Source: Methanosarcina vacuolata Z-761 (GTDB lineage Archaea > Halobacteriota > Methanosarcinia > Methanosarcinales > Methanosarcinaceae). From it: 64,000 bases of DNA. A model generated the notes under the pieces. The model did no database searches and was not told the origin of the DNA. It worked only from the letters and a program-made list of their open reading frames with translations. The stretch is taken from the NCBI RefSeq assembly GCF_000969905.1, contig NZ_CP009520.1, forward strand, positions 1,116,001-1,180,000, given 5' to 3'. This document shows positions 1-64,000 of the stretch, piece after piece (position 1 is the stretch's first letter; each line of letters starts with the position of its first letter). The position numbers and the translations under genes were made by a program.

Positions 1-163
1 GCCGATGTCTTCCGTCCATGATTTGCAGATCATCTTCATGCTCAATCTCATCAGTGAGAATCTGAAGTAAAATGCTGTATGTCACCGGATCTATATATTT
101 GACTATCTGAAGAATATACCATTGTACACCCGGATAACATATTGTTTCCCCTTGATGTTCTGC
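1..163 (-). pseudogene. Ferritin-like (DPS-like) protein fragment, running off the left edge
   Basis: Read on the minus strand, 163 down to 1 is open and encodes a peptide with YPGVQWYIL, DPVTYSILLQIL and DEIEHEDDL. The last segment carries the ExxH pattern of the final metal-binding helix of ferritin-like/DPS-like proteins. An in-frame TGA at 166-164 precedes it, and I see no start codon or ribosome site, so the first helices are missing. It is probably a 5'-truncated remnant, though a frameshift or continuation outside the window cannot be excluded. Its position next to a Fur/PerR-type regulator would suit an oxidative-stress locus. Confidence 0.45.
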
Positions 164-171
164 TCAAATTA

Positions 172-285
172 TGTTTCCTGAAACTTTTTAGATTCCTGAG
201 ACTCTTTAGATTTCTGAGATCCCTTAGATTCCCCGATACTCTTTAAATTTCTAAGATCCCTTAGATTTCCTGAGACTCCTTACAC
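172..285. repeat. Degenerate tandem repeat, about 16-17 bp unit
   Basis: Imperfect copies of a unit resembling TTAGATTTCTGAGACTC run through this stretch. The array overlaps the stop codon of the neighbouring Fur-family gene, so the last few residues (ESQEI) are encoded by repeat sequence. Confidence 0.6.
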
Positions 286-671
286 TTCTTACAGACACCA
301 TAAAAGTTAGTGCTCGTTGAAACAATAGTAAATCCTTCTATCTCCTCAGCTATCTTCATCGAGTAATCCAATAATTGTTCAGAATTGAAATCCTCCATCA
401 TTCCACATTCCCGGCAGATTAGATGGTGATGTGGAATGAAATTTGCTTCAAATCTTGAGACTCCTTTTACATTCACCTCCTCCAGTAAACCTTTCTCCGT
501 AAGAAATTTAAGATTTTTATATACAGTAGCCTTGCTTATACGCGTCAGTTTTTTCCTGACCCCATCATAAACTTCGTCTACAGTGGGATGACCATCATGT
601 TCGCGCAGGAAAGTAAGTATTTCGACTCTCTGGTTTGTGTATTTCATGTCAGCTTTCTCTGTGGGCTTCAT
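261..671 (-). CDS. Fur/PerR-family metal-dependent transcriptional regulator
   Basis: The protein is 136 residues, the usual Fur-family length. An N-terminal winged helix (about 10-75) contains the recognition-helix pattern RISKATVYKNLKFL typical of PerR/Fur. A C-terminal dimerisation and metal domain has HHHLICRECG followed by CKKC, giving two CxxC pairs for a structural zinc, plus His residues for the regulatory metal. The ATG at 671 is preceded by AGGTGG with 6 nt spacing. Family knowledge says such proteins repress iron-storage or peroxide-defence genes. The ferritin-like remnant downstream fits a PerR-like role, but which metal or oxidant is sensed cannot be read from sequence. The extreme C-terminus runs into a tandem repeat. 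Confidence 0.85.
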   Translation of the reverse strand: MKPTEKADMKYTNQRVEILTFLREHDGHPTVDEVYDGVRKKLTRISKATVYKNLKFLTEKGLLEEVNVKGVSRFEANFIPHHHLICRECGMMEDFNSEQLLDYSMKIAEEIEGFTIVSTSTNFYGVCKKCKESQEI

Positions 672-1004
672 TGATGTCCACCTAAATTACCTGTGAAAGC
701 AGGTTTACTCAGATATACATGATATCTATTACTAAATGATATTTATTATTATTTAATAATTACTATTATCTTTATTATCTCTTTACTCAGAGAAGCCTTG
801 TAATTGCTTTCTTTTTCTGGCGCCGTAGTTTGCAGTTTTCCCCACTAAAAGTACAGCTAAAGAACAGTAACGTTGGATAGAACTTGCCAGAGCAAGATTG
901 TACGTCTTTTGAATAAAATTTACAGTTTCCTACATCCTTATTTTGAATTTAATATAATTCGTTAACTACTAAACTTCTGAACTAACCTACACTCCTGAAC
1001 TAAC

Positions 1005-2252
1005 CTACACCCCTGTGCTATATCTAAGGATTGCGGCAATTCCACCGAAAGCTATCATAAGTTGAGAACCTTCATCGAAATCTGTTGATATAAAAGCAGT
1101 CCTTGCATTGCCTATGTCAGAGAGTTCTGAGAATTCGCCAACGATATCAGTAGTATCCGTAACTTCAAGTGCAGAACCACATTCAGGGCAATTTCCAGCC
1201 GCAGGAACAGCTTCATTGGACTTCCATTTTCTTGTTCTTTTATTCTCATATCCGCAAACACTGCATTTGAGAGTTACTCTTTCAGATCGCAGGTCTTCAG
1301 AAAGTAAAAGCACATCAACTGCCTTTAGTTCCAGATTTGCCCTTACACTGTCTTCTCCATAAGATACTTTACCAGATTCAGTAGCGAGTTCTTTATAAAA
1401 TAATTTCATATTTTTCTTTTGCTTAATCAAGTCAATACCCTGGAGTGTATCCTCTGCTGCATTTATTAACTCAGAAAAACCTGATTCATCCGTATACCCT
1501 GTATCGAAAAGTCCAAGAACCTTTTTCTGAAGCTCATAATGTAGAAATCCACCTTCATTGAACTCTTCTTTAGTCGGGGAATGCCCTCCTATAAGAATGC
1601 CTTTAAGTTCAGATGGCTCCACTTCAAGAAATGCCTCACTTGCAGCATTCCCTATTCTTTTGTAAAAATCATGAATCGAAATGCGTCTGAGCTGTTCAAA
1701 ACGATGTGCACTCTGCCCTCCTTTTCTTTGTTTTCCAGGGACGGTGGAGTGGAGATGCTTAATAACCTCAGTTTGCCTGCCCACAAGCATACCGATAGTT
1801 GCTTCTCTTAGATCTAGAAGTATGAGCCCATAAGTACTGCACTCTCTGAGCATTTCCTCAAGGGGCTCAAGATAAAAAATGGAATCACAGTGATATATGT
1901 AATCTACAACAGGTTCCGGAGAAAAAAGAACTTCATTTACCATGCCTGTCCTGTTAGCTCCGGCACTGACAGTTCCTGCAAAATAAACTATCCCGTTTTC
2001 GGGTATTTTGTTAAGAGATCTTAACTTTGCCAACAAAAAATCAAGGGTTCCCTGTACGTTATTGCCGGTAAGTTTTGACTTAATGTTTGAAGCCTGCTCA
2101 TGTTCTTCTCTCAAATGAGATATGACATCTGAAATCTGTTTCTCAGAAGGAATATAAAGGGAAATTAATTCTGTGTTATTTCCACTTTTATTTTTAAGAA
2201 TCTCAAGCTTCTTTTTTAATACATATTTTTCATATGTACAGTATTCAGCCGT
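1005..2252 (-). CDS. aRF1-like class-I peptide chain release factor, ACG at the start position
   Basis: From 2252 the frame gives 415 residues, the length I recall for archaeal aRF1. Visible motifs are the domain-1 stop-codon recognition elements NIKS and YHCDSIF, the catalytic GGQ within GKQRKGGQSAHRF, and a zinc-ribbon-like C-x2-C...C-x2-C in domain 3. No ATG, GTG or TTG exists in frame before a TTG at 2114, which would delete the start of domain 1 and has no ribosome site. At 2252 an ACG lies exactly 8 nt after GGAGG and is followed by codons for AEYCTYEKYVLKKKLE, which align from residue 2 with the family N-terminus as I know it. This suggests ATG changed to ACG, or initiation at ACG. Methanosarcinaceae are known to carry two aRF1 homologues, and only one was active in a published M. 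barkeri test. This is likely the second type. Confidence 0.8.
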   Translation of the reverse strand, partial: TAEYCTYEKYVLKKKLEILKNKSGNNTELISLYIPSEKQISDVISHLREEHEQASNIKSKLTGNNVQGTLDFLLAKLRSLNKIPENGIVYFAGTVSAGANRTGMVNEVLFSPEPVVDYIYHCDSIFYLEPLEEMLRECSTYGLILLDLREATIGMLVGRQTEVIKHLHSTVPGKQRKGGQSAHRFEQLRRISIHDFYKRIGNAASEAFLEVEPSELKGILIGGHSPTKEEFNEGGFLHYELQKKVLGLFDTGYTDESGFSELINAAEDTLQGIDLIKQKKNMKLFYKELATESGKVSYGEDSVRANLELKAVDVLLLSEDLRSERVTLKCSVCGYENKRTRKWKSNEAVPAAGNCPECGSALEVTDTTDIVGEFSELSDIGNARTAFISTDFDEGSQLMIAFGGIAAILRYSTGV

Positions 2253-2273
2253 TTCGACTTCCTCCTATCTCAT

Positions 2274-3163
2274 AAAAATGCAATTCAGTTGGTATGGCAA
2301 AATAAAACCGACTTAATAAAAGCAATTCAACAATCCGTTATCCCTTGTTTTTTATTTGTATCAGGAAGTCATCGAAACCCGTGGAAAAGACTCCGAGTTG
2401 TAAGTATCACCGATGACTACTATATATATACTTATATTTATATTTATAAGGGTGAATTTGCAAATACATAATGGCTTTGCACATAAAAATTATGGAAAGA
2501 ACAGGGTTCATGGGCATTATATGTCCATGAACCGTTGCATGCGATCAATATTTGCACCGAAAAGAGTTGAGATCTTCCATCACAACCTTATTTTCTGGTG
2601 CCCGTTTTTGTTGATCCATCCGTTTTTTCTTGGTGGCATAAATCCATTCGCTTTGATCCGTTCGTTTTAATCTGTTCTCTTATTCGTGGGGTTACAACCT
2701 ACAATTATTCCTAAACTTATTTAAAATAAATTATATGAAAAATTGGTTCTGAACAAATAATATTTCCATGTCAAATGTTTTGTTAGCAAACAACATTTAA
2801 ATATTAATTATGATTTCAAATTTTCTTAGATACTCAATTGAAGATCTCATATTCCACAGTACTGATTTTCAAATTAAATATTGTCTAATAGCGTTTTTAA
2901 TCAGATTCAAGTAATTTGGACTTTTAATGGCACTTAGAACCTATCCGAAAAGTATTGTGACTTACTTTGCGACTTACTTTGTTACTTACTTTATATTTAC
3001 AACTAGCAGTTTCATACTCAGATTGGTATTGTATATTACAGACCGATAGTAACTTTACGATATGCATTGACTTTCGGATATGCTCATAATCTCTCCATTT
3101 TATACTCTATCGATTTACTCATGTCCTTTCGGTTGCTATTCCTTTTTAGCTGATACACTAAAT
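2274..3163. other. Long AT-rich intergenic region; possible short inverted-repeat element
   Basis: I see no convincing gene here: the open frames are short, lack ribosome sites and match no family. TATCCGAAA at about 2942-2951 is mirrored by TTTCGGATA at about 3072-3080. The ~140 bp between contains imperfect GACTTACTTT repeats, which could be a decayed MITE. No target-site duplication was recognised. Confidence 0.35.
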
Positions 3164-4096
3164 TTATTGAACAACGGCGTAGACGAAAGACTTCAGGCTA
3201 TCAACTATTCTGTTTTTATTTATTCCTTGAAAATAGGCTTTTTTACAATCTTCCATAGTTACATTGTATACCTGTGTAAATCCACGCTGTGTAAGGAATA
3301 TATCAACTGTTCCTTCCTTGATACCGAACTTAAACGGTTCTCCCAGCTGTGATACTTGATTCCGAATGTTCCTCCCCGCCTCAAGTTTAGAACTTCCATC
3401 AACTGCAGACTGGGGAAAATAATCAAAGAGAATGCTACTGTTCTTTCCTGAGTTCTTTACAATAAAGGATAGGATTTCATCTACCACCTTTGGCTGAAGA
3501 TACATTAAGAGCCCTTCCATCAGGAAAAGAGTCTTAACGTGCCGGCTATATCCCATGTCTATCAACCTTTGACCAAAGTCTTCGGTTTCTAAATCGCAAG
3601 GGACATAGACAACGTGATCTGGCAAACTGCCAAAGATAATTTTTATTTTTTCCATTTTTATATTTTGTGTAGCAGGATGGTCTACCTCAAAAGTTTTGAT
3701 TTTCTCCAATCCTTCAATCCGATAGGCACGTGAATCATATCCTGCACCTAATATAACCAGTTGCTCGATACCTTCATCTATTGATTTTTTAACAAAGTCG
3801 TCAAAGAATCTGACTCTAGCAGCGATTGAGTTATTTCTTCCCGGAAAAAATTTGTCCAGCTGCTCATGCATTTTTCTTGCTTCATCTGGATGGTTAGCTC
3901 CCCACTCCAAAATCTCCGGGTTGATGAAATAGACTGCATACGGGTCATAACAGATTCGTTCGTCTTCGGGCTTCTGCGATTCAAAATGTCTGGCAAGTAA
4001 AACTCCCATGGCTGTCTTGCTGCCTGGTCCTGTTATTTCCTTAAACATTTTGTTCATATTGTTGAACTCTTTCTCTGCATTCTCAGACATTTCCAT
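3164..4096 (-). CDS. SAM-dependent methyltransferase, leucine carboxyl methyltransferase-like family
   Basis: The protein is 310 residues of the LCM/PPM1-type class I methyltransferase family that includes TIGR00027-like proteins. Family signatures are GVLLARHFES near the N-terminus, the SAM-binding loop LGAGYDSRAYR at about 118-128, the acidic ribose-binding segment EVDHPATQ, and LFLMEGLLMYL. The ATG at 4096 follows AAGGAG by about 10 nt. It stands alone with intergenic DNA on both sides. The substrate is unknown; in bacteria and actinomycetes the family is used for O-methylation of small molecules or polyketides. A role in protein carboxyl methylation is less likely. Confidence 0.8.
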   Translation of the reverse strand: MEMSENAEKEFNNMNKMFKEITGPGSKTAMGVLLARHFESQKPEDERICYDPYAVYFINPEILEWGANHPDEARKMHEQLDKFFPGRNNSIAARVRFFDDFVKKSIDEGIEQLVILGAGYDSRAYRIEGLEKIKTFEVDHPATQNIKMEKIKIIFGSLPDHVVYVPCDLETEDFGQRLIDMGYSRHVKTLFLMEGLLMYLQPKVVDEILSFIVKNSGKNSSILFDYFPQSAVDGSSKLEAGRNIRNQVSQLGEPFKFGIKEGTVDIFLTQRGFTQVYNVTMEDCKKAYFQGINKNRIVDSLKSFVYAVVQ

Positions 4097-4412
4097 ACAT
4101 AATATTCTCCTTTATTCTCTGCTCATTTAAGGTCAACATTAATCAATTTTTCAAATTAAAAATCTATCTTTTGCAGAGGCAAAATTTAAAGCGACTACTG
4201 AAGATACAATTTAATCGTAAATGATTTTCAGGTCTACTTGATATAATTCCGTTTATAGTACCAGCTCAGATGCCATCACACAAGAAAGCCTATTGAGTAA
4301 TTTATGGGGAAAAGTACTAGATTTTCCTGGACTGCTCTATGTTAGCTCCTAATCTGATTTTCTACAGGATTATTCTGCGTGCAGAGGTAATAGTTTATCA
4401 GCGAGGAAAAGT
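4097..4412. other. Intergenic region between divergent genes
   Basis: No gene is supported here. The stretch must hold the promoters of the minus-strand methyltransferase and the plus-strand surface protein, but I could not single out a TATA element with confidence. Confidence 0.3.
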
Positions 4413-5405
4413 ATGAAAAATAAAGTTCTTTTAGCATTTTTAATTTTCTTTCTTTTCGTTGCATTAGTAACAGTCGCATCGGCTGGAACAGAAACTCAGC
4501 TCACTCATGGTGAGCGATTAACATCAGGAATATCATTCTATGGAAACCATGTTTTTTGGACGGAAAGTGCTGGAAATGATGTACATGCTTATGACCTGAC
4601 TACAGGAAAACGAATAGATATTGATGGTCATGCTGCAGCCGGCCGAACTCATGCACATGGAAATAAGGTCGTATGGACTGGTGATATGGGTGATGCCGTT
4701 TATATGTACGACGTTTCTACAGGTAACGAAACTATGATAGCATCTGAACGGCGTGCCCCTACTATGATAGCATCTTACCGGCATGTCCCTGATATTTATG
4801 GCAATTATATAGTCTATACTAATAGCAACTATTCTTATGGTCAAGATCACAAAAATGACGGAATTTATCTGTACGATCTCAATACTGGCAATGAGACTAA
4901 AATAGCCACTGTTCACGGATATCCTGCTATATATGATAAGACAGTTGTATGGTCTCAAGCTGACAACAGCGGTGGTTATGATATCTACATGTATGACAGA
5001 TGTACTCACCAAACAAGCATAATAACAACTACAAATAGTTCAAGTTACGAGTCCCGCGGACTCGATATCTACGGAAATGTCATTGTATGGACAGAATCAG
5101 GCAATGTGTATATGTATGATATTACTACCCACAAAATAACTCCGGTTACCAAAAGTGGAAATGCAACTGATTCTGCAATCTATGGCAAACGGATAGTATA
5201 TACATTAGCTATCTTTTCTGGTATTGGGGACATCTACATGTATGACATATCTACTACCAAAAAAACCCGCATAACTACCAGCACCAATGCATTTAAACCA
5301 TCTATATATGGAGATAAAATCGTATATGTAGATGGCAAAAATTCGAAATATCCTGACGTAAGAGACATTTATCTATGTGACCTCAAGCTCAAAGCTGAGA
5401 GCTAA
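4413..5405 (+). CDS. Secreted beta-propeller (TolB/WD40-like) surface protein
   Basis: The protein is 330 residues. An N-terminal signal peptide (MKNKVLLAFLIFFLFVALV, cleavage near ASAG at about 25) leads into repeated blades of about 45-50 residues with the pattern Y-G-N-x-V-x-W-T...IYMYD-x-T-T, characteristic of Methanosarcina TolB/WD40-like propellers. About six blades are visible and there is no C-terminal anchor, so it is probably secreted or held by the S-layer. The first ~75 residues are almost the same as the N-terminus of the GH18 protein at 7605-10019, showing a recent common origin or gene conversion. The ligand is unknown. Confidence 0.75.
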   Translation: MKNKVLLAFLIFFLFVALVTVASAGTETQLTHGERLTSGISFYGNHVFWTESAGNDVHAYDLTTGKRIDIDGHAAAGRTHAHGNKVVWTGDMGDAVYMYDVSTGNETMIASERRAPTMIASYRHVPDIYGNYIVYTNSNYSYGQDHKNDGIYLYDLNTGNETKIATVHGYPAIYDKTVVWSQADNSGGYDIYMYDRCTHQTSIITTTNSSSYESRGLDIYGNVIVWTESGNVYMYDITTHKITPVTKSGNATDSAIYGKRIVYTLAIFSGIGDIYMYDISTTKKTRITTSTNAFKPSIYGDKIVYVDGKNSKYPDVRDIYLCDLKLKAES

Positions 5406-5756
5406 AAGCAATATTTACTGTATATCTGGCAGAATGCTACTAAGCCGCCTACATCGACTTTATTGAAAATAGACATGATATAATCACAATATAGAATAAT
5501 GACCTTTATTACTTACTTTTTAATTACAGTTTTGAATTTATATCGCAGATATGACTATTATATTAATAAGACTAAACAATTCATAAGATATGCCTAACAA
5601 TCTGGCTGCGCTTACATCAAACATGGAATTACTTTTATGTTTCAGAACAAATGATTCCATAGTCTCCAATGCTTTTTTGATAATATCTCAGTGTGTAAAA
5701 ATGAATTTCAGAACTAAAGAAATTCAGAAATATTGGTATTCTAAAAGTGGTTAGAT
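5406..5756. other. Intergenic region, nothing recognised
   Basis: AT-rich spacer between two plus-strand genes. I see no gene, repeat or clear terminator. Confidence 0.3.
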
Positions 5757-6407
5757 ATGCGGGTAATTACAAAGATTTTACTGAAAATTTTAGGTTTTTT
5801 TGTTTTATTGCAAATTGCATTAAGAATTCTAAAAAGATTTTATGTATTTTCACCACCAGCATTCATGGGACCTTTTTTAGATAGTGGTTTTAGAAGAAAA
5901 TTGCAACCTCCTGATAAAGTAATAAGGCGAAGCGGGATAACAGAAGGAATGCGTATTCTGGAAGTTGGATGCGGAAGCGGAGCGTTTACAACCTTCGCTG
6001 CAAAGGCCAGTGGAATTAAAGGAGAGGTATACGCTCTTGATATTCAACCAAAAATGTTAATGCAGCTAAAGAAGAAACTATCCAGACCAGAAAACAGAGA
6101 TATCAAAAATATCAAGCTTGTAGAAGGAGATGTGCATAAACTACCCTTTGATGATAATTCATTCGATTTGGTGTATACGGTAACAGTTCTTCAGGAACTC
6201 CCAGACAAAAATAGGGCTTTAAAGGAGATGAAAAGAGTTATGAAACCTGGTGGAATTCTTGCAGTAACAGAATTTTTACTTGATCCAGATTACCCTTTAA
6301 AATCTACTACTATTAAGTTAGGAGAAGAAGCTGGTTTTATCCTGGATAAAGTTGCAGGAAATCTCTGGAATTATACTGTAAGATTTAAGGCACAGAAATC
6401 TATGTGA
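5757..6407 (+). CDS. Membrane-anchored class I SAM-dependent methyltransferase
   Basis: The 216-residue protein begins with a hydrophobic helix (about 5-24, ILLKILGFFVLLQIALRIL) followed by basic residues, consistent with a single N-terminal anchor and a cytoplasmic enzyme domain. A methyltransferase-11/UbiE-like Rossmann fold follows, with motif I VGCGSGAFT at about 70, acidic motif II VYALDIQ, LVEGDVHKLPFDDNSFD, and the post-IV segment MKRVMKPGGILAVTE. The substrate is unknown; membrane association would suit a lipid or quinone-like substrate. There is no operon partner. Confidence 0.75.
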   Translation: MRVITKILLKILGFFVLLQIALRILKRFYVFSPPAFMGPFLDSGFRRKLQPPDKVIRRSGITEGMRILEVGCGSGAFTTFAAKASGIKGEVYALDIQPKMLMQLKKKLSRPENRDIKNIKLVEGDVHKLPFDDNSFDLVYTVTVLQELPDKNRALKEMKRVMKPGGILAVTEFLLDPDYPLKSTTIKLGEEAGFILDKVAGNLWNYTVRFKAQKSM

Positions 6408-6620
6408 AAAAGTTTGTTTACCTGTCAAGACTCGTTTCGTTAATACAATTGGATAGTGGACAATGTTAACTTTAAAAGTTGTCAACAGCGGTTAATAATT
6501 CCCATTTTCAACGGTTTGAAATTCTCTAATTTTCAATTTTTGAGAAAAGTGTGAAGACTGCAGGTAATGCTGAAAATGGAAAAGTGGTTATTGATACGAG
6601 ATAACTAATAACTTTTTCTA

Positions 6621-6929
6621 TTATTGTATTTTACATGATTTTTGGTATTCCATCTTTACTTTAGTATATCTTGCTCTTGAGTCTCTAGCGAATAATCTGT
6701 CAATACGATCCCATACGACAACCCATAAAAATTTAGCATAAGAAAAAGGATAATTCACCCAAAAAACCAACTTCTTGAAAAGCGATAGATTTCCATAGTC
6801 TTCTACCCACATAGATTCGCTTAGAAACCCTCGCCAGAAAACAGATTTTTGCATATGTTTCCATCGCTTGAACATATGACCTATTATGAATAAGAAGGTA
6901 CAAGTGATTGCAAATAGTTTTTTAGTCAT
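6621..6929 (-). CDS. Small conserved-looking membrane-associated protein of unknown function
   Basis: The ATG at 6929 follows GAGGTG with 6 nt spacing, which supports translation of 102 residues. An upstream in-frame GTG at 6938 would overlap the ribosome site and is less likely. One hydrophobic segment (LFAITCTFLFIIGHMF) lies at the N-terminus. The rest is rich in Trp, Phe, Lys and Arg (KSVFWRGFLSESMWVEDYG, WVVVWDRIDRLF). I do not recognise a family. It sits just downstream, on the minus strand, of the small HTH gene at 7048-7221, with a gap of about 120 bp. Confidence 0.45.
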   Translation of the reverse strand: MTKKLFAITCTFLFIIGHMFKRWKHMQKSVFWRGFLSESMWVEDYGNLSLFKKLVFWVNYPFSYAKFLWVVVWDRIDRLFARDSRARYTKVKMEYQKSCKIQ

Positions 6930-7047
6930 ATTTTTCACCTCAACGACTCATAAACTTAACAATAATAGGTTAACGGGAAAATGCATTAAAAGCAACACAT
7001 TTTATAAATCGTATCTTAACCGAATACAAAATAATATTTTTTCAAAA

Positions 7048-7221
7048 TTATACTTTTTTTCTTCCCATTTTCTTTCGTACATATCGTAAAACCCCATAGG
7101 AACAACCCAATAGAAGCATAATTTTAAAGGGTTTCTCACCTGCTTTGAGGAGTTCTTCGATTTTTTCATGATCAAATTTTGGTTTCTGACCTCTCCTTTT
7201 TGGAGGAAATTGGTGACTCAT
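7048..7221 (-). CDS. 57-residue helix-turn-helix protein
   Basis: This is a short frame with a good ribosome site: GAGGTG lies 8 nt before the ATG at 7221, and translation ends at the TAA at 7050-7048. The peptide starts MSHQFPPKRRGQKPKFDH and continues with EKIEELLKAGEKPFKIMLLLGCSYGVLRYV, split here only for length. That reads as a basic arm plus a helix-turn-helix like those of resolvases and small archaeal regulators (GxxPxKIxxLLGxSxGxxRYVxxK). It ends in a basic KKMGRKKV tail. The second gene on the same strand (6621-6929) could be cotranscribed. It could equally be a stand-alone N-terminal remnant of a transposase or recombinase. Confidence 0.5.
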   Translation of the reverse strand: MSHQFPPKRRGQKPKFDHEKIEELLKAGEKPFKIMLLLGCSYGVLRYVRKKMGRKKV

Positions 7222-7544
7222 TAAGATTTCACCTCTTCATATAATTTACTGTACTTTTAAGTTTATGATAACTGGTCGTTTTATAGGTTCAACTGTAGCT
7301 GAAAAAAAGTTCTTAGCTTCCATAGACTTGACAGAACATCAAGAAGGTTGAAAGAATCACTTACCAGCCTCATATTATCCTTCCCCACAATATAAGCATA
7401 TATAATAAAAATATAAAAGCTTTTCATATCAATTATTAATTTAAACTATTAATAGTTCTTGTATCTTTCAAGCAGGTAGGAGCAAAATTCAACTTTGTGC
7501 TGGCGCATCCTGCTGCAAGCAACGTGGTATGTTCGCGCTTCCGC

Positions 7545-7575
7545 TCCAAAAAAGATGAGAGGATCAACCTCTCAT
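7545..7575 (-). terminator. Hairpin plus T-tract terminator after the GH18/PKD gene
   Basis: On the minus strand ATGAGAGG and CCTCTCAT form a perfect 8-bp stem with a 5-nt loop (7575-7555). CTTTTTT follows directly. It lies about 30 nt past the stop codon at 7605, as expected for a transcription terminator. Confidence 0.6.
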
Positions 7576-7604
7576 TTCACATCTAATTCTGGATTTTGCC
7601 TTTT

Positions 7605-10019
7605 TTACTTCCTTTTATACAGGAGCACTGCAAACAGGCTGGCTATTCCGTAATAAATCTCAAAACCTGGTGTGCTTGGAATTTCGTTTTGTTCAGTCTG
7701 TGGTTCTTTACTTGAGGTATTGTTAATTGTTTCAGGGTAATCAATCTCTATCTTCGTTACAATTTCTTCAGGTAATGGTTTCACTGTACCCGTTATTGCA
7801 AATGAAGAGAACCCTGAAGTTTTGGCTGTGAAATATAAGAATTCATTATCTTCTCCTAAAAGACTTACTGGAAATTGCTCCCATTTTTTATCGTTGTATC
7901 TATTAAGAGTAATAGAAGATTTATCGATATCTTTGTCCTTTACCCAGGATTTTTCAACCTTGAAACACACGATTGGATTTTCCATGTTCTTTGAGGTTGC
8001 AATTCCTCCATTTCCTACCCAGACATTAAAGGATCTGTAGACTTCACCGTCGGGCAGTATGGAAACCAGAGAAGATTTCTCTTTGAGCTGTTCAGTAATG
8101 GCTGTTGTCTTCCCGAAAGTTTTCTTCGAATCAAAATTCACATACACAACACAGGTTACATTTTTTGGGAAATCGAACGTTACAGATTTCCCATTTATAA
8201 CAGCAGCTTGTGAAAGTTCCTTTACCTGGACATTACTTTGAAGCTCCGGAGACCCGCCTCCACCTCCTCCAACACTAGAGCTGCTATGGCCACTTCCACT
8301 ACTGTCACCGCTTGAGCTCCTATGACCACTTCCACTAGTGCCACCACTTGAGTTGTTTTCTTCAAACACAATTATTGTAGCAGTTTTTGAGGCCGTATGA
8401 TTTCCATTGCTTACTGTCAGGTTAATAATATAGGTTCCTGCTGCAGAGTAAGTGTGCAATGGGTTCTGCTCAGTTGAAGTGTTTTCATCTCCAAAGTTCC
8501 AATTCCTTAATATTGCGTGTTGCGACAAGTCGGTAAACTGGACTGAGAGAGGGGTATAGCCACTCGTGACACTGGCGCTGAAGTCCGCTACAGGATCTAA
8601 TTGAAACACTTTCCAGATGTTAGAATAATTTCTTTCGTATCCCAAAGCCCAAAAACCTACTCCACCTAGATTTTCGGATTTTGCATATTGATATTTTAAT
8701 TTAAGTGATTCATCGTCATCGTACCATACTTGATGCCATGTATCACCAGCCTTATAAAAATACCAGGGAGTATTGGAATCGGAGTCCCAAATTCTGCCAT
8801 GAACCTGAGAATTATTCACCGCAGTTCCTATAAATATGGCTTGTTCCCTGGTAATATTTGCTCCTGGTTGATTGGAGTCTGTCGAATAATCATAACCATA
8901 AAAAGGCAAGCCTAATATTATTTGACTTTTATTAAAATATTTTGATGTTTCACTTATCGAGTCAATCGCATCATATCGAATTGAACTGTTATATGGTGAA
9001 TTGGGAGCAGTGGTTTTACGATTACAATAATCATAACTCATGAGAAAAACGGAATCGGTATATTTTGTCAGATTTGCGTTTTTGAAGGTCGCAGCATATT
9101 TTATGCCCCAGGGAACATCGAGAGAAATATGATAAGCGGGATTCGCAGCTTTTAACGTTATATGAAGATTTGCCATTAAATTTTCAAATAAAGGAACATT
9201 TGAAGTCCCGGTGATACTGTTTATATCGGTCGGTGTTTCCAGGTCTAAATTTACTCCATCTGCACCATACATCTGTAATGAATTTGAGATATTGTTTATG
9301 AAATCTGTCTGGTGGTTTGCAATTACACTGTCCATTACATATGGGTCATTTGAATAGATACACAGTGTTACTTTTACTCCACGTTGATGTGCCTGATTCC
9401 TAATTACATAATAGTTACTCATATTTGCGGGGTCCGTAAGTGTGCCATCACTGTTTACAGTCCATTTAGAATATGAAACATGAGTTAAGGTATTCCAATC
9501 TGGTTGATAGGATTCAAGGTAAGACCAGCTGGGCCAAAAACCATATACTATAGTATTGTTAGGCGCAGCGAAATCTGCCACCTGTGCTTGTGGGGGAGTT
9601 ACATTAATACTATTCGGTTTCGTCACCGTACTATTGCCAGCGTCATTTTCTCTTACATCTGGATTGGTCTCTAGATTGCGATTATCTGCATATACGATTT
9701 TATCGTTATAGATAGATGGACTAAATGCAGTAGTACTTGTTTTTATGCGGGTTTTTTCATGCGCATTAATTTGGCCGTCTGCAGCATGACCACTAATATC
9801 TGTTCGTTTTCCTGTAGTCAGGTCATAAGCATGTACGTCATTCCCAGCACTCTCTGTCCAAAAAGCGTAGTTGCCAGAGAAAGATATTTCTGATGTTAAT
9901 CGCTCACCATGAATGAGCCGAGTTTCTGTTCCAGCCGATGCTATACATGAGCCAAAAATTAAAAAAAACAAGAGTGATGCGGTTAAAGGTATTGAATTCA
10001 ATTTTTTCTTATTTGTCAT
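7605..10019 (-). CDS. Surface protein: partial beta-propeller + GH18 + PKD + PGF-CTERM anchor
   Basis: The protein is 804 residues. Order: signal peptide (about 1-29); a collapsed beta-propeller (about 30-125) joining the first and last blades of the 4413-5405 protein; a glycoside hydrolase 18 domain (about 155-480) with VYGFWPSW and the catalytic strand DGVNLDLE; a PKD domain (about 485-560, WNFGDENTSTEQNP); a Ser/Gly linker (about 560-600); a PGF-pre-PGF-like domain; and a C-terminal STPGF motif, hydrophobic segment and KRK tail, the archaeosortase A signal. The GH18 consensus DxxDxDxE keeps the catalytic Glu, while the second Asp is Asn. It likely acts on beta-1,4-HexNAc glycans or is only a glycan-binding adhesin. 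A terminator follows. Confidence 0.85.
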   Translation of the reverse strand: MTNKKKLNSIPLTASLLFFLIFGSCIASAGTETRLIHGERLTSEISFSGNYAFWTESAGNDVHAYDLTTGKRTDISGHAADGQINAHEKTRIKTSTTAFSPSIYNDKIVYADNRNLETNPDVRENDAGNSTVTKPNSINVTPPQAQVADFAAPNNTIVYGFWPSWSYLESYQPDWNTLTHVSYSKWTVNSDGTLTDPANMSNYYVIRNQAHQRGVKVTLCIYSNDPYVMDSVIANHQTDFINNISNSLQMYGADGVNLDLETPTDINSITGTSNVPLFENLMANLHITLKAANPAYHISLDVPWGIKYAATFKNANLTKYTDSVFLMSYDYCNRKTTAPNSPYNSSIRYDAIDSISETSKYFNKSQIILGLPFYGYDYSTDSNQPGANITREQAIFIGTAVNNSQVHGRIWDSDSNTPWYFYKAGDTWHQVWYDDDESLKLKYQYAKSENLGGVGFWALGYERNYSNIWKVFQLDPVADFSASVTSGYTPLSVQFTDLSQHAILRNWNFGDENTSTEQNPLHTYSAAGTYIINLTVSNGNHTASKTATIIVFEENNSSGGTSGSGHRSSSGDSSGSGHSSSSVGGGGGGSPELQSNVQVKELSQAAVINGKSVTFDFPKNVTCVVYVNFDSKKTFGKTTAITEQLKEKSSLVSILPDGEVYRSFNVWVGNGGIATSKNMENPIVCFKVEKSWVKDKDIDKSSITLNRYNDKKWEQFPVSLLGEDNEFLYFTAKTSGFSSFAITGTVKPLPEEIVTKIEIDYPETINNTSSKEPQTEQNEIPSTPGFEIYYGIASLFAVLLYKRK

Positions 10020-10223
10020 TTATTTTCCTTCGCTCCCCAACATTTAAAAAATATATTTAGAGATTGCATTTCAATATTCTTTAAGCCTTTCCTTCTAATT
10101 TTAACCTGTATTGGCTGGATACTCAAAATATGACTATAATTCCTACTGGTTCATATGACCCCATGACTCAAATGTATCTTTGGCAGTTCATATGAACGAC
10201 ATATATGTTTTAAAAAGTGAGAT

Positions 10224-10422
10224 GACTCTGGTCCAAAATCTAGTGATTTTTGTATTTTTCGATTGAAATCATGAACTTGCAGGAAGAATTCGTTCTTCAA
10301 TCAAACTCAATATTTGATATCGAAAGACTTCCATCGAGAGGACGTATTTAATGGATTATAACCAATTACAAAATCTAGTGATTTTCAATTTCACGTTTAT
10401 CACTGGATTTTGGTACTGAGTC
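10224..10422. mobile_element. MITE family A, copy 1, with perfect 8-bp target duplication
   Basis: This is a 199-bp element with imperfect terminal inverted repeats: the left end starts GACTCTGGTCCAAAATCTAG and the right end, read inward, GACTCAGTACCAAAATCCAG. It is flanked by AGTGAGAT at 10216-10223 and 10423-10430. A nearly identical copy lies at 38684-38881. No transposase is encoded. The 8-bp duplication is shared by several IS families; I do not recognise these ends as a named element. Confidence 0.85.
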
Positions 10423-10428
10423 AGTGAG

Positions 10429-10709
10429 ATGACGAAGGAACAAATGTTTCGTCTTCGCCTAATAAACGGGTTCAATTTTGCCCCTATAGTTGCAGATGCA
10501 ATAGTTGACCTGAGTAAAAATTTCTTTAAGAATGAGAATTCTGGGGTTTGTAATGGTCAAATTCTTTATCTTGCCATCGTAAATACAACGTGGCTTACGA
10601 TACAGCAAGGAATGATATGCAATATCTTGTAAAGCTTGGTTACATTGAACTGATAAAAAGAGGCCGGAGTTATATGTACAGGTGTAAAGGAGTAAAAAAT
10701 AATGGTTGA
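10429..10709 (+). pseudogene. Frameshifted remnant of a small DNA-binding-like protein
   Basis: The frame from the ATG at 10429 reads MTKEQMFRLRLINGFNFAP..., including ADAIVDLSKNFF and GQILYLAI, and ends early at 10632. A +1 shift near 10590 restores a frame reading AYDTARNDMQYLVKLGYI, then ELIKRGRSYMYRCKG, to the TGA at 10707-10709. The second part resembles a winged-helix segment. The start codon lies inside the target duplication of the adjacent MITE, so any original upstream part has been cut off. The family is uncertain; a DUF1670-like protein is a weak possibility. Confidence 0.4.
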
Positions 10710-10914
10710 TACTCTAATGTCAATTACTACCAAAAACTACCAATTCCTACCAAATTGGTAGTAACCCATTTAAAAACATAATATCTTCAGAAATAGCCAA
10801 ACATAACCTACTCCGGCAGATTCCATCTTCCTGATCGAAAAATAATCTTTTATAAATGAGACAATATCAACCATTGACTCCGCATCCTGTTTTTTGTGGT
10901 GAAAGAATTGAAAG

Positions 10915-11016
10915 GGCTCTTCGTCGTTTCCTATGGATAAGATAATTTTCAATTCAAGACCGCATTGGTTTTTGTGAGAATATTATGAGGATAGTCACAC
11001 AAAACAACGAAGAGCC
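10915..11016 (+). mobile_element. MITE family B (ISL3-like ends), copy 1
   Basis: A 102-bp element begins GGCTCTTCGTCGTTTCC and ends with the inverted counterpart (ACAACGAAGAGCC). It has about 85-90% identity to copies at 13946-14048 and 42025-42126. No target duplication is visible for this copy. The GGCTCTTCG-type ends and the 8-bp duplications of the other copies match what is known of the ISL3 family. Confidence 0.75.
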
Positions 11017-11143
11017 AAGAGAGAGTCAATCATATTTTACAGAACTTTCTCTACACTGCCTACAGTACTATGCCTTAATGAAATTCCAAGTAAAAAATTA
11101 GGACAAAATAGAAAGAAAGTGCTTTAATCAAAAATAAAAAAAA

Positions 11144-11215
11144 AGCCTCGGGCGGGATTTGAACCCGCGACCTCGTCCTTACCAAGGACGCGCTATACCC
11201 CTAAGCCACCAAGGC
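11144..11215 (-). tRNA. tRNA-Thr (anticodon GGT)
   Basis: The minus strand folds as a complete cloverleaf. The acceptor stem is GCCTTGG/CCGAGGC with discriminator T at 11144. The anticodon stem CGTCC/GGACG encloses the loop TTGGTAA, giving anticodon GGT. The T arm is GCGGG-TTCAAAT-CCCGC. CCA is not encoded. No intron is seen. A U discriminator is usual for archaeal tRNA-Thr. Poly-T, as TTTTTTTTTATTTT, follows on the minus strand and probably terminates transcription. Confidence 0.95.
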
Positions 11216-11414
11216 ACTGATGCTCAAAGAGCATCTCCAAAATATCACAGCAGAGATATAAAGGTTTCGAGTGAAAGCAGAAATCAGTGGGATTTTTCCC
11301 CTAACTGCTGGAAAATTTGCGAGTTTGTATTAAATAAATTGGAAATAAATTGCTTGAAAAAAGCTGTTTTATTCCAATTTTATCGCTTAAGTTGTCATTC
11401 CCTGAGGTTTCCCG

Positions 11415-11927
11415 TTATAACTTCCAGCGCTCATCTATAGGGAAGCGCTCGTTAATCCACATGAGGACATGGTTATTGTGGACTATCTTATAGGAGCGAG
11501 AAAGGACAGGTATGCCGTCGAAAGTTGATTCCCCTTCCAGGATTTCAAGTTCAGCCATGTCGCGTCTGGTTTCAAGGTTATGGCTGCGCAGGATTCTGCC
11601 GATCGGGATGTCAGCCCGCATGAGCTGTTCCTTCATGGTATTAGGCATGCGATCCAGAGGGGAGAGGGACCTTGCATGGACAAAAGTTGTGTTCCCTGCA
11701 GAGAGCCTGACTATTCTATCGTTTACCTCACTGCCTTCTTCTACGCCGAGAAGCGCAGCAATCGTTTTGTCAGCCTTAATGGTATACTGAGACTCAGTTG
11801 TTACATTTACCGGCTTTCGGGTCATTATTTCCAGCAGAAAGGTCACAGAGCCGTCGGTTCCGCAGCAGACCCGCAGGCAGGTGGGAATCTCAAAGCTCTT
11901 CAGTTTTTCCAGAAAATCGCCACTCAA
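11415..11927 (-). CDS. Chorismate--pyruvate-lyase-like protein (DUF98 family)
   Basis: The 170-residue protein is similar in length and pattern to the DUF98/Rv2949c-type chorismate lyases. It has an N-terminal DGSVTFLLEIMTRKPV segment, a central VNDRIVRLSAG, SLSPLDRMPNTMKEQL, PIGRIL, and the C-terminal signature SRSYKIVHNNHVLMWINERFP. Translation probably starts at the TTG at 11927, with GAGGT 6 nt upstream. Family chemistry is removal of pyruvate from chorismate to give 4-hydroxybenzoate, an aromatic precursor discussed for methanopterin-type cofactors. That pathway link is inference. It lies 65 bp from the next gene on the same strand. Confidence 0.7.
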   Translation of the reverse strand: MSGDFLEKLKSFEIPTCLRVCCGTDGSVTFLLEIMTRKPVNVTTESQYTIKADKTIAALLGVEEGSEVNDRIVRLSAGNTTFVHARSLSPLDRMPNTMKEQLMRADIPIGRILRSHNLETRRDMAELEILEGESTFDGIPVLSRSYKIVHNNHVLMWINERFPIDERWKL

Positions 11928-11994
11928 AAAGATACCTCAAGGTAGGGGTGTCAGGTAGAAAAAATTTCAAAATAGGATTAAGTCGTCAGGAGTT

Positions 11995-12309
11995 TTACTC
12001 CTCACCGACTTCTTTCTTAGCATTTTTTACTCGCTCTTTTGCTGTGTAACCGGTAGCCTTATACAGGAAATCCCGGAAGGCCTTATTGGTCTGCAGGGCA
12101 GTTCCATCATCAGTTACTGTTTTATCGGAAACTGTGTCTACATAGAGCATTTTTTTCTCAATCCAGACTTTAATCTCTGACATAGCTCCATAGGAGGTTT
12201 CAAGGACTCCTTCGCTTTTGGAGATCTCCCCGGAAAAACACTCCGCCATTACAGAATAAATCCTGTCAATATCAGGCTTAAAACCGCGCTTCAATTTATA
12301 CTGCTGCAT
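11995..12309 (-). CDS. DUF5611-like conserved archaeal protein
   Basis: I place the start at the ATG at 12309, which follows AGAGGAT by 4 nt, giving 104 residues from MQQYKLKRGFKPDIDRI. An upstream in-frame ATG at 12336 lacks a ribosome site. The fold appears alpha/beta, with AMSEIKVWIEKKMLYVDTVS and a Lys/Glu-rich C-terminus (AKERVKNAKKEVGEE). It resembles the DUF5611 family of methanogen proteins of unknown function. The adjacent chorismate-lyase-like gene lies immediately downstream on the same strand. Confidence 0.6.
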   Translation of the reverse strand: MQQYKLKRGFKPDIDRIYSVMAECFSGEISKSEGVLETSYGAMSEIKVWIEKKMLYVDTVSDKTVTDDGTALQTNKAFRDFLYKATGYTAKERVKNAKKEVGEE

Positions 12310-12708
12310 TGCTATCCTCTTATAAGAGAGTTTCATCTCAGATAAAGTTTGCTCAGAATCGATCTGCTTAGAACCATTTTCCTCATATTCCCTTACATTT
12401 TCCTATATCCTTGAAATACAGTATGTTTACTTACGTTCCTGTACATCATAATAAGTAAAGGAGGCGTTACTATTTTTTCAAGTTGTACCCTAATACTTTA
12501 ACTCTGCTCATATTTAACATTAGTTATTATTTGACATAGAATTAAATAATTTTTCATATATTCCGAATATACTCACATTCCGATTTTTGATACTTTTGTA
12601 TAATTAAAAATCACAAAAGTATAATTATTATAGTTATCCATTAACAAAACGACCAAATATCAAGGGATTATTTTCCCAAATTGGCAGGGATTCGAAATAT
12701 GCAATCTA

Positions 12709-12962
12709 GTGCATAGATTCCAAAGTATGTCAAAAATGAATTTTTTGAAAACCACTGAAAGCACGGAAGACACGGAAATCAGTAGTAAAGGCGTGTTTCT
12801 TCCGTGCTTTCCGTGTTTTCCGTGGTTGTAATATCCAGATAGAATCACTATGCGACAGGCTGCGTTTTCCGTGTTACAAAATTTCATGTGACTTTAAAAT
12901 AATATTTGCGTCATAAACTATATTTATTTTCTTATTATGTATATATTTGAGAATCGATATAC
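12709..12962. mobile_element. MITE family D (TA-flanked), copy 1
   Basis: A 254-bp non-coding element is bounded by TA (12707-12708 and 12963-12964). The ends GTGCATAGATTC and GTATATCGATTC (read inward) are inverted. The centre is an imperfect palindrome of CACGGAA/TTCCGTG runs. A longer copy lies at 47825-48151 and a fragment at 55927-55993. TA flanks fit IS630/Tc1-mariner-type MITEs. The 75-codon frame inside it is an artefact of the repeat. Confidence 0.7.
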
Positions 12963-13260
12963 TAGGAGTACATAATACGTTTTTCATTACTTTCGCCCTC
13001 AAATTCGCATCTAATTACATCCAGAATTAGAACTTAGCTTCTTGAATTATGAAACAATTTTATAATTTAATAATTATATAGTTCGAATTAGGTATTCAGG
13101 TCTTAACAGATAATGCCAATGAGAATCAATCATAAATATGATTATACCTATCATAAGTTGATACAAAAAAGATCTGAGTAACTACCTGAGATATCTCAAA
13201 GTTTAATATCGTAATGTTTAGTTTGATTTACCTTATTAATTAGTTTGATTTACCTTATAT

Positions 13261-13362
13261 TACTTTAACAATGTCCATTACTTTAGCAATGTCTATTACT
13301 TTAGCAATGTCTATTACTCTAACAATGCTATTACTTTAGCAATGTTCATTGCTCTAACAATG
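13261..13362. repeat. Tandem repeat, about 19-20 bp unit
   Basis: Five to six imperfect copies of TACTTTAGCAATGTCTAT lie upstream of the plus-strand gene at 13491. The remaining DNA between 12963 and 13490 is AT-rich, and I see no gene in it. Confidence 0.7.
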
Positions 13363-13490
13363 CGCAAATAAAAAACCTTTCCGCTTGACTAAACCTGCTT
13401 CTTTTTATTGAAGCTGACCAAAACTGATAGAAGATGCAAACAGAAAAATAGAAGGAAAAATAGAAGGAAAAATAAGAAGGTGACCCAAGG

Positions 13491-13805
13491 ATGCATAAGA
13501 TACTTAATCTGGAAGACTTAATTGCCTCAAAGCAACTTGAAAAGGAAAAGGAAAAAGGGAACGGATGTGAAGATCTTAATATTGAAGAACTGTATGACCT
13601 TATAATCCCCCCAGGCACGGTTGTATCTATTATTTACGATATTGTTGAAGAGTTCGGGCTTGAACCTGTTACCAGGAAGGTGTTCGTGGGTATAGCAAAC
13701 AGCGAAGAAAGAGAACTCCTGGTTCTCCGTGGCCCTCTGGAGAAGGTTCAGGCTGCTGAAAAATTCCTCTATGATGAAATGAAAGACTGGATAGAAAGCC
13801 AGTAA
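13491..13805 (+). CDS. Conserved-looking hypothetical protein, possible small RNA/nucleotide-binding fold
   Basis: The 104-residue acidic protein has a Lys/Glu-rich helix (SKQLEKEKEKGNG) followed by DLIIPPGTVVSIIYDIVEEFG and a C-terminal alpha/beta region ending EKVQAAEKFLYDEMKDWIES. The ATG at 13491 follows AAGGTGACCCAAGG, giving an acceptable ribosome site. Codon use looks like that of real genes in the window. I do not recognise the family. The C-terminal half, with KVFVGIANSEERELLVLRG, is compatible with a small ferredoxin-like domain, but this is only a guess. It is flanked by a tandem array upstream and a MITE downstream. Confidence 0.55.
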   Translation: MHKILNLEDLIASKQLEKEKEKGNGCEDLNIEELYDLIIPPGTVVSIIYDIVEEFGLEPVTRKVFVGIANSEERELLVLRGPLEKVQAAEKFLYDEMKDWIESQ

Positions 13806-13945
13806 CTAATTGAACTCTCAATTCGGCTAGATTTTACAAATAACCCCAGTAAGGTTTCTCAATCCGGTAAAATCTCTTTGGGTCAGTAGCTTGAAGAAAA
13901 TGGAATTCCGGATTGAAAAACAACAATGAAAATTTAATCTTTTTT

Positions 13946-14048
13946 GGCTCTTCGTCATCCCCTATGGATAAGATTATTTTCAATTCAAGACTGCATTGGT
14001 TTTTATGAGAATATTATGAGGATATCCACACAAAACAACGAAGAGCCT
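13946..14048 (+). mobile_element. MITE family B (ISL3-like ends), copy 2, with 8-bp target duplication
   Basis: A 103-bp element runs from GGCTCTTCGTCATCC to ACAACGAAGAGCC. It is flanked by perfect TCTTTTTT repeats at 13938-13945 and 14049-14056, direct evidence of transposition. No protein is encoded. Confidence 0.85.
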
Positions 14049-14125
14049 CTTTTTTGACGAAAAGTGAATATCTGAACTTTAAAAGAGAAAATATGTTAAA
14101 TAGGAAAAAGGCAGAAAAGTTCCTA

Positions 14126-15106
14126 TTATTCGGAACAGATGCCTGTAATGCTTTCCCTTGAAAAATCAAATACCGTAACTCTATCTGTTTTATTATACAT
14201 ATCGAGTTTTGAACCTTCCTCAATTTTTCCGATAATAGCAGCCGTAAGCCCAGCCTCTTCAAAGACCTTTCTGCATTCTTCGGCCTTTTCCAGATCAGCA
14301 GTAAACACATAGCCTGTTCCGGGATGCACTTTTAGCCACTGCTCAAAATCCACGTTTTCGGGTCTCGGGACTTTTTCAAGGTCTACGGCTGCGCCAACTC
14401 TGCTTGTTTCACAGAGCATTCCAAGCGTTCCTATGAGCCCGGGATTGCTTATGTCTTTTCCTGCAGTAACAAGTTTTCTTTTTGCAATTTCCTGGGTTAC
14501 AAGATAGCTCTTTCTGAGCACTGCCGGATCTTTAAAAGATGTTGTGTCCCAGCTATAAGGGGAATTTGGCCCTATTTTTCCGTCCATATCGTAAGCGGCA
14601 ATAACCAGGTCTCCAGGCCGAGCAGTATCGCTCCGGATTACGCAATCTTTCTTCACTATTCCGATAATAGCAACGGAAATGGAGTTATAATCAGTGTCAG
14701 GATGGACGTGGCCGCCTACAACCGGGACCCCGAATTTCCTGACCCCTTCAGCCAGGCCTTCCATGAGTTCCTTACAGGCTGTCTCGGAGTTAGAGGAAGC
14801 AATATCTACCATAGCAAGAGGTTTTCCCCCCATTGCTGCAATATCATTTACATTAACGACTACGGCTCCATAGCCTGCCCACCAGGGACTGGCATCCAGT
14901 AACTTTCCCCAGATCCCATCTGCTGCAAAGAGGATAACATCATCTCCTCCTATATCGATAACTGCCGCATCGTCTCCGAAATCAACGATAGCGTTCTGAT
15001 ATTCCGGACGAACGGCTTTGAAAACTGAAACGATATCCTCAATCTGTTTTTTTCGGGTAACCCCTTCAAAGTTTTTTATCCTTTCTGCAAGCTCTTCCAG
15101 GTTCAA
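14126..15106 (-). CDS. Methanogenesis marker protein 2 (AIR-synthase/selenophosphate-synthetase-like)
   Basis: I choose the TTG at 15106 (326 residues), preceded by AGGAAG with about 9 nt spacing. This gives the N-terminus LNLEELAERIKNFEGVTRK; the longer frame to 15157 runs into a repeat array. The protein has the PurM/ThiL/SelD fold: FGDDAAVID (ATP/metal-binding Asp pair), LFAADGIWGKLL, VVVNVNDIAAMGGKP, VVGGHVHPDT and GKDISNPGLIGTLGMLCE. It matches the TIGR03267 marker family, found in nearly all methanogens and of unsettled function. One proposal is a role in maturation or ATP-dependent chemistry linked to methyl-coenzyme M reductase. Confidence 0.85.
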   Translation of the reverse strand: MNLEELAERIKNFEGVTRKKQIEDIVSVFKAVRPEYQNAIVDFGDDAAVIDIGGDDVILFAADGIWGKLLDASPWWAGYGAVVVNVNDIAAMGGKPLAMVDIASSNSETACKELMEGLAEGVRKFGVPVVGGHVHPDTDYNSISVAIIGIVKKDCVIRSDTARPGDLVIAAYDMDGKIGPNSPYSWDTTSFKDPAVLRKSYLVTQEIAKRKLVTAGKDISNPGLIGTLGMLCETSRVGAAVDLEKVPRPENVDFEQWLKVHPGTGYVFTADLEKAEECRKVFEEAGLTAAIIGKIEEGSKLDMYNKTDRVTVFDFSRESITGICSE

Positions 15107-15135
15107 TGTCAGGCTTCCTTTTTTGTTTTTGAATT

Positions 15136-15350
15136 TATACGAGTATTTCAGTAGCATATATACGAATATTAACAGTACAAGTGCGAGTAATCAGTAGAAT
15201 AAATACGGGTATTTCAGTAGTATAAATACGAGTATTTCAGTAGCATAAATACGAGTATTTCAGTAGTATAAATACAAGTAATTAGTACAAATATGAGAGC
15301 ATGTCGGTAATACAAATATGAGAACATGTCGGTAATACAAATATAAGTAG
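15136..15350. repeat. Tandem repeats upstream of mmp2, about 24-25 bp units
   Basis: Copies of a unit like AATACGAGTATTTCAGTAGT run from about 15136 to 15285. A second unit built on GAACATGTCGGTAATACAA follows to about 15345. The array occupies the presumed promoter and leader region of the minus-strand gene. Confidence 0.75.
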
Positions 15351-15579
15351 TACGATTAGTACGCTATCGATGGGCTTAGATAAATTACAAAACATCTCTT
15401 ATGAAAGAATCCTGAGATATTTTCGTGAGTACCTATTCGTTTATCCTTTATCTTTTTTGTTCTTTGTTTCACAGAGAAGAAGCGACAGCTTTTTATTAGG
15501 TAATTCAATCTTATTAAGGCAATTTAATATATGTATAGATATATAAAAAACCCTTACTGTTAGAATAGGAGTGAAAAAA

Positions 15580-15756
15580 ATGGTAGCAAAAGTTAATGCC
15601 GATTCCTGTACTGGCTGTGGAACCTGTGTAGACGAATGCCCAGCAGCTGCAATTTCTCTCAGCGACGATGATATTGCAGTCGTCGATGAAAATGAATGTC
15701 TTGACTGCGGTGCATGCGAAGATGCCTGCCCGAACAACGCAATCACAATCGAGTAA
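15580..15756 (+). CDS. 2[4Fe-4S] ferredoxin
   Basis: The protein is 58 residues from the ATG at 15580, which follows AGGAGTG by 6 nt. Two classical cluster motifs are present, [12 protein letters not shown] and [12 protein letters not shown] (CxxCxxCxxxCP twice). It is a small soluble clostridial-type ferredoxin. In this genome such a protein could carry electrons for Ech hydrogenase, CO dehydrogenase or nitrogenase; the nearby nifB makes a nitrogen-fixation link possible but unproven. A clear terminator follows at 15804. Confidence 0.93.
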
Positions 15757-15803
15757 TTATTATAAGTGTAATTTGAAGTGCATTTTTAAATAGGTCTGAG
15801 AAG

Positions 15804-15827
15804 CGGAGTAATCTTACTCCGACTTTT
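15804..15827 (+). terminator. Hairpin plus T-run terminator after ferredoxin
   Basis: CGGAGTAA and TTACTCCG (15804-15811 and 15814-15821) form a perfect 8-bp inverted repeat followed by ACTTTT. The position about 50 nt after the ferredoxin stop codon supports a terminator. Confidence 0.65.
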
Positions 15828-15978
15828 CAGGTATTGGTCCTGAATTCTTTTATCAGGTTTTCAAGCCAGAACTTTTATTTGACCTCATTCCTGAATTCTT
15901 ATTAAAAAGCTTTTTTGATTCCAGAGCTAAAAATTACTCATGCTACTAGAGAAGTAAGGCCTTGAGTTCTTTCTCTTC

Positions 15979-16944
15979 TCAAGCTTCCTGCTCACCGTTT
16001 TCCTTAAGGATTTTTCTTGCTTTTTCGATATCTTCTTTTGTCTGGATTTTTATGAGCTTTCTGCGTTCTTCACTCATCTGCGACATATCCTGAGCAAGTA
16101 ATCCATATGCATCAGCTCTACACTGCCTGCAATGGCGCATCTGCAAGACGTAGGGTTCACATGCCTGCTGTACAGCTTTTCTTTCCTCTGCGGTAGGCGG
16201 CTCAATGTCTGCAAAAGCTCCCTGGTTAATAAGGGGCATGATATTCATTATGTATACACCGAGTTCATTGAGTTTTCTGGCAATCTCAACCACATGTTTG
16301 TCATTAATTCCCGGGACAAGTACGGTGTTTACCTTGATAACAATGCCTGCATCGACAGCCGCTTTAACGCCCTCAAGCTGGTTCTTTATCTGGATTTTTG
16401 CGCCTTCGATTCCCCTGTAGACCTTCCCGTGATAAACTACATGATCCACGATTTTTGCCTGAATTTCGGGATCAATCGCGTTTATTGTTACCGTTAATGT
16501 TGAAACTCCTACACGCAGAATGTCCTCCAGTTTTTCGGGAAGCAAGAGCCCGTTTGTACTCATGCAAAGCGTGAGTTCAGGAAATTCGTTTTTGATCAGT
16601 TCAAAGGTTTCAAAAGTCTCTTTATTGGCCAGAGGGTCACCAGGACCTGCAATTCCGACAACCTTGATAAAGGGATAATCTGTTATAATCTGCCTTGTCT
16701 TTTCAAGGGCTTCCTGTGGAGTAAGGACCTTACTTGTAACTCCTGGGCGGCTCTCGTTTACGCAGTCAAATTCCCTTACGCAGAAATTACACTGGATATT
16801 GCATGAAGGAGCCACAGCCAGGTGAATTCTCCCGTACTTATGCTGGGCTTTCTTGTCGTAGCAGGGATGTTCGGCAATTTTTCTCAGGAGCCCTTCGTCA
16901 AATTCAGGGCGGTTTGTGTTATCTATAGGATTGTCTTCTGGCAA
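15979..16944 (-). CDS. nifB: NifB, radical SAM FeMo-cofactor biosynthesis protein
   Basis: The protein is 321 residues, the archaeal short form without the C-terminal NifX-like domain. The entry motif HPCYDKKAQHKYGRIHLAVAPS leads to the radical-SAM cluster motif CNIQCNFC, followed by DCVNESRPGV, GIAGPGDPLAN, LCMSTNGLLLP, and the C-terminal Cys pair in RHCRQCRADAYG that binds an auxiliary cluster. The TTG at 16944 is supported by GGAGGAG 7 nt upstream. NifB fuses two [4Fe-4S] clusters and inserts carbide to make NifB-co, which passes to NifEN. Here it stands 39 kb from the nif operon. Confidence 0.95.
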   Translation of the reverse strand: MPEDNPIDNTNRPEFDEGLLRKIAEHPCYDKKAQHKYGRIHLAVAPSCNIQCNFCVREFDCVNESRPGVTSKVLTPQEALEKTRQIITDYPFIKVVGIAGPGDPLANKETFETFELIKNEFPELTLCMSTNGLLLPEKLEDILRVGVSTLTVTINAIDPEIQAKIVDHVVYHGKVYRGIEGAKIQIKNQLEGVKAAVDAGIVIKVNTVLVPGINDKHVVEIARKLNELGVYIMNIMPLINQGAFADIEPPTAEERKAVQQACEPYVLQMRHCRQCRADAYGLLAQDMSQMSEERRKLIKIQTKEDIEKARKILKENGEQEA

Positions 16945-17269
16945 ATGTGTTCTCCTCCGTTCAGAGTTTAGAAGTACAGCAGGACCTCAGTGCAGGGGGA
17001 TTTCAGAATATTTAACCCAGTTTATGATGAACCCCTTGATATACATTGTGAATTTATCTGGAATCATGAGAATTTTTAGATGCTTCCTCCGAGTTCCTAC
17101 AGTTTTAAATTTAACTCAGATATAAAAATACCTTTAATTATATAAAAGTTCAGTATGATATGATGAGCTTTAAGTGAATTTATATACATTCGGTAGATTT
17201 TTCTCAAAAATCCTGGGTAAAATGGAACTAATAATTAAATGTTATCAGGATAAACATCGTCCAATCTGA
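16945..17269 (-). promoter_or_regulatory. nifB upstream region
   Basis: This 325-bp spacer has no gene. On the minus strand an AT-rich TTTTATATAATT at about 17138-17150 could serve as a TATA element, but it is far from the start codon. A second, nearer signal was not identified. No convincing NrpR-like palindrome was found by eye. Confidence 0.3.
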
Positions 17270-17623
17270 TCATTCCGAGAAATTATCCATTTCGCACCAT
17301 TTACCTTCCCCTTCCCATACCCTTACCTGAAGGGGAAAGCCAAATCTCTCCAGGAGCCGGGAGTGAATGTGCTGGCAGAGGTGCTCGGAACTTGGAAATT
17401 CGATGATTTCATTTAACAGGGTATGGTCATATTCTTCAAGGGTTTCCTTAATTCCCTTCTTCAGGTCGTAAAAGTCGATAACCATTCCATTTTCCCTGAC
17501 TTCACCTTCTACCAGGACCTCAATTTTATAAGTGTGACCGTGTACTCTTCCGCATTTTCCATGTCCAGGAAGGTAATGGGCACTATCAATATAGTCAATA
17601 ACTCCCAATCTCATTTTTGTCAT
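17270..17623 (-). CDS. queD: 6-carboxy-tetrahydropterin synthase (QueD/PTPS family)
   Basis: The ATG at 17623 follows GGAG by 8 nt and gives 117 residues. The zinc-binding histidines are SAH near residue 15 and HGH in GKCGRVHGHTYKIEV, with the catalytic Cys of CxxxHGH present. Further family motifs are GMVIDFYDLK, DHTLLN and a late Glu in VRVWEGEGKW. QueD converts 7,8-dihydroneopterin triphosphate to 6-carboxy-tetrahydropterin, the second step to preQ0. It is the last gene of queC-DUF366-queE-queD on the minus strand. Confidence 0.92.
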   Translation of the reverse strand: MTKMRLGVIDYIDSAHYLPGHGKCGRVHGHTYKIEVLVEGEVRENGMVIDFYDLKKGIKETLEEYDHTLLNEIIEFPSSEHLCQHIHSRLLERFGFPLQVRVWEGEGKWCEMDNFSE

Positions 17624-17752
17624 CTGGTACACTCCGTTTTCAATAAATGTTTTTTCAATAAATGTTTTTTCAATAAACGTTTTTTCAAGAATTTATTCAC
17701 ATATGGAGTTTATTTACGTCTCAGTGCGTTCTTTGTTCTTTTTAATTCTGGT

Positions 17753-18529
17753 TTATAAACAACCCCACATCCTGTGAGTCTGGGGGATAACTCGTGTATC
17801 TATAATTTCAAGCAGGCTTTTCTGCAGTTCCATAATATTCTGGACGGAGGCCTGTATAGATTGCGAAGGTCGCGGATTTGTAACGTCACGTCCAATAGGG
17901 GTTTCAGGCTGGAGGATCACGCAGGATACGTAAGGAGCTATAGCTTCTACGGCCGGAGTTACAGTTTCTAATTCCGTGTTGCTATCTACAACAACCTTGC
18001 AAAAGCAATCTCTTGATTGGTTTTTTCTCAGAAGCCTGAAGCACTCTACCGTATTTTCCATGTGAGTCTCCCTAGCTTCAGACCCCATACCCCGGATTAA
18101 TTTGGGAAGTTTGAAATCTCCAGACACATAAGCAACCTTTTCAGTCAGCTTTCTGGCCTGCTCAGGCAAGGTCATATTGGATTCGAGGTAAAGCGGCGAG
18201 TCCAGATTCAACTTTTCTATGAAATCCGCATGTAGGAGAGGTTCTCCTCCTGTCAGGGAAACTGAATGGAGCTTTTTGAAAGGCTTCAGCATAGATTCCA
18301 GCTGGCTGATACTCACAGGATTTTTAATTTTCTCAAAAATTCCGCTCCCTTCCACCTGCTCATAGTTACAGGTTCCGGGATTTGAAAAATCCGTATCACA
18401 GTAATTGCAATTGAGATTGCAGCCAGAAAAGCGGACAAAAGCCTGCCTTGTCCCAACATACGGACCTTCTCCCTGCACAGAACAGAAGACCTCCCTTATA
18501 GGAGCAGAAGTAAAATCCGAAGCTGCCAT
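17753..18529 (-). CDS. queE: 7-carboxy-7-deazaguanine synthase (QueE)
   Basis: The protein is a 258-residue radical SAM enzyme. It has the family entry SVQGEGPYVGTRQAFVRFSG, then the cluster motif CNLNCNYC (CxxxCxxC), LTGGEPLLH and a C-terminal QTHRMWG. It rearranges carboxy-tetrahydropterin to 7-carboxy-7-deazaguanine. The ATG at 18529 overlaps the TAA of the upstream DUF366 gene by one base (TAATG), so translation is coupled. Confidence 0.93.
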   Translation of the reverse strand: MAASDFTSAPIREVFCSVQGEGPYVGTRQAFVRFSGCNLNCNYCDTDFSNPGTCNYEQVEGSGIFEKIKNPVSISQLESMLKPFKKLHSVSLTGGEPLLHADFIEKLNLDSPLYLESNMTLPEQARKLTEKVAYVSGDFKLPKLIRGMGSEARETHMENTVECFRLLRKNQSRDCFCKVVVDSNTELETVTPAVEAIAPYVSCVILQPETPIGRDVTNPRPSQSIQASVQNIMELQKSLLEIIDTRVIPQTHRMWGCL

Positions 18530-19089
18530 TATATAGCCCCCAGAGGCCTGGATTTTCTCAGGTCCTTTTCTATATCCTCAAATTCGCGGACATAGGCTTC
18601 TCCTACTGCTTTCATGAAGCTTGCAACCTGTTTATCTTCTCCTATCCCTGCATCTTTCAGATTTCCGTATACATCATGAGAGACGTTGATGCCGAAGTGG
18701 ATTTTCTGGGACACTGCCGAGGTACTGGCAATCGAAACTGTCAGTTTCTTTCCATCAAGGAAAAGGTCATCTCCTTCCCGTGTTGTCCGTACCCCGAGAT
18801 CTGCAAGGTATTCTCTTACAAGGGCTGTGAAAAAACGCTGCCGCGCATAGATAAGTTTCAGGTCCGTAGAATCAAAATGTTCAATAATGAAACTTACCAT
18901 ATCTTCGGACCAGATAGATTCATTTGCCCGTCGGTCTTCCAGGTCGATCATGTGCTCGATTTTTACGTCGCAGGCACCTCTGAAAACTACAACCGAATCT
19001 TCCTGAACTCCAAAACTGTTGTAGGCCCAGAGAGAGGAAATCTGGCTCCCGTCATAATCAAATTTCTCAGGTAAAACAATGCATTTCAT
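18529..19089 (-). CDS. DUF366 family protein in the archaeosine operon
   Basis: The protein is 186 residues. It matches the DUF366 pattern: YDGSQISSLWAYNSFG near the N-terminus, VVFRGACDVKIEHMIDLED, HFDSTDLKLIYARQRFF and GINVSHDVYGNL. Its function is not established. Its repeated place inside preQ0 gene sets and the TAATG coupling to queE suggest a role in making or handling 7-deazaguanine. There is no signal peptide or membrane segment, so it is cytoplasmic. Confidence 0.8.
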   Translation of the reverse strand: MKCIVLPEKFDYDGSQISSLWAYNSFGVQEDSVVVFRGACDVKIEHMIDLEDRRANESIWSEDMVSFIIEHFDSTDLKLIYARQRFFTALVREYLADLGVRTTREGDDLFLDGKKLTVSIASTSAVSQKIHFGINVSHDVYGNLKDAGIGEDKQVASFMKAVGEAYVREFEDIEKDLRKSRPLGAI

Positions 19090-19215
19090 AGAATTCTCTC
19101 TGCAAGTTTTTGCAAGTTTTTCTGCAAGCTTCTTCTTAATTCTTTCTTAATGTACTTTGTTGGCCGACATCCTGTCCGGTTCTGTCTATTCAGATTCCAG
19201 GCATTTCTTTTCGGC

Positions 19216-19911
19216 TCAAATTCCAAGTCTTTCCAGAAGAGGGTCTTTTACACCTGCATTATTAAACGCACGTGCTCTGCGCACGCAGCTCTCGCATTCT
19301 CCGCAGGGAATTTCTTCTCCGTGATAGCAGCTCCAGCTGTACTCAAGAGGAGCTTTTACTTCCAGAGCCTTTCTGACGATTTCCGTTTTCCCAAGTTCAA
19401 TAAGAGGAGCCAGTATTTTTACCCCGTTTTGAGTGGAGTAGGAAAAAGCCCTGTCCATTGTCTGCACATAAGCAAGGGAATTGTCAGGGAAAGTGCCTGC
19501 TTCTTCACCGTTAAAGCCCACTACAAGGTAATCACATTCCCTGCTTTCGGCAAAGCTTCCTGCGATATTGAGCATCACCCCATTTCTATTAGGGACCCAG
19601 ACAGCTTTTGCTGAAGCATCTGTGATCTCTGCAGGGGCCGCTTCGCCAATATCTTCAAAAGATAAAGATGGGACTTCAACATCCCTGTTAACGAGAGAGG
19701 TGGATGTTATTTCCGAAAGCCAGTCCAGTTTTATAACCCTATGTTCAATTCCAAAGTATTCACATACCTTTCGCGAGTACTTAATTTCCCTCTCTCTGGC
19801 CCTCTGCCCATAATCAAAAGTAATAGCCATCTCTATGTCAAAATCTTCCGCTGCGATTGCGAGCGCTGCAACTGAATCAAGCCCGCTGCTCAGGAGGGTT
19901 ATAGCTTTCAT
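19216..19911 (-). CDS. queC: 7-cyano-7-deazaguanine (preQ0) synthase QueC
   Basis: The protein is 231 residues. The N-terminal PP-loop is [24 protein letters not shown] and [18 protein letters not shown] follow, and the C-terminal zinc site is [19 protein letters not shown]. QueC converts carboxydeazaguanine to preQ0 using ATP and ammonia. In archaea preQ0 is then inserted at position 15 of tRNA by archaeal TGT and amidated to archaeosine. It is the first gene of this operon, and a tandem-repeat array fills its upstream region. Confidence 0.93.
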
Positions 19912-19930
19912 ATTTACTCACTAATTTAAT

Positions 19931-20170
19931 TAATTTTAACTCGAAATTTTAACTTTCTAATTAAACTCACTATTTAAACTCAACAGGAAATTTAACTGAT
20001 TATTTAGACTTAACAGGAAATTTAAGTTATTATTTTAACTTCACAGGAAATTTAGCTGATTATTTAAACTTCACAGGAAATTTAACTGATTATTTAAACT
20101 TCACAGGAAATTTAACTGATTATTTTAAGCTCAATAGGGGACTAAAATTATCATTTAAACTCAATAGGGA
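19931..20170. repeat. Tandem repeat, 30-bp unit, upstream of queC
   Basis: Five clear copies (from 19981, 20011, 20041, 20071 and 20101) of a 30-bp unit containing CACAGGAAATTTAACTGATT lie here, with more diverged units on both sides. The rest of the gap to 20591 shows no gene. Confidence 0.85.
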
Positions 20171-20591
20171 ATTTCGTGAATTTATGATTACAAGATTTTC
20201 CAGGTTCATTGACTCAGGATTATCCAGGTATATTCTTTCAGGATTCCTGTAATATTCTTCAGGGATTATCCCAATAATATCAGCACCTCATATTTAAAAG
20301 TAGCTGTATTCTTAATGGAGGTTAAAGGTCAGCCTGTGGATTTGCATTGCTTCAGATTGATTATAGGTACAAGTGAAAAAGCATTCCGAGCGCAGGTGTA
20401 GAAACATTTCCTGTTACGGTTTAATCCTAAAGTTCCTGCTATAAACTTCGATTAAAAAGGTCTGATTATAAACACTAATTTTAAAATTTCAATTCTTGAA
20501 GACGGCTCTATAAAATCTGTTTTACCAAATTCTTTTTAGCAAACCGCACTATATATTGAATAGGGAAAGCTAGTCGAAGAGGTGGGGATAC

Positions 20592-21092
20592 TTGATTGGA
20601 ATTATTTCGGACTCACACGATAACATGAATGCTATCCGGAAAGCGGTGGAATTTTTTAATGAAAAAAAGGTAAAAACCGTGCTGCACGCCGGAGATCTCA
20701 TTTCTCCGTTTACCGCAAGAGCCTTTGAGGATTTGGAGTCAAAACTTTACTTTGTATTCGGAAACAATGATGGAGATAAAGTAACACTTACGAAGCGGTT
20801 TGAAGAAATCGGAGCGATTTCCTGCGGGAACTTTGGAGATCTGACAATTGACGGACTGCATATTGCCCTTCTGCACGGGACAAATGAAGCCCTGGTCAAA
20901 GCGCTTGCCATTTCAGGGGAATTTGACGTCGTAATTCGGGGCCATACTCATGATCCAGGTGTCAAAATCATTGAAGGGGTTCCTGTGATAAATCCAGGTG
21001 AAGCTTCAGGCGTGCTTTCCGGAAAGCAAACGGTTGCCCTTCTTGAAATCGCAAACCTTAACGTTGAGATAATCCAGCTTGAGCTGGACTAA
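20592..21092 (+). CDS. MJ0936/YfcE-type metallophosphoesterase (phosphodiesterase)
   Basis: The protein is 166 residues, the standard size for the YfcE/MJ0936 family. Metal-binding motifs in order are IISDSHDN, HAGDLIS, FGNNDGD, LLHGT and RGHTHDPG. The start is TTG at 20592 with AGGTGG about 8 nt upstream. Family members hydrolyse phosphodiesters such as bis-p-nitrophenyl phosphate or cyclic nucleotides; the physiological substrate is unknown. It is monocistronic, followed by T-rich DNA. Confidence 0.85.
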   Translation: MIGIISDSHDNMNAIRKAVEFFNEKKVKTVLHAGDLISPFTARAFEDLESKLYFVFGNNDGDKVTLTKRFEEIGAISCGNFGDLTIDGLHIALLHGTNEALVKALAISGEFDVVIRGHTHDPGVKIIEGVPVINPGEASGVLSGKQTVALLEIANLNVEIIQLELD

Positions 21093-21416
21093 TTTTACTC
21101 CTCTCTTATTTTTTAGCGTGATAATTTTTTTGGCTTTTTGGTATTTTTTGGCTTTTATGATGTTTTTTGGCTTTTTGGCATTTTTTGGTGTTTTGGGACA
21201 GGCAAACTGAGCCTGATTAGCTGGCAGTAATACCGGAAATTATATCAGCTTTCTCGCCATTCCCATTTCAATCGTTTTTGAAACAGCTCATCATTAAAGG
21301 TTCTGAAACAATTTTTCATTAAAAGTTCTGAAACATTTCTCATTAAATGTTGTATTATTCATAACGATTGTATTTCCCACTAATGTTTAGCTTTCTCATT
21401 AAAGGTTGTAATATCC
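21093..21416. other. Intergenic: T-rich terminator region and short repeats
   Basis: From about 21127 to 21198 the plus strand carries repeated TTTTTTGGC tracts, a likely poly-T termination zone for the phosphodiesterase. From about 21280 to 21412 there are three or four imperfect copies of a unit like CATTAAAGGTTCTGAAACA. No gene is seen. Confidence 0.5.
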
Positions 21417-21830
21417 ATGGAATCAGCAGGAACGGAATCTATAAACTCTTTACCCGGCAAGACAGATGAAACTAAAAAAACTTCCGGAAAAAGGAAAAGT
21501 ACCCTCATTTTTGCCTGCTCTGGCCTTTCTAACACCGGAAAACTTACAATGCAGGCAGCATCAGCTCTTGCTTTCAGAAGGCCTGACCTTTACAGGGCTG
21601 CGGCTGCTCACAAAGGAGTTGATGCGGTTGAAGATGCCATATCAGACGGCTTTAAGATTCTTGCCCTGGACGGCTGCTCGGACCGTTGTGCCACAAAAAA
21701 GCTCGATGAAGCCGGAATGAAAGCTGACACATATCTAATGGTTACGGAACTCGGGGTCGAGAAAACAAGACCTTCGGATGTGAAGCCTGAATATGTGGAA
21801 AAAATTGTCAGAGCTATAAAAGAAGCCTGA
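21417..21830 (+). CDS. DGC-domain putative zinc-binding protein
   Basis: The protein is 137 residues. After a polar N-terminal tail of about 35 residues comes FACSGLSNTGKLTMQAASAL, then LALDGCSDRCATKKL, containing the Asp-Gly-Cys motif and a CxxxC pair that define the DGC family (PF08859). A second conserved cysteine lies in FACSG. The function is not established; the cysteines suggest zinc or redox chemistry. A paralogue lies at 39090-39482 beside a thioredoxin-like gene. The plus-strand gene has no obvious partner here. Confidence 0.75.
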   Translation: MESAGTESINSLPGKTDETKKTSGKRKSTLIFACSGLSNTGKLTMQAASALAFRRPDLYRAAAAHKGVDAVEDAISDGFKILALDGCSDRCATKKLDEAGMKADTYLMVTELGVEKTRPSDVKPEYVEKIVRAIKEA

Positions 21831-21873
21831 GCCCAACTTCCCATCATTATTTTTTAATTTCTTAAATACAGTA

Positions 21874-22575
21874 TCAGTATCCTCGCCTGAGAATAGCTAT
21901 CAATTCATCTGGATGAGGCATTCGTTCTTTGATTTTTGTGCAAACAGATTCAATGTCATAATCGAGGCGCAGGTGCTCTACTTTTCCGTTTTCGGTGTCA
22001 AAAATGGCGCAGCTTGCCCGGGGATCTCCATCCCTTGGCTGTCCGACTGAACCCGGATTTATTATTTTCAAGTTTCCGAGTTTTCTGTTCATGGGGATAT
22101 GAGAGTGCCCGACAACAAGAAATTCTGCTTCCAAAGGCTCCATTGCTTCGTTAATCATATTCTGGATCTCTTCGTCAGTAGTTTCGGGCTTTATGTATTC
22201 AAACATAGAGCGAGGGCTGGCATGGGTCAGATAGAGTCTTTTTCCGTCGATTTCTTCTCTAATCAGGAGGGGGAGGTTCTGAAGGTATTCCATTCCGGAT
22301 TTATCAAGGATTTCCCAGGTGTATTCCCTGGTCGCAATTGAGAGATGTTTATATTTGTATCCACACTGACAGTCTACCTTGAAAGCAACTGCATTATCAT
22401 GGTTTCCTCTTATTACAGGAATTTCTTTCATGCGCAGAAGGTCAATACATTTGTCTGGATCAGGCCCATAGTCAACAATATCTCCGAGACAGATGACTCT
22501 ATCATGAGGAATTTCCAGAACAGTCTCTAAAGCTTCATAATTTGCATGGATGTCGGCAATCAGCAAGATTCTCAT
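21874..22575 (-). CDS. Calcineurin-like metallophosphoesterase
   Basis: I choose the ATG at 22575 (233 residues), which places the metallophosphoesterase motif at the N-terminus: MRILLIADIHANYEAL. A GTG at 22584 is possible. Further motifs are CLGDIVDYGPDP, VIRGNHDNAV, YLTHASPRSMF and VVGHSHIPM, followed by INPGSVGQPRDGDPRAS. This is the YfcE-like/diadenosine tetraphosphatase-like group. The two-metal centre is complete, so it should be active; the substrate is unknown. It lies 110 bp downstream of the hydantoinase-like gene on the same strand. Confidence 0.85.
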   Translation of the reverse strand: MRILLIADIHANYEALETVLEIPHDRVICLGDIVDYGPDPDKCIDLLRMKEIPVIRGNHDNAVAFKVDCQCGYKYKHLSIATREYTWEILDKSGMEYLQNLPLLIREEIDGKRLYLTHASPRSMFEYIKPETTDEEIQNMINEAMEPLEAEFLVVGHSHIPMNRKLGNLKIINPGSVGQPRDGDPRASCAIFDTENGKVEHLRLDYDIESVCTKIKERMPHPDELIAILRRGY

Positions 22576-22694
22576 ATCTTCCACTTCTCACTTCATTCAC
22601 TCTATTTTGGTTTTTTTCTATTCATTCTTAAAATTTTGTTCTTTGTTTTCCCCTTTAGATTCCTTATTTTATCTCTCTATTTTATCTCTCTATT

Positions 22695-24629
22695 TTATCC
22701 CTCTAAATGCAACCCACGTATTCCTATTCCCATTACCAGTAAATTGGTTTCCATAGGTGGATGGTTCCAGCCATCTGGGGAGATTGTCTTTTTCTCAACG
22801 GAAATTTCAATCTGGCTTCCGCTAAGGCCGCAGTCTTGCATGTAATCCATAGCAAGCTTTTTCCCAAGTTTGGTTGCAGTATCAAGGGCTTCTGAATACG
22901 TATCAAATTTCAGCCTGCTGCCCGGGGCAAAGACCAGGAAATCCTTATCTGGGGACATGAGGCTTGCTGGTCGTATCAGGATTTCAACTCTTTTAATACC
23001 TTTTCCCACCAGGGCTCCGACTGCGTTTCCTACCTCGGCATGTTGGGGAACGATGATTTCTGCATCAATTATTTCCTTTAGCTCTTCCCTATATGCCCGT
23101 ACAGGTCCTCCAAGCAGTACAACCGGAATGTCCAGCTTGAATTTAGCAGGATAGTTTCCGTCCAGGATCTTTTCAATGGATTCGTATGGAACATCTGACA
23201 GGATATAAGACAGCAAATGAAGTGCCATGCTCCTTGCAACCCGCTTTTTTACTGCAGTACATAACTCTCCTGGGGTCATATGCATAAGTCTTGCAATCTT
23301 TTCTGCGCCTATTTGTGAGGCATCAACATCCCATTCAGTGTATTCCCCAAGTACATGCAGAGCGTCAGTAGGCGTGAACCCGATTGCCTGGACGAGGCGT
23401 TTTCGGATAAGGGAATCTAACGTCTGAGGATAGACGTCTTTTTGGAGAAGGACATTGATTTCAGGTACCGATACGGGTTCTTCCCCTATGACCTTCATTA
23501 CCTCAGCTTCAGTCCTGCTTAATTCTCCGGCCTGATAACCGGATCTTACAAAAAATTTTGTGGGCTGGATGTTCTCTCCCAGATCTTCTCTGAAAGGCAT
23601 GGGCGTTCTTTTGAGGTTATTCAAAAAGCTCGGGTATTTTACTGCAGCTACTGCCAGTGGGATGACTCGCCTGGGCCCAAGGAAGAGTTCCTTGTTAACG
23701 GTCCAGATATGGCTATCCCCTCCTGTAGCTGTTGTCTCCATTCTGATTGCCCGGACGCGGGTTTTCCAGCCTCCGACGACGGCTCCTTCATCGTTAAGGT
23801 CGGGAACGCCCATGCAGATTGAGGAGATATCCGTGCTTGTGCCTCCGACGTCAACAACTTCACAGGTCTTTAACCCTGAAAGGAAAGAAGCTCCTACAAG
23901 ACTTGCTGCAGGGCCTGAAAAGATAGTTTCAATGGGTTTTTTCAGGGCATCTCTTATCCCCACTACCGAGCCATCGCATTTAAGCATAAGGAGCCGTGCG
24001 TTAATCCCGCGTTTCGTGATCTCTGAAATAACGGACTTCACGAACTGTCTTGTGATAGGGATGAGCTGGGCATTGAGAAAAGCCGTCACCGCCCTTTCGT
24101 AAGCTCCCAGTTCCTGGGAAAGTTCATGTCCGCAAACCGCAGGCAGACCCGTAAGTTCAAGAATCAGGTCTCTGGCCCTTATTTCATGTTCAGGATTTCT
24201 TGTGCTGAAGTAAGAAGAGATTGCAAAAGCTGAAACCTTATCCTTGACTTGCAAAGCAAATTCCTCTATAGCCTTAAGATCAAGGGCAGCGACCTCTTCT
24301 CCATTATGGTTATGCCCACCGGCAGCAAAAAGCACATGTTCGGCCGGTAACTCTTTATCAACTGGATGGTCACCTATAAGGATAAGGGCTACCGGAAAAC
24401 CTGTGCCTTCAAGGATGGTATTGGTGGAAAGGGTCGTTGAGACCGAAACCAGCTTTACGTTTTCTAAATATTCAGGATTGAGCCCATCAATTACGTTTTT
24501 AATGCCTTCAAAGGGGTCGGGATAGGTAGTAAGCGCTTTATTTGAGTCTATAATCTCTCCATCCGAATCCCTTACAAGCACCGCATCAGTATAAGTGCCT
24601 CCGGCATCAATCCCAAGACTGTAATGCAT
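22695..24629 (-). CDS. Hydantoinase/oxoprolinase family protein
   Basis: The protein is 644 residues. The N-terminal actin-like ATPase half begins GIDAGGTYTDAVLV and contains VSTTLSTNTILEG. The central catalytic half has LKCDGSVVGI, PIETIFSGPAASLVGAS, VVDVGGTSTDIS and ATGGDSH. The C-terminal part has VLLGGPVRAY and HAEVGNAVGALVGKG. It resembles HyuA or the N-methylhydantoinase/acetophenone-carboxylase alpha subunit, which uses ATP to open lactam or ketone substrates. No HyuB-like partner is visible in the window. Homologues in methanogens are common and their substrate is unknown. Confidence 0.82.
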   Translation of the reverse strand: MHYSLGIDAGGTYTDAVLVRDSDGEIIDSNKALTTYPDPFEGIKNVIDGLNPEYLENVKLVSVSTTLSTNTILEGTGFPVALILIGDHPVDKELPAEHVLFAAGGHNHNGEEVAALDLKAIEEFALQVKDKVSAFAISSYFSTRNPEHEIRARDLILELTGLPAVCGHELSQELGAYERAVTAFLNAQLIPITRQFVKSVISEITKRGINARLLMLKCDGSVVGIRDALKKPIETIFSGPAASLVGASFLSGLKTCEVVDVGGTSTDISSICMGVPDLNDEGAVVGGWKTRVRAIRMETTATGGDSHIWTVNKELFLGPRRVIPLAVAAVKYPSFLNNLKRTPMPFREDLGENIQPTKFFVRSGYQAGELSRTEAEVMKVIGEEPVSVPEINVLLQKDVYPQTLDSLIRKRLVQAIGFTPTDALHVLGEYTEWDVDASQIGAEKIARLMHMTPGELCTAVKKRVARSMALHLLSYILSDVPYESIEKILDGNYPAKFKLDIPVVLLGGPVRAYREELKEIIDAEIIVPQHAEVGNAVGALVGKGIKRVEILIRPASLMSPDKDFLVFAPGSRLKFDTYSEALDTATKLGKKLAMDYMQDCGLSGSQIEISVEKKTISPDGWNHPPMETNLLVMGIGIRGLHLEG

Positions 24630-25048
24630 ATTGAGAATGGCTCCTTTTTTCTTTTTCAGGAAGTGTCTTTTGACAAATCTTTCTTTTCCTGATTCACTTT
24701 CAGGAAAAATAAATAAGAATTAAAAACTGGTTTAATAAAACAATATAGTCTTAAAGTAATAATATCTAAAAATATAAATATTTACTTATTTCATAATAAT
24801 TTGAAATAATTAGGAGTTATAATTCCATAGGAAATATAAAAAAGAATCTCCAGTATATCTTGTCAGAAGTTTCTTAATATTAGCTTTGCGAAACCTTCTA
24901 CTTTTCTGGCTTTACTTCTTCTTTTTATTCTTTAAAGATGTCTGGATGAAAAATTCGTGATTTTTAAGGAAAACAATTAATTACCCTCATTTCCGAGAAA
25001 AGGTAATAACTTTTCAACTCGATAACAAATAAAAAGGACCCTGGTAAT
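24630..25048. other. Intergenic region between divergent genes
   Basis: AT-rich DNA between the hydantoinase-like gene (minus) and a methyltransferase (plus). It must contain both promoters. I see no gene or ordered repeat. Confidence 0.3.
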
Positions 25049-25759
25049 ATGACTCCTACGACTCCTGTAAAACCTGCCCAAAACGCCACCCCTCACCTTC
25101 CTGAGGACTTTGATTCCCGGATTTCCGGAGTTCTTCCTTATTACTCCTGTTTTCATCAGGAAACTATAAATTTCGTCAAATCCATGCCGTCAATCCCAAA
25201 AGTCTGGATGGATACCGGATGCGGAACTGGATCTCTGGTTAATAAGGCAATTGAGGAATTTCCGACTACAAAGTTTCTTTTGCTTGACCCCTCAGAAGGT
25301 ATGCTAAATCAGGCAAGGAAAAAACTATCATCTTGCCCTGTTAACCGGCTGGAATTCCTGAGAGCGTCTTCTACCCAGGAATTCTCTCAGGAGATAGAGG
25401 AAAAACCGGACATTATAACTGCGATACAGTGTCATCACTATCTTAACCGTGAAGGAAGAGCAAGAGCCACTGATATGTGTTACAATCTTCTAAAAGAAGG
25501 CGGAGTTTACATTACCTTCGAGAATATCAGACCGTTAACCGAAGAGGGAATTCTTGCAGGAAAAAGATACTGGCAAAATTTCCAGTTAACTCACGGCAGG
25601 ACTGAGGATGAAACTAAGGAGCACCTGAAGCGTTTTGATACCGAATATTTTCCAATAACTGTTGAAGAACACCTGGAACTCCTAAGAGAAACAGGGTTCA
25701 GAACTGTGGAGTTATTCTGGTACTCTTACATGCAGGCTGGCTTTTATTGCATCAAATAA
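25049..25759 (+). CDS. Class I SAM-dependent methyltransferase
   Basis: The protein is 236 residues with a Rossmann methyltransferase core: motif I VWMDTGCGTGSLVNKA, acidic loop LLLDPSEGML, IITAIQCHHYLN, and NLLKEGGVYITFENI. The C-terminal third (HGRTEDETKEHLKRFDTEYF) is helical. AAAGGACC lies about 10 nt before the ATG. Substrate unknown; the methyltransferase-25-like architecture is used for many small molecules. There is no operon. Confidence 0.78.
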   Translation: MTPTTPVKPAQNATPHLPEDFDSRISGVLPYYSCFHQETINFVKSMPSIPKVWMDTGCGTGSLVNKAIEEFPTTKFLLLDPSEGMLNQARKKLSSCPVNRLEFLRASSTQEFSQEIEEKPDIITAIQCHHYLNREGRARATDMCYNLLKEGGVYITFENIRPLTEEGILAGKRYWQNFQLTHGRTEDETKEHLKRFDTEYFPITVEEHLELLRETGFRTVELFWYSYMQAGFYCIK

Positions 25760-25975
25760 CTGATTATCTAATTCTTATTCTCCTTATTCATTTCTGATTT
25801 TTCTATTACAGGATTTAAAATCACCCCAGTTAGCTGATGAACTCCACCTTATTGATAAACAAGATAATTTTTTTATTAATGAAATGATATTAATATTCAT
25901 TCAGCGTCTGTTTTTGTGACGAAAAACAGAACACGTCGAAGATTCATTGGAAACATATTTTGGCGGTAAAACTTT

Positions 25976-26338
25976 ATGGAAGATTTAATAATTTATTTAC
26001 TGATTGGTGCTGCAGCAGGTATTTTAAGTGGACTATTCGGGATTGGTGGTGGGGTTATAATTATTCCTGCACTGGTTGTTTTACAGGGATTTTCTCAAAT
26101 AAAAGCCCAGGGAACTTCTCTGGTCGCACTGCTTCCGCCTGTTGGCATACTTGCATTTCTTGAATACTATAAAAGGGGAAATGTTGATTTATATGCGGGT
26201 ATAATCATTTGTATTGCTATGGTTATTAGTGCAAAATTCGGAGCACAATTCGCAAATATGCTCCCGATGGATGTGTTGAGAAAGGCTTTTGGTATATTTG
26301 TTATTTTAATAGGAATAAAGACCTTTTTGGGAAAATAA
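25976..26338 (+). CDS. Half-size TauE/SafE (DUF81) membrane permease
   Basis: The protein is 120 residues with about four hydrophobic segments, roughly half the usual TauE/SafE transporter. It keeps the family repeat motif GLFGIGGGVIIIPALV at about 20-35 and QIKAQGTSLVALLP. The second repeat is missing, so it must dimerise to form a transport unit. Family members move sulfite, sulfoacetate or similar organic anions; the substrate here is unknown. No premature stop or frameshift is seen, so the half-size form appears natural. Confidence 0.75.
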   Translation: MEDLIIYLLIGAAAGILSGLFGIGGGVIIIPALVVLQGFSQIKAQGTSLVALLPPVGILAFLEYYKRGNVDLYAGIIICIAMVISAKFGAQFANMLPMDVLRKAFGIFVILIGIKTFLGK

Positions 26339-26558
26339 GAATTCTACTCCTAAGAATATCAGTAGTTATTCAGCCTACGCAAGATTCGTCTATTAATTTT
26401 GATTTCAACGTAAATCTGAAAAATAAACTAAAAAGCCTGAGTAAAAATCCGAAGTTTGAATAAAGGATTAGGGGTAAAATTATGATCTCAGAATTTCTCA
26501 GAATTTGTCGAAATTTCTGAAACTTTGTATCCCCCGAACTCTTTAAAAAGAAATGTAA

Positions 26559-28310
26559 TTAATACGAAGAATATTTTTTCTTCGCAGTTCGTGTATCTTT
26601 TGTATAACCTTTGCTGTTCGTATTGCGAGAGTCACTGCGAGAACCATTCCAGGAATCATTTCGAGAATAACTCCGAGAGCCGTTGCGAGTGTCACCGTGA
26701 GATTCACCAGCACTTTTTGAGCTTCTTCCCTTTGATTTCTGGGCAAGCTCTATAAAGGGTTTTCGACCTCTCTTTTTGTCTTTGAAGATTTCAAGCAGGG
26801 CTGAAGCCTGAGCAAAAGGTACAGTTACGAAGGAGAAGTGTGGGAAAATTTCCGCATCTCTTATTTTAAGGTCGTTTTCTCCGGTTTCTTCCTGCATAAA
26901 CTCACATAGCTTCTCAGGGGTCATGCCATCAGCTTTCCCCATTGCGATGAAAAGCCTGGTTTTACCTTTCCGGTCGACATATGAACTTCCGGAGATCTCT
27001 GTGTACATGCTTTCATCGAACATCTCTTTGAAAGAGTACTTCAGGAGGGCAGCCAGGATCTTTTCAGCCGGGTATTCTTCAAGAAGCTTCTCACTCATCT
27101 CAAGGCAGTCGCCGTACTCTTCGGTTTTTATAGTCTCTTCGAGTTCGGCTTTTACTCTTGCCCTTTTGGCTTTTATTACATCTTTTATCTCGGGAATTCG
27201 GCCTTTTTTCATTTCGGACTTTGAAGTCTTTTTTATGTAGGTGAGCCGCCTGTATTCCGTGGATGTAACGAAAGTGATCGCAGTTCCCTGCTTTCCTGCC
27301 CTACCGGTCCTCCCTATCCTGTGTACGTAGGATTCAGGGTCCTGCGGAAGGGAATAATTGATTACATGGGTCAGATCCAGAATATCGATACCTCGAGCTG
27401 CAACGTCGGTTGCCGCGAGGATGTTTATTTTTTGCTTTCTGAACCTGTTCAGTATCTTTTCCCTTTCATTCTGGGAAAGGTCGCCGTGCAGGGCATCGGC
27501 TGCATATCCTCGGTCTCCAAGCTTCTGAGCAAGTTGGGCGGTATCGGTTTTTGTTCTGCAGAACACAAGCCCGTAGAACTCGTCTTCAATATCGATAATC
27601 CTGCACAGGGCTTCAAATTTGTCGCTTTCCTTGACTTCGAAATAAATCTGCTCGGTCAGGTTTACATCAAGGTCTTCTTTCTCAATGGCAACATGCTCAT
27701 AGGTCTTCATGTATTTCTTGATGATTCCAAGGATTGGCTTTGGCATTGTAGCTGAGAAGAAAAGCATTCGCTTATCAGGCCCAGTTGCCTTTAAGATTTC
27801 CTTAATATCGTCAATGAAGCCCATATTGAGCATTTCATCAGCTTCGTCCAGTACGAAGTACGCGATGTCCTCAAGGTTCAAGCTCTTTCGCTCAAGGTGA
27901 TCGATTACTCTTCCGGGGGTTCCCACGACAATATCAACTCCGCTTTTCAGCACTCTGAGTTGCTGGGTCATGGACTGTCCCCCATAAATCGGGACGATAT
28001 GCAGCTTTTTGTCCCCTTTAAGGGAATTGAGTTCTTCTGAAACCTGGATTGCCAGTTCTCGAGTCGGGGTCAGGACTATCGCCTGCACCTTTCCTGATTT
28101 CTCCGGAATTTTTTCTATAATGGGGGCTCCGAAAGCCGTTGTTTTTCCGGTTCCGGTCTGAGCCTGCCCTATGATATCACATTCTCCTTTCAAAAAAAGC
28201 GGGATAACTTTTTCCTGAATTGGGGTCGGTTCTTCAAACCCTTTCTTTTTAAGGGCTTTTAACATACTGTCTGAAAGCCCTAATGCCTTAAATTTTGCTA
28301 ATTTTTCCAT
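26559..28310 (-). CDS. DEAD-box ATP-dependent RNA helicase with DbpA-like C-terminal domain
   Basis: The protein is 583 residues. Helicase motifs in order are TPIQEKVIP (Q motif), AQTGTGKTT (I), PTRELA (Ia), GTPGRV (Ib), DEAD (II), SAT (III), ATDVAARGID (V) and HRIGRTGRAG (VI). About 455-530 carries a DbpA/DeaD-like RNA-binding fold (LFIAMGKADGMTPEKLCEFM). The last ~60 residues are a disordered Ser/Asn/Arg/Gly tail with repeated SR and NS steps. It likely remodels RNA in ribosome assembly and mRNA turnover; DeaD-type archaeal helicases are often cold-induced. The gene is monocistronic. Confidence 0.93.
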   Translation of the reverse strand: MEKLAKFKALGLSDSMLKALKKKGFEEPTPIQEKVIPLFLKGECDIIGQAQTGTGKTTAFGAPIIEKIPEKSGKVQAIVLTPTRELAIQVSEELNSLKGDKKLHIVPIYGGQSMTQQLRVLKSGVDIVVGTPGRVIDHLERKSLNLEDIAYFVLDEADEMLNMGFIDDIKEILKATGPDKRMLFFSATMPKPILGIIKKYMKTYEHVAIEKEDLDVNLTEQIYFEVKESDKFEALCRIIDIEDEFYGLVFCRTKTDTAQLAQKLGDRGYAADALHGDLSQNEREKILNRFRKQKINILAATDVAARGIDILDLTHVINYSLPQDPESYVHRIGRTGRAGKQGTAITFVTSTEYRRLTYIKKTSKSEMKKGRIPEIKDVIKAKRARVKAELEETIKTEEYGDCLEMSEKLLEEYPAEKILAALLKYSFKEMFDESMYTEISGSSYVDRKGKTRLFIAMGKADGMTPEKLCEFMQEETGENDLKIRDAEIFPHFSFVTVPFAQASALLEIFKDKKRGRKPFIELAQKSKGRSSKSAGESHGDTRNGSRSYSRNDSWNGSRSDSRNTNSKGYTKDTRTAKKKYSSY

Positions 28311-28820
28311 GTACTCACTCTAATATTGACATTTTTTTACAGATCGCTCAATTTGCAGGTCTGCTGCTTACATGCTCTGCCGCATACCCGGCAGTATCCT
28401 TTGCGGAAGAGGCCATTTATTGAAACCAGTACATGATACCAGCTAAAAACAGGTAAACACGTCGTATAAATGGTTGATATTCCCCGGGAATGCGAGAAGG
28501 TGCCTAAGGACCAGGGAAATTCACAACCGAGATACATTAAACTTATACAGCAAAAATTCGATTTTCTTGGATAAGTTCCGGACGCTTTTTTGAGTTCTTC
28601 CCTGTGATACAGGCAGACGAAATTATTAGATTAAATAAGATTAAGTTAGATAACCTTTGACTTAAGTAGTACCCTGTTACCCATTCCTGTATATAACCCT
28701 TTGCAACTCCTCTAATGAGGTTTTCAATAATAAAGCTTTCTATCATCCAAAGCTTTCTATCACCAAAGAGGCCCCAGAGTCAGATGCTATTGGTTTTCAG
28801 GAAAAACCGTTTGTAGGTAT

Positions 28821-28893
28821 CAATTACAAGTATCCATTACAAGTCTCAATTACAAGTCTCAATTACAAGTCTCAATTACAAGTCTCAATTACA
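28821..28893. repeat. Tandem repeat, 13-bp unit
   Basis: About five copies of TCTCAATTACAAG lie in the 28311-28970 spacer, between the helicase start and the next minus-strand gene. The rest of that 660-bp spacer has only short unsupported frames. Confidence 0.85.
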
Positions 28894-28970
28894 ATACAGG
28901 TAAAGTAGTGGCTAATGCAGATATAAGAAGTAATCAAAAGACGGAAAAATTTTCAGATACCGTCTGTTCA

Positions 28971-29411
28971 TTAATACCAGCCGTGAAAACAAAGCTCATC
29001 GGTTAACATTTCTTTAAGAAGGTTCAGCCTCTCGATAGAATTCCTTATCTGTTCGGGTTTGTCCAGTACTTCTTCACACCCGGTTTCTTCCTGTATTGTT
29101 GTGATCCTCAAAAGCTCGGCAAAGTTAACGCACTCATCCAGAAAGCTGTTGAACAGCTTGCGGGCTTTTACAAGACCATCCGAAGTTCTGAAATCGGGCT
29201 GAACAGTTTTTTCGTACTCTGCTCTCTGTTTCATTTCTGAGACCAGGAAACGGGACTCAACGTAATCCCTTTCATCCAGAAGATCCCCGAGGTTCCTGAG
29301 ATCAGTCCCTATATGCTGAGTAAAGTAAGCAATTTCAAAAGCCCATTGTTTATCAAAATTAGTTTCCGGCCCTTTATTGGAAAAAGGAACTCCATTCATC
29401 AGCCAGCTCAT
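28971..29411 (-). CDS. Hypothetical alpha-helical protein
   Basis: The protein is 146 residues, predicted almost wholly helical from its heptad-like leucine and charged patterns: FEIAYFTQHIGTDLRNLGDL, VSEMKQRAEYEKTV, FNSFLDECVNFAELL and ERLNLLKEMLTDELCFHGWY. There is no signal peptide or membrane segment. The ATG lies near 29411 with an unclear ribosome site. I do not recognise a family. Codon use and length support a real gene. Confidence 0.55.
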   Translation of the reverse strand: MSWLMNGVPFSNKGPETNFDKQWAFEIAYFTQHIGTDLRNLGDLLDERDYVESRFLVSEMKQRAEYEKTVQPDFRTSDGLVKARKLFNSFLDECVNFAELLRITTIQEETGCEEVLDKPEQIRNSIERLNLLKEMLTDELCFHGWY

Positions 29412-29530
29412 CTCCGATTAATATTTGCCTTTTTTCATTATTAACATCTAAGAGAAAAGAATAAAAGTTTAACGTTTAACTAATTTTTCTGGCTCTATAA
29501 TGTGTTTTCTGGATTTTCTTTGGGAGTAAC

Positions 29531-29689
29531 TCACGGAGGGCATATGTCTTTAGAGTTTGTCCTGATTAAACTCAGGACTCCTTTCTCAATCAGCTTCTTT
29601 ACTGCTTTTTCATTCTCTACTTCTCCAGAAAAAGCTTTCTTTTTTGCTCTCTCATAACATCTTCCAACAAGTTTGGGACTGCCTGCCAC
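29531..29689 (-). CDS. Possible small basic protein or gene remnant
   Basis: A 52-residue minus-strand frame from a GTG at 29689 to the TGA at 29533-29531 reads VAGSPKLVGRCYERAKKKAF, then SGEVENEKAVKKLIEKGVL. Its composition is more protein-like than the surrounding spacer. There is no good ribosome site (AAGG abuts the GTG) and a stop lies just upstream. It may be the 3' end of a lost gene. Confidence 0.25.
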   Translation of the reverse strand: MAGSPKLVGRCYERAKKKAFSGEVENEKAVKKLIEKGVLSLIRTNSKDICPP

Positions 29690-29773
29690 CCTTGAAATTT
29701 AGGCCCTGGCACTTATAAGGATATGTTTTAATATTGTCATGTTGATTTTTTCTTAAAATGGGTGATGGGTAAA

Positions 29774-30313
29774 ATGCAACTGGAATACAGTGTAAGAGGA
29801 GCCGAACTTTCGGATCTGCATAAAATTATGGTGCTTTATAAGACTGTTGCAGCCCGCTCGGGTGGAATTGCAAGACATGCCGATGAGGTCACTGAAGCTT
29901 ATGTCCGAAATTTCATCGAGAGATGCCATGAGACAGGAATTATTCTGACAATTGAAGACCCTTCAAACCCTGAAGCCCTGATCGCGGAAGTTCATACCTG
30001 CAGCCCGGGTATAAGGGTTTTTTCACATCTTTTCAGCGACCTTACAATAGCCGTGCACCCCGATTATCAGGATAAAGGAATAGGATCATTACTCTTCCAA
30101 ACCCTCTTGCAGGAAATTGAATTAAAACATCCCGAGATTCTCAGGATTGAACTCATTACAAAGGAAAGCAATCAAAAAGCCATAAAGCTCTACAAGAAAT
30201 TTGGTTTCAGGACTGAAGGCAGACTTGAAAAGCGAATTTCAGGCAAAACTGGAGAACTGGAAGCAGACATTCCTATGGCCTGGATCCGACAGGAACGAGA
30301 ACCATCATTTTAA
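29774..30313 (+). CDS. GNAT-family N-acetyltransferase
   Basis: I choose the ATG at 29774 (179 residues); a GTG and an ATG 9-12 nt upstream overlap the GGTGATGGG-like ribosome site. The GNAT acetyl-CoA loop is QDKGIGSLLFQTLL (Q/RxxGxG/A), preceded by the beta-strand LTIAVHPDY and followed by ELITKESNQKAIKLYKKFGF. Members acetylate proteins or small amines such as antibiotics, spermidine or ribosomal N-termini. The substrate is not predictable here. A degenerate array and spacer follow. Confidence 0.8.
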   Translation: MQLEYSVRGAELSDLHKIMVLYKTVAARSGGIARHADEVTEAYVRNFIERCHETGIILTIEDPSNPEALIAEVHTCSPGIRVFSHLFSDLTIAVHPDYQDKGIGSLLFQTLLQEIELKHPEILRIELITKESNQKAIKLYKKFGFRTEGRLEKRISGKTGELEADIPMAWIRQEREPSF

Positions 30314-30654
30314 GGAAAACAAACGAAGCTAAGCTTTCTAATTCATTGGTCATCGGTTAAGGAAGTTTCTTGCCTGAAAGTTATCTATTTTGCATTAGAA
30401 ACCGACCTTAAATTTTCGCTTCTTTACATGAAATTGATACTCAGTCCCAGCTCATAAGTTCTTAAAATATTTAACAAAAGTTGTGGGGATGGACGCAGTT
30501 TATCACAATTTTTCACTTAACCAAAGACGCATGGAAGAGCCTTTTATGAGCTGATATAGGAACTAAGGTAGAGAGAAATTCTTGAAATTCAGACGAAGTA
30601 CAGTAGTCAACAGAAAAACAAGAATAAGAGAGAAAAGTAACAATCAGTAGAAAA

Positions 30655-30780
30655 ATGGGAAATCAAGAGAAAAATGGGAAATCAAGAGAAAAATGGGAAA
30701 TCAAGAGAAAAATGGGAAATCAAGAGAAAAATGGGAATCAAGAAAAAATGGGAAATCAAGAGAAAAACAGAAATTAAGAA
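30655..30780. repeat. Tandem repeat, 19-bp unit, downstream of ech
   Basis: Six or so copies of ATGGGAAATCAAGAGAAAA lie here, some shortened. The array sits in the 30314-30940 spacer between the GNAT gene and the 3' end of echF. An 83-codon frame through it is a by-product of the repeat and is not listed as a gene. Confidence 0.88.
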
Positions 30781-30940
30781 AAAAATGTTTTTTCTGACTG
30801 AGTGGCTTTTGGGAACCCCATTCAAGGATTCCCTTAACTGCCATATTAGACCGGAGAGTATTCAGTATTGTTTTTCAGGCATAATATTTAAAAAATTAAA
30901 AAAAGCAGTATCAAAAAAGAATTAATTTAAAAATTAGTTC

Positions 30941-31318
30941 TTATTTTGAAGATGCTTCTTTTGGAGCTTTTGGCTTGTCTACTATTGGAACCGCTATCTT
31001 AATAAATTCCTTAGCACCAGTCTTTGCTCTTTCATTAGAGATTGATATACAGTCTTTAGGGCAGCCGTTAACGCATTCAGTGCACATAATGCATCTAAAT
31101 ACATTGAGTTCCCATGTTTTGTTGGCCTTAGTAACTGTTATTGCATCAGGTGGACATTTCTTTTGACATAATCCGCACAGAATACAGTTATCAGGGTTAA
31201 AAACAATTCTTCCTTTGAACTCCTTAAAAGGTGCCCTCACCTCGAAGGGGTAAAGTCTGGTAGCAGGTTTACGAGAAATATTTGCTATTACAAGGTTTAA
31301 CATGCCCATTAATATCAC
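30941..31318 (-). CDS. echF: Ech hydrogenase subunit EchF (two-cluster polyferredoxin)
   Basis: The protein is 125 residues with two [4Fe-4S] motifs, CILCGLCQKKCPPDAI and CIMCTECVNGCPKDCI (CxxCxxCxxxCP). It passes electrons between soluble ferredoxin and the EchC cluster, on the cytoplasmic face of the membrane complex. It is the last gene of echABCDEF, 8 nt after echE. The C-terminus is a short Lys/Pro-rich tail. Confidence 0.95.
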   Translation of the reverse strand: MILMGMLNLVIANISRKPATRLYPFEVRAPFKEFKGRIVFNPDNCILCGLCQKKCPPDAITVTKANKTWELNVFRCIMCTECVNGCPKDCISISNERAKTGAKEFIKIAVPIVDKPKAPKEASSK

Positions 31319-31326
31319 CCTTCTTT

Positions 31327-32403
31327 TTATCTTTCAGTGCAGCTAATGCAGGGGTCTATAGTAAGTACAACTATAGGCACATCAGCGAGTTTGACGCCTG
31401 GCAGCATAAGTAACAGTGAAGGTATGTTTGCAAAGGTAGGTGTCCTTACTTTAAGTCTCTCCAGGTTTTTGGTACCATTGCCTTTCACATAGTATACAAC
31501 TTCACCTCTGGGCTGCTCTGATCTCATAACCGCTTCACCGGTAGGGAAACCCTTTACACGTGTTGCAATCTCACCTTCAGGCAGCTTGGAGATAGCATTT
31601 CTTACCAGTTTGATAGCCTCGTATATCTCATCTATCCTTACTTTAGTTCTGCCGTAACAATCTCCTTCACTTGCAGTGGCTGCCTTAAAACCGAGATCCT
31701 TGTATATGTCCCAGTCTTCTGTATTTCTTACGTCAATAGCGTTTCCGCTTCCTCTAAGTGTAGGCCCAGCAGTTCCTGCCTCATATGCAAGCTGCTTTGA
31801 CATTACACCCAGTCCCACAAGTCTTTTCTTTACGGTGTAGTTGTTTACAAACACCTTTTCTATATTTTTGACTTTGGGTTCCAGGTCATCAAGGGTCTTC
31901 AGGATCTGATCAATCTGTTCTTTAGTCAAATCTCTGGAAGCTCCTCCGACTTTGGACATCGAGTGTATAACTCTGTTTCCAGTGAATCTCTCTAATAGAT
32001 CCAGTACGTCTTCTCTGTACTTCCAGCATTCATAAAAGAGACTTTCAAATCCGAAACCATCTGCGAACAGGCCAAGCCAGAGAAGGTGACTGTGAATTCT
32101 GCAGAGTTCACTATTTATTACTCTTAAATACTGAGCTCTTTCAGGGACTTCAACATCGAATAGTTTCTCGACTGCCCTTGAATAAGTTATACCATGGATG
32201 CCACTGCAGATTCCACAGATTCTTTCGCAAATGTACATCGTTTGATTGTAGTCCTTTGTGTCTATGAATTTCTCAAGCCCTCTGTGTACATAGCCCAGTG
32301 AGGGAAGTACTCCAACAACAACCTCGTTGTCAATCTCGAGTTTTAAAGAAACTGGCTCGGGTAAAACGGGATGCTGAGGACCAAATGGTATTACGGTTGT
32401 CAT
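31327..32403 (-). CDS. echE: Ech hydrogenase large subunit EchE (NiFe centre)
   Basis: The protein is 358 residues. The nickel ligands are in ERICGICSGIHG (RxCGxC) near residue 65 and DPCISCTER at the end (DPCxxC). Only three residues follow the last Cys, so there is no cleavable C-terminal extension, as expected of Ech- and CooH-type large subunits. FGPQHPVLPEPV near the N-terminus is shared with complex I NuoD. It catalyses reversible H2 oxidation/proton reduction with ferredoxin. Confidence 0.96.
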   Translation of the reverse strand: MTTVIPFGPQHPVLPEPVSLKLEIDNEVVVGVLPSLGYVHRGLEKFIDTKDYNQTMYICERICGICSGIHGITYSRAVEKLFDVEVPERAQYLRVINSELCRIHSHLLWLGLFADGFGFESLFYECWKYREDVLDLLERFTGNRVIHSMSKVGGASRDLTKEQIDQILKTLDDLEPKVKNIEKVFVNNYTVKKRLVGLGVMSKQLAYEAGTAGPTLRGSGNAIDVRNTEDWDIYKDLGFKAATASEGDCYGRTKVRIDEIYEAIKLVRNAISKLPEGEIATRVKGFPTGEAVMRSEQPRGEVVYYVKGNGTKNLERLKVRTPTFANIPSLLLMLPGVKLADVPIVVLTIDPCISCTER

Positions 32404-32425
32404 GTGATTCTCCTCTCAAACTGCT

Positions 32426-32779
32426 TTAAGCCAAGGGAGTTTTTGGACTGTTTGGCGTTAAGTAAAGGTGGCCCTTGTAGTCGATTGCTAAACCTTCGAA
32501 AGTCAATCCGAAAAGATCCTGGTACTCGTTCTCGATCAAAAGTGCACATAGGTAAATGCCTGACACACTCTTGGGTTTCTCACCTGGTTTCACAAAGTAC
32601 CTCAGATGCTTTAGTTTGTCGTCTTTCTCGAAGATGTATATCAACTCGTGGCCTTCGTTAGCTTTCAGGCATATCATAGTAACATATCGATAGCCATCAC
32701 TTTTCAAACCCTCAACAGCTTTTAGCACTTCTGGCATGCTTTTAATTTCTGTTATATTTGGAATCACATTATCAAGCAT
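32426..32779 (-). CDS. echD: Ech hydrogenase subunit EchD
   Basis: The protein is 117 residues, NuoC-like. GYRYVTMICLKANEGHELIYIF and the C-terminal YQDLFGLTFEGLAIDYKGHLYLTP correspond to the 30-kDa complex I subunit pattern. It bridges the catalytic EchC/EchE pair. The start overlaps the echC stop by 8 nt. Confidence 0.93.
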   Translation of the reverse strand: MLDNVIPNITEIKSMPEVLKAVEGLKSDGYRYVTMICLKANEGHELIYIFEKDDKLKHLRYFVKPGEKPKSVSGIYLCALLIENEYQDLFGLTFEGLAIDYKGHLYLTPNSPKTPLA

Positions 32780-33242
32780 TCGATGGCACCTCGTTTCCTT
32801 TCAATTTTACTTCCTTTCCTCTGATATTCCCTTTCTTCTTTTCTTCAAGTATTGAAAGTGCTGCTACTACGCCGTCAAGTATGGCTTCAGGCCTTGGGCA
32901 GCATCCGGGAACATATGCATCTACAGGTATGACCTGGTCTACTCCACCTATCACATTATAGCAATCATGGAATATCCCACCTGTAGATGCACAGGCGCCT
33001 ACAGCTAAAACGACTTTTGGATCAGGGATCTGGTTGTAAATGTTTTTAAGCACATTTACACTCTTGTAATTCACAGAGCCTGTAACCACCATTATATCAG
33101 CTTGCTTGGGAGTGCCGATGTTTAAAACACCAAATCTTTCAGCATCATATAGAGGAGTAAGACAGGCCACTACTTCAATATCACAGCCATTGCAACTGTT
33201 CACGTTTACATGTATGATCCATGGGGATTTTGCCAAACTCAT
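32772..33242 (-). CDS. echC: Ech hydrogenase small subunit EchC
   Basis: The protein is 156 residues, NuoB-like. Cysteine ligands for the single proximal [4Fe-4S] cluster are in NSCNGCDIEVVAC, GACASTGGIF and VPGCCPRPEAIL. It relays electrons to the NiFe centre in EchE. It is tightly packed between echB (14-nt gap) and echD (8-nt overlap). Confidence 0.95.
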   Translation of the reverse strand: MSLAKSPWIIHVNVNSCNGCDIEVVACLTPLYDAERFGVLNIGTPKQADIMVVTGSVNYKSVNVLKNIYNQIPDPKVVLAVGACASTGGIFHDCYNVIGGVDQVIPVDAYVPGCCPRPEAILDGVVAALSILEEKKKGNIRGKEVKLKGNEVPSNA

Positions 33243-33256
33243 AAGTGTCCCTCTTT

Positions 33257-34120
33257 TTAAGCTAATTTGACTCCGCTAACGTACAGGAATGCTATGTTCA
33301 CAATCGAAATTATTAGCAGGACTGTCCAGCTCAGTTTGAGCATCCACTGCCAGTATACTCTTGCAGTAATGTTATCTATAACAATTATAAGCAAGTAAGC
33401 AATGATGCCTAAAAGCACACCTATTATTGGGTTTGATGCCCAGAATAAGAATATGAGTCCTGTTAAAAACACATATTCATAGAAGTGTGCAATCTCGATG
33501 GTGGCAAACCCTGGCCCTCCATATTCGGTTGTCATACCTTTAACCAGCTCCTGGTGACCATGGTGAGAGGTTGAGTAGTCAAAGGGAGACTTTTTCAATT
33601 TTATATTTAGGACAACTATCATTGCTATGAATATAAGAGGCGTATACATTAGCAGAGGGGATGACGCATCTAACAGCGCAGATAGTTTGAAAGTGCCGGT
33701 AAGCAAGTAGATTGCAAGAGCATATAAAATTAAAACTGGTTCATAGGACAGTATGGCCATTATTTCTCTTGAACTTCCTACTCTAGCGTACGGAGAACCA
33801 GTGCTCATTCCTCCTACAATTAGAGCTACCGAAGCTACTGTGTAGACGAATATTATCATCAGAAAGTCTTGTTTGAAAACTAACATAAAAAGACTCAAAA
33901 TGATAAAGACGAGGTACACGATTACGTAAAAGTTTTGAGATGAATTTACAACCATGTTGTCTTTGCTGAGGAGCTTCTTAACATCATAGTATGGCTGCAA
34001 AAGAGGAGGACCTACTCTACCCTGCAGTCTTGCAGTGATTTTCCTGTCTACTCCTGAGGCTAAACAGCCGATGATAGGAGCAACAATTAAGACAAGAATA
34101 ATTGTTAGAATCTCATTCAT
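33257..34120 (-). CDS. echB: Ech hydrogenase membrane subunit EchB
   Basis: The protein is 287 residues with about eight membrane helices, NuoH-like. ASGVDRKITARLQGRVGPPLLQPYYDVKKL is the family signature (given here as split motifs ARLQGRVGPPL and QPYYDVKKL). KKSPFDYSTSHHGHQELVKG is the acidic cytoplasmic loop. It couples electron transfer to ion movement. Its ATG overlaps the echA stop by 4 nt. Confidence 0.95.
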   Translation of the reverse strand: MNEILTIILVLIVAPIIGCLASGVDRKITARLQGRVGPPLLQPYYDVKKLLSKDNMVVNSSQNFYVIVYLVFIILSLFMLVFKQDFLMIIFVYTVASVALIVGGMSTGSPYARVGSSREIMAILSYEPVLILYALAIYLLTGTFKLSALLDASSPLLMYTPLIFIAMIVVLNIKLKKSPFDYSTSHHGHQELVKGMTTEYGGPGFATIEIAHFYEYVFLTGLIFLFWASNPIIGVLLGIIAYLLIIVIDNITARVYWQWMLKLSWTVLLIISIVNIAFLYVSGVKLA

Positions 34121-36036
34121 AATCCTACTCCTCCTGCTAATGCAATTACAATCAGAATTATGGAAATTGCATATCCAAATGTTGTAAGTTTACTTTCTCC
34201 AAAAATATTCTGGAGATAGATGTTGGAAACGCTGCTTTTTTCGTAGCTGCAAAGTCCATTTCTGAACATTAATCTGTCCCTTTCAAGGTTGTTTTCTCCA
34301 CACATATAGTAGCTAGACATACGAGGAGTAAACATGTTTTTGGTAGCAAGATATATCAGAATAGCCAGAGCAAGCACTGCGAATATTGCTGCGTAAGTAA
34401 AGGCCCCTATTTCAGAGGCAAATTGCCCAGCCTGTCCTGTAACATTAGGAGCATTTCCGAGTAGAATTGCGACCTGGGGTTTAATTAAGTAATCATATAT
34501 TGAAAATATAAAGATACTTGTACCTATTATGGATAATCCAAGAACTGATAGTGGGAAATATGTTTCCAGTTTTTTATGGGGAACTGCATTTTTATCCATG
34601 CTGGATGATAAGATTGTTCCAAGCCACTTAGAGTAATAAACTGTAGTGAGTGCACTTCCGAGTACTAGGAATACTATCACAACAGGGTTGTTTGAAGCAG
34701 CTTCCATTGATACCCATTTTGTGAGCAATACTCCGAAAGGAGGTAACAGCATGGACACCATTCCCAGAGCTGCAATGGAGGTGAGAAGAGGAGCCTTATT
34801 TATTAATCCTGACATGTCCTCTATATCTCTGCTTCCTATGGTGTGCTCAATTTCACCTGTGCACAGGAATAAGAGACCTTTTGATATAGCGTGGAACAGA
34901 ATAAGCATCATCGAAGCAGCTACAGCCAGAGGTGTGCCTATCCCGGCGCTTGCGATAATTAATCCTAAATTTGCAATAGTTGAATAAGCAAGCACTCTTT
35001 TAGCGTTTCTTTGAGATAAGGCTAAAGCTGAGCAGATAACGAAAGTAAAGCTACCGTAAACTGCAATAGCTGTTCCGAGAGAGGTATTAGCAAAAGCTGG
35101 TACAAGCTTGACAATTAAAAACACACCTGCATTTACCATCGTGCTTGAGTGCAGTAAAGCAGAAACAGGAGTCGGAGCTACCATTGCACCTAAGAGCCAG
35201 CTATGGAAGGGCATCTGAGCAGATTTCGCAAAGCCTCCAATACAGAGTAAAGCAACAGGAAGTGCTAAAGCGGCCAGCGCTACTGCATCAGTTCCAGCGT
35301 AAGTTGCAATCCCGGTAAGGGAACTTATATCATATTTAGTTGCAAGCAGAATTATGCCTACAGACATAGCAACTCCGCCGACCAGGTTTAAGGCCAGAGC
35401 CCTGAAACCGTTGTTTATTCCTTCTTCATCCATGTTATATGAGATCAACACGAATGAACACAGAGTTGTTAGTTCCCAGAAAAGATACAGCCAGCCTAAT
35501 GTGTCAGACATTACCAGGCCATTCATGGCTGCCAGGAAGAAGCTCATTGTAAAGTAAAATATTCTTTGCCTATTAAGATGTCTGTGCTCTTCATACTGAT
35601 CCATGTATCCAGTTGCGAATAATATAATCGCTGTACCGACTATATTCACAATTAATATCATGAGCTGAGACAATTGATCAATATTAAAAGAAGCACTTTC
35701 AGCACCTGGAACATTGGCATAAGTGTAAGCAAATAAGGCTGCTGAAATTATTCCAAGTCCAAGTGTAGGCCAGTTTTTATATTTTGCTGATATAGCAAGA
35801 ATAAATAGTATTACCACTACTTCGAGTACAAGGACAATGTTTTCAAACATTGCGAAATTTGGTTCTTCAACCGAAACTACTCCAGTACCGCCTAATACCA
35901 AACTAACTGATAAAACTACTCCAATTATGAAAAAAGCCCAAGCCAAGTACTTGTATAGCGATTTGGGAAGGGCTACAAATAATAACGAAAACAGTAGGGG
36001 TACTATAATTAATAGCATAACGGTGTTTTCTATCAT
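34117..36036 (-). CDS. echA: Ech hydrogenase antiporter-like subunit EchA
   Basis: The protein is 639 residues with about 15-16 membrane helices, NuoL/Mrp-antiporter-like. Signatures are FWELTTLCSFVLI, GGFAKSAQMPFHSWLLGAMVAPTPVSALLHSSTMV (contains the conserved Lys and His of the proton channel; cited as FHSWLLGAM and ALLHSSTMV), and LAYSTIANLGLI. It is the main ion-translocating subunit. It is the first gene of the operon and has an 8-nt spacing from a GGAGGA site that is itself duplicated just upstream. Confidence 0.95.
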   Translation of the reverse strand: MIENTVMLLIIVPLLFSLLFVALPKSLYKYLAWAFFIIGVVLSVSLVLGGTGVVSVEEPNFAMFENIVLVLEVVVILFILAISAKYKNWPTLGLGIISAALFAYTYANVPGAESASFNIDQLSQLMILIVNIVGTAIILFATGYMDQYEEHRHLNRQRIFYFTMSFFLAAMNGLVMSDTLGWLYLFWELTTLCSFVLISYNMDEEGINNGFRALALNLVGGVAMSVGIILLATKYDISSLTGIATYAGTDAVALAALALPVALLCIGGFAKSAQMPFHSWLLGAMVAPTPVSALLHSSTMVNAGVFLIVKLVPAFANTSLGTAIAVYGSFTFVICSALALSQRNAKRVLAYSTIANLGLIIASAGIGTPLAVAASMMLILFHAISKGLLFLCTGEIEHTIGSRDIEDMSGLINKAPLLTSIAALGMVSMLLPPFGVLLTKWVSMEAASNNPVVIVFLVLGSALTTVYYSKWLGTILSSSMDKNAVPHKKLETYFPLSVLGLSIIGTSIFIFSIYDYLIKPQVAILLGNAPNVTGQAGQFASEIGAFTYAAIFAVLALAILIYLATKNMFTPRMSSYYMCGENNLERDRLMFRNGLCSYEKSSVSNIYLQNIFGESKLTTFGYAISIILIVIALAGGVGL

Positions 36037-36075
36037 ACAGCGTATCCTCCGATCTATTAATCCTCCGATCTGTTA
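36037..36075 (-). promoter_or_regulatory. echA leader with a duplicated Shine-Dalgarno unit
   Basis: On the minus strand AGATCGGAGGA occurs twice, 16 nt apart; the second copy (36055-36045) is 8 nt before the echA ATG. The upstream copy would be too far to serve this start directly. It may stabilise ribosome binding or simply be a short slip duplication. Confidence 0.5.
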
Positions 36076-36211
36076 TTCTCAACTTATAATGCTAGAATTT
36101 ATGCAGCTGAAAAACAGAATCCAATATTTGGGACGTTTTTATAACCTATTTTCTATATACCCGAATGACTTAGTATATTGATTTCCCAGTTCAACTGCGC
36201 AATTCCTGAGT

Positions 36212-36312
36212 ATATAAGAATATGGACTAATATTCCACAAATATTATAGTATTCTTATATCAAAATTACAAGAAATAATAATCTGCGAATAATGTCGATA
36301 TAAATTCGACAT
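36212..36312. promoter_or_regulatory. Two inverted repeats upstream of echA
   Basis: ATATAAGAATA (36212-36222) is mirrored by TATTCTTATAT (36250-36260), an 11-bp perfect inverted repeat with a 27-nt spacer. ATGTCGA/TCGACAT at 36292-36298 and 36306-36312 is a 7-bp repeat with a 7-nt spacer. They lie 175-275 bp before echA and may be operators or transcript stems. No regulator is assigned. Confidence 0.35.
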
Positions 36313-36324
36313 GTTGCCAATTCT

Positions 36325-36710
36325 TAATATAACAAAGGCATATTTAAAGATAGTGATTTTCTTTTTACTTTTATATTACTAACGAGAATAATGGACAAAA
36401 TAGCCCCCAAATATTGTTTTTTTTCTTGTTTACATTCTCGTTATGAAAATTATTGAGTGCCAATAGATACTACCAAAGAGTTCCAGTACTACTTAAGTAG
36501 TATAAATTAGCATGAACAAAGCTATATTTAAATATACTGATTTTAATTTACTTTTTTATTGCTCCTGAAACTCATTTATCGAATAACCTGTGAAAATCAC
36601 AGTTTTAAATTAAAACATCAAAATAAACGATAAATAATAATATCAAATTATTACAATAATTAATATAACAAGGTGATATTTAAAGAAAGTGATTTTAACT
36701 TTCTATTTAT
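36325..36710. repeat. Three diverged copies of a TATA-like motif upstream of ech, plus a palindrome
   Basis: AACAAAGGCATATTTAAAGA (about 36331), AACAAAGCTATATTTAAATA (about 36516) and AACAAGGTGATATTTAAAGA (about 36668) share a downstream A-T-rich segment (GTGATTTT or CTGATTTT). Each contains a TTTAAAT-like TATA element when read on the minus strand. Spacing is about 150-185 bp. A perfect 16-bp palindrome, TACTACTTAAGTAGTA, lies between the first two at 36487-36502. They may be degenerate duplicated promoter segments. Confidence 0.4.
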
Positions 36711-36765
36711 ATTAATCTTGATATTTCTAATATATTAATTTTCTTATATTTTTTATAATAATTTT

Positions 36766-36882
36766 AGGTCGTGGGTTTGAATCATTGAAAACCGAAAGTG
36801 AGAGAATCTCCCAAGATATTCATCAAATACGAGAGATGTACTCGCTTTTTCGAAATTGATCTATAATTCAGGGACACGACCT
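36766..36882. mobile_element. MITE family C, 117 bp, with 6-bp target duplication
   Basis: The element has terminal inverted repeats AGGTCGTG (8 of 8, about 15 of 20 over the longer arms) and is flanked by AATTTT on both sides (36760-36765 and 36883-36888). No coding capacity. Only one copy is seen in the window. The IS family is unknown. Confidence 0.65.
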
Positions 36883-36946
36883 AATTTTAATATGTTTTTT
36901 AAATAAATTGCATTATGTACGGAAAGAGAAAATTGAACTGTAATAC

Positions 36947-37095
36947 TTGGATAATTATACTGTAATAAATGGATAATTACAATGTACTACATGGATAGTT
37001 ACAATGTACTACATGGATAGTTACAATGTACTACATGGATAATTACACTGTAATATAGAGAGGGATAATTACACTGTAATAATACATGTATAATT
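36947..37095. repeat. Tandem repeat, about 22-bp unit
   Basis: Units of TACAATGTACTACATGGATA, three nearly perfect and several diverged, follow MITE C. The 36037-37195 spacer holds no supported gene. Confidence 0.82.
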
Positions 37096-37195
37096 ATACT
37101 ACGAATATAGAGAAGAATTTGATAGCTTATTTCAGAAATGCTTCTAAATCAACAAATAAAGTAAAAAGATAGGAAGAAAGGAGCTTAAGTACTGA

Positions 37196-38167
37196 TTACA
37201 ACAGTATATTGAATAGATATCCTGTAAAGATTATCGAAATTGCTACGATTGAGACAAAGATTGCTATTAGCTCTTTTTTCAGCACCTTTTTAAGGATAAT
37301 CATTTCAGGCAGGGAAACGGCTGTAACGGACATGAGGAACGCAAGAGAAGTTCCTATGGGAAGACCTTTTCCAATCAGGCTTTCTACGATAGGAATCATT
37401 GCCATAACATTTGAGTACAGTGGAACTCCGATCAGAACGGCAATCGGCACCGCAAGCAGGTTGTCTTTGCCTGCATATTTCTCTAAAATGCCCTCAGGTG
37501 CATATCCGTGGAAAATACCTCCTATGCTAACGCCTATGATTACATAGATCCATACCCTTCCTACGATGTCTTTTACGTTTTCAAAGGCAATACTTACTCG
37601 TTCCTTTACCGTCAACTCTTCGGGTTTTGCATTCTGCTGTCCTACTTTTATCTTATAAACAAAGTCCTCTACGTACCTCTCCAGCTTAAGGAGGCCAATT
37701 AAAGTACCTCCAAGAACTCCCAGTATAACTCCTGATATTATATAGATCAATGTTGCTTTAAGGCCGAGCGTTGCCCAGAGAGCAGCAACTGCAGCTTCAT
37801 TTACAAGAGGCGAGGTTATCAGAAAGGAAAAAGTAATTCCAAGAGGTACGCCTGCCTCTACAAACCCAATAAAAATCGGAACGGATGAACACGAGCAAAA
37901 AGGAGTTACTGTTCCGAGAAGAGACGCAAGAAAGTGATACTTAATCCCTTTTTTGTTTCCAAGCACTTTACGGGTTCTTTCAGGAGTAATATAGGTCCTT
38001 AGATAAGAAATGAAAAAAATCATCACTGCAAGCAGCACGAAAATTTTCATTACATCATAAATAACGAAGTTAACACTCGCTGCAAGGCGTGTATCAGGTG
38101 CAATCCCAAAAACCTCGTATGTTACTTTGTCTGCAATCCATTGAAGAGGGTAAAATATATCGACCAT
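37196..38167 (-). CDS. ArsP/DUF318-type permease
   Basis: I choose the ATG at 38167, with AAGGA about 7 nt upstream, giving 323 residues. About eight to nine hydrophobic helices form two repeats. The family signature TPFCSCSSVPIFIGFVEAG carries the conserved CxCS cluster, followed by TSPLVNEAAVAALW; the second repeat has GVPLYSNVMAMIP. Members include ArsP methylarsenite exporters and uncharacterised organic-ion pumps. The nearby DGC-domain and thioredoxin-like genes (about 1-2 kb away, same strand) form a recurrent set. Confidence 0.82.
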   Translation of the reverse strand: MVDIFYPLQWIADKVTYEVFGIAPDTRLAASVNFVIYDVMKIFVLLAVMIFFISYLRTYITPERTRKVLGNKKGIKYHFLASLLGTVTPFCSCSSVPIFIGFVEAGVPLGITFSFLITSPLVNEAAVAALWATLGLKATLIYIISGVILGVLGGTLIGLLKLERYVEDFVYKIKVGQQNAKPEELTVKERVSIAFENVKDIVGRVWIYVIIGVSIGGIFHGYAPEGILEKYAGKDNLLAVPIAVLIGVPLYSNVMAMIPIVESLIGKGLPIGTSLAFLMSVTAVSLPEMIILKKVLKKELIAIFVSIVAISIIFTGYLFNILL

Positions 38168-38413
38168 TTTGGGTTCCTTCTTCCAGTTATTCACACTTTT
38201 TTTGTAATTTACACATCGGTATTATATCAATATATATTTATATAATTATTACAAGATATATATTTATCGCTTTAGTACATATAATATATGAATTAGAGTG
38301 AAATTAGATTGAGACATTGTCACACCAACATTCAATACTGGCACGAAACAATAATTAAAAGCTCAAACGTTATCAAAGTTTAATTGTAAATGCACTAATC
38401 GAGGGTTTCAAGT

Positions 38414-38572
38414 ATGTCTAAATGCTCTATTTGCGGGAAGGATGAATCCTCACTTCTTAGAGTAAAGCACAGGAAACTTGGCACAATAAAGCTCTGTTTT
38501 GAATGCTGGGAAGTGGAAAGCAGCAACAAGAATCTTCTTCCTTCGTGTAGCAGATGCGACTGCTGCAAATGA
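38414..38572 (+). CDS. 52-residue Cys-rich zinc-ribbon-like protein
   Basis: The ATG at 38414 follows GAGGG by 8 nt, and the frame closes at the TGA at 38570-38572. The peptide starts MSKCSICGKDESSLLRVKHR and has CxxC at the N-terminus, CFEC in the middle and a dense CSRCDCCK C-terminal run. There are nine cysteines in 52 residues, so it should bind one or two metal ions. It could be a zinc-ribbon regulator or metallothionein-like binder. It sits divergently from the ArsP-like permease, suggesting a metal or metalloid context, which is inference. Confidence 0.6.
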   Translation: MSKCSICGKDESSLLRVKHRKLGTIKLCFECWEVESSNKNLLPSCSRCDCCK

Positions 38573-38683
38573 ATTCATTTTCAGATACATTGCAATTTAC
38601 TTTCACTTTTCTTCACTTTATAACTCCCTCCAACCCTGCTGGCTCTGTTTCCTGAATAATAAAGATAAATCGGTCATTAAAAC

Positions 38684-38881
38684 GACTCTGGTCCAAAATC
38701 TAGTGATTTTTGTATTTTTCGATTGAAATCATGAACTTGCAGGAAGAATTCGTTCTTCAATCAAACTCAATATTTGATATCGAAAGACTTCCATCGAGAG
38801 GCGTATTTAATGGATTATAACCAATTATAAAATCTAGTGATTTTCAATTTCACGTTTATCACTGGATTTTGGTACTGAGTC
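38684..38881. mobile_element. MITE family A, copy 2, with perfect 8-bp target duplication
   Basis: A 198-bp copy matches 10224-10422 with a one-base deletion and a single substitution noted. Flanks are ATTAAAAC at 38676-38683 and 38882-38889. The near identity of two copies 28 kb apart shows recent mobility. Confidence 0.9.
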
Positions 38882-39089
38882 ATTAAAACCGGGTTAAAAT
38901 GGATAAATTAACACCTAAATTAACATCTAAATTAACACCAATAAGTTTTAGTGGTAGAAAACAGTCATAAAAAGGTTAAAAAACCTTTAAACAAGCTTAA
39001 ATTTTTGTCCTCAATTTTGTGCAGAGCGGTTTTTTACAGAGTTATTGGGAAAGACTTCAAATTAAGACATAAAAGATTAAAATGGGAAA

Positions 39090-39482
39090 TCACTCGGATT
39101 GAAGGATTTCCAGGACTTTTCCAAGAGTATCTGCCACTTCCTGGTCTTTGAGATCTTTTTCCTTGCTTTTCTTGATCCCAAGTTCTGAAATCACGATATG
39201 CCTATCAACGTTAAACCCTGCAAGTTCAAGGGTCTTGCTGGCGCAGTTTACAGGACAACCGTTAATTGCGATAATACGATCAGAAGCTTCGGCAGATTTC
39301 ATAAGTCCCGGAGCTCTTGCACCGATTCCGGCAGTGCACATAAGATTTCCTATACCCTGCTTTTCAAGTTCGATTGCGATTCTGTTTGATAGTTGACCGA
39401 CATTTGCTGCTCCCACACATGGGAAAATTGCCACATTTGCCGAGCCGCATGCACATTTTGTTTCTTCTGACATGTTTTTCAC
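39090..39482 (-). CDS. DGC-domain putative zinc-binding protein, thioredoxin-associated
   Basis: The protein is 130 residues (from GTG at 39482, or 127 from the ATG at 39473). It has ETKCACGSANVAIFPCVGAANVG, then LMCTAGIGARAPG and IIAINGCPVNCASKTLE; the DGC triplet is NGC here, with the CxxxC pair kept. There are eight cysteines. It shares the fold family of the protein at 21417-21830. Its upstream neighbour on the same strand is a thioredoxin-like gene, separated by a 28-bp repeat array. A redox or metal-transfer role is inferred. Confidence 0.75.
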   Translation of the reverse strand: MKNMSEETKCACGSANVAIFPCVGAANVGQLSNRIAIELEKQGIGNLMCTAGIGARAPGLMKSAEASDRIIAINGCPVNCASKTLELAGFNVDRHIVISELGIKKSKEKDLKDQEVADTLGKVLEILQSE

Positions 39483-39490
39483 ACTGACCT

Positions 39491-39765
39491 TGGATTTATC
39501 TGATAGTAACTTTAATACTGGAATTATCTGAAAGTACTTTAATACTGGAATTATCTGAAAGTACTTTAATACTGGATTTATCTGAAAGTAACTTTAACAC
39601 TGGAATTATCTGAAAGTAACTTTAACACTGGATTTATCCGAAAGTAACTTTAATACTGGAATTATCTGAAAGTAATATAATACTGGAATTGTCTGAAAGT
39701 AACTTTAATACTGGAATTATCTGAAAGTAACTATAATCCTGGATTTATCTAAAAGCAACTCTAAT
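39491..39765. repeat. Tandem repeat, 27-28 bp unit, ten copies
   Basis: About ten copies of a unit containing TATCTGAAAGTAACTTTAAT run between the thioredoxin-like gene and the DGC gene. Units differ by one or two bases or a short gap. No spacer sequences interrupt the units, so it is not a CRISPR array. Confidence 0.9.
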
Positions 39766-39806
39766 TTTTTAGTTCTGGGCTAATGCTTCAGTCCATTTCA
39801 ACAGAT

Positions 39807-40040
39807 TTATTTTTTAATCCATTTTTTGATATCATCGACGCTTGGAACTTTACCTGCGACTTTAACATCTCCGTCAATTACAAGAGCAGGAGTGACCATA
39901 ACTCCATATCCTAGAATTTTATCGAAATCCTCTACCTTGACAATTTCAGCATCTACACCTGTTTCCTTTACAGCTTTCTCTGCCATTTCTTTTGTTTTGT
40001 TGCATTTTGAACATCCTGTACCGAGTATTTCGATTTTCAT
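39807..40040 (-). CDS. Small thioredoxin-like redox-active disulfide protein
   Basis: The ATG at 40040 follows GAGGTG by 6 nt, giving 77 residues. It starts MKIEILGTGCSKCNKTKEMA, so the redox pair is CSKC. The cis-Pro segment VMVTPALVIDG and the final VPSVDDIKKWIKK match the small thioredoxin/redox-active disulfide protein 2 family. It has no signal peptide, so it works in the cytoplasm. Family members are often linked to ArsP/DUF318 permeases, as here. Confidence 0.85.
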   Translation of the reverse strand: MKIEILGTGCSKCNKTKEMAEKAVKETGVDAEIVKVEDFDKILGYGVMVTPALVIDGDVKVAGKVPSVDDIKKWIKK

Positions 40041-40205
40041 TGTGTTCACCTCAAAATTTATTTCAAATATGTTTGAAGTAACCTATATAAAATTACCTAT
40101 TTCAAAATAATTTGAATTAGATTCCAACCTGATCAATATTTAAATTAAATCCGGAGCGATTCAAAATCAGTGTATTATATATATTTCTTTTAATGTTTGA
40201 AGAAC

Positions 40206-40583
40206 ATGGTTGGAATTGAATCCGAGGGTATGTCCAGAAAGAAGTGCTTTATGTATACTATTCTCCTGTTTATCCTTGCAGGTATTTTCGAGATAGGAGG
40301 AGGATACCTTATGTGGATGTGGCTGCGTGAAGGCAGAGGACTGATTTTCGCACTTTCAGGAGCAGTTATTTTATTTTTATATGGAGTCGTGCCTACTTTT
40401 CAGCGCTCTTATTTCCACAGAATATATGCAACCTATGGTGGTATTTTCGTTGTCATGTCCCTTTTATGGGGCTGGATCTTCGACAAAATTCCTCCAGATA
40501 CTTATGATCTTATAGGCTCCCTGGTTATTCTTATTGGAGTGTCAATCATTTACTACTGGCCAAGAGGGGATGATAATAAGTGA
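40206..40583 (+). CDS. YnfA/UPF0060-like membrane protein 1 of a tandem pair
   Basis: The product has about 125 residues with four membrane helices: TILLFILAGIFEIGGGYLMW, LIFALSGAVILFLYGVVP, IYATYGGIFVVMSLLWGW and DLIGSLVILIGVSIIYYW. FEIGGGYLMWMWLRE and the YATYGGIF loop are YnfA-family marks. The start is uncertain: ATG at 40206 or 40230; a TATA-like TTATATATATTT at 40175-40186 suits a short or absent leader. It overlaps its paralogue by 4 nt. Confidence 0.75.
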   Translation: MVGIESEGMSRKKCFMYTILLFILAGIFEIGGGYLMWMWLREGRGLIFALSGAVILFLYGVVPTFQRSYFHRIYATYGGIFVVMSLLWGWIFDKIPPDTYDLIGSLVILIGVSIIYYWPRGDDNK

Positions 40584-40909
40584 TTGACTCAGTAGAATCT
40601 CTTGTTCTGTTTTTTCTGGCTGCACTTTTTGAAATAGGAGGAGGGTATCTAGTCTGGCTTTGGTTGAGGGAGAATAAAAGGGCAGTATTTGGGCTGCTTG
40701 GAGGTCTGACATTAGCAATCTACGGGATAATTCCAACTTTTCAGCCTGCACACTTCGGAAGGGTTTATGCTGCCTACGGAGGAATCTTCATTGTTTCATC
40801 CCTTATCTGGGGAGCTCTGATAGACAAGAAAAACCCCGACAAATATGAAATAATAGGGGCATTGATCGCACTTGCAGGTGTGCTGATAATGTTCTACATC
40901 CCTCGTTGA
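40580..40909 (+). CDS. YnfA/UPF0060-like membrane protein 2 of a tandem pair
   Basis: The protein is 109 residues with four hydrophobic helices, starting at the GTG at 40580 inside the end of gene 1. Motifs FEIGGGYLVWLWLRE, PTFQPAHFGRVYAAYGGIF and DKYEIIGALIALAGVLIMFY closely match its partner. Coupled translation of two paralogues resembles paired small-multidrug-resistance systems that form heterodimers, but transport by YnfA proteins is not well proven. Confidence 0.8.
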   Translation: MIDSVESLVLFFLAALFEIGGGYLVWLWLRENKRAVFGLLGGLTLAIYGIIPTFQPAHFGRVYAAYGGIFIVSSLIWGALIDKKNPDKYEIIGALIALAGVLIMFYIPR

Positions 40910-41077
40910 CAAGTAATATAGAGGATAGAAAAAGTTTAGTACAGTACTTAAACCTTCCATAAATATTTATTATGAAAATATATTTATAGATAAGAGTTCT
41001 GCTTGAAGCCCAGTAAATCTTATTCTCATTTTTGAGTGAATGTAACTTCTATACTGCCAACAGGGAGAGGAACATCC

Positions 41078-42013
41078 ATGCTTAAGATATTTAAATCGAC
41101 AGATTCCGGACTGACAACTCTTGACCAGGTTGAAGACGGTGCATGGATTAATCTTGTAAATCCAAACGAGCAGGAAATTCTTTCAATTTCAAAATACCTG
41201 AATATTCCTGCTGAACATCTTAAAGCTGCACTTGATGAAGAGGAACGCTCCAGAATTGAGGTTGACGAAGGCTGTACTGTTGTATTAATAGATATACCTG
41301 TACCGAATGCTAACCTGCAGGAGGGGGGAATTTTTTATACAATTCCCCTTGGAATTATAATTAACAACAAAAACATCGTAACGGTATCTCTTCAGGAGAA
41401 CTACGTTATTAATAGTTTTATCGACCAGAGAATAAAATCCTTTTATACGTTCAAAAAAACACGTTTTCTTTTACAGATCCTGTATAGAAACTCAAAGTTA
41501 TATCTTCAATATCTCAGGCATATCGATAAAGCAAGTGATAAGATCGAATCCAAATTGCATAAATCCTTGAAAAATAAAGAATTAATCCAGCTTCTTGAGC
41601 TTGAAAAAAGCCTTGTATATTTTTCTACATCTTTAAAAAGTAATGAAATAGTCCTTGAGAAAATCCTGAAGTCTACTCCTGTTAAGATGTATCCTGACGA
41701 TACGGATCTTCTCGAAGATGTTATTGTAGAAAATAAGCAGGCGATTGAAATGGCAAATATTTATAGCAATATCCTGACCGGAACAATGGATGCATATGCC
41801 TCGGTTATTTCCAACAACTTGAACATTGTCATGAAATTCCTTACTTCAGTAACAATCGTTCTGTCAGTCCCAACAATGGTTGCAAGTTTTTTTGGAATGA
41901 ATGTTGACGTCCCTTTCGAGAATAACCCCCATGCGTTTGTGATCATTTTCATAATGACATTGTTTTTCTCGATGATTCTAGCTATATCAATGGTAAGGAA
42001 ACAACTGTTCTGA
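41078..42013 (+). CDS. corA: CorA-family divalent cation transporter
   Basis: I choose the ATG at 41078 (311 residues) with GAGAGG about 7 nt upstream. A longer frame from 41036 lacks a ribosome site. The N-terminal cytoplasmic domain is alpha/beta, followed by long helices. The C-terminus has two membrane helices with the pore signature GMNVDVPFENNPHAF (GMN). It is a pentameric Mg2+/Co2+/Ni2+ channel in known members. A MITE B copy begins 12 nt after the stop. Confidence 0.9.
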   Translation: MLKIFKSTDSGLTTLDQVEDGAWINLVNPNEQEILSISKYLNIPAEHLKAALDEEERSRIEVDEGCTVVLIDIPVPNANLQEGGIFYTIPLGIIINNKNIVTVSLQENYVINSFIDQRIKSFYTFKKTRFLLQILYRNSKLYLQYLRHIDKASDKIESKLHKSLKNKELIQLLELEKSLVYFSTSLKSNEIVLEKILKSTPVKMYPDDTDLLEDVIVENKQAIEMANIYSNILTGTMDAYASVISNNLNIVMKFLTSVTIVLSVPTMVASFFGMNVDVPFENNPHAFVIIFIMTLFFSMILAISMVRKQLF

Positions 42014-42024
42014 GGAAAAATTGT

Positions 42025-42126
42025 GGGTCTTCGTTGTTTTGTGTGGATATCTTCCTAATGTCTGCATAAAAACCAATGCGTTCTTGAATTGAAAATCATC
42101 TTATCCATAGAAAATAGCGAAGAGCC
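42025..42126 (-). mobile_element. MITE family B (ISL3-like ends), copy 3, with 8-bp target duplication
   Basis: A 102-bp element in the opposite orientation to copies 1 and 2. The left end is GGGTCTTCGTTGTTTTG (one base changed) and the right end AGCGAAGAGCC. Flanks are AAAATTGT at 42017-42024 and 42127-42134. It lies just past corA. Confidence 0.85.
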
Positions 42127-42159
42127 AAAATTGTTTAAAGAAAGAAATATTCTGAGAAA

Positions 42160-42310
42160 AATACTGTTCTGAAAAATACTATTCCAGGAAAAAATACTCA
42201 AAGAAAACAATTATTCGAAGAAGATATTCAAACAAAACAATTATTCAAAGAAGCCATTCAAAGAAAATAATTCTTCGAAGAAGATATTTATAAAAAAACA
42301 ATTATTCCTA
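42160..42310. repeat. Degenerate tandem repeat, about 34-bp unit
   Basis: Imperfect units containing AAAACAATTATTCGAAGAAG are repeated from about 42200 to 42310, preceded by shorter GAAAAATACT repeats. No gene is seen between 42127 and 42548. Confidence 0.6.
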
Positions 42311-42548
42311 GAAAACAACCGATGAAAATCTCGATTTCAAAATAAGTTCTATCTGGGTATCTGGTTTTTAATATATATCCTCCTTTCAGAGCCTTTATTT
42401 GTTAATTTCCTACTTGAAAAATCCCTGATTAAGGATTTCTGTTAAAAGGGGATAATCCTGAACGGGTGAAAAGGAAAAGGAAAAGATAAAAGATAAAAGA
42501 GTCAGAGAGGACCCCTAACTTTTTCGTTAATTGAATAACCTGTTTTTC

Positions 42549-43766
42549 TCAGTGAATAGTGTCGTAGGCACATTCTCCGTGCATAGAAATATCCAGGCCT
42601 ATAAGCTGTTCTTCATCCGTAACCTTGACCGGAGTTACTATGTTTATTAACATCAACATAATGTAGGTAAACACAAATGCATAGACTGAAGTAGCTGCAA
42701 CAACCACAACTTCTTTAATAAAGAATGCTGTGCCGCCGTAAAGCAGTCCATTGGCTCCTACCGGGTTTATAGCCGCCGAGGCAAAGACTCCAAGTAGAAT
42801 TGTGCCTGTAACTCCTCCAATTCCATGGACACCCCATACATCAAGAGCGTCATCCCATTCCATCTTGTTTTTAAGATGCACGGCAAAGTAACAGACAACT
42901 GATCCGAGGATTCCCATTAGTGCAGCCACAGGCAAAGAAACAAGACCTGCTGCAGGAGTAATTGTTGCAAGGCCTGCAACTGCTCCTGTCATAAGCCCCA
43001 CGAATTTTGGTTTTCCTTCCTTATACCATTCCATTGTCATCCACGTGATTGCTGCAAAAGAGGCTGCAATGTCACTGTTCAGGAACGCAAGTGAGGTAAT
43101 CCCATCTACATTGAGTTCGCTTCCAGCGTTAAAGCCGTACCATCCAAACCACAGAAGAGCAGTTCCGATAGCCATTAACGGAACATTGTTTGGTTTTGTT
43201 ATTTTATTGTACTTTCTTGAGCCTACGTAAAAGACCGAAGCAAGAGCTGCAAAGCCAGCTGTAGCATGGACAACGATTCCGCCTGCGAAATCAAGAACTC
43301 CCATCTGTGCGAGCAGACCGCCTCCCCAGACCATGTGAACGAAAGGATAGTAGACAAAAAGCTGCCAGAGAACAAGGAAAATAAGATAAGCCTTAAAAGT
43401 AACCCGGTTTGCAAATGCTCCCGTAATCAGAGCCGGGGTTATAATTGCAAACATCATCTGGTAAGCTACGAATACAATTTCCGGGAACCCCATATCTTTT
43501 ATTATTGTAGTTGGGGTAATCCCGTGTAAAAGCATTTTGTCCAGGTTTCCTATGATTGCACCTTCTCCCCCGCTGAAGCACAGGGAATACCCGATGAGAA
43601 ACCATAAAACAGTCGTCAATCCCATCGAAACAAAGCTTTGCATCATAATTCCTAAAATATTCCGCTTACAGGAAAGTCCTCCGTAGAAGAATGCCAGACC
43701 AGGAGTCATTAGCATCACAAGACTTGTCGCAAGCAGCATAAAGCCTGTCGAACCAGTATTTAACAT
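42549..43766 (-). CDS. Ammonium transporter (Amt/MEP family), copy 1
   Basis: I choose the ATG at 43766, preceded by GGGATGATAAT, giving 405 residues. About 11 membrane helices. Amt marks include MTPGLAFFYGGLSCKRN, VFVAYQMMFAIITPALI, DFAGGIVVHATAGFAAL (the pore-flanking DFAGGxVVH), LWFGWYGFNAGS and DALDVWGVHGIGGVTG with the second pore His. It imports ammonium or ammonia for assimilation. It sits alone, separated from the second amt/glnK pair by 640 bp that includes a 21-bp array. Confidence 0.95.
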   Translation of the reverse strand: MLNTGSTGFMLLATSLVMLMTPGLAFFYGGLSCKRNILGIMMQSFVSMGLTTVLWFLIGYSLCFSGGEGAIIGNLDKMLLHGITPTTIIKDMGFPEIVFVAYQMMFAIITPALITGAFANRVTFKAYLIFLVLWQLFVYYPFVHMVWGGGLLAQMGVLDFAGGIVVHATAGFAALASVFYVGSRKYNKITKPNNVPLMAIGTALLWFGWYGFNAGSELNVDGITSLAFLNSDIAASFAAITWMTMEWYKEGKPKFVGLMTGAVAGLATITPAAGLVSLPVAALMGILGSVVCYFAVHLKNKMEWDDALDVWGVHGIGGVTGTILLGVFASAAINPVGANGLLYGGTAFFIKEVVVVAATSVYAFVFTYIMLMLINIVTPVKVTDEEQLIGLDISMHGECAYDTIH

Positions 43767-43796
43767 ATTATCATCCCATCTATATTTATACAATAA

Positions 43797-43850
43797 CTAG
43801 GAAATCTCAAAGATCTTACCTTTTTCCTAGTTTCTTATACATATAAATTT
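43797..43850 (-). promoter_or_regulatory. amt copy 1 promoter with inverted repeat
   Basis: On the minus strand a TATA-like TTTATATG (about 43841-43848) is followed downstream by the 8-bp perfect inverted repeat CTAGGAAA/TTTCCTAG (43797-43804 and 43823-43830). The placement between TATA and start would suit a repressor site. The regulator is unknown; nitrogen control by NrpR is plausible only. Confidence 0.35.
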
Positions 43851-43959
43851 CCATTTCAGATTACACGAAATTGAATTTTCAGGTAATGATGAGAGAAATC
43901 ACGATTAAAGACGGGATTTATCATTGAAGAAAAGCAAGAATACAAGATATTCAGAAAAA

Positions 43960-44106
43960 ACGATCTTGGATGATAACAAAACGATCTTGGATGATAACAA
44001 AACGATTTGGGATGATAACAAAACGATTTGGGATGATAACAAAACGATTTGGGATGATAACAAAACGATTTGGGATGATAACAAAACGATTTGGGATGAT
44101 AACAAA
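43960..44106. repeat. Seven-copy 21-bp tandem repeat
   Basis: Seven copies of ACGATTTGGGATGATAACAA plus A occupy exactly 147 bp. The first two units have CTTGG for TTTGGG, and the other five are identical. Being a multiple of three, the array leaves frames open on both strands, which are not real genes. The gap 43767-44407 holds nothing else supported. Confidence 0.95.
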
Positions 44107-44407
44107 AGAAAACGGCAGTTTCATGGAAACATCTCTCTATCCATAAAACGGAGTTTTCTTCAAAAATTCACGTTTTTGAATTCAGGTCTTGTTCTTGCCA
44201 CACTTTTACTTTAATTTTTAGAGATATCACGAATTCTGGAAGTTAATCAGATTTTGGTCTTGCCATTCCTTTATACTTTCATCTTTGGGATCTTACTCTT
44301 GATTGTATGCTTGTATCGATTTTTCCTAATGTTCAAGGGTCACAGAAAAATTAAAAAAGTACAGTAAAGTTTTGCTTGTACTCAAAATCTGTACTCAAAG
44401 TCTGTGC

Positions 44408-45601
44408 TCAAATGTTATATGCAACTTCACCATGCTGCGTTTTGTCAAGTCCGATGTTTTCTTCACTTTCGCTGACTTTAAGCCCTATAGTCTTGTTAAG
44501 TATGAATCCAATAAGGAGGGTGCCTGCAGCTGCATAAACAATTGTGACAACAACTCCTTGAAGCTGGATTAACATTTGGCTGGAATTCCCAAGAAGGAGG
44601 CCAGTCCCTCCTACACTTGCAAATACACCTACCAGAAGTGCACCTACTATTCCACCCACGCCGTGTACTCCAAAAGCATCCAGCGAGTCATCATATCCAA
44701 GCCTTTCTTTGAGTCCTACAGCGTTGTAGCATACGAAACTTGTGATCACACCTATAGGAATTGCTGCCATTGGCGTAACAAAGCCTGCACTTGGAGTTAT
44801 TGCAACAAGTCCTGCTAGAACCCCTGTTGCAAATCCCAGGGCCGTTGGATATCCTAAGTGGCGCCATTCAAGGGCCATCCAGACGAATCCCGCAGCTGCT
44901 GGAGCTACAAGCGTTGTAATGAATGCAAGGGATGCGATCTCGTTTGCAGCAAGTGAAGAACCTGCGTTAAACCCAAACCACCCGAACCAGAGAAGCCCGG
45001 TTCCAAGAAGCGTCAGAGTAACGTTGTGCGGCTTTAGTGGATCTACTCCAAAACCACGCCTCTTGCCAAGGTATGTAAGAATTGCAAGTGAGGAAATACC
45101 TGAAGTTATATGCACAACTGTGCCGCCCGCAAAGTCCAGAGCTTTCCCTGTTAGGAATCCGCCTCCCCAGACCCAGTGGCAAACAGGTGCATATACGATA
45201 ATTCCCCAGAGGGCAATAAATGCAATATAAGATTTAAACTTCACACGTCCTACAATTGCACCCGAAATCAGAGCAGGTGTAATTATTGCAAACATTCCCT
45301 GAAATGCAACATATGCATAAGTCGGAATTGTGCCGGTTACTGAGTATACATCTATCCCTTTCAGGAATGCATGTCCAAGGCCACCCACAAACCAGTTGCC
45401 GTCTGCAAATGCAAGCGAGTAACCTATTAATACCCATTCCAGAGCCATGACGCCCATCGCAACAAATGAGTGCATCATGCTGCTCAGAACGTTTTTACGC
45501 TGGACAAGCCCTCCATAGAACAGCGCAAGTCCGGGAAGCATTAACAATACAAGTGCAGACGAGATTAGTACCCATACCGTGTCTGCTGCTTCAATAGCCA
45601 T
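44408..45601 (-). CDS. Ammonium transporter (Amt/MEP family), copy 2
   Basis: I choose the ATG at 45601 with GAGGGG 6 nt upstream (397 residues). Eleven membrane helices are evident. Family motifs are MLPGLALFYGGLVQRKN, AYVAFQGMFAIITPALI, DFAGGTVVHITSGISSL, LWFGWFGFNAGS and DSLDAFGVHGVGGIVG. It is the second gene of glnK-amt (10-nt gap), so it is the channel that GlnK would block when nitrogen is sufficient. Confidence 0.96.
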   Translation of the reverse strand: MAIEAADTVWVLISSALVLLMLPGLALFYGGLVQRKNVLSSMMHSFVAMGVMALEWVLIGYSLAFADGNWFVGGLGHAFLKGIDVYSVTGTIPTYAYVAFQGMFAIITPALISGAIVGRVKFKSYIAFIALWGIIVYAPVCHWVWGGGFLTGKALDFAGGTVVHITSGISSLAILTYLGKRRGFGVDPLKPHNVTLTLLGTGLLWFGWFGFNAGSSLAANEIASLAFITTLVAPAAAGFVWMALEWRHLGYPTALGFATGVLAGLVAITPSAGFVTPMAAIPIGVITSFVCYNAVGLKERLGYDDSLDAFGVHGVGGIVGALLVGVFASVGGTGLLLGNSSQMLIQLQGVVVTIVYAAAGTLLIGFILNKTIGLKVSESEENIGLDKTQHGEVAYNI

Positions 45602-45611
45602 GTTCATCCCC

Positions 45612-45956
45612 TCATAGAGCGTCTGGTCCGGTTTCGCTTGTCCGAATCCGTATTACATTCTCTAAAGGAAGCACAAATATCTTGCCGCTTCCGATGTAAC
45701 CGTCAGTGCCTTTTGCTCCGACAGTTATTGCTTCAATAACTGATTGCAGGAACTGATCTTCCACTGCAATTTCGATCTTCACTTTTTCAAGAAGATTTGC
45801 TTCGTGTTCAGTTGCCCTGTAAATCTCTAAATGCCCCTTTTGCGCACCATAACCGGCGACCGATGATACTGTCAGTCTATTTACCTCAAGTTTCTGAAGC
45901 TCTCTTTTGACTGCATCGAGTCTTTCCGGCCTTATCATTGCAATTATATATTTCAT
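45612..45956 (-). CDS. glnK: PII nitrogen regulatory protein GlnK
   Basis: I choose the ATG at 45956, with GGTGGT 4 nt upstream (114 residues). It has the PII N-terminus MKYIIAMIRPERLDAVK, the T-loop GYGAQKGHLEIYRATEHEA, KIEIAVED, and the B-loop/C-terminal signatures GTDGYIGSGKIFVLPLENVIRIRT. The T-loop Tyr that bacteria uridylylate (position 51) is His here, so GlnD-type modification is ruled out. It binds ATP, ADP and 2-oxoglutarate and plugs Amt; in methanogens it also acts through NrpR. Confidence 0.95.
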   Translation of the reverse strand: MKYIIAMIRPERLDAVKRELQKLEVNRLTVSSVAGYGAQKGHLEIYRATEHEANLLEKVKIEIAVEDQFLQSVIEAITVGAKGTDGYIGSGKIFVLPLENVIRIRTSETGPDAL

Positions 45957-45992
45957 CACGACCACCAATAGGTGTCTTGTATCCGATTTCTT

Positions 45993-46018
45993 GGTATTTA
46001 AATTTACCTATCTAGGTA
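45993..46018 (-). promoter_or_regulatory. glnK-amt promoter with GGTA/TACC half-sites
   Basis: A TATA-like AATTTAAATA (minus strand, 46004-45995) lies about 40 nt before the glnK ATG. Half-sites GGTA at 45993-45996, TACC at 46005-46008 and TAGGTA at 46013-46018 flank it, giving the arms TACCTA-TC-TAGGTA. NrpR operators in Methanosarcina have been described as GGTA-N6-TACC from memory; the spacing here differs (N8, or everted N6), so the match is suggestive only. Confidence 0.45.
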
Positions 46019-46124
46019 TTGAATATTTAAGCAGTTATGTCCAGAAAACACTAAAGTGAAAGGGGCTTTTTTCTTTAATCAGAGGGTCTAGTATCAGTTT
46101 TTTGATTTCCGATCCTGTTGCTGT

Positions 46125-47108
46125 ATGTTAAAACAGAAAGCCTGGGTATCTGGTATGAGTTCCTTTTTTCTGTTTTCAAACATTTCTGTCAGAGAGCTTT
46201 TATCTAGCGAAAGCAAATTTAGAGGTATGTTCGGAGAAATTGGAATTGTAAAAAGCGAGGCTGATGAGACTGCTCTGCAAATTCTTTCCCTTTTCAGAGA
46301 CAGCATCAGTGAAATTTGCCTGAATGAACCTGAATCCATTTCAGATTATTTCAAGCCGGAGTATTCTCATTATATCATAGTCCATACTCCCCTGAATATC
46401 CGGTTCCCTGAGAAAAGAGAAGAATGGAATATGCGTTTTTGCAGGGATGCCGGAGTTTCGGTTGTTGAACGTATCGTAACCGAAACTGACAGAATTTACG
46501 TAAGAGGACTTATGGCAGTCAACGGGTCAAAGGTCTATGCTATCCTTCCTTTTATGACAATAGATGCAGAAAAAGCAAAGAGAGCAACATTTCCTGAAGA
46601 CCGCATGGCCCGTGTTCGGGCAAAAGTGCTTCCTTCTGTACTTCCTGACATAAAAGGAGAAACGATCCTCGATATTGGAAGCGGCTTTGGAAGCCTTACC
46701 ATAGAGCTTGCAAGAAACAATCCCGATTCGAAAGTTTACGGAATTGATCTCCATGATTCTCTTACAGGCCAGTCGCAGATGAATGCCGATGTCCTTGGCG
46801 TGCCGAATGTAAAATTCAGGACTGGAAGCGCTTATGCCCTTCCTTTTGAAGCCGGCTTGATTGATGCAGCTACCTGCTTTTTAATGCTTCACCACCTCGA
46901 AGACATCAAATTTGCCCTGTTCGAGATCAAGAGAGTGCTTAAAAACGGCGGCCTGTTAATAGCAGTTGAGCCGCTTGCAGAACACCACCACCACGGACCT
47001 CAACTCTCGAAAGCCGGATGGCAAGAGCTTTTCGAAGACGTTGGCTTCGCAGTAGAGGTTGAGAGCCAGGAAGGAGCAGCGATTATGAAAGCTGTGAAAA
47101 GAGACTAA
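46125..47108 (+). CDS. SAM-dependent methyltransferase with N-terminal accessory domain
   Basis: The protein is 327 residues. A ~170-residue N-terminal region of unknown fold (MLKQKAWVSGMSSFFLF, SDYFKPEYSHYIIVHTPL) precedes a class I methyltransferase: motif I LDIGSGFGSLTIELA, VYGIDLHDSL, YALPFEAGLIDAATCFLMLHHL, KRVLKNGGLLIAVEPL. The His-rich AEHHHHG loop may bind metal. The start at 46125 lacks a clear ribosome site. Substrate unknown. Confidence 0.7.
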   Translation: MLKQKAWVSGMSSFFLFSNISVRELLSSESKFRGMFGEIGIVKSEADETALQILSLFRDSISEICLNEPESISDYFKPEYSHYIIVHTPLNIRFPEKREEWNMRFCRDAGVSVVERIVTETDRIYVRGLMAVNGSKVYAILPFMTIDAEKAKRATFPEDRMARVRAKVLPSVLPDIKGETILDIGSGFGSLTIELARNNPDSKVYGIDLHDSLTGQSQMNADVLGVPNVKFRTGSAYALPFEAGLIDAATCFLMLHHLEDIKFALFEIKRVLKNGGLLIAVEPLAEHHHHGPQLSKAGWQELFEDVGFAVEVESQEGAAIMKAVKRD

Positions 47109-47239
47109 ATTCGGTAAAAGAAGAATAAGTTTGGTAAAAAGAGAATAAAACCTGCGAAAGGGGAAGAACTAAGAAAAGGCAATTCCAAAAACGGATCGGA
47201 ATATTGTCCAGCATATGAATCTGGCTTTCATTATCTTTT

Positions 47240-47410
47240 GATCAATTTAATACATCCCAGACTCCTGTAAGATTTCCGCTGCCTCTCGATATATCAGCTA
47301 GGAAGGAATTTCGGTGAGAACCTCAGTACTTACCGTACTCCATTCCGACTTCAGACAGGAGCTTTACCATTGCTCCACCGTATAAGAAGCCGACAATGAT
47401 AACAAAGTCC
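47240..47410 (-). pseudogene. Possible decayed gene fragment
   Basis: The minus strand around 47410-47240 reads FVIIVGFLYGGAMVKLLSEV then GMEYGKY, and after a frameshift EVLTEIPS, a stop, and IYREAAEILQESGMY. Farther upstream LTEKAIDQAKGF is visible near 47530. The amphipathic, codon-biased character suggests a decayed protein gene, but I cannot name it. The remainder of 47109-47824 holds no other signal. Confidence 0.3.
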
Positions 47411-47824
47411 TACTGGCCCAAGTGTATAATAATTGGGAAGAATTTTACAGACAACTGCCCGGATTATCTTCTATCCCTTTGACTCCCTGCAGGTAAAGCC
47501 TTTCGCCTGGTCAATCGCTTTTTCTGTCAATTTCCAAGGATGATATGACCTAGATTCGGCAGGTTAACATTTCATTTTTGATTATTTTTGCGAATGGCGA
47601 TTTTGAAATGATGATCCCTTATTGTGTGCAGTTGTGAGGTTTACATATGATCCAAACATAATCTCTCATACTAAACTTTATTGGAAAAATGATTCAGTGC
47701 TTATATATGTAGTGAGATTTGAGCCACACGTTAACCAGCTTTAAATCTCAGGTATATTTATCAAATGTTCAAAAACGATATCAAGAATAATATTCAAATT
47801 CCTTATGTCGACCTGCTGGATCTA

Positions 47825-48151
47825 GTGCATTGATTCCAAAGTATGTCAGGAATAAATTTTTTGAAAACCACTGAAAGCACAGAAAACACGGAAATAAGTA
47901 GTAAAGGCGTGTTTCTTCCGTGCTTTCCGTGTTTTCCGTGGTTGTAATATCCAGATAGAATCACTCTGCGACTGGTTGTGTTTTCCGTGTTACAGAATTC
48001 CATGTGACTTTAACATAATATTTGAGTCGTAAGCCGTAATTATTTAGCATGAAAATGCTGCCATCTGCAAGCATTTTCATTGTTTGTGCATGTTATTCAA
48101 AGAATATCATGTGCGTTTTCTTATTATGTACTTATTTGAGAATCGATACAC
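47825..48151. mobile_element. MITE family D (TA-flanked), copy 2, with internal insertion
   Basis: The element matches 12709-12962 over most of its length but carries about 70 extra bases near the right side that include a TGAAAATGCT/AGCATTTTCA hairpin. Its ends GTGCATTGATTC and GTGTATCGATTC are inverted. TA lies on its left (47823-47824). Its right TA (48152-48153) has become the target of an IS630-family insertion. Confidence 0.75.
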
Positions 48152-48153
48152 TA

Positions 48154-49326
48154 GTATCGTGACAATATAGTTATGAGTCACTTATATACTTTGAATTCTA
48201 TATTATATCTTATGTTAAATATTAATCTTAATGATAGTGAAGTTCTATTTCTTAAAAACTTTCTTAAAAAATGACAGAAAAATGCAAGATCTCTTGCCAG
48301 AGCACGTATTCTACTACTGGCAAATCAGGGAAAAGGAGACACTGAGATCGCTAAGATATTATGTATTGGGAGAAGCACTGCTTTAAGAATCAGAAAAAGA
48401 TGTCTTGAAGAAGGTCTACAAAGTGCTTTGATAGATAAACCAAGGTCAGGTCAACCTGAAAAATATAGTGAAAGGCACGTTGCAGAAATAATAGCTCAAG
48501 CATGTACAAAACCTCTAGAAGGAAGAAATAGATGGTCACTTTCACTGCTTTGTGAAGAATTGAGGAAAAAAGAAGGCTTTGAAACGATAAACAAAGAAAG
48601 TATCAGACTTATTTTGAAAAAAAGCAAAATTAAGCCCTGACAGAAAAAGATGTGGTGCATTCAGAGAATTGATTCCGAATATAGAAAGAGAATGTACGAT
48701 GTTCTTGACCTGTACGAAGAGGATTTTGACCCAAAAAGACCTCTCATATGTCTTGATGAGAAACCGAAACAACTTCTCGAATATAAGCGAAATCCCATTC
48801 CAATGAAGCCTGGAAGTCCGGAGAAGTATGATTATGAGTACATCAGGAATGGAACCGCAAACATATTTGTGGCGGTAGAATTTAAAGCAGGAAAAAGGGT
48901 GACTCGAGTCACCGAAAGCAGAAAAATGGCTGACTTTGCGCAATTCGTGAAAGATCTTGTTATCGAGGAATATTCAAAAGCTGAAGTCATCAGACTGGTT
49001 ACAGATAACCTAAATATCCACAAAGAAAAATCATTCTATGAGACATTTAGCGAAGAAGAAGCAAAAAAGATACTGGAAAAAATAGAGTTCCATTACACAC
49101 CAAAGCATGCGAGTTGGCTAAATGCTGCAGAAATAGAGATTAATGTGATGAATACACAATGTACAAACAGGCGAATACCTTACATAAAAACGCTTAGCAA
49201 AGAAGTAGATGCATGGATGCACAGAAGGAATATGAATAAAAAGAAAATAAACTGGAAGTTTACGAAGAAGAATGCTGATGAGAAAATGGCAAAACGTTAT
49301 GTGTCATAATTAAATTGTCATGACAC
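48154..49326 (+). mobile_element. IS630-family insertion sequence inserted at TA
   Basis: An 1173-bp element has inverted ends GTATCGTGACAATATAG and GTGTCATGACAATTTAA (read inward) and is flanked by TA at 48152-48153 and 49327-49328, the target duplication typical of IS630/Tc1-mariner. It holds one transposase frame interrupted by two TGA codons. Removing it restores the CACTAGG right border of MITE D, so the IS came later. Confidence 0.88.
48212..49309 (+). pseudogene. IS630-family transposase with two in-frame TGA codons
   Basis: One reading frame runs from the ATG at 48212 to the TAA at 49307-49309, broken only by TGA at 48272-48274 and 48638-48640. The N-terminal part carries an HTH (GDTEIAKILCIGRSTALRI). 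The catalytic part keeps all three acidic residues of the DDE triad: ICLDEKP, VTDNLNIH and LNAAEIEINVM. Both stops sit where a single change from TGG (Trp) would explain them. Without suppression the protein is inactive; transposition in trans remains possible because the ends are intact. Confidence 0.85.
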
Positions 49327-49519
49327 TAGGATATAAATTGATATACAGAAACGTATAGTAGTTTAAGTATATAATTTAATGGATGTTTTTTTAAGAAAAA
49401 TCAGTGTTTGAGGGATATTGCACACTTCGTTCTCCATTGTATCTTCTCAAAGGAAGATCCTTTGCAAATTATGGAGACATTTCAGTATTATTTTTATATG
49501 TGGATTATAGACTCTTTTC

Positions 49520-52345
49520 ATGTCGCTATCTCTACACTACATATATCTTATTCTTATTGCAATGTTGCTCGGAGCGTTGCTTCCAACAGCCGGATGTCTT
49601 CCGGAAAGTGAAGCTGTATCCGCAGACCAGAATAACATCACGATGTTAAACTTGACATACTACACAGAACAGCTACCGCCCTATAACTATATGGACAACG
49701 GTACGCTAAAAGGAATTTCCATTGATCTCCTTGAAGCGGTCACCGAGAAGATGGGAAAAAAAGTGACACGGGAAGAGATAAAACTCGTTCCCTGGACTGA
49801 GGGATATAAGACTGTTCTCACACAGAACAATACCGTACTCTTTACTACCGTGAGAGTTCCTGAACGTGAGCAGTCTTTCAAATGGGTAGGACCCATCTAT
49901 ACGTATACCAATGTCCTTTTCGCCAGGCCGGATAGGGGAATAACAATAGAGAGACCTGAAGATCTGAACAGGTACAGGATCGGAGTAATCGTCGACGATA
50001 TCGCTGTTCAGCAGCTGCTCGATGCCGGTGTGAATGAAAGCCAGCTAGTGCAGGAGACGAATGCATCCGTAATTGTCGAAAAACTCGATAACGGCGAGAT
50101 CGATCTGTGGGCTTACCCGGAGGCTGCGGGCCGGTACATCACCGAACAGGTTACCGGAAATTCGTACTCGTTCAGAGTTGTTTATACATTACCGGACCGG
50201 GAGGGCTACTATGTATTCAACAAGAACACTTCGGATTCAACTGTTATGTCTTTCCAGCAGGCCCTCGATGCCGTTAAACAGGAGAAAGACGCCACAGGCA
50301 TTAGCACTTATGAGCGGATCCTCGGGAAGTATATCTCATCGATCGGCCTTTCTCAGCTCAATTATCTGACCGAAGAGTGGGCACCTTTCAATTACCAGAA
50401 GGATGAAAATGTCACCGGGATCTCTGTCGAAATACTCGAGGCAGTTTTCAAAAACATAGGAGTTAACCTCTCACGGGCAGATGTCCGCATTGTTCCCCTG
50501 GAAGAAGGTTTCCAGACCGCGCAGAACAACACAAGTACCGTGCTTTTTTCAATTGCTTGCACACCCGAACGTGAGCCTCTATATAAGTGGGCAGGACCTT
50601 TTACCAAGGCAAGTTTTATTCTTTATGCACCGGTAAGCAACAATATTACAATATCCTCTCCAGAAGATCTCAATCAGTACCGGATAGGGGTGGTACAGGG
50701 TTCAATCGAAAATAACCTACTCACCAGCCAGGGTGTAACTGCATCGCAGATTGTCAACGGCAAAACCCCAGAAGATCTCCTCCGTATGCTGGAAGAGAGC
50801 CAGATTGACCTGTGGGCAACGGGGGATCTCGCCGGGAGGAATCAGATGCTACAGACCGCAGCTGACCCCAATGCCTATGAGATCGTATATACTCTAAGCG
50901 AAAACGACCTATATTATATCTTCAGCAAGGATGTCCCGGATACACTGGTTAGTGCTTTCCAGCAGACCCTCGAAAACGTGCGAAACCAGAAGGATGCACA
51001 GGGAGTCAGTGATTATGAGCGGATCATCTACAGGAATTTAGGAGCCGGATGCGCCCAGCAGACATTTACGGATGATGCGGTAGTGAAACTCGTAAATATA
51101 ACCTCTGCAGCAGTCGAGAAAAATGCCTCCGAGACTTTCCAGCGCATCAATGCAGGCGAAGCGCCGTACCGAGACGCAAAGGACCCGGCCCTTTATACTT
51201 TCGTGTATGATGAGAATCTGACCATCGTCGCTCATGCAGATAATGTTCAGGTTGTCGGTAAGAATTTCAAGGGTAAGACAGATGTTACCGGTAAACCGTT
51301 CCGTGATGAAATATTAGAAGGAGCACTAAAGAACGGGACTGGATGGGTAGATTATATCTATATGCATCCAGTCCAGATGAACCTGTACTATAAGACCACT
51401 TACTACCGGTTAACTCAGGGAAGCGACGGGAAATCCTACATTGTGTGCAGCGGCAATTACAAACGCTGCGAAAAACAGTCAGAAGGAATGCCAGTTAATA
51501 ACTCCTCTGCATCTCCTGAGGAGCTCGTAGCATTTGTCGAGAAAGCTTTTGAATATGCGCATATACACGGAAAGGAAGCTGCCCTTCGTGAGTTCAACAA
51601 CCAGACCGGCAAATTCGTTGACGGCGAACTCTATATCTTCGCATACGATACAAACGGCACTACGCTGGCTCTACCTTTCCAGCCCGAGATAATCGGAAAT
51701 AACCGGTGGAACATTACTGACGCGAACGGCAACCTATATATCCAGAACCTGATCGACACTGCGCAATCAGGTGGAGGTTTTGTATGGTATCTCTATGCAG
51801 ACCCTGCTGAGAACTTCACCGTTAAACAAAAACTCAGCTACGTGATGAAGGTAGACGATAACTGGATCATAGGGGCCGGAATTTACAATTCATCTGAGAA
51901 TTCGTCAATCGTAACGGTGGGGACAGATCCCCAGATAAGAGAGAGACTGAAATCTTTCGTCGGGGAGGCTATAGACTATGCCAATGAAAGTGGAAAGGAC
52001 GCCGCTATCGCAGAGTTCAATAACCAGAACGGGACGTTTATTCGCGATGGTCTCTACATCTATGCCTTCGATTATAACGGAACGACTCTGGCACTACCCT
52101 ATCAGCCTGAGTTGATCGGAACAGATCTTTCCGGACTCCAGGACCCCTACGGGGTAAATTACACCAGGGTAGAGATCTTCCTGGCGCAGCAGGGAGGGGA
52201 CTTCCTCTTCTACCACTACTACAACCCAGCCCGCAATATGACCCTTGAACCAAAAATGAGCTACGTCCAGAAAGTCGACGATACCTGGTGGCTTGGGGCT
52301 GGGACTTACATAGAGGACCTGAACCAGACCACCCAAACGAGATAA
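49520..52345 (+). CDS. Lipoprotein with two SBP_bac_3 domains and three Cache-like domains
   Basis: The protein is 941 residues. A signal peptide with lipobox TAGC (about 26) leads to two tandem periplasmic-binding-protein type 3 domains (about 42-272 and 280-505): NLTYYTEQLPPYNYMDNG...DLWAYPEA and LNYLTEEWAPFNYQKDEN...DLWATGDL. Three Cache-like modules follow (about 508-660, 663-800, 802-935); the last two share EFNNQ, YDTNGTTLALP/DYNGTTLALP and KVDD-W-GAG. No kinase, MCP or membrane domain follows. It is likely an extracytoplasmic amino-acid or organic-acid sensor. Codon use is visibly more GC-rich than neighbours, suggesting recent transfer. The start lacks a clear ribosome site. Confidence 0.82.
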   Translation: MSLSLHYIYLILIAMLLGALLPTAGCLPESEAVSADQNNITMLNLTYYTEQLPPYNYMDNGTLKGISIDLLEAVTEKMGKKVTREEIKLVPWTEGYKTVLTQNNTVLFTTVRVPEREQSFKWVGPIYTYTNVLFARPDRGITIERPEDLNRYRIGVIVDDIAVQQLLDAGVNESQLVQETNASVIVEKLDNGEIDLWAYPEAAGRYITEQVTGNSYSFRVVYTLPDREGYYVFNKNTSDSTVMSFQQALDAVKQEKDATGISTYERILGKYISSIGLSQLNYLTEEWAPFNYQKDENVTGISVEILEAVFKNIGVNLSRADVRIVPLEEGFQTAQNNTSTVLFSIACTPEREPLYKWAGPFTKASFILYAPVSNNITISSPEDLNQYRIGVVQGSIENNLLTSQGVTASQIVNGKTPEDLLRMLEESQIDLWATGDLAGRNQMLQTAADPNAYEIVYTLSENDLYYIFSKDVPDTLVSAFQQTLENVRNQKDAQGVSDYERIIYRNLGAGCAQQTFTDDAVVKLVNITSAAVEKNASETFQRINAGEAPYRDAKDPALYTFVYDENLTIVAHADNVQVVGKNFKGKTDVTGKPFRDEILEGALKNGTGWVDYIYMHPVQMNLYYKTTYYRLTQGSDGKSYIVCSGNYKRCEKQSEGMPVNNSSASPEELVAFVEKAFEYAHIHGKEAALREFNNQTGKFVDGELYIFAYDTNGTTLALPFQPEIIGNNRWNITDANGNLYIQNLIDTAQSGGGFVWYLYADPAENFTVKQKLSYVMKVDDNWIIGAGIYNSSENSSIVTVGTDPQIRERLKSFVGEAIDYANESGKDAAIAEFNNQNGTFIRDGLYIYAFDYNGTTLALPYQPELIGTDLSGLQDPYGVNYTRVEIFLAQQGGDFLFYHYYNPARNMTLEPKMSYVQKVDDTWWLGAGTYIEDLNQTTQTR

Positions 52346-52440
52346 CCAATAAAGCTATCGAAGGTATAAAAATAACAGAAGAAAATGATGCAAGAGAAGA
52401 ACTCATCCAAACAGCCAACGGAATCTTTTGCATCATAATA

Positions 52441-52465
52441 CCCCGGGCCCTTCAGTTGTCCGGGG
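52441..52465 (+). terminator. GC-rich hairpin after the SBP/Cache gene
   Basis: CCCCGG (52441-52446) and CCGGGG (52460-52465) form a strong stem about 95 nt after the stop codon, followed by AATTTAT rather than a long T-run. The rest of 52346-52791 has no supported gene. Confidence 0.45.
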
Positions 52466-52791
52466 AATTTATCTGCGTTCTGGATTTATAGGCTGAAGCG
52501 TAAAACCTGTTAAATCTCTAGATTTAATGGGATATAGATCTCCAGAGGTTCCCAAATTAAAAACTTTCCTTTTTGAAGAGAAAATGAGAAGATGCACGAA
52601 CAGGCAGCTCATATTCAAAGCTTAATCCGGGAAAATAGCAGGTTAAACATTAAGCTGCTTCCTTAAGTTACAGAAATGGAAGAGGCAAAAAGGAAATGGT
52701 GGAAGTTTTAGGAATTTCATTATCCAATTTTTAAATAATAAATCCCACACTTCCAAGTTTGACCTTTTATTTTTTCAAATTAAGTGTTGGC

Positions 52792-55137
52792 TTACTTAAC
52801 TGTAATATAACTGGTCTTTTTTACGGTGTTACTACCAGCAGCATTCTTTACCGTTAAGCTCACCGTGTATTTTCCTGCTTTAGTATACCTGTGCGTTGGA
52901 TTATGGGTAGTTGAAGTGCTTTTGTCACCAAAGTTCCAGTACCAGGAAGTGGGTGATCCTGTGCTCTTATCAGTAAACTTCACATTCAAAGGATGTTTTC
53001 CAGTGGTTGGAGATGCAGAAAAAGCAGCAACAGGTTTTGTCACAGTTACAACATTTATGTACTTGGATTTTGTTGCGGTATTACTACCAGCAGCATTCTT
53101 TACTGTTAAACTCACCGTGTATTTTCCTGCTTTAGTATACTTGTGTGTTGGATTCTGGGCTGTCGAATACGTTCCATCTCCGAAACTCCATTTCCAGGAA
53201 ATGGGACTATTTGCGCTCTTATCAGTAAATTTTACTGTTAATGGTGCTTTTCCTGAAGTTGGAGACGCAGAAAAAGCAGCAACAGGTTTTGTCACAGTTA
53301 CAACATTTATGTACTTGGATTTTGTTGCGGTATTACTACCAGCAGCATTCTTTACTGTTAAACTCACCGTGTACTTTCCTGCCTTAGTATACTTGTGCGT
53401 TGGATTCTGGGCTGTCGAATACGTTCCATCTCCGAAACTCCATTTCCAGGAGGTGGGACTATTTGCGCTCTTATCAGCAAATTTTACTGTTAATGGTGCT
53501 TTTCCTGAGGTTGGGGATGCAGAGAAGGCAGCAACCGGGGTTTTGAATATTTTGTTTCCGCTAATTACAGCATTTTGAATATTTTTTATTATGATTCCAG
53601 AAGCGGACCTTGATGTATCCACATTTATTAAGGTGTTATTTTGTATTTTTACAGCACCATTTTTGAAAGAATTCCCATCTATATATATTCCTTCCATTCC
53701 CAGATTTGAGAAAGTATTTTTAGAAATATCTAAGTTTACCCCGTCTATCAGGAACTTCTGATACACTCCTAAGTATGAAAGATCTTTAAAAGTGTTATTG
53801 CTTATTATTATGTTCCTAAAACTCCCTTTGTTTGGAAAATCAATTCCATACGTCCCTTTATTTTGAATATTATTTCTAATTATAAGCTTGTTATCTATTC
53901 CATTTCCTCCCTTATACATGTCACCTGACATACCATTAAACGTGTTATTTTCGTAAATGTGAACCCCATCATTTAAGCTGCCACGTTTAAATATTCCTCC
54001 ATATCCACCATAAATCTCATTATCAGAAAAAGTGGACTGTTGCGTGCCATCTGCAAATGCATAATGTTTTAGAAGTTGCGGGTATATCTTATTTCCAGTT
54101 ACGACAAAATTAATAGTAACAGCATGAGCATCAACTACGTTAGCACCAGTGACCTCCGCCCCTATCAGAGTGTTATCGGCGATAAAAACGTCTCTATCTA
54201 AAGATTTGCGTTCATCTGAATTGCCTGTTATAGTATGCCTGCAATTCTCTATGTGATTACTGGTTATATTTACAAAAGCCGAACCGCTAGCTACATTTAT
54301 ACCATAGCCGCAGTTAGCATGAAGTGAATTATAAATTTCGTTATTATTAACACTCACATTAAAACAGGAATATAGACAAAGATCACCAAATCCGCTATTA
54401 TTGAGATAGGAATTTGTGACTGAACTATCCTTGCAATATTGCAGAACAAGGCCATGATGAATCGTTGAACTACCTGTATCCTCTATCCTTATATTTTTTA
54501 TATTTATCTGAATAGGCCTGTATACTTCAACCTGTACGGTCTCGGACAATTTGTAATCCCTAAGAAGTGGTTGATTTAAAGTAACGACATTTCCATTTAC
54601 ACCTTTAACAGCATACATTTCACCGGTCATTTGATCGGGATAATCCAGAGGACACCACTGAACGTTTTTCCAAATCTTAACCAGGTCGTTCTTGCGAACC
54701 TGGGAAGCATCAGTTAATATAATTTTAGATGAACCTTTTTTAGCGTTAGCAGATAGAGTTGTATTTGCGACAATTGATCCATTGAAAAAAATCTCTCTAT
54801 TCACTTCTTGAGCCATTCCTCTATCCGGAGTTTGAAGGTGGAGGGTTACTTTCCCCTTGCCTATTATGTTCAGACTTTTGCCTGTCTGATATATTTCTTG
54901 TGGGAGATAATAGTCCCCTTTCTGGATAGTTATTGTATCTCCACTTTTTGAGTAATTCAGTGCTGTCTGAATGCAAGCTGAATCGTTTGCGTAATTAGGT
55001 GTATGAAAATAACCTGGTCCATCTGATCCAGCCTGTTTGTCAATTACGATATTTGCCGCCAGAGCTGAAGAGCTACTTAACACAAGAAAAAAAAGAGTTA
55101 GGGTAAATATTGTCATAAGAGTTTTTAAATTTTTCAT
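52792..55137 (-). CDS. Surface parallel beta-helix protein with three PKD domains
   Basis: The protein is 781 residues. A signal peptide (about 1-27, ending ALAA) leads into a right-handed beta-helix/NosD-pectate-lyase-like region (about 28-525) with ACIQTALNYSKSGDTITIQKGDYYLP and repeating short strands (N-x-IENC, SNNTF, ISKNTF). Three PKD domains follow (about 530-781), each with WKWSFGDGTYSTAQNPTH or WYWNFGDKSTSTTHNPTH. PKD 1 and 2 repeat almost exactly over 252 bp at the DNA level. There is no PGF-CTERM. It probably binds or cleaves surface or environmental polysaccharide. The catalytic residues are not identifiable. Confidence 0.85.
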   Translation of the reverse strand: MKNLKTLMTIFTLTLFFLVLSSSSALAANIVIDKQAGSDGPGYFHTPNYANDSACIQTALNYSKSGDTITIQKGDYYLPQEIYQTGKSLNIIGKGKVTLHLQTPDRGMAQEVNREIFFNGSIVANTTLSANAKKGSSKIILTDASQVRKNDLVKIWKNVQWCPLDYPDQMTGEMYAVKGVNGNVVTLNQPLLRDYKLSETVQVEVYRPIQINIKNIRIEDTGSSTIHHGLVLQYCKDSSVTNSYLNNSGFGDLCLYSCFNVSVNNNEIYNSLHANCGYGINVASGSAFVNITSNHIENCRHTITGNSDERKSLDRDVFIADNTLIGAEVTGANVVDAHAVTINFVVTGNKIYPQLLKHYAFADGTQQSTFSDNEIYGGYGGIFKRGSLNDGVHIYENNTFNGMSGDMYKGGNGIDNKLIIRNNIQNKGTYGIDFPNKGSFRNIIISNNTFKDLSYLGVYQKFLIDGVNLDISKNTFSNLGMEGIYIDGNSFKNGAVKIQNNTLINVDTSRSASGIIIKNIQNAVISGNKIFKTPVAAFSASPTSGKAPLTVKFADKSANSPTSWKWSFGDGTYSTAQNPTHKYTKAGKYTVSLTVKNAAGSNTATKSKYINVVTVTKPVAAFSASPTSGKAPLTVKFTDKSANSPISWKWSFGDGTYSTAQNPTHKYTKAGKYTVSLTVKNAAGSNTATKSKYINVVTVTKPVAAFSASPTTGKHPLNVKFTDKSTGSPTSWYWNFGDKSTSTTHNPTHRYTKAGKYTVSLTVKNAAGSNTVKKTSYITVK

Positions 55138-55599
55138 TCGAGCATTCTCCTAAACTTGTTTAACTTAGATTGTGCCTTAAAATCAAATTTGGTTCTATAA
55201 TTAGGATAAGACTTGCATACTTGAACTGAAAAAACAGTAGCGTTAAACCGTTAAATATCTAAAGTGTAAATTTAAACCATTATGCCTAATGTCTTTGATT
55301 TTATACCTCGAGTACGTAAATCATATAAAATATATTAAGGTCAATATATGCCTGAATTTCGAAAAAGTTTACATCTGAATTTAAAGTTAATATTACCCAT
55401 TATCCAGTGTAGAAATGATTTGAATTTTAATACAACCTCCAAGAGCGTGTTTTAAAAATAATTTGAGCATGCAATCGAATAAAGGGCAATATTTGCCATA
55501 AATATATAAACTAAACTTTTCCGAAGTTAAGTTCACAACATTGACTTTAAGAATGTACTGGTCCTATAAACTTAGATGAATATATAAAATCAGATAGAT

Positions 55600-55790
55600 T
55601 AAGATTCTGATCTACGATCCCTAGATTATGGATTGCTGGACTAAAATACTGAACTAGCAGGTGAAAAAAATGTCATCTAATCAAATTTAATATTCGAAGT
55701 CTAGAGACTTAGATCATGAAGATGTGTTCGAAGGATTATAACCAATTTGAAAATCTGTTCTTATCTGCAGGTTATTGGTAATCTGAAAAA
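55600..55790. mobile_element. Decayed relative of MITE family A
   Basis: Blocks such as GAACTAGCAGG, TCTAATCAAATTTAATATT and GGATTATAACCAATTTGAAA correspond in order to GAACTTGCAGG, TTCAATCAAACTCAATATTT and GGATTATAACCAATTACAAA in the two good MITE A copies. Ends and duplications are no longer recognisable. Confidence 0.55.
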
Positions 55791-55800
55791 CGAGGTAAGA

Positions 55801-55833
55801 AGCCACTAAGTCTTTAGCTTAGTGGTAGTTCAC
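55801..55833 (+). mobile_element. Right-end hairpin remnant of an IS200/IS605-type element
   Basis: CCACTAAG and CTTAGTGG (55803-55810 and 55818-55825) form a perfect 8-bp stem with loop TCTTTAG, followed by TAGTTCAC. GAAGCC-hairpin-TAGTTCAC is the usual right end of IS605/IS1341 elements. No tnpA or tnpB remains nearby, so only the end is left. Confidence 0.55.
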
Positions 55834-55926
55834 GCTACAGGAAAACTGCGAGAAAGGCACATATTAAGGCAGAGAACCGCTGCAATAACTATAGCCCTTA
55901 ACATAAATATTTGCATTTACTTTATA

Positions 55927-55993
55927 GTCACGGAAAGCACGGAAGAATTATACCCCTATTTTCTTTATTCTGTGTTTTCCACGCTTTCTGTGA
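55927..55993. repeat. Fragment of CACGGAA-type repeat (MITE D core)
   Basis: CACGGAAAGCACGGAAGAA and TTCTGTGTTTTCCACGCTTT are inverted runs that match the core of MITE D. Termini are not present. The surrounding 55138-56094 spacer otherwise holds no supported gene. Confidence 0.5.
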
Positions 55994-56094
55994 TTAACCT
56001 TTCACTTAAGATTGGTGAATAAATTTAAATTATGAAAAAGTTTAAATTGCGAAGAAATTTTGGTTCTTGACTATAAAAACACCGGCTTTTCCAC

Positions 56095-57528
56095 TCATCG
56101 CACTTCGTCCGCACACTCTTCTTCCCTTCTCTTTTCGGCATATGCTGCCAATTCCGCCGGTACAGGTGCGGTGAAAGTATCGGTAGCTTCCATAATCGCA
56201 TTGGTGATTCTGTCCAGCAATTCCATAGCCCCTCTGTACCCTACAGTAAGTATGCGCTGTGCACCGACTCTGTCATGTATTGGCAGGCCGACCCTTACAA
56301 GAGGGATATCCCGGGATTTTGCAATGTATCTCCCGTTGGAATTTCCGATCAGGATTTCCGGATTACATTGGCTGACTGCATCGTTAAGAGTGTCAAAATC
56401 AATTCCATTCAGAACCACAGGTTCGAGTTCCGGGTTTATTTTTTCAACTATTTGCCTGATTTTTGCTTCAAAGTCCTTGCTTTTACTTCCTGTAGCTATC
56501 AGAACCGGGTTCATCCCAAGTTCCAGCATGAAGGTTGTTAGGCTAAATACAAAATCAGGATCTCCATAAACTGCGGCTTTTACCCCATACAGGTACTTGT
56601 GCACATCAACCATAGCATCGAGTAGCCTGCCCCTTTCTTTTAGATATTTTACAGGAATCGGACAGCCTAGAATTTTGACCATCTCGGTGAAGAAACTGTC
56701 AGTATTTGAAAGCCCAACTGGGATCGGAACACTATACCCAGGCACGTCGTGTGATTCTTCCAGATATTTAACTGCTAAGTTCCTACTAACTATGCCCAGG
56801 CCCAGGCTTGCCTGACTGTTTGGCATATCAGCAATTTCGGAAAGTGGGGTACCACCCGGTGAAATTTTCGGCAGGTCTTCTCTTAGCGGAGCATCGAAAG
56901 TTTCGGAGATATCAGGCAGGAAAATATAATCGCCAGCCATAACCTCAAAGATCTCTTTGAGTTCGCGTACATCGGCAGGGGAGAGGCTTTCAACAGGGAT
57001 GACGTTAAGTTTTTCATTCTGGACTTTTACGGCGCTTTCTTCCCCAGGTCTTTCCGCAAATTTCCTGACAACTGCGTCCAGGGCTTTTATATACCCGCTT
57101 ACATGGCTTTCCCCATAGCTAGGAGTGGAAACCGGAATAATTATAATATCTTTCTCAGGGTCGTCTCCTATTCCTTCCTCTTCTTTAAACTCACGGATAA
57201 TTGCAGGTACATCGTCTCCAATTGTTTCGGCCAGACAGGTAGTAGCAACTCCAATTACTTTCGGGTTGTACCTGTTAATCACATTTCTCAATCCTTTTTT
57301 CAGGTTTTCCCGGCCTCCGTATACTGCTCCTTTTTCACTGAGCGAGCTTGATGCAATATCCACAGGTTCCCTGAAGTGGTGGGCAAGAAGCAGACGCATA
57401 TAGGTGCTGCAGCCCTGAGAACCGTGGTAGAGAACCATAGTATTCTCAATTCCCTTAAAAGCAAGGGCACTTCCCATGGGCTGGCACATAACACAGGGGT
57501 TCACAGTTGCATAGTTTCTTTTCGTCAT
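56095..57528 (-). CDS. nifN: NifN, FeMo-cofactor scaffold subunit
   Basis: The protein is 477 residues, the beta-like subunit of the NifEN scaffold. It has NPCVMCQPMGSALAFKGIE, HGSQGCSTYMRLLLAHHF, VATTCLAETIGDDVPAII and the C-terminal VRVGLPIHDRVGAQRIL. The ATG follows GAGGAGG by 7 nt, and that site overlaps the nifE stop. It is the last gene of the operon. NifEN receives NifB-co and matures it to FeMo-co. Confidence 0.95.
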   Translation of the reverse strand: MTKRNYATVNPCVMCQPMGSALAFKGIENTMVLYHGSQGCSTYMRLLLAHHFREPVDIASSSLSEKGAVYGGRENLKKGLRNVINRYNPKVIGVATTCLAETIGDDVPAIIREFKEEEGIGDDPEKDIIIIPVSTPSYGESHVSGYIKALDAVVRKFAERPGEESAVKVQNEKLNVIPVESLSPADVRELKEIFEVMAGDYIFLPDISETFDAPLREDLPKISPGGTPLSEIADMPNSQASLGLGIVSRNLAVKYLEESHDVPGYSVPIPVGLSNTDSFFTEMVKILGCPIPVKYLKERGRLLDAMVDVHKYLYGVKAAVYGDPDFVFSLTTFMLELGMNPVLIATGSKSKDFEAKIRQIVEKINPELEPVVLNGIDFDTLNDAVSQCNPEILIGNSNGRYIAKSRDIPLVRVGLPIHDRVGAQRILTVGYRGAMELLDRITNAIMEATDTFTAPVPAELAAYAEKRREEECADEVR

Positions 57529-57540
57529 CTCAATGCCTCC

Positions 57541-59097
57541 TCATACCTGACTCTCAACTGCAGCCTCGGATTTCTGGTGCAAAAATTCAGGTTTCAGGAG
57601 CATGCCTTTACACTCTTTTGCGCAATTTTCTCTGGAAATCCTTTCTTCTACTGCCACTTTCTTTATTCTGCCTGATTTCTTCTCTGATTCCATTGCTTCG
57701 GGTATCAATTCCCGCTGCCTGACGGCCTTCCATACAGGGCTGCTGATGGAAGCATCCACTTCCCTCGCAAAGTTTACAAAGCCGTCAAAACCTTCGAACT
57801 CCACCACCCTGTCGTGATTGAAGTCACAGAAAGCGATGCCCAACTTGTATGCAATAAATCTCTCCTTTACGCCTGCAACCATCAGGTCCGCTTTCTGTCT
57901 AATGAGCAGTTCGGCAAGTTCAAGGGGGTTCGCATCGTCAACAATGACCGTTCCATCCCTTACCGAATAACTGATTTGCTCGTAATCCTCTTTTTTCCCG
58001 GTCTGAGTCCCGATAATAACGACTTCCATACCAAGTTCGTCAAAACCTTTGATAAGCGTGAGAGCTTTTGCAGGCCCTCCCATGTAAATGGCGGCCTTCT
58101 TTCCTTTGACCCTTTCCCGAACTCTGGAAATTTCAGGCATGATACGGTTTATTTCAGCTTCCAGGATTTGTTCTGCCCTTTCTTTCATCTTTTCGGAACC
58201 AAAATAATCCGCAGTTCTTCGCAAGGCTAAGGAAATATCTTCAATTCCGAAGAAACTTGCATTTAAATAGGGAATTCCGTATTCCGCCTGCATCCATTTT
58301 GCAAGATAGGTCATGGACCCACTGCACTGGACAAGGTTAAGGTCAGCTTCAGCTGCTCTTGATATGGCTTTTGTGGTTGAGTCCCCTGTCAGTGAGACTA
58401 TAACCTCAATTCCCATCTGCTCAAAGAGAGGCTTTACGAGCCAGACATCTCCGGCTACGTTAAAATCCCCTAAAATGTTAATCTTTGGCTTTATGGTTTC
58501 AGGAACTCTGGGGCCTTTCTTCTTAATATCCTCTTCTGAAGGCCTTTTGATCAACCTTTTTAAAGCGTCACAGGCAGCTTTGTATCCGTCGGATTTGTTG
58601 CCTTTGAATCCTTCGGATTTTACGGGAATTACAGGAATGTTGTGCTTCTGGCTTGCGGTTTTGCATACGGACTCAAGGTCGTCCCCTATAATTCCGACTA
58701 TGCACGTGGAATACACAAAAACAACAGGAGGGTGATAGAGCCCTACCAGTTCGTCTATTGCGCTGGAGAGTTTTTTCTCTCCTCCGAATACCACGTCGAG
58801 CTCTTTCATATCCGTGCTGAAGCTGGTGCGGTTCGTTTCAATCCCGCTGGATTTTGCACCTCTTATGTCCCATGTATAGCCTGCGCAGCCAATTGGGCCA
58901 TGGACAAGATGGACAGCATCTGTTACAGGGTTTAAGACAACCCTGGCCCCGGAATAAACGCAGGCTCGCTGACTGATAGCTCCAGCAAGAGAATTATTAT
59001 CGCAGGCAAGGGGAATTTCCTGCCCCTTTTCCTGTTTTCTGGTAATATATGGCTTCCTTTCTTCGAGAGTATCCACTATTCCAATTTTCTCTTTCAT
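57541..59097 (-). CDS. nifE: NifE, FeMo-cofactor scaffold subunit
   Basis: I choose the ATG at 59097 with GAGGGGAG about 8 nt before it (518 residues); an upstream GTG at 59106 overlaps the ribosome site. Motifs are QRACVYSGARVVLNPVTDAVHLVHGPIGC (given as RACVYSGARVV and HGPIGCAGYTW), STCIVGIIGDD and MYMGGPAKA. It is the alpha-like subunit of NifEN. It lies 73 nt after nifK. Confidence 0.95.
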   Translation of the reverse strand: MKEKIGIVDTLEERKPYITRKQEKGQEIPLACDNNSLAGAISQRACVYSGARVVLNPVTDAVHLVHGPIGCAGYTWDIRGAKSSGIETNRTSFSTDMKELDVVFGGEKKLSSAIDELVGLYHPPVVFVYSTCIVGIIGDDLESVCKTASQKHNIPVIPVKSEGFKGNKSDGYKAACDALKRLIKRPSEEDIKKKGPRVPETIKPKINILGDFNVAGDVWLVKPLFEQMGIEVIVSLTGDSTTKAISRAAEADLNLVQCSGSMTYLAKWMQAEYGIPYLNASFFGIEDISLALRRTADYFGSEKMKERAEQILEAEINRIMPEISRVRERVKGKKAAIYMGGPAKALTLIKGFDELGMEVVIIGTQTGKKEDYEQISYSVRDGTVIVDDANPLELAELLIRQKADLMVAGVKERFIAYKLGIAFCDFNHDRVVEFEGFDGFVNFAREVDASISSPVWKAVRQRELIPEAMESEKKSGRIKKVAVEERISRENCAKECKGMLLKPEFLHQKSEAAVESQV

Positions 59098-59170
59098 TTC
59101 CTTCACTCCCCTCTGCTATGGTTTTCAGGTTTGCAGCGGCAGTTATCCAATTAACCTTTTGAAAAAGGGT

Positions 59171-60541
59171 TTACTCGATGGTCTCAAGTAGCCAGTCTGG
59201 AGCATCCCTGTCTTTCCTGTCAAGGAGGGTATTTCCTATACGCTCTACCAGTCTTGCAGCTCCTGCGTATCCCATGATCGGGAAGTAGTGCAGGTTTGCC
59301 CTGTCCATAATCGGGAAGCCTACCCTGACCAGGGGAACATCCTCTGCCCTTGCTATGAATTTCCCGTAGGTATTGCCGATAAGGAGATCCACGGGCTTTC
59401 TCTTGATTATCTGGTGAAGGGTAAACAGGTCTCCTCCGGAAATTACATCAGCTTCAGGGTACTCCGGACCTATGAGTTCTTCTACCTCTTTTTCGAACTC
59501 CGAATTCTGGGTTCCTGTAAGTACTACAGCAGGTTCCATACCCATTTCCATCACAAGACTGGTCAGGCCTGTAAGGATATCCGGATCCCCGTAAATAGCT
59601 ACCCTTTTTCCGTGGTAGTGTGGGTGAGCATCAGTCATCATATCCACAAGCCTTCCCCTCTCATCTTCAAGTTCGGGGGGAATTGCCACATTAGCAAGTT
59701 TTGCCGCATTCATTACAAAACGGTCGGTATTCCTGATCCCTATGGGAGTAGGCCCTATTTTTGCCGGAACTTTGTAGCGGCTTTCAAGAATCTTTGCAGC
59801 CGAGCCTCCTGCCATCCTGCAGAGAGCGATTGTCCCAACAGAGTTTGCAGAATCCTCGATGTCTCCTATCGGAGTCCCACCTTTTGGATACATCCCGGGT
59901 TCTCCGGTAAGGGGAGCGTCAAAGACGTCAGTCGTGTCGGGAAACACAATACTGGAAATTCCCATTATTGAGAGTATGCGTTTCATTTCCCGTATGTCCC
60001 CAGGTTCTACAAAGCCGGGGATGAGATTTAGTTTCCCGTTTGGTTTGCTTTTTTTGGCAAAGGTGGTTACAAAGGCCTTTACCATGTTGTCATAACCGGT
60101 AATATGGGTGCCCACATAACTCGGGGTAGAAGCTGCACAGACCTTAATAGAAGGGTCTATGAGTTCTTGATCCTTTACATCTTCTAAGATAACCCCTACG
60201 TCGTCACCTATTGTTTCGGCTACGCAGGTGGTGTGAATAGCAATTACTTCGGGGTTGTAGATTTCAGTCAGGTTTACGAGAGCTTCCTTAAGGTTTGAAG
60301 CTCCTCCGAATACTGCGGTACCTTCTGAAAAACTACTGGTAGTTGCCATTGCAGCTTCTCGGTAGTGCCTGCTTAAGCACATACGCAGATAGGAGAGGCA
60401 TCCCTGGGACCCGTGACTGTGTGGCATGCAGTTGTGCACACCAAGAGCTGCATAGACTGCGCCTATTGGCTGGCAGATTTTTGCAGGATTAATGGTTACT
60501 GCTTCTCTGGTTATTTCTTCACATGGGGTATAGTCAAGCAT
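59171..60541 (-). CDS. nifK: Nitrogenase MoFe protein beta subunit NifK
   Basis: I choose the ATG at 60541 with GAGGTG 6 nt before it (456 residues). P-cluster cysteines are in KICQPIGAVYAALG, HGSQGCLSYLRMCL and TTCVAETIGDD. C-terminal VRVGFPIMDRANLHYFP is conserved. Its length is of the short methanogen/Clostridium type without the long N-terminal extension seen in Azotobacter. It forms the MoFe heterotetramer with NifD. Confidence 0.97.
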   Translation of the reverse strand: MLDYTPCEEITREAVTINPAKICQPIGAVYAALGVHNCMPHSHGSQGCLSYLRMCLSRHYREAAMATTSSFSEGTAVFGGASNLKEALVNLTEIYNPEVIAIHTTCVAETIGDDVGVILEDVKDQELIDPSIKVCAASTPSYVGTHITGYDNMVKAFVTTFAKKSKPNGKLNLIPGFVEPGDIREMKRILSIMGISSIVFPDTTDVFDAPLTGEPGMYPKGGTPIGDIEDSANSVGTIALCRMAGGSAAKILESRYKVPAKIGPTPIGIRNTDRFVMNAAKLANVAIPPELEDERGRLVDMMTDAHPHYHGKRVAIYGDPDILTGLTSLVMEMGMEPAVVLTGTQNSEFEKEVEELIGPEYPEADVISGGDLFTLHQIIKRKPVDLLIGNTYGKFIARAEDVPLVRVGFPIMDRANLHYFPIMGYAGAARLVERIGNTLLDRKDRDAPDWLLETIE

Positions 60542-60568
60542 TTTTATCACCTCTTACTTTTTTACCAC

Positions 60569-62167
60569 TCAGTCCACTTCTGCAGCTTTCCAGGGCGGGC
60601 GTATGAACTTCCAGGTAGGGCTGTGCAAAGCCATATCAATATCCCGTGCGAAGTTCAAAACTCCGGAAAAGCCTGTGTACCTTCCGCTGTAATCGTAAGA
60701 GTGGATCTGTCTTGACGGGACTCCAAGTTTCTGAGCCCAATACTTATCCTTGATTCCGGAGCAGAAGATATCGGGTTTAAGGGTCTTTACAAGAACTTCA
60801 GTCTCATGATGGTTAAGATCATCGATAACAATGGTGCCGTCTCTCGCTTCCGGGAAAAGACCTTCATATTCCATAAGTCCGATTTTCTTTTTCAGCTCTT
60901 CAATTCTTTCCGGGCTGACTGCGGGTTTTATGTTTTCGTCCCTTTCGTAGTGTACATCCTCTAGAATTGAACCAAGAGCATTCTCCTTAATCTGGGGTAT
61001 GATCTGCCTGCCTTCGTAATCGTCCCTATGGGCGAACTGATAACCTGCAACAATTACTTTCATACCGAGTTCTTCGAAGAGGTTCTCATAGTGGTGACTC
61101 CTGGAGCCTCCGGAATAGATAAAGGCGGTTTTTCCCTGGAGTTTCTTTCTGTACTTCTCGATTTCGTCCTTATACTTTGCTTTTTCTTCGGCAATGGTTT
61201 CTTCAGTTTTCCTTGTAAGCTCCGGATCGTCAAAGTATTCTGCCATTTTCCGAAGGGATTTTTCAGTACCTTTCGTACCTATGTAATTGACCTTCAGCCA
61301 GGGAAGCCCATATTTTTCTTCCATCATGCGATTCGTGTAGTTTATAGAACGATGGCACAGCAAGATACTGAGCTTTGCCCTGTGAGCCTGTGCAATTTTA
61401 TGGAATGAACCGTCTCCAGTGAAAGTTGAGACAATCCTGTACCCTATTTTTTCAAGGATCGGTTTGATTTCCCAGAAATCTCCCCCGATATTGTACTCTC
61501 CGAAGACATTAATATCAAAAGGAGTTGGATTTTTAAGTTCCTCGGTTCCGATCAGGTTTTCCATTAGGACATTGCTTGCGATGTGGTGTCCTGCTGACTG
61601 GCTAACTCCTTTATACCCTTCACATCTGGAAGGAACAACTTTGATCCCATATTCATTTTCAGCTTGCCTGGCAACGGCTTCTATGTCGTCTCCTATAAGC
61701 CCTACGGGGCAGGTTGCAGAGATGCTTATTGCTTCAGGTTTAAAGATTTTCATAACTTCGTCAATGGCTTTCTTTAGTTTTTTCTCACCACCAAAAACGA
61801 TATCAGTTTCTCTCATATCCGTGCATACGCAGTAGTTGCTGAAGTTGTCTTCGCCTTCCTCTGCTTTTGCAAGGTTTCGCCTGGTTCCCCAGGTAAAGTA
61901 TGCACAGCCTATAGGACCGTGGACGATGTGTACCATATCCTTGATTGGCCCGAAGACCACACCTTTCGAGCCTGCAAAAGCACATCCACGGTTTGTAAGG
62001 ATGCCTGGAATTACCTTTTCATTGGCATCTATATGCTGTTCAGTGGAACAGTCCCTGACAACTATGTGTTTTCTTCTGTTCCTTGCAGCTTTTTCCGGGA
62101 GCACTTTTAACATTTCATCGACAAGTTTTTGTTCTTCTTCAATTCTGGCATCTATTTCTGCCCCCAT
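60569..62167 (-). CDS. nifD: Nitrogenase MoFe protein alpha subunit NifD
   Basis: The protein is 532 residues. P-cluster cysteines are in RGCAFAGSKGVVFGP, HGPIGCAYFTWG and SATCPVGLIGDD. FeMo-co ligands are Cys in LLCHRSINY and His in RQIHSYDYSG. The substrate-channel residues EGYKGVSQSAGHHIAS (Gln191/His195 equivalents) are kept. The Azotobacter GGLRPRH loop reads GGSRSHH here. Adjacent nifEN support a Mo rather than V/Fe enzyme. The start overlaps the nifI2 stop (TAATG). Confidence 0.97.
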   Translation of the reverse strand: MGAEIDARIEEEQKLVDEMLKVLPEKAARNRRKHIVVRDCSTEQHIDANEKVIPGILTNRGCAFAGSKGVVFGPIKDMVHIVHGPIGCAYFTWGTRRNLAKAEEGEDNFSNYCVCTDMRETDIVFGGEKKLKKAIDEVMKIFKPEAISISATCPVGLIGDDIEAVARQAENEYGIKVVPSRCEGYKGVSQSAGHHIASNVLMENLIGTEELKNPTPFDINVFGEYNIGGDFWEIKPILEKIGYRIVSTFTGDGSFHKIAQAHRAKLSILLCHRSINYTNRMMEEKYGLPWLKVNYIGTKGTEKSLRKMAEYFDDPELTRKTEETIAEEKAKYKDEIEKYRKKLQGKTAFIYSGGSRSHHYENLFEELGMKVIVAGYQFAHRDDYEGRQIIPQIKENALGSILEDVHYERDENIKPAVSPERIEELKKKIGLMEYEGLFPEARDGTIVIDDLNHHETEVLVKTLKPDIFCSGIKDKYWAQKLGVPSRQIHSYDYSGRYTGFSGVLNFARDIDMALHSPTWKFIRPPWKAAEVD

Positions 62168-62544
62168 TATACCAGCTCCTTATTTACAGTCGCCTCTCCG
62201 CTTTCACCAGTCCGGATACGGATTGCTTCAGTAACGTCTGAAACGAAAATCTTTCCATCTCCTGCATTTCCGGTCTGGTTAACTTCTATGATTTTTTGGA
62301 CCACTTCACTTACATTTTCGTCATCCACAACGATTGTGAACATTCGTTTTGGGATGAAGCGAATACAGGTCTCAGCTTCCTTTTCCGGATCTGGCAGAGG
62401 GGGATTGAATTCATGGCAAAGCCCTCTTTGTTTTCCGCGGCCCATAACCCTTCTTACGGTAAAAGAAGGAAAGCCGCATTCAAGCAGGACATCTTTAGTT
62501 CTCTGGGCTTTGTTCATCCTGATTATCGCAGTTATCTCTTTCAT
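62167..62544 (-). CDS. nifI2: NifI2, PII-like nitrogenase switch-off protein
   Basis: The protein is 125 residues: [37 protein letters not shown] in an extended T-loop region, [15 protein letters not shown] and [20 protein letters not shown]. Translation is coupled to nifD by TAATG. With NifI1 it inhibits NifDK when ammonium is plentiful, and 2-oxoglutarate relieves this, as shown in methanogens. Confidence 0.95.
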
Positions 62545-62569
62545 AGGATTTTCCTCCGAAAATCCGGCT

Positions 62570-62887
62570 TTAAAGTCCTGGTTTTCCAGTCCTTATGGTA
62601 TAGGCTTCTTCCACAGGGGTTACGAAGATCCTACCGTCTCCGTATTTTCCAGTCCTGGCGGACTCCATTATAGTCTTTATAGCCCTGTCTTTATGTTCGT
62701 CTTCTACCACCATTAGAAGCATGGTCTTCTGCAGTTCATCATAGTTGATGTCTGCTATATGGATCCCTTTCTGCTTCCCTCTTCCGAAGACTTCCATTTT
62801 TGTAAGAGAAATACAACCTTCTTTTTCAAGGCTCTCGATAACTTTGGTTTCCATTCCTGGTCTGATGATTGCACGTATCATCTGCAT
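62570..62887 (-). CDS. nifI1: NifI1, PII-like nitrogenase switch-off protein
   Basis: I choose the ATG at 62887, 9 nt after AAGGAG (105 residues from [20 protein letters not shown]). The T-loop is [20 protein letters not shown]; the C-terminal PII signature [20 protein letters not shown] is kept. It pairs with NifI2 and lies between nifH and nifI2. Confidence 0.95.
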
Positions 62888-62943
62888 AATTTTTAACTCC
62901 TTTTCACTCAATAATTATATATTTACAGTTCCGAACTCAACCA

Positions 62944-63842
<899 letters not shown>

Positions 63843-63959
63843 TCTCTTCGTGAGATCTCTATTATAACTAATTGACTTTATTTGTGAGTTTCAGGAAAGA
63901 ATTAATAAACAATTCCCTGTAAATTGCAGAGCTAAAAAGAATAACAGGAAGACCCTTTG

Positions 63960-64000
63960 ATGATCCCTGAAGCCTCTTATGATGTAATCGTTGTTGGCGC
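63960..64000 (+). CDS. Start of an FAD-dependent oxidoreductase, cut by the window edge
   Basis: The ATG at 63960 follows AGGAAG by 8 nt. The visible 13 codons read MIPEASYDVIVVG and the window ends inside the next. The beta-strand plus Gly start of a Rossmann nucleotide-binding motif resembles geranylgeranyl-reductase and related FAD enzymes. Only the N-terminus is seen, so the family is tentative. Confidence 0.5.
   Translation, partial: MIPEASYDVIVVG

Follow-up and report, generated by a model that had tools for sequence, protein, structure and literature searches.

A predicted 941-residue Methanosarcina lipoprotein with two solute-binding and three Cache domains, probably derived from two neighbouring lipoproteins

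A single gene of Methanosarcina vacuolata Z-761 encodes a predicted lipoprotein of 941 amino acids, in which two amino-acid-type solute-binding domains (SBPs) are followed by three Cache domains. Sequence comparison indicates that it is an in-frame fusion of two neighbouring lipoproteins, one of the form SBP-SBP-Cache and the other Cache-Cache. We propose that it is an orphan multi-ligand cell-surface sensor that arose by this fusion and signals via a membrane partner, a reading that seems to us evenly poised between right and wrong. The sequence itself shows the architecture, purifying selection, the fusion junction, the carboxylate-pocket residues of Cache 1 and the lack of a polar-amino-acid permease in the genome; we infer lipidation, the ligands, the sensing function and the partner. 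What is new here includes the origin of the lipoprotein by fusion. Its parts are ordinary, its whole is unusual, and it is a variant of orphan sensory binding proteins. Among the titles and abstracts listed in literature searches, none described the protein or its architecture. The window referred to below is the whole stretch of DNA that was analysed, 64,000 nucleotides of contig NZ_CP009520.1.

Results

Domain architecture

The Pfam scan of the whole protein returned SBP_bac_3 over two stretches (7.8e-23), sCache_2 over three stretches (3.1e-50) and dCache_2 (8.4e-45). In a search of the entire genome (4.56 Mb, two contigs), the two SBP_bac_3 copies (PF00497) scored 44.9 and 33.8 bits against a cut-off of 26.4, and the three sCache_2 copies (PF17200) scored 86.5, 61.4 and 42.2 bits against a cut-off of 25. 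Pfam gave no output domain for this protein, whether kinase, MCP or other. The only hydrophobic segment detected was the N-terminal one, which runs into a lipobox pattern ending at Cys26. A first-pass annotation, made from the letters of the sequence, had described a lipobox, two amino-acid-binding-like folds and three Cache-like modules with no kinase, MCP or membrane helix, and this description was borne out in full. The two SBPs are 40% identical to each other. Cache 2 and Cache 3 share 50% identity; with Cache 1 they share 29% and 27%, respectively. The features of the locus are listed in Table 1.

Table 1. Features of the lipoprotein gene and its surroundings (positions in the window)
Feature	Position	Strand	Evidence
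amtB and glnK (presumed), conserved locus context	44408..45968	-	in 7/8 full or near-full loci
SAM methyltransferase gene, conserved upstream neighbour	46125..47108	+	Pfam; same position in 8/8 full or near-full loci
Insertion sequence between methyltransferase and lipoprotein genes, outside the system	48151..49329	+	DDE_3 transposase (Pfam)
Promoter-like upstream block, TTTATA near the start codon	49429..49519	+	alignment of 8 upstream regions
Whole gene, 941-aa putative fused lipoprotein	49520..52345	+	open frame and translation, Pfam, dN/dS
Signal peptide, residues 1-25, lipobox ending at Cys26	49520..49594	+	N-terminal hydrophobic stretch, lipobox match
SBP1, residues 37-276, amino-acid-type solute-binding fold	49628..50347	+	Pfam, alignment
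SBP2, residues 277-512, tandem copy of SBP1	50348..51055	+	Pfam, alignment
Cache 1, residues 513-655	51056..51484	+	Pfam, alignment
Putative fusion junction and tether from the second lipoprotein, starting inside the end of the Cache 1 segment	51485..51508	+	comparison with separate genes
Cache 2, residues 664-795	51509..51904	+	Pfam, alignment
Cache 3, residues 806-936	51935..52327	+	Pfam, alignment

Against five relatives, the gene had a dN/dS of 0.11-0.14. This indicates clear purifying selection, and the frame is therefore a real gene and not a chance ORF. The named relatives with 79-83% identity belong to Methanosarcina. Past the signal peptide the protein carries 30 N-glycosylation sequons where 8.6 were expected, a number reached in none of 2000 shuffles, which fits the predicted extracellular location. 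Lipidation is likewise predicted from the sequence: the lipobox Cys is found in five of the eight full-length or near full-length copies, that of M. vacuolata included. Two of the others have Ser in its place (L035, 8001-10799; L062, 8011-10839), and these proteins may thus be secreted or retained by an uncleaved signal segment. The structure model of the 941-aa protein was weak (mean pLDDT 58.5), and that of Cache 1 modelled alone was poor (41.0) and was not used. A fold search with the full, weak model placed Cache and amino-acid SBP structures at the top, which agrees with the sequence searches and adds little to them.

Origin by fusion

Of the 111 genomes of the family, 8 have a copy that is full-length or nearly so (G000, G088, G094, G089, G083, G075, G009 and G087), and three of these copies have an internal stop. 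Elsewhere the modules are found in separate genes, encoding SBP-Cache (about 420-430 aa), SBP-SBP-Cache (about 650 aa), SBP-SBP (490 aa) and Cache-Cache proteins (about 320 aa), as well as a double of the last (about 610 aa). The separate methanogen lipoproteins are 65-75% identical to the N-terminal part of the 941-aa protein (six genomes compared) and 71-78% identical to its C-terminal part (several genomes), although there they make up two genes with two lipoboxes and here a single chain. In three genomes (G410, G233 and G069) the SBP-SBP-Cache and Cache-Cache genes are adjacent on the same strand, and those that are complete each carry a signal peptide and lipobox of their own. The metagenome-assembled genome (MAG) OWC_0078 has both in one locus, with a divergent gene between them.

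The junction was compared with the separate genes of four loci (L067, L068, L072 and L034). The first protein ends at the join in CSGN(F/Y)K.C. After the join, the fused chain has a QNQSE-like tether, and the same tether follows the lipobox in the separate second protein. The signal peptide of the second protein is lost, and its tether is retained. Given this motif and the retained tether, it would be simplest to suppose that the stop codon and the second signal peptide were lost in one deletion, along with the intergenic stretch.

Two lipoproteins of about 470 aa (L114, 4428-5846, minus strand; L115, 4483-5886, plus strand) have overlapping Cache-Cache matches. Their sequences suggest three consecutive Cache units, a further architecture of the lipoprotein family. 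Antisense ORFs over Cache-Cache genes were considered as a gene family and dropped; the two that were scanned had no Pfam match.

Insertion sequence and downstream region

The first-pass annotation had placed the gene next to IS elements. There is indeed one insertion sequence directly upstream, but its position beside the lipoprotein gene looks incidental. The upstream block between it and the gene is conserved in most relatives, and because this block separates the two, expression of the lipoprotein gene may be intact. The DDE_3 transposase of the element is split between frames. Its ends were set by eye (CTAGT...), and a repeat search gave a different inverted pair (48182-48202 and 49354-49374).

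Downstream, the minus strand encodes a beta-helix protein of 781 aa that contains three PKD domains (52792-55137), at the position where relatives have modCBA. This gene has the same place in G078, G100 and G102, at 88-90% identity, and no match to modC, modB or modA was found within 40000-62000 of the window. In G075, a second copy of the methyltransferase gene lies in broken pieces just 3′ of the lipoprotein gene (L061, 7367-7914, minus strand).

Descent and gene loss

Codon use that differs from the neighbours, together with the IS, had been taken as a sign of transfer. The GC3 of the lipoprotein gene (0.537) does differ from that of the 12 other window genes computed (0.306-0.476), but in each of the eight species compared this gene has a higher GC3 than its flanking genes, and the codon difference is therefore no sign of recent arrival. 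Among relatives without the gene, G098 and G076 have fragments of it just downstream of the methyltransferase gene, and weak 24-residue traces were seen in G078, G100 and G102 (E 3e-4 to 5e-3). A 5′ piece lies at a contig end in G101. In the protein tree the window copy groups with L064, L032 and L035, and the methyltransferase tree is broadly the same. Synteny, the traces in gene-less relatives and the broadly congruent tree led us to reject a recent transfer into M. vacuolata. They point instead to inheritance within Methanosarcina, an outcome that the annotation itself had named beforehand as contradicting its proposal. One value sits poorly with plain descent: dS to the L032 copy was 0.80, about twice that of three flanking genes (0.33-0.46), and dS to more distant species was not raised. 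Local recombination is possible.

Over a longer time scale, an older transfer between methanogen orders is likely from sequence divergence. For the SBP-SBP-Cache part, identity within the genus and its near neighbour is 76-79%, compared with 95-98% for the RpoB domain (three genomes). Between orders it is still 65-72% identical, compared with 72-75% for RpoB (G248, G410, G233, G222 and G390). Such fast divergence within the genus predicts a far lower similarity between orders, which makes transfer among methanogens likely. The lower identity of the relatives in G282, G191, G130 and G173 (39-53%) looks like the product of ordinary divergence or of paralogy.

Most genomes of the genus have the gene in a broken or truncated form or lack it. 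This repeated decay means that the lipoprotein gene is dispensable, and its function is conditional.

Binding pockets

In SBP_bac_3 proteins, an Arg in lobe 1 binds the α-carboxylate of the ligand and an Asp in lobe 2 binds its α-amino group. The Arg is invariant in both tandem copies (Arg116 of SBP1 in 15 aligned rows, Arg351 of SBP2 in 25), and it is shared, together with the fold, with the binding proteins of polar-amino-acid ABC systems. The lobe-2 residue, read by eye from the alignment to 4zv1, is Pro or Gly in both SBPs, and in most rows an acid follows it directly.

Cache 1 is the most informative module. It belongs to the same domain family as the sCache_2 carboxylate sensors PscD (5g4y), Adeh_3718 (4k08) and that of V. 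parahaemolyticus (4exo/2qhk). In PscD, propionate is held by its carboxylate through Tyr90, His103, Tyr143 and Lys156, and the ligands of that domain further include acetate, glycolate and pyruvate, according to PMC5062169. All four residues are kept in Cache 1, as Tyr559, His572, Tyr612 and Lys625. None of the 28 aligned rows departs from Tyr, Tyr and Lys at the positions of Tyr90, Tyr143 and Lys156; the His103 position is His in the 941-aa protein and most rows and Glu or Asn in others. Trp92 and Trp145 of PscD correspond to Phe561 and Tyr614. A small carboxylate is thus a candidate ligand of Cache 1. Cache 2 (Tyr705, Leu718, Tyr757, Lys771) and Cache 3 (Tyr846, Leu859, Tyr898, Lys912) retain the two Tyr and the Lys, with the His replaced by Leu. 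The sole other sCache_2 match above the cut-off in the genome (G000:C2:1591537-1591860) lies in a 381-aa frame.

Search for a partner

The first-pass annotation had suggested an external sensor that signals through a partner. The gene's own neighbours encode, by Pfam, the methyltransferase, the IS and the PKD beta-helix protein. The genome has 26 HATPase_c matches above the cut-off and one chemoreceptor; none adjoins the lipoprotein gene, and no kinase, chemoreceptor or phosphatase gene was found beside it in this genome. Among relatives, kinases lie beside the gene at five loci (L065, L105, L108, L071 and L091), and HATPase_c was found by Pfam in 6 of 75 neighbours, these being the 79 listed minus two antisense ORFs and two of the SBP genes. 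A home-made kinase profile detected 5 of 77 neighbours, compared with 6 among the 320 other genes at these loci (P = 0.042); it was built from four sequences and may miss kinases. Once three same-genus loci (L065, L105 and L108) are counted as one, the excess is not significant (P = 0.22). An adjacent histidine kinase was therefore rejected as the partner. The kinases of those three loci have no predicted membrane segment.

At L034, a SpoIIE phosphatase-type protein with a sub-threshold HAMP match lies beside the relative's gene. Two membrane SpoIIE-type phosphatases (3661-5637 and 8338-9717, both minus strand) flank the SBP-SBP-Cache gene in this locus of MAG OWC_0078, and one has a 5TM-5TMR_LYT region. 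They could be receptors.

A sensor remains the most convincing interpretation, and the lack of a polar-amino-acid permease described below favours it, but the neighbour search yielded no partner. SBPs are reported to stimulate membrane receptors (PMC9602780), and an unlinked partner is therefore possible.

Discussion

The annotation had offered a scavenger of several ligands as its alternative. In amino-acid ABC importers the substrate is bound by SBP_bac_3 proteins, and the SBPs might feed an ABC permease encoded elsewhere, with the Cache domains adding regulation. The invariant Arg116 and Arg351 agree with uptake, as does GlnPQ (6h30), in which tandem SBP domains like those of the 941-aa protein serve one importer. 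Unlike GlnPQ and the polar-amino-acid ABC systems, however, the 941-aa protein has no permease domain and its genome lacks that permease family: the polar-amino-acid permease (TIGR01726) had no match in the genome, while 11 of 14 control genomes were positive, including that of Methanosarcina acetivorans. Nor did the Pfam profile search find any other SBP_bac_3 protein above the cut-off in the genome. Since both are missing, uptake by the 941-aa protein is unlikely, although another type of permease is conceivable. The window offers the gene no permease as a partner; the only candidates are the mod genes seen in relatives, which have their own binding protein ModA. Uptake would also leave the three Cache domains unexplained.

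A sensor or accessory of nitrogen or molybdenum metabolism, working with its gene neighbours in the amtB-glnK-nif region, would account for the locus itself, because in most Methanosarcina loci the gene follows amtB-glnK and the SAM methyltransferase gene and it often precedes modCBA and nif. We regard this as quite unlikely. The position is explained by one inherited insertion, and as it counts as a single inherited event, the locus context says little about function. The methyltransferase gene is found in 26 of the 30 genomes of the genus, whether the lipoprotein gene is present or absent. In G087 and G089 the lipoprotein gene does not adjoin nif, and relatives outside Methanosarcina have unrelated neighbour genes. 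A search with NrpR operator-like motifs gave no exact site upstream of the gene; the window contained 8 sites where 3.7 were expected, and with two mismatches allowed there were 13 where 8.8 were expected. A surface protein with a structural or adhesive role, its binding folds having lost their ligands, would suit the many sequons and the patchy, dispensable distribution. It is very unlikely, since even distant relatives have kept the Cache 1 pocket residues unchanged, which is unexpected for a purely structural role.

We therefore return to the orphan sensor. A lipid anchor would hold the two amino-acid-type binding folds and the three Cache modules outside the cell, with a small carboxylate as the putative ligand of Cache 1 and probably amino-acid-like ligands in the SBPs. 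Binding would change the shape of the lipoprotein, and this change would be read by an unlinked transmembrane partner. Several observations speak against this reading: the lack of a signalling gene next door, the Leu of Cache 2 and Cache 3, the shifted lobe-2 acid of the SBPs, the Ser in two relatives' lipoboxes and the weak structure models. A bolder form of the proposal, which we put forward as doubtful, is a stand-alone archaeal sensor unit that combines the signals of as many as five ligands from outside, with acetate or pyruvate bound by Cache 1, that acts via a shared membrane receptor and not its own kinase, and that was passed among methanogens as a two-gene cassette and became one protein in Methanosarcina.

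The closest parallel to the proposed role is GlnH of Corynebacterium and Mycobacterium, a lipoprotein SBP that acts as an extracellular amino-acid sensor and is reported to signal through the membrane protein GlnX to PknG (PMC9769921). GlnH (6h1u) was among the fold matches of the weak model. It has one SBP domain and no Cache domains, whereas the 941-aa protein has two and three, and glnX and pknG are in the same operon as its gene, whereas membrane receptor and kinase are not beside ours. PscD-type sCache_2 sensors differ in another way: their domains are in transmembrane chemoreceptors, whereas here three such domains sit in a lipoprotein without a signalling domain.

To our knowledge, little is known about the means by which methanogens detect amino acids, acetate and other small carboxylates in their surroundings. 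In a sample of 392 genomes from across the phylum, 95 contain a relative of some part of the protein (E ≤ 1e-20), which may be set against the statement in PMC4822843 and PMC5847659 that archaeal Cache domains are less abundant and probably gained by transfer. The fusion shows that the SBP-SBP-Cache and Cache-Cache halves belong together. With its putative carboxylate pocket in Cache 1, the lipoprotein family is a concrete candidate for such sensing in methanogens.
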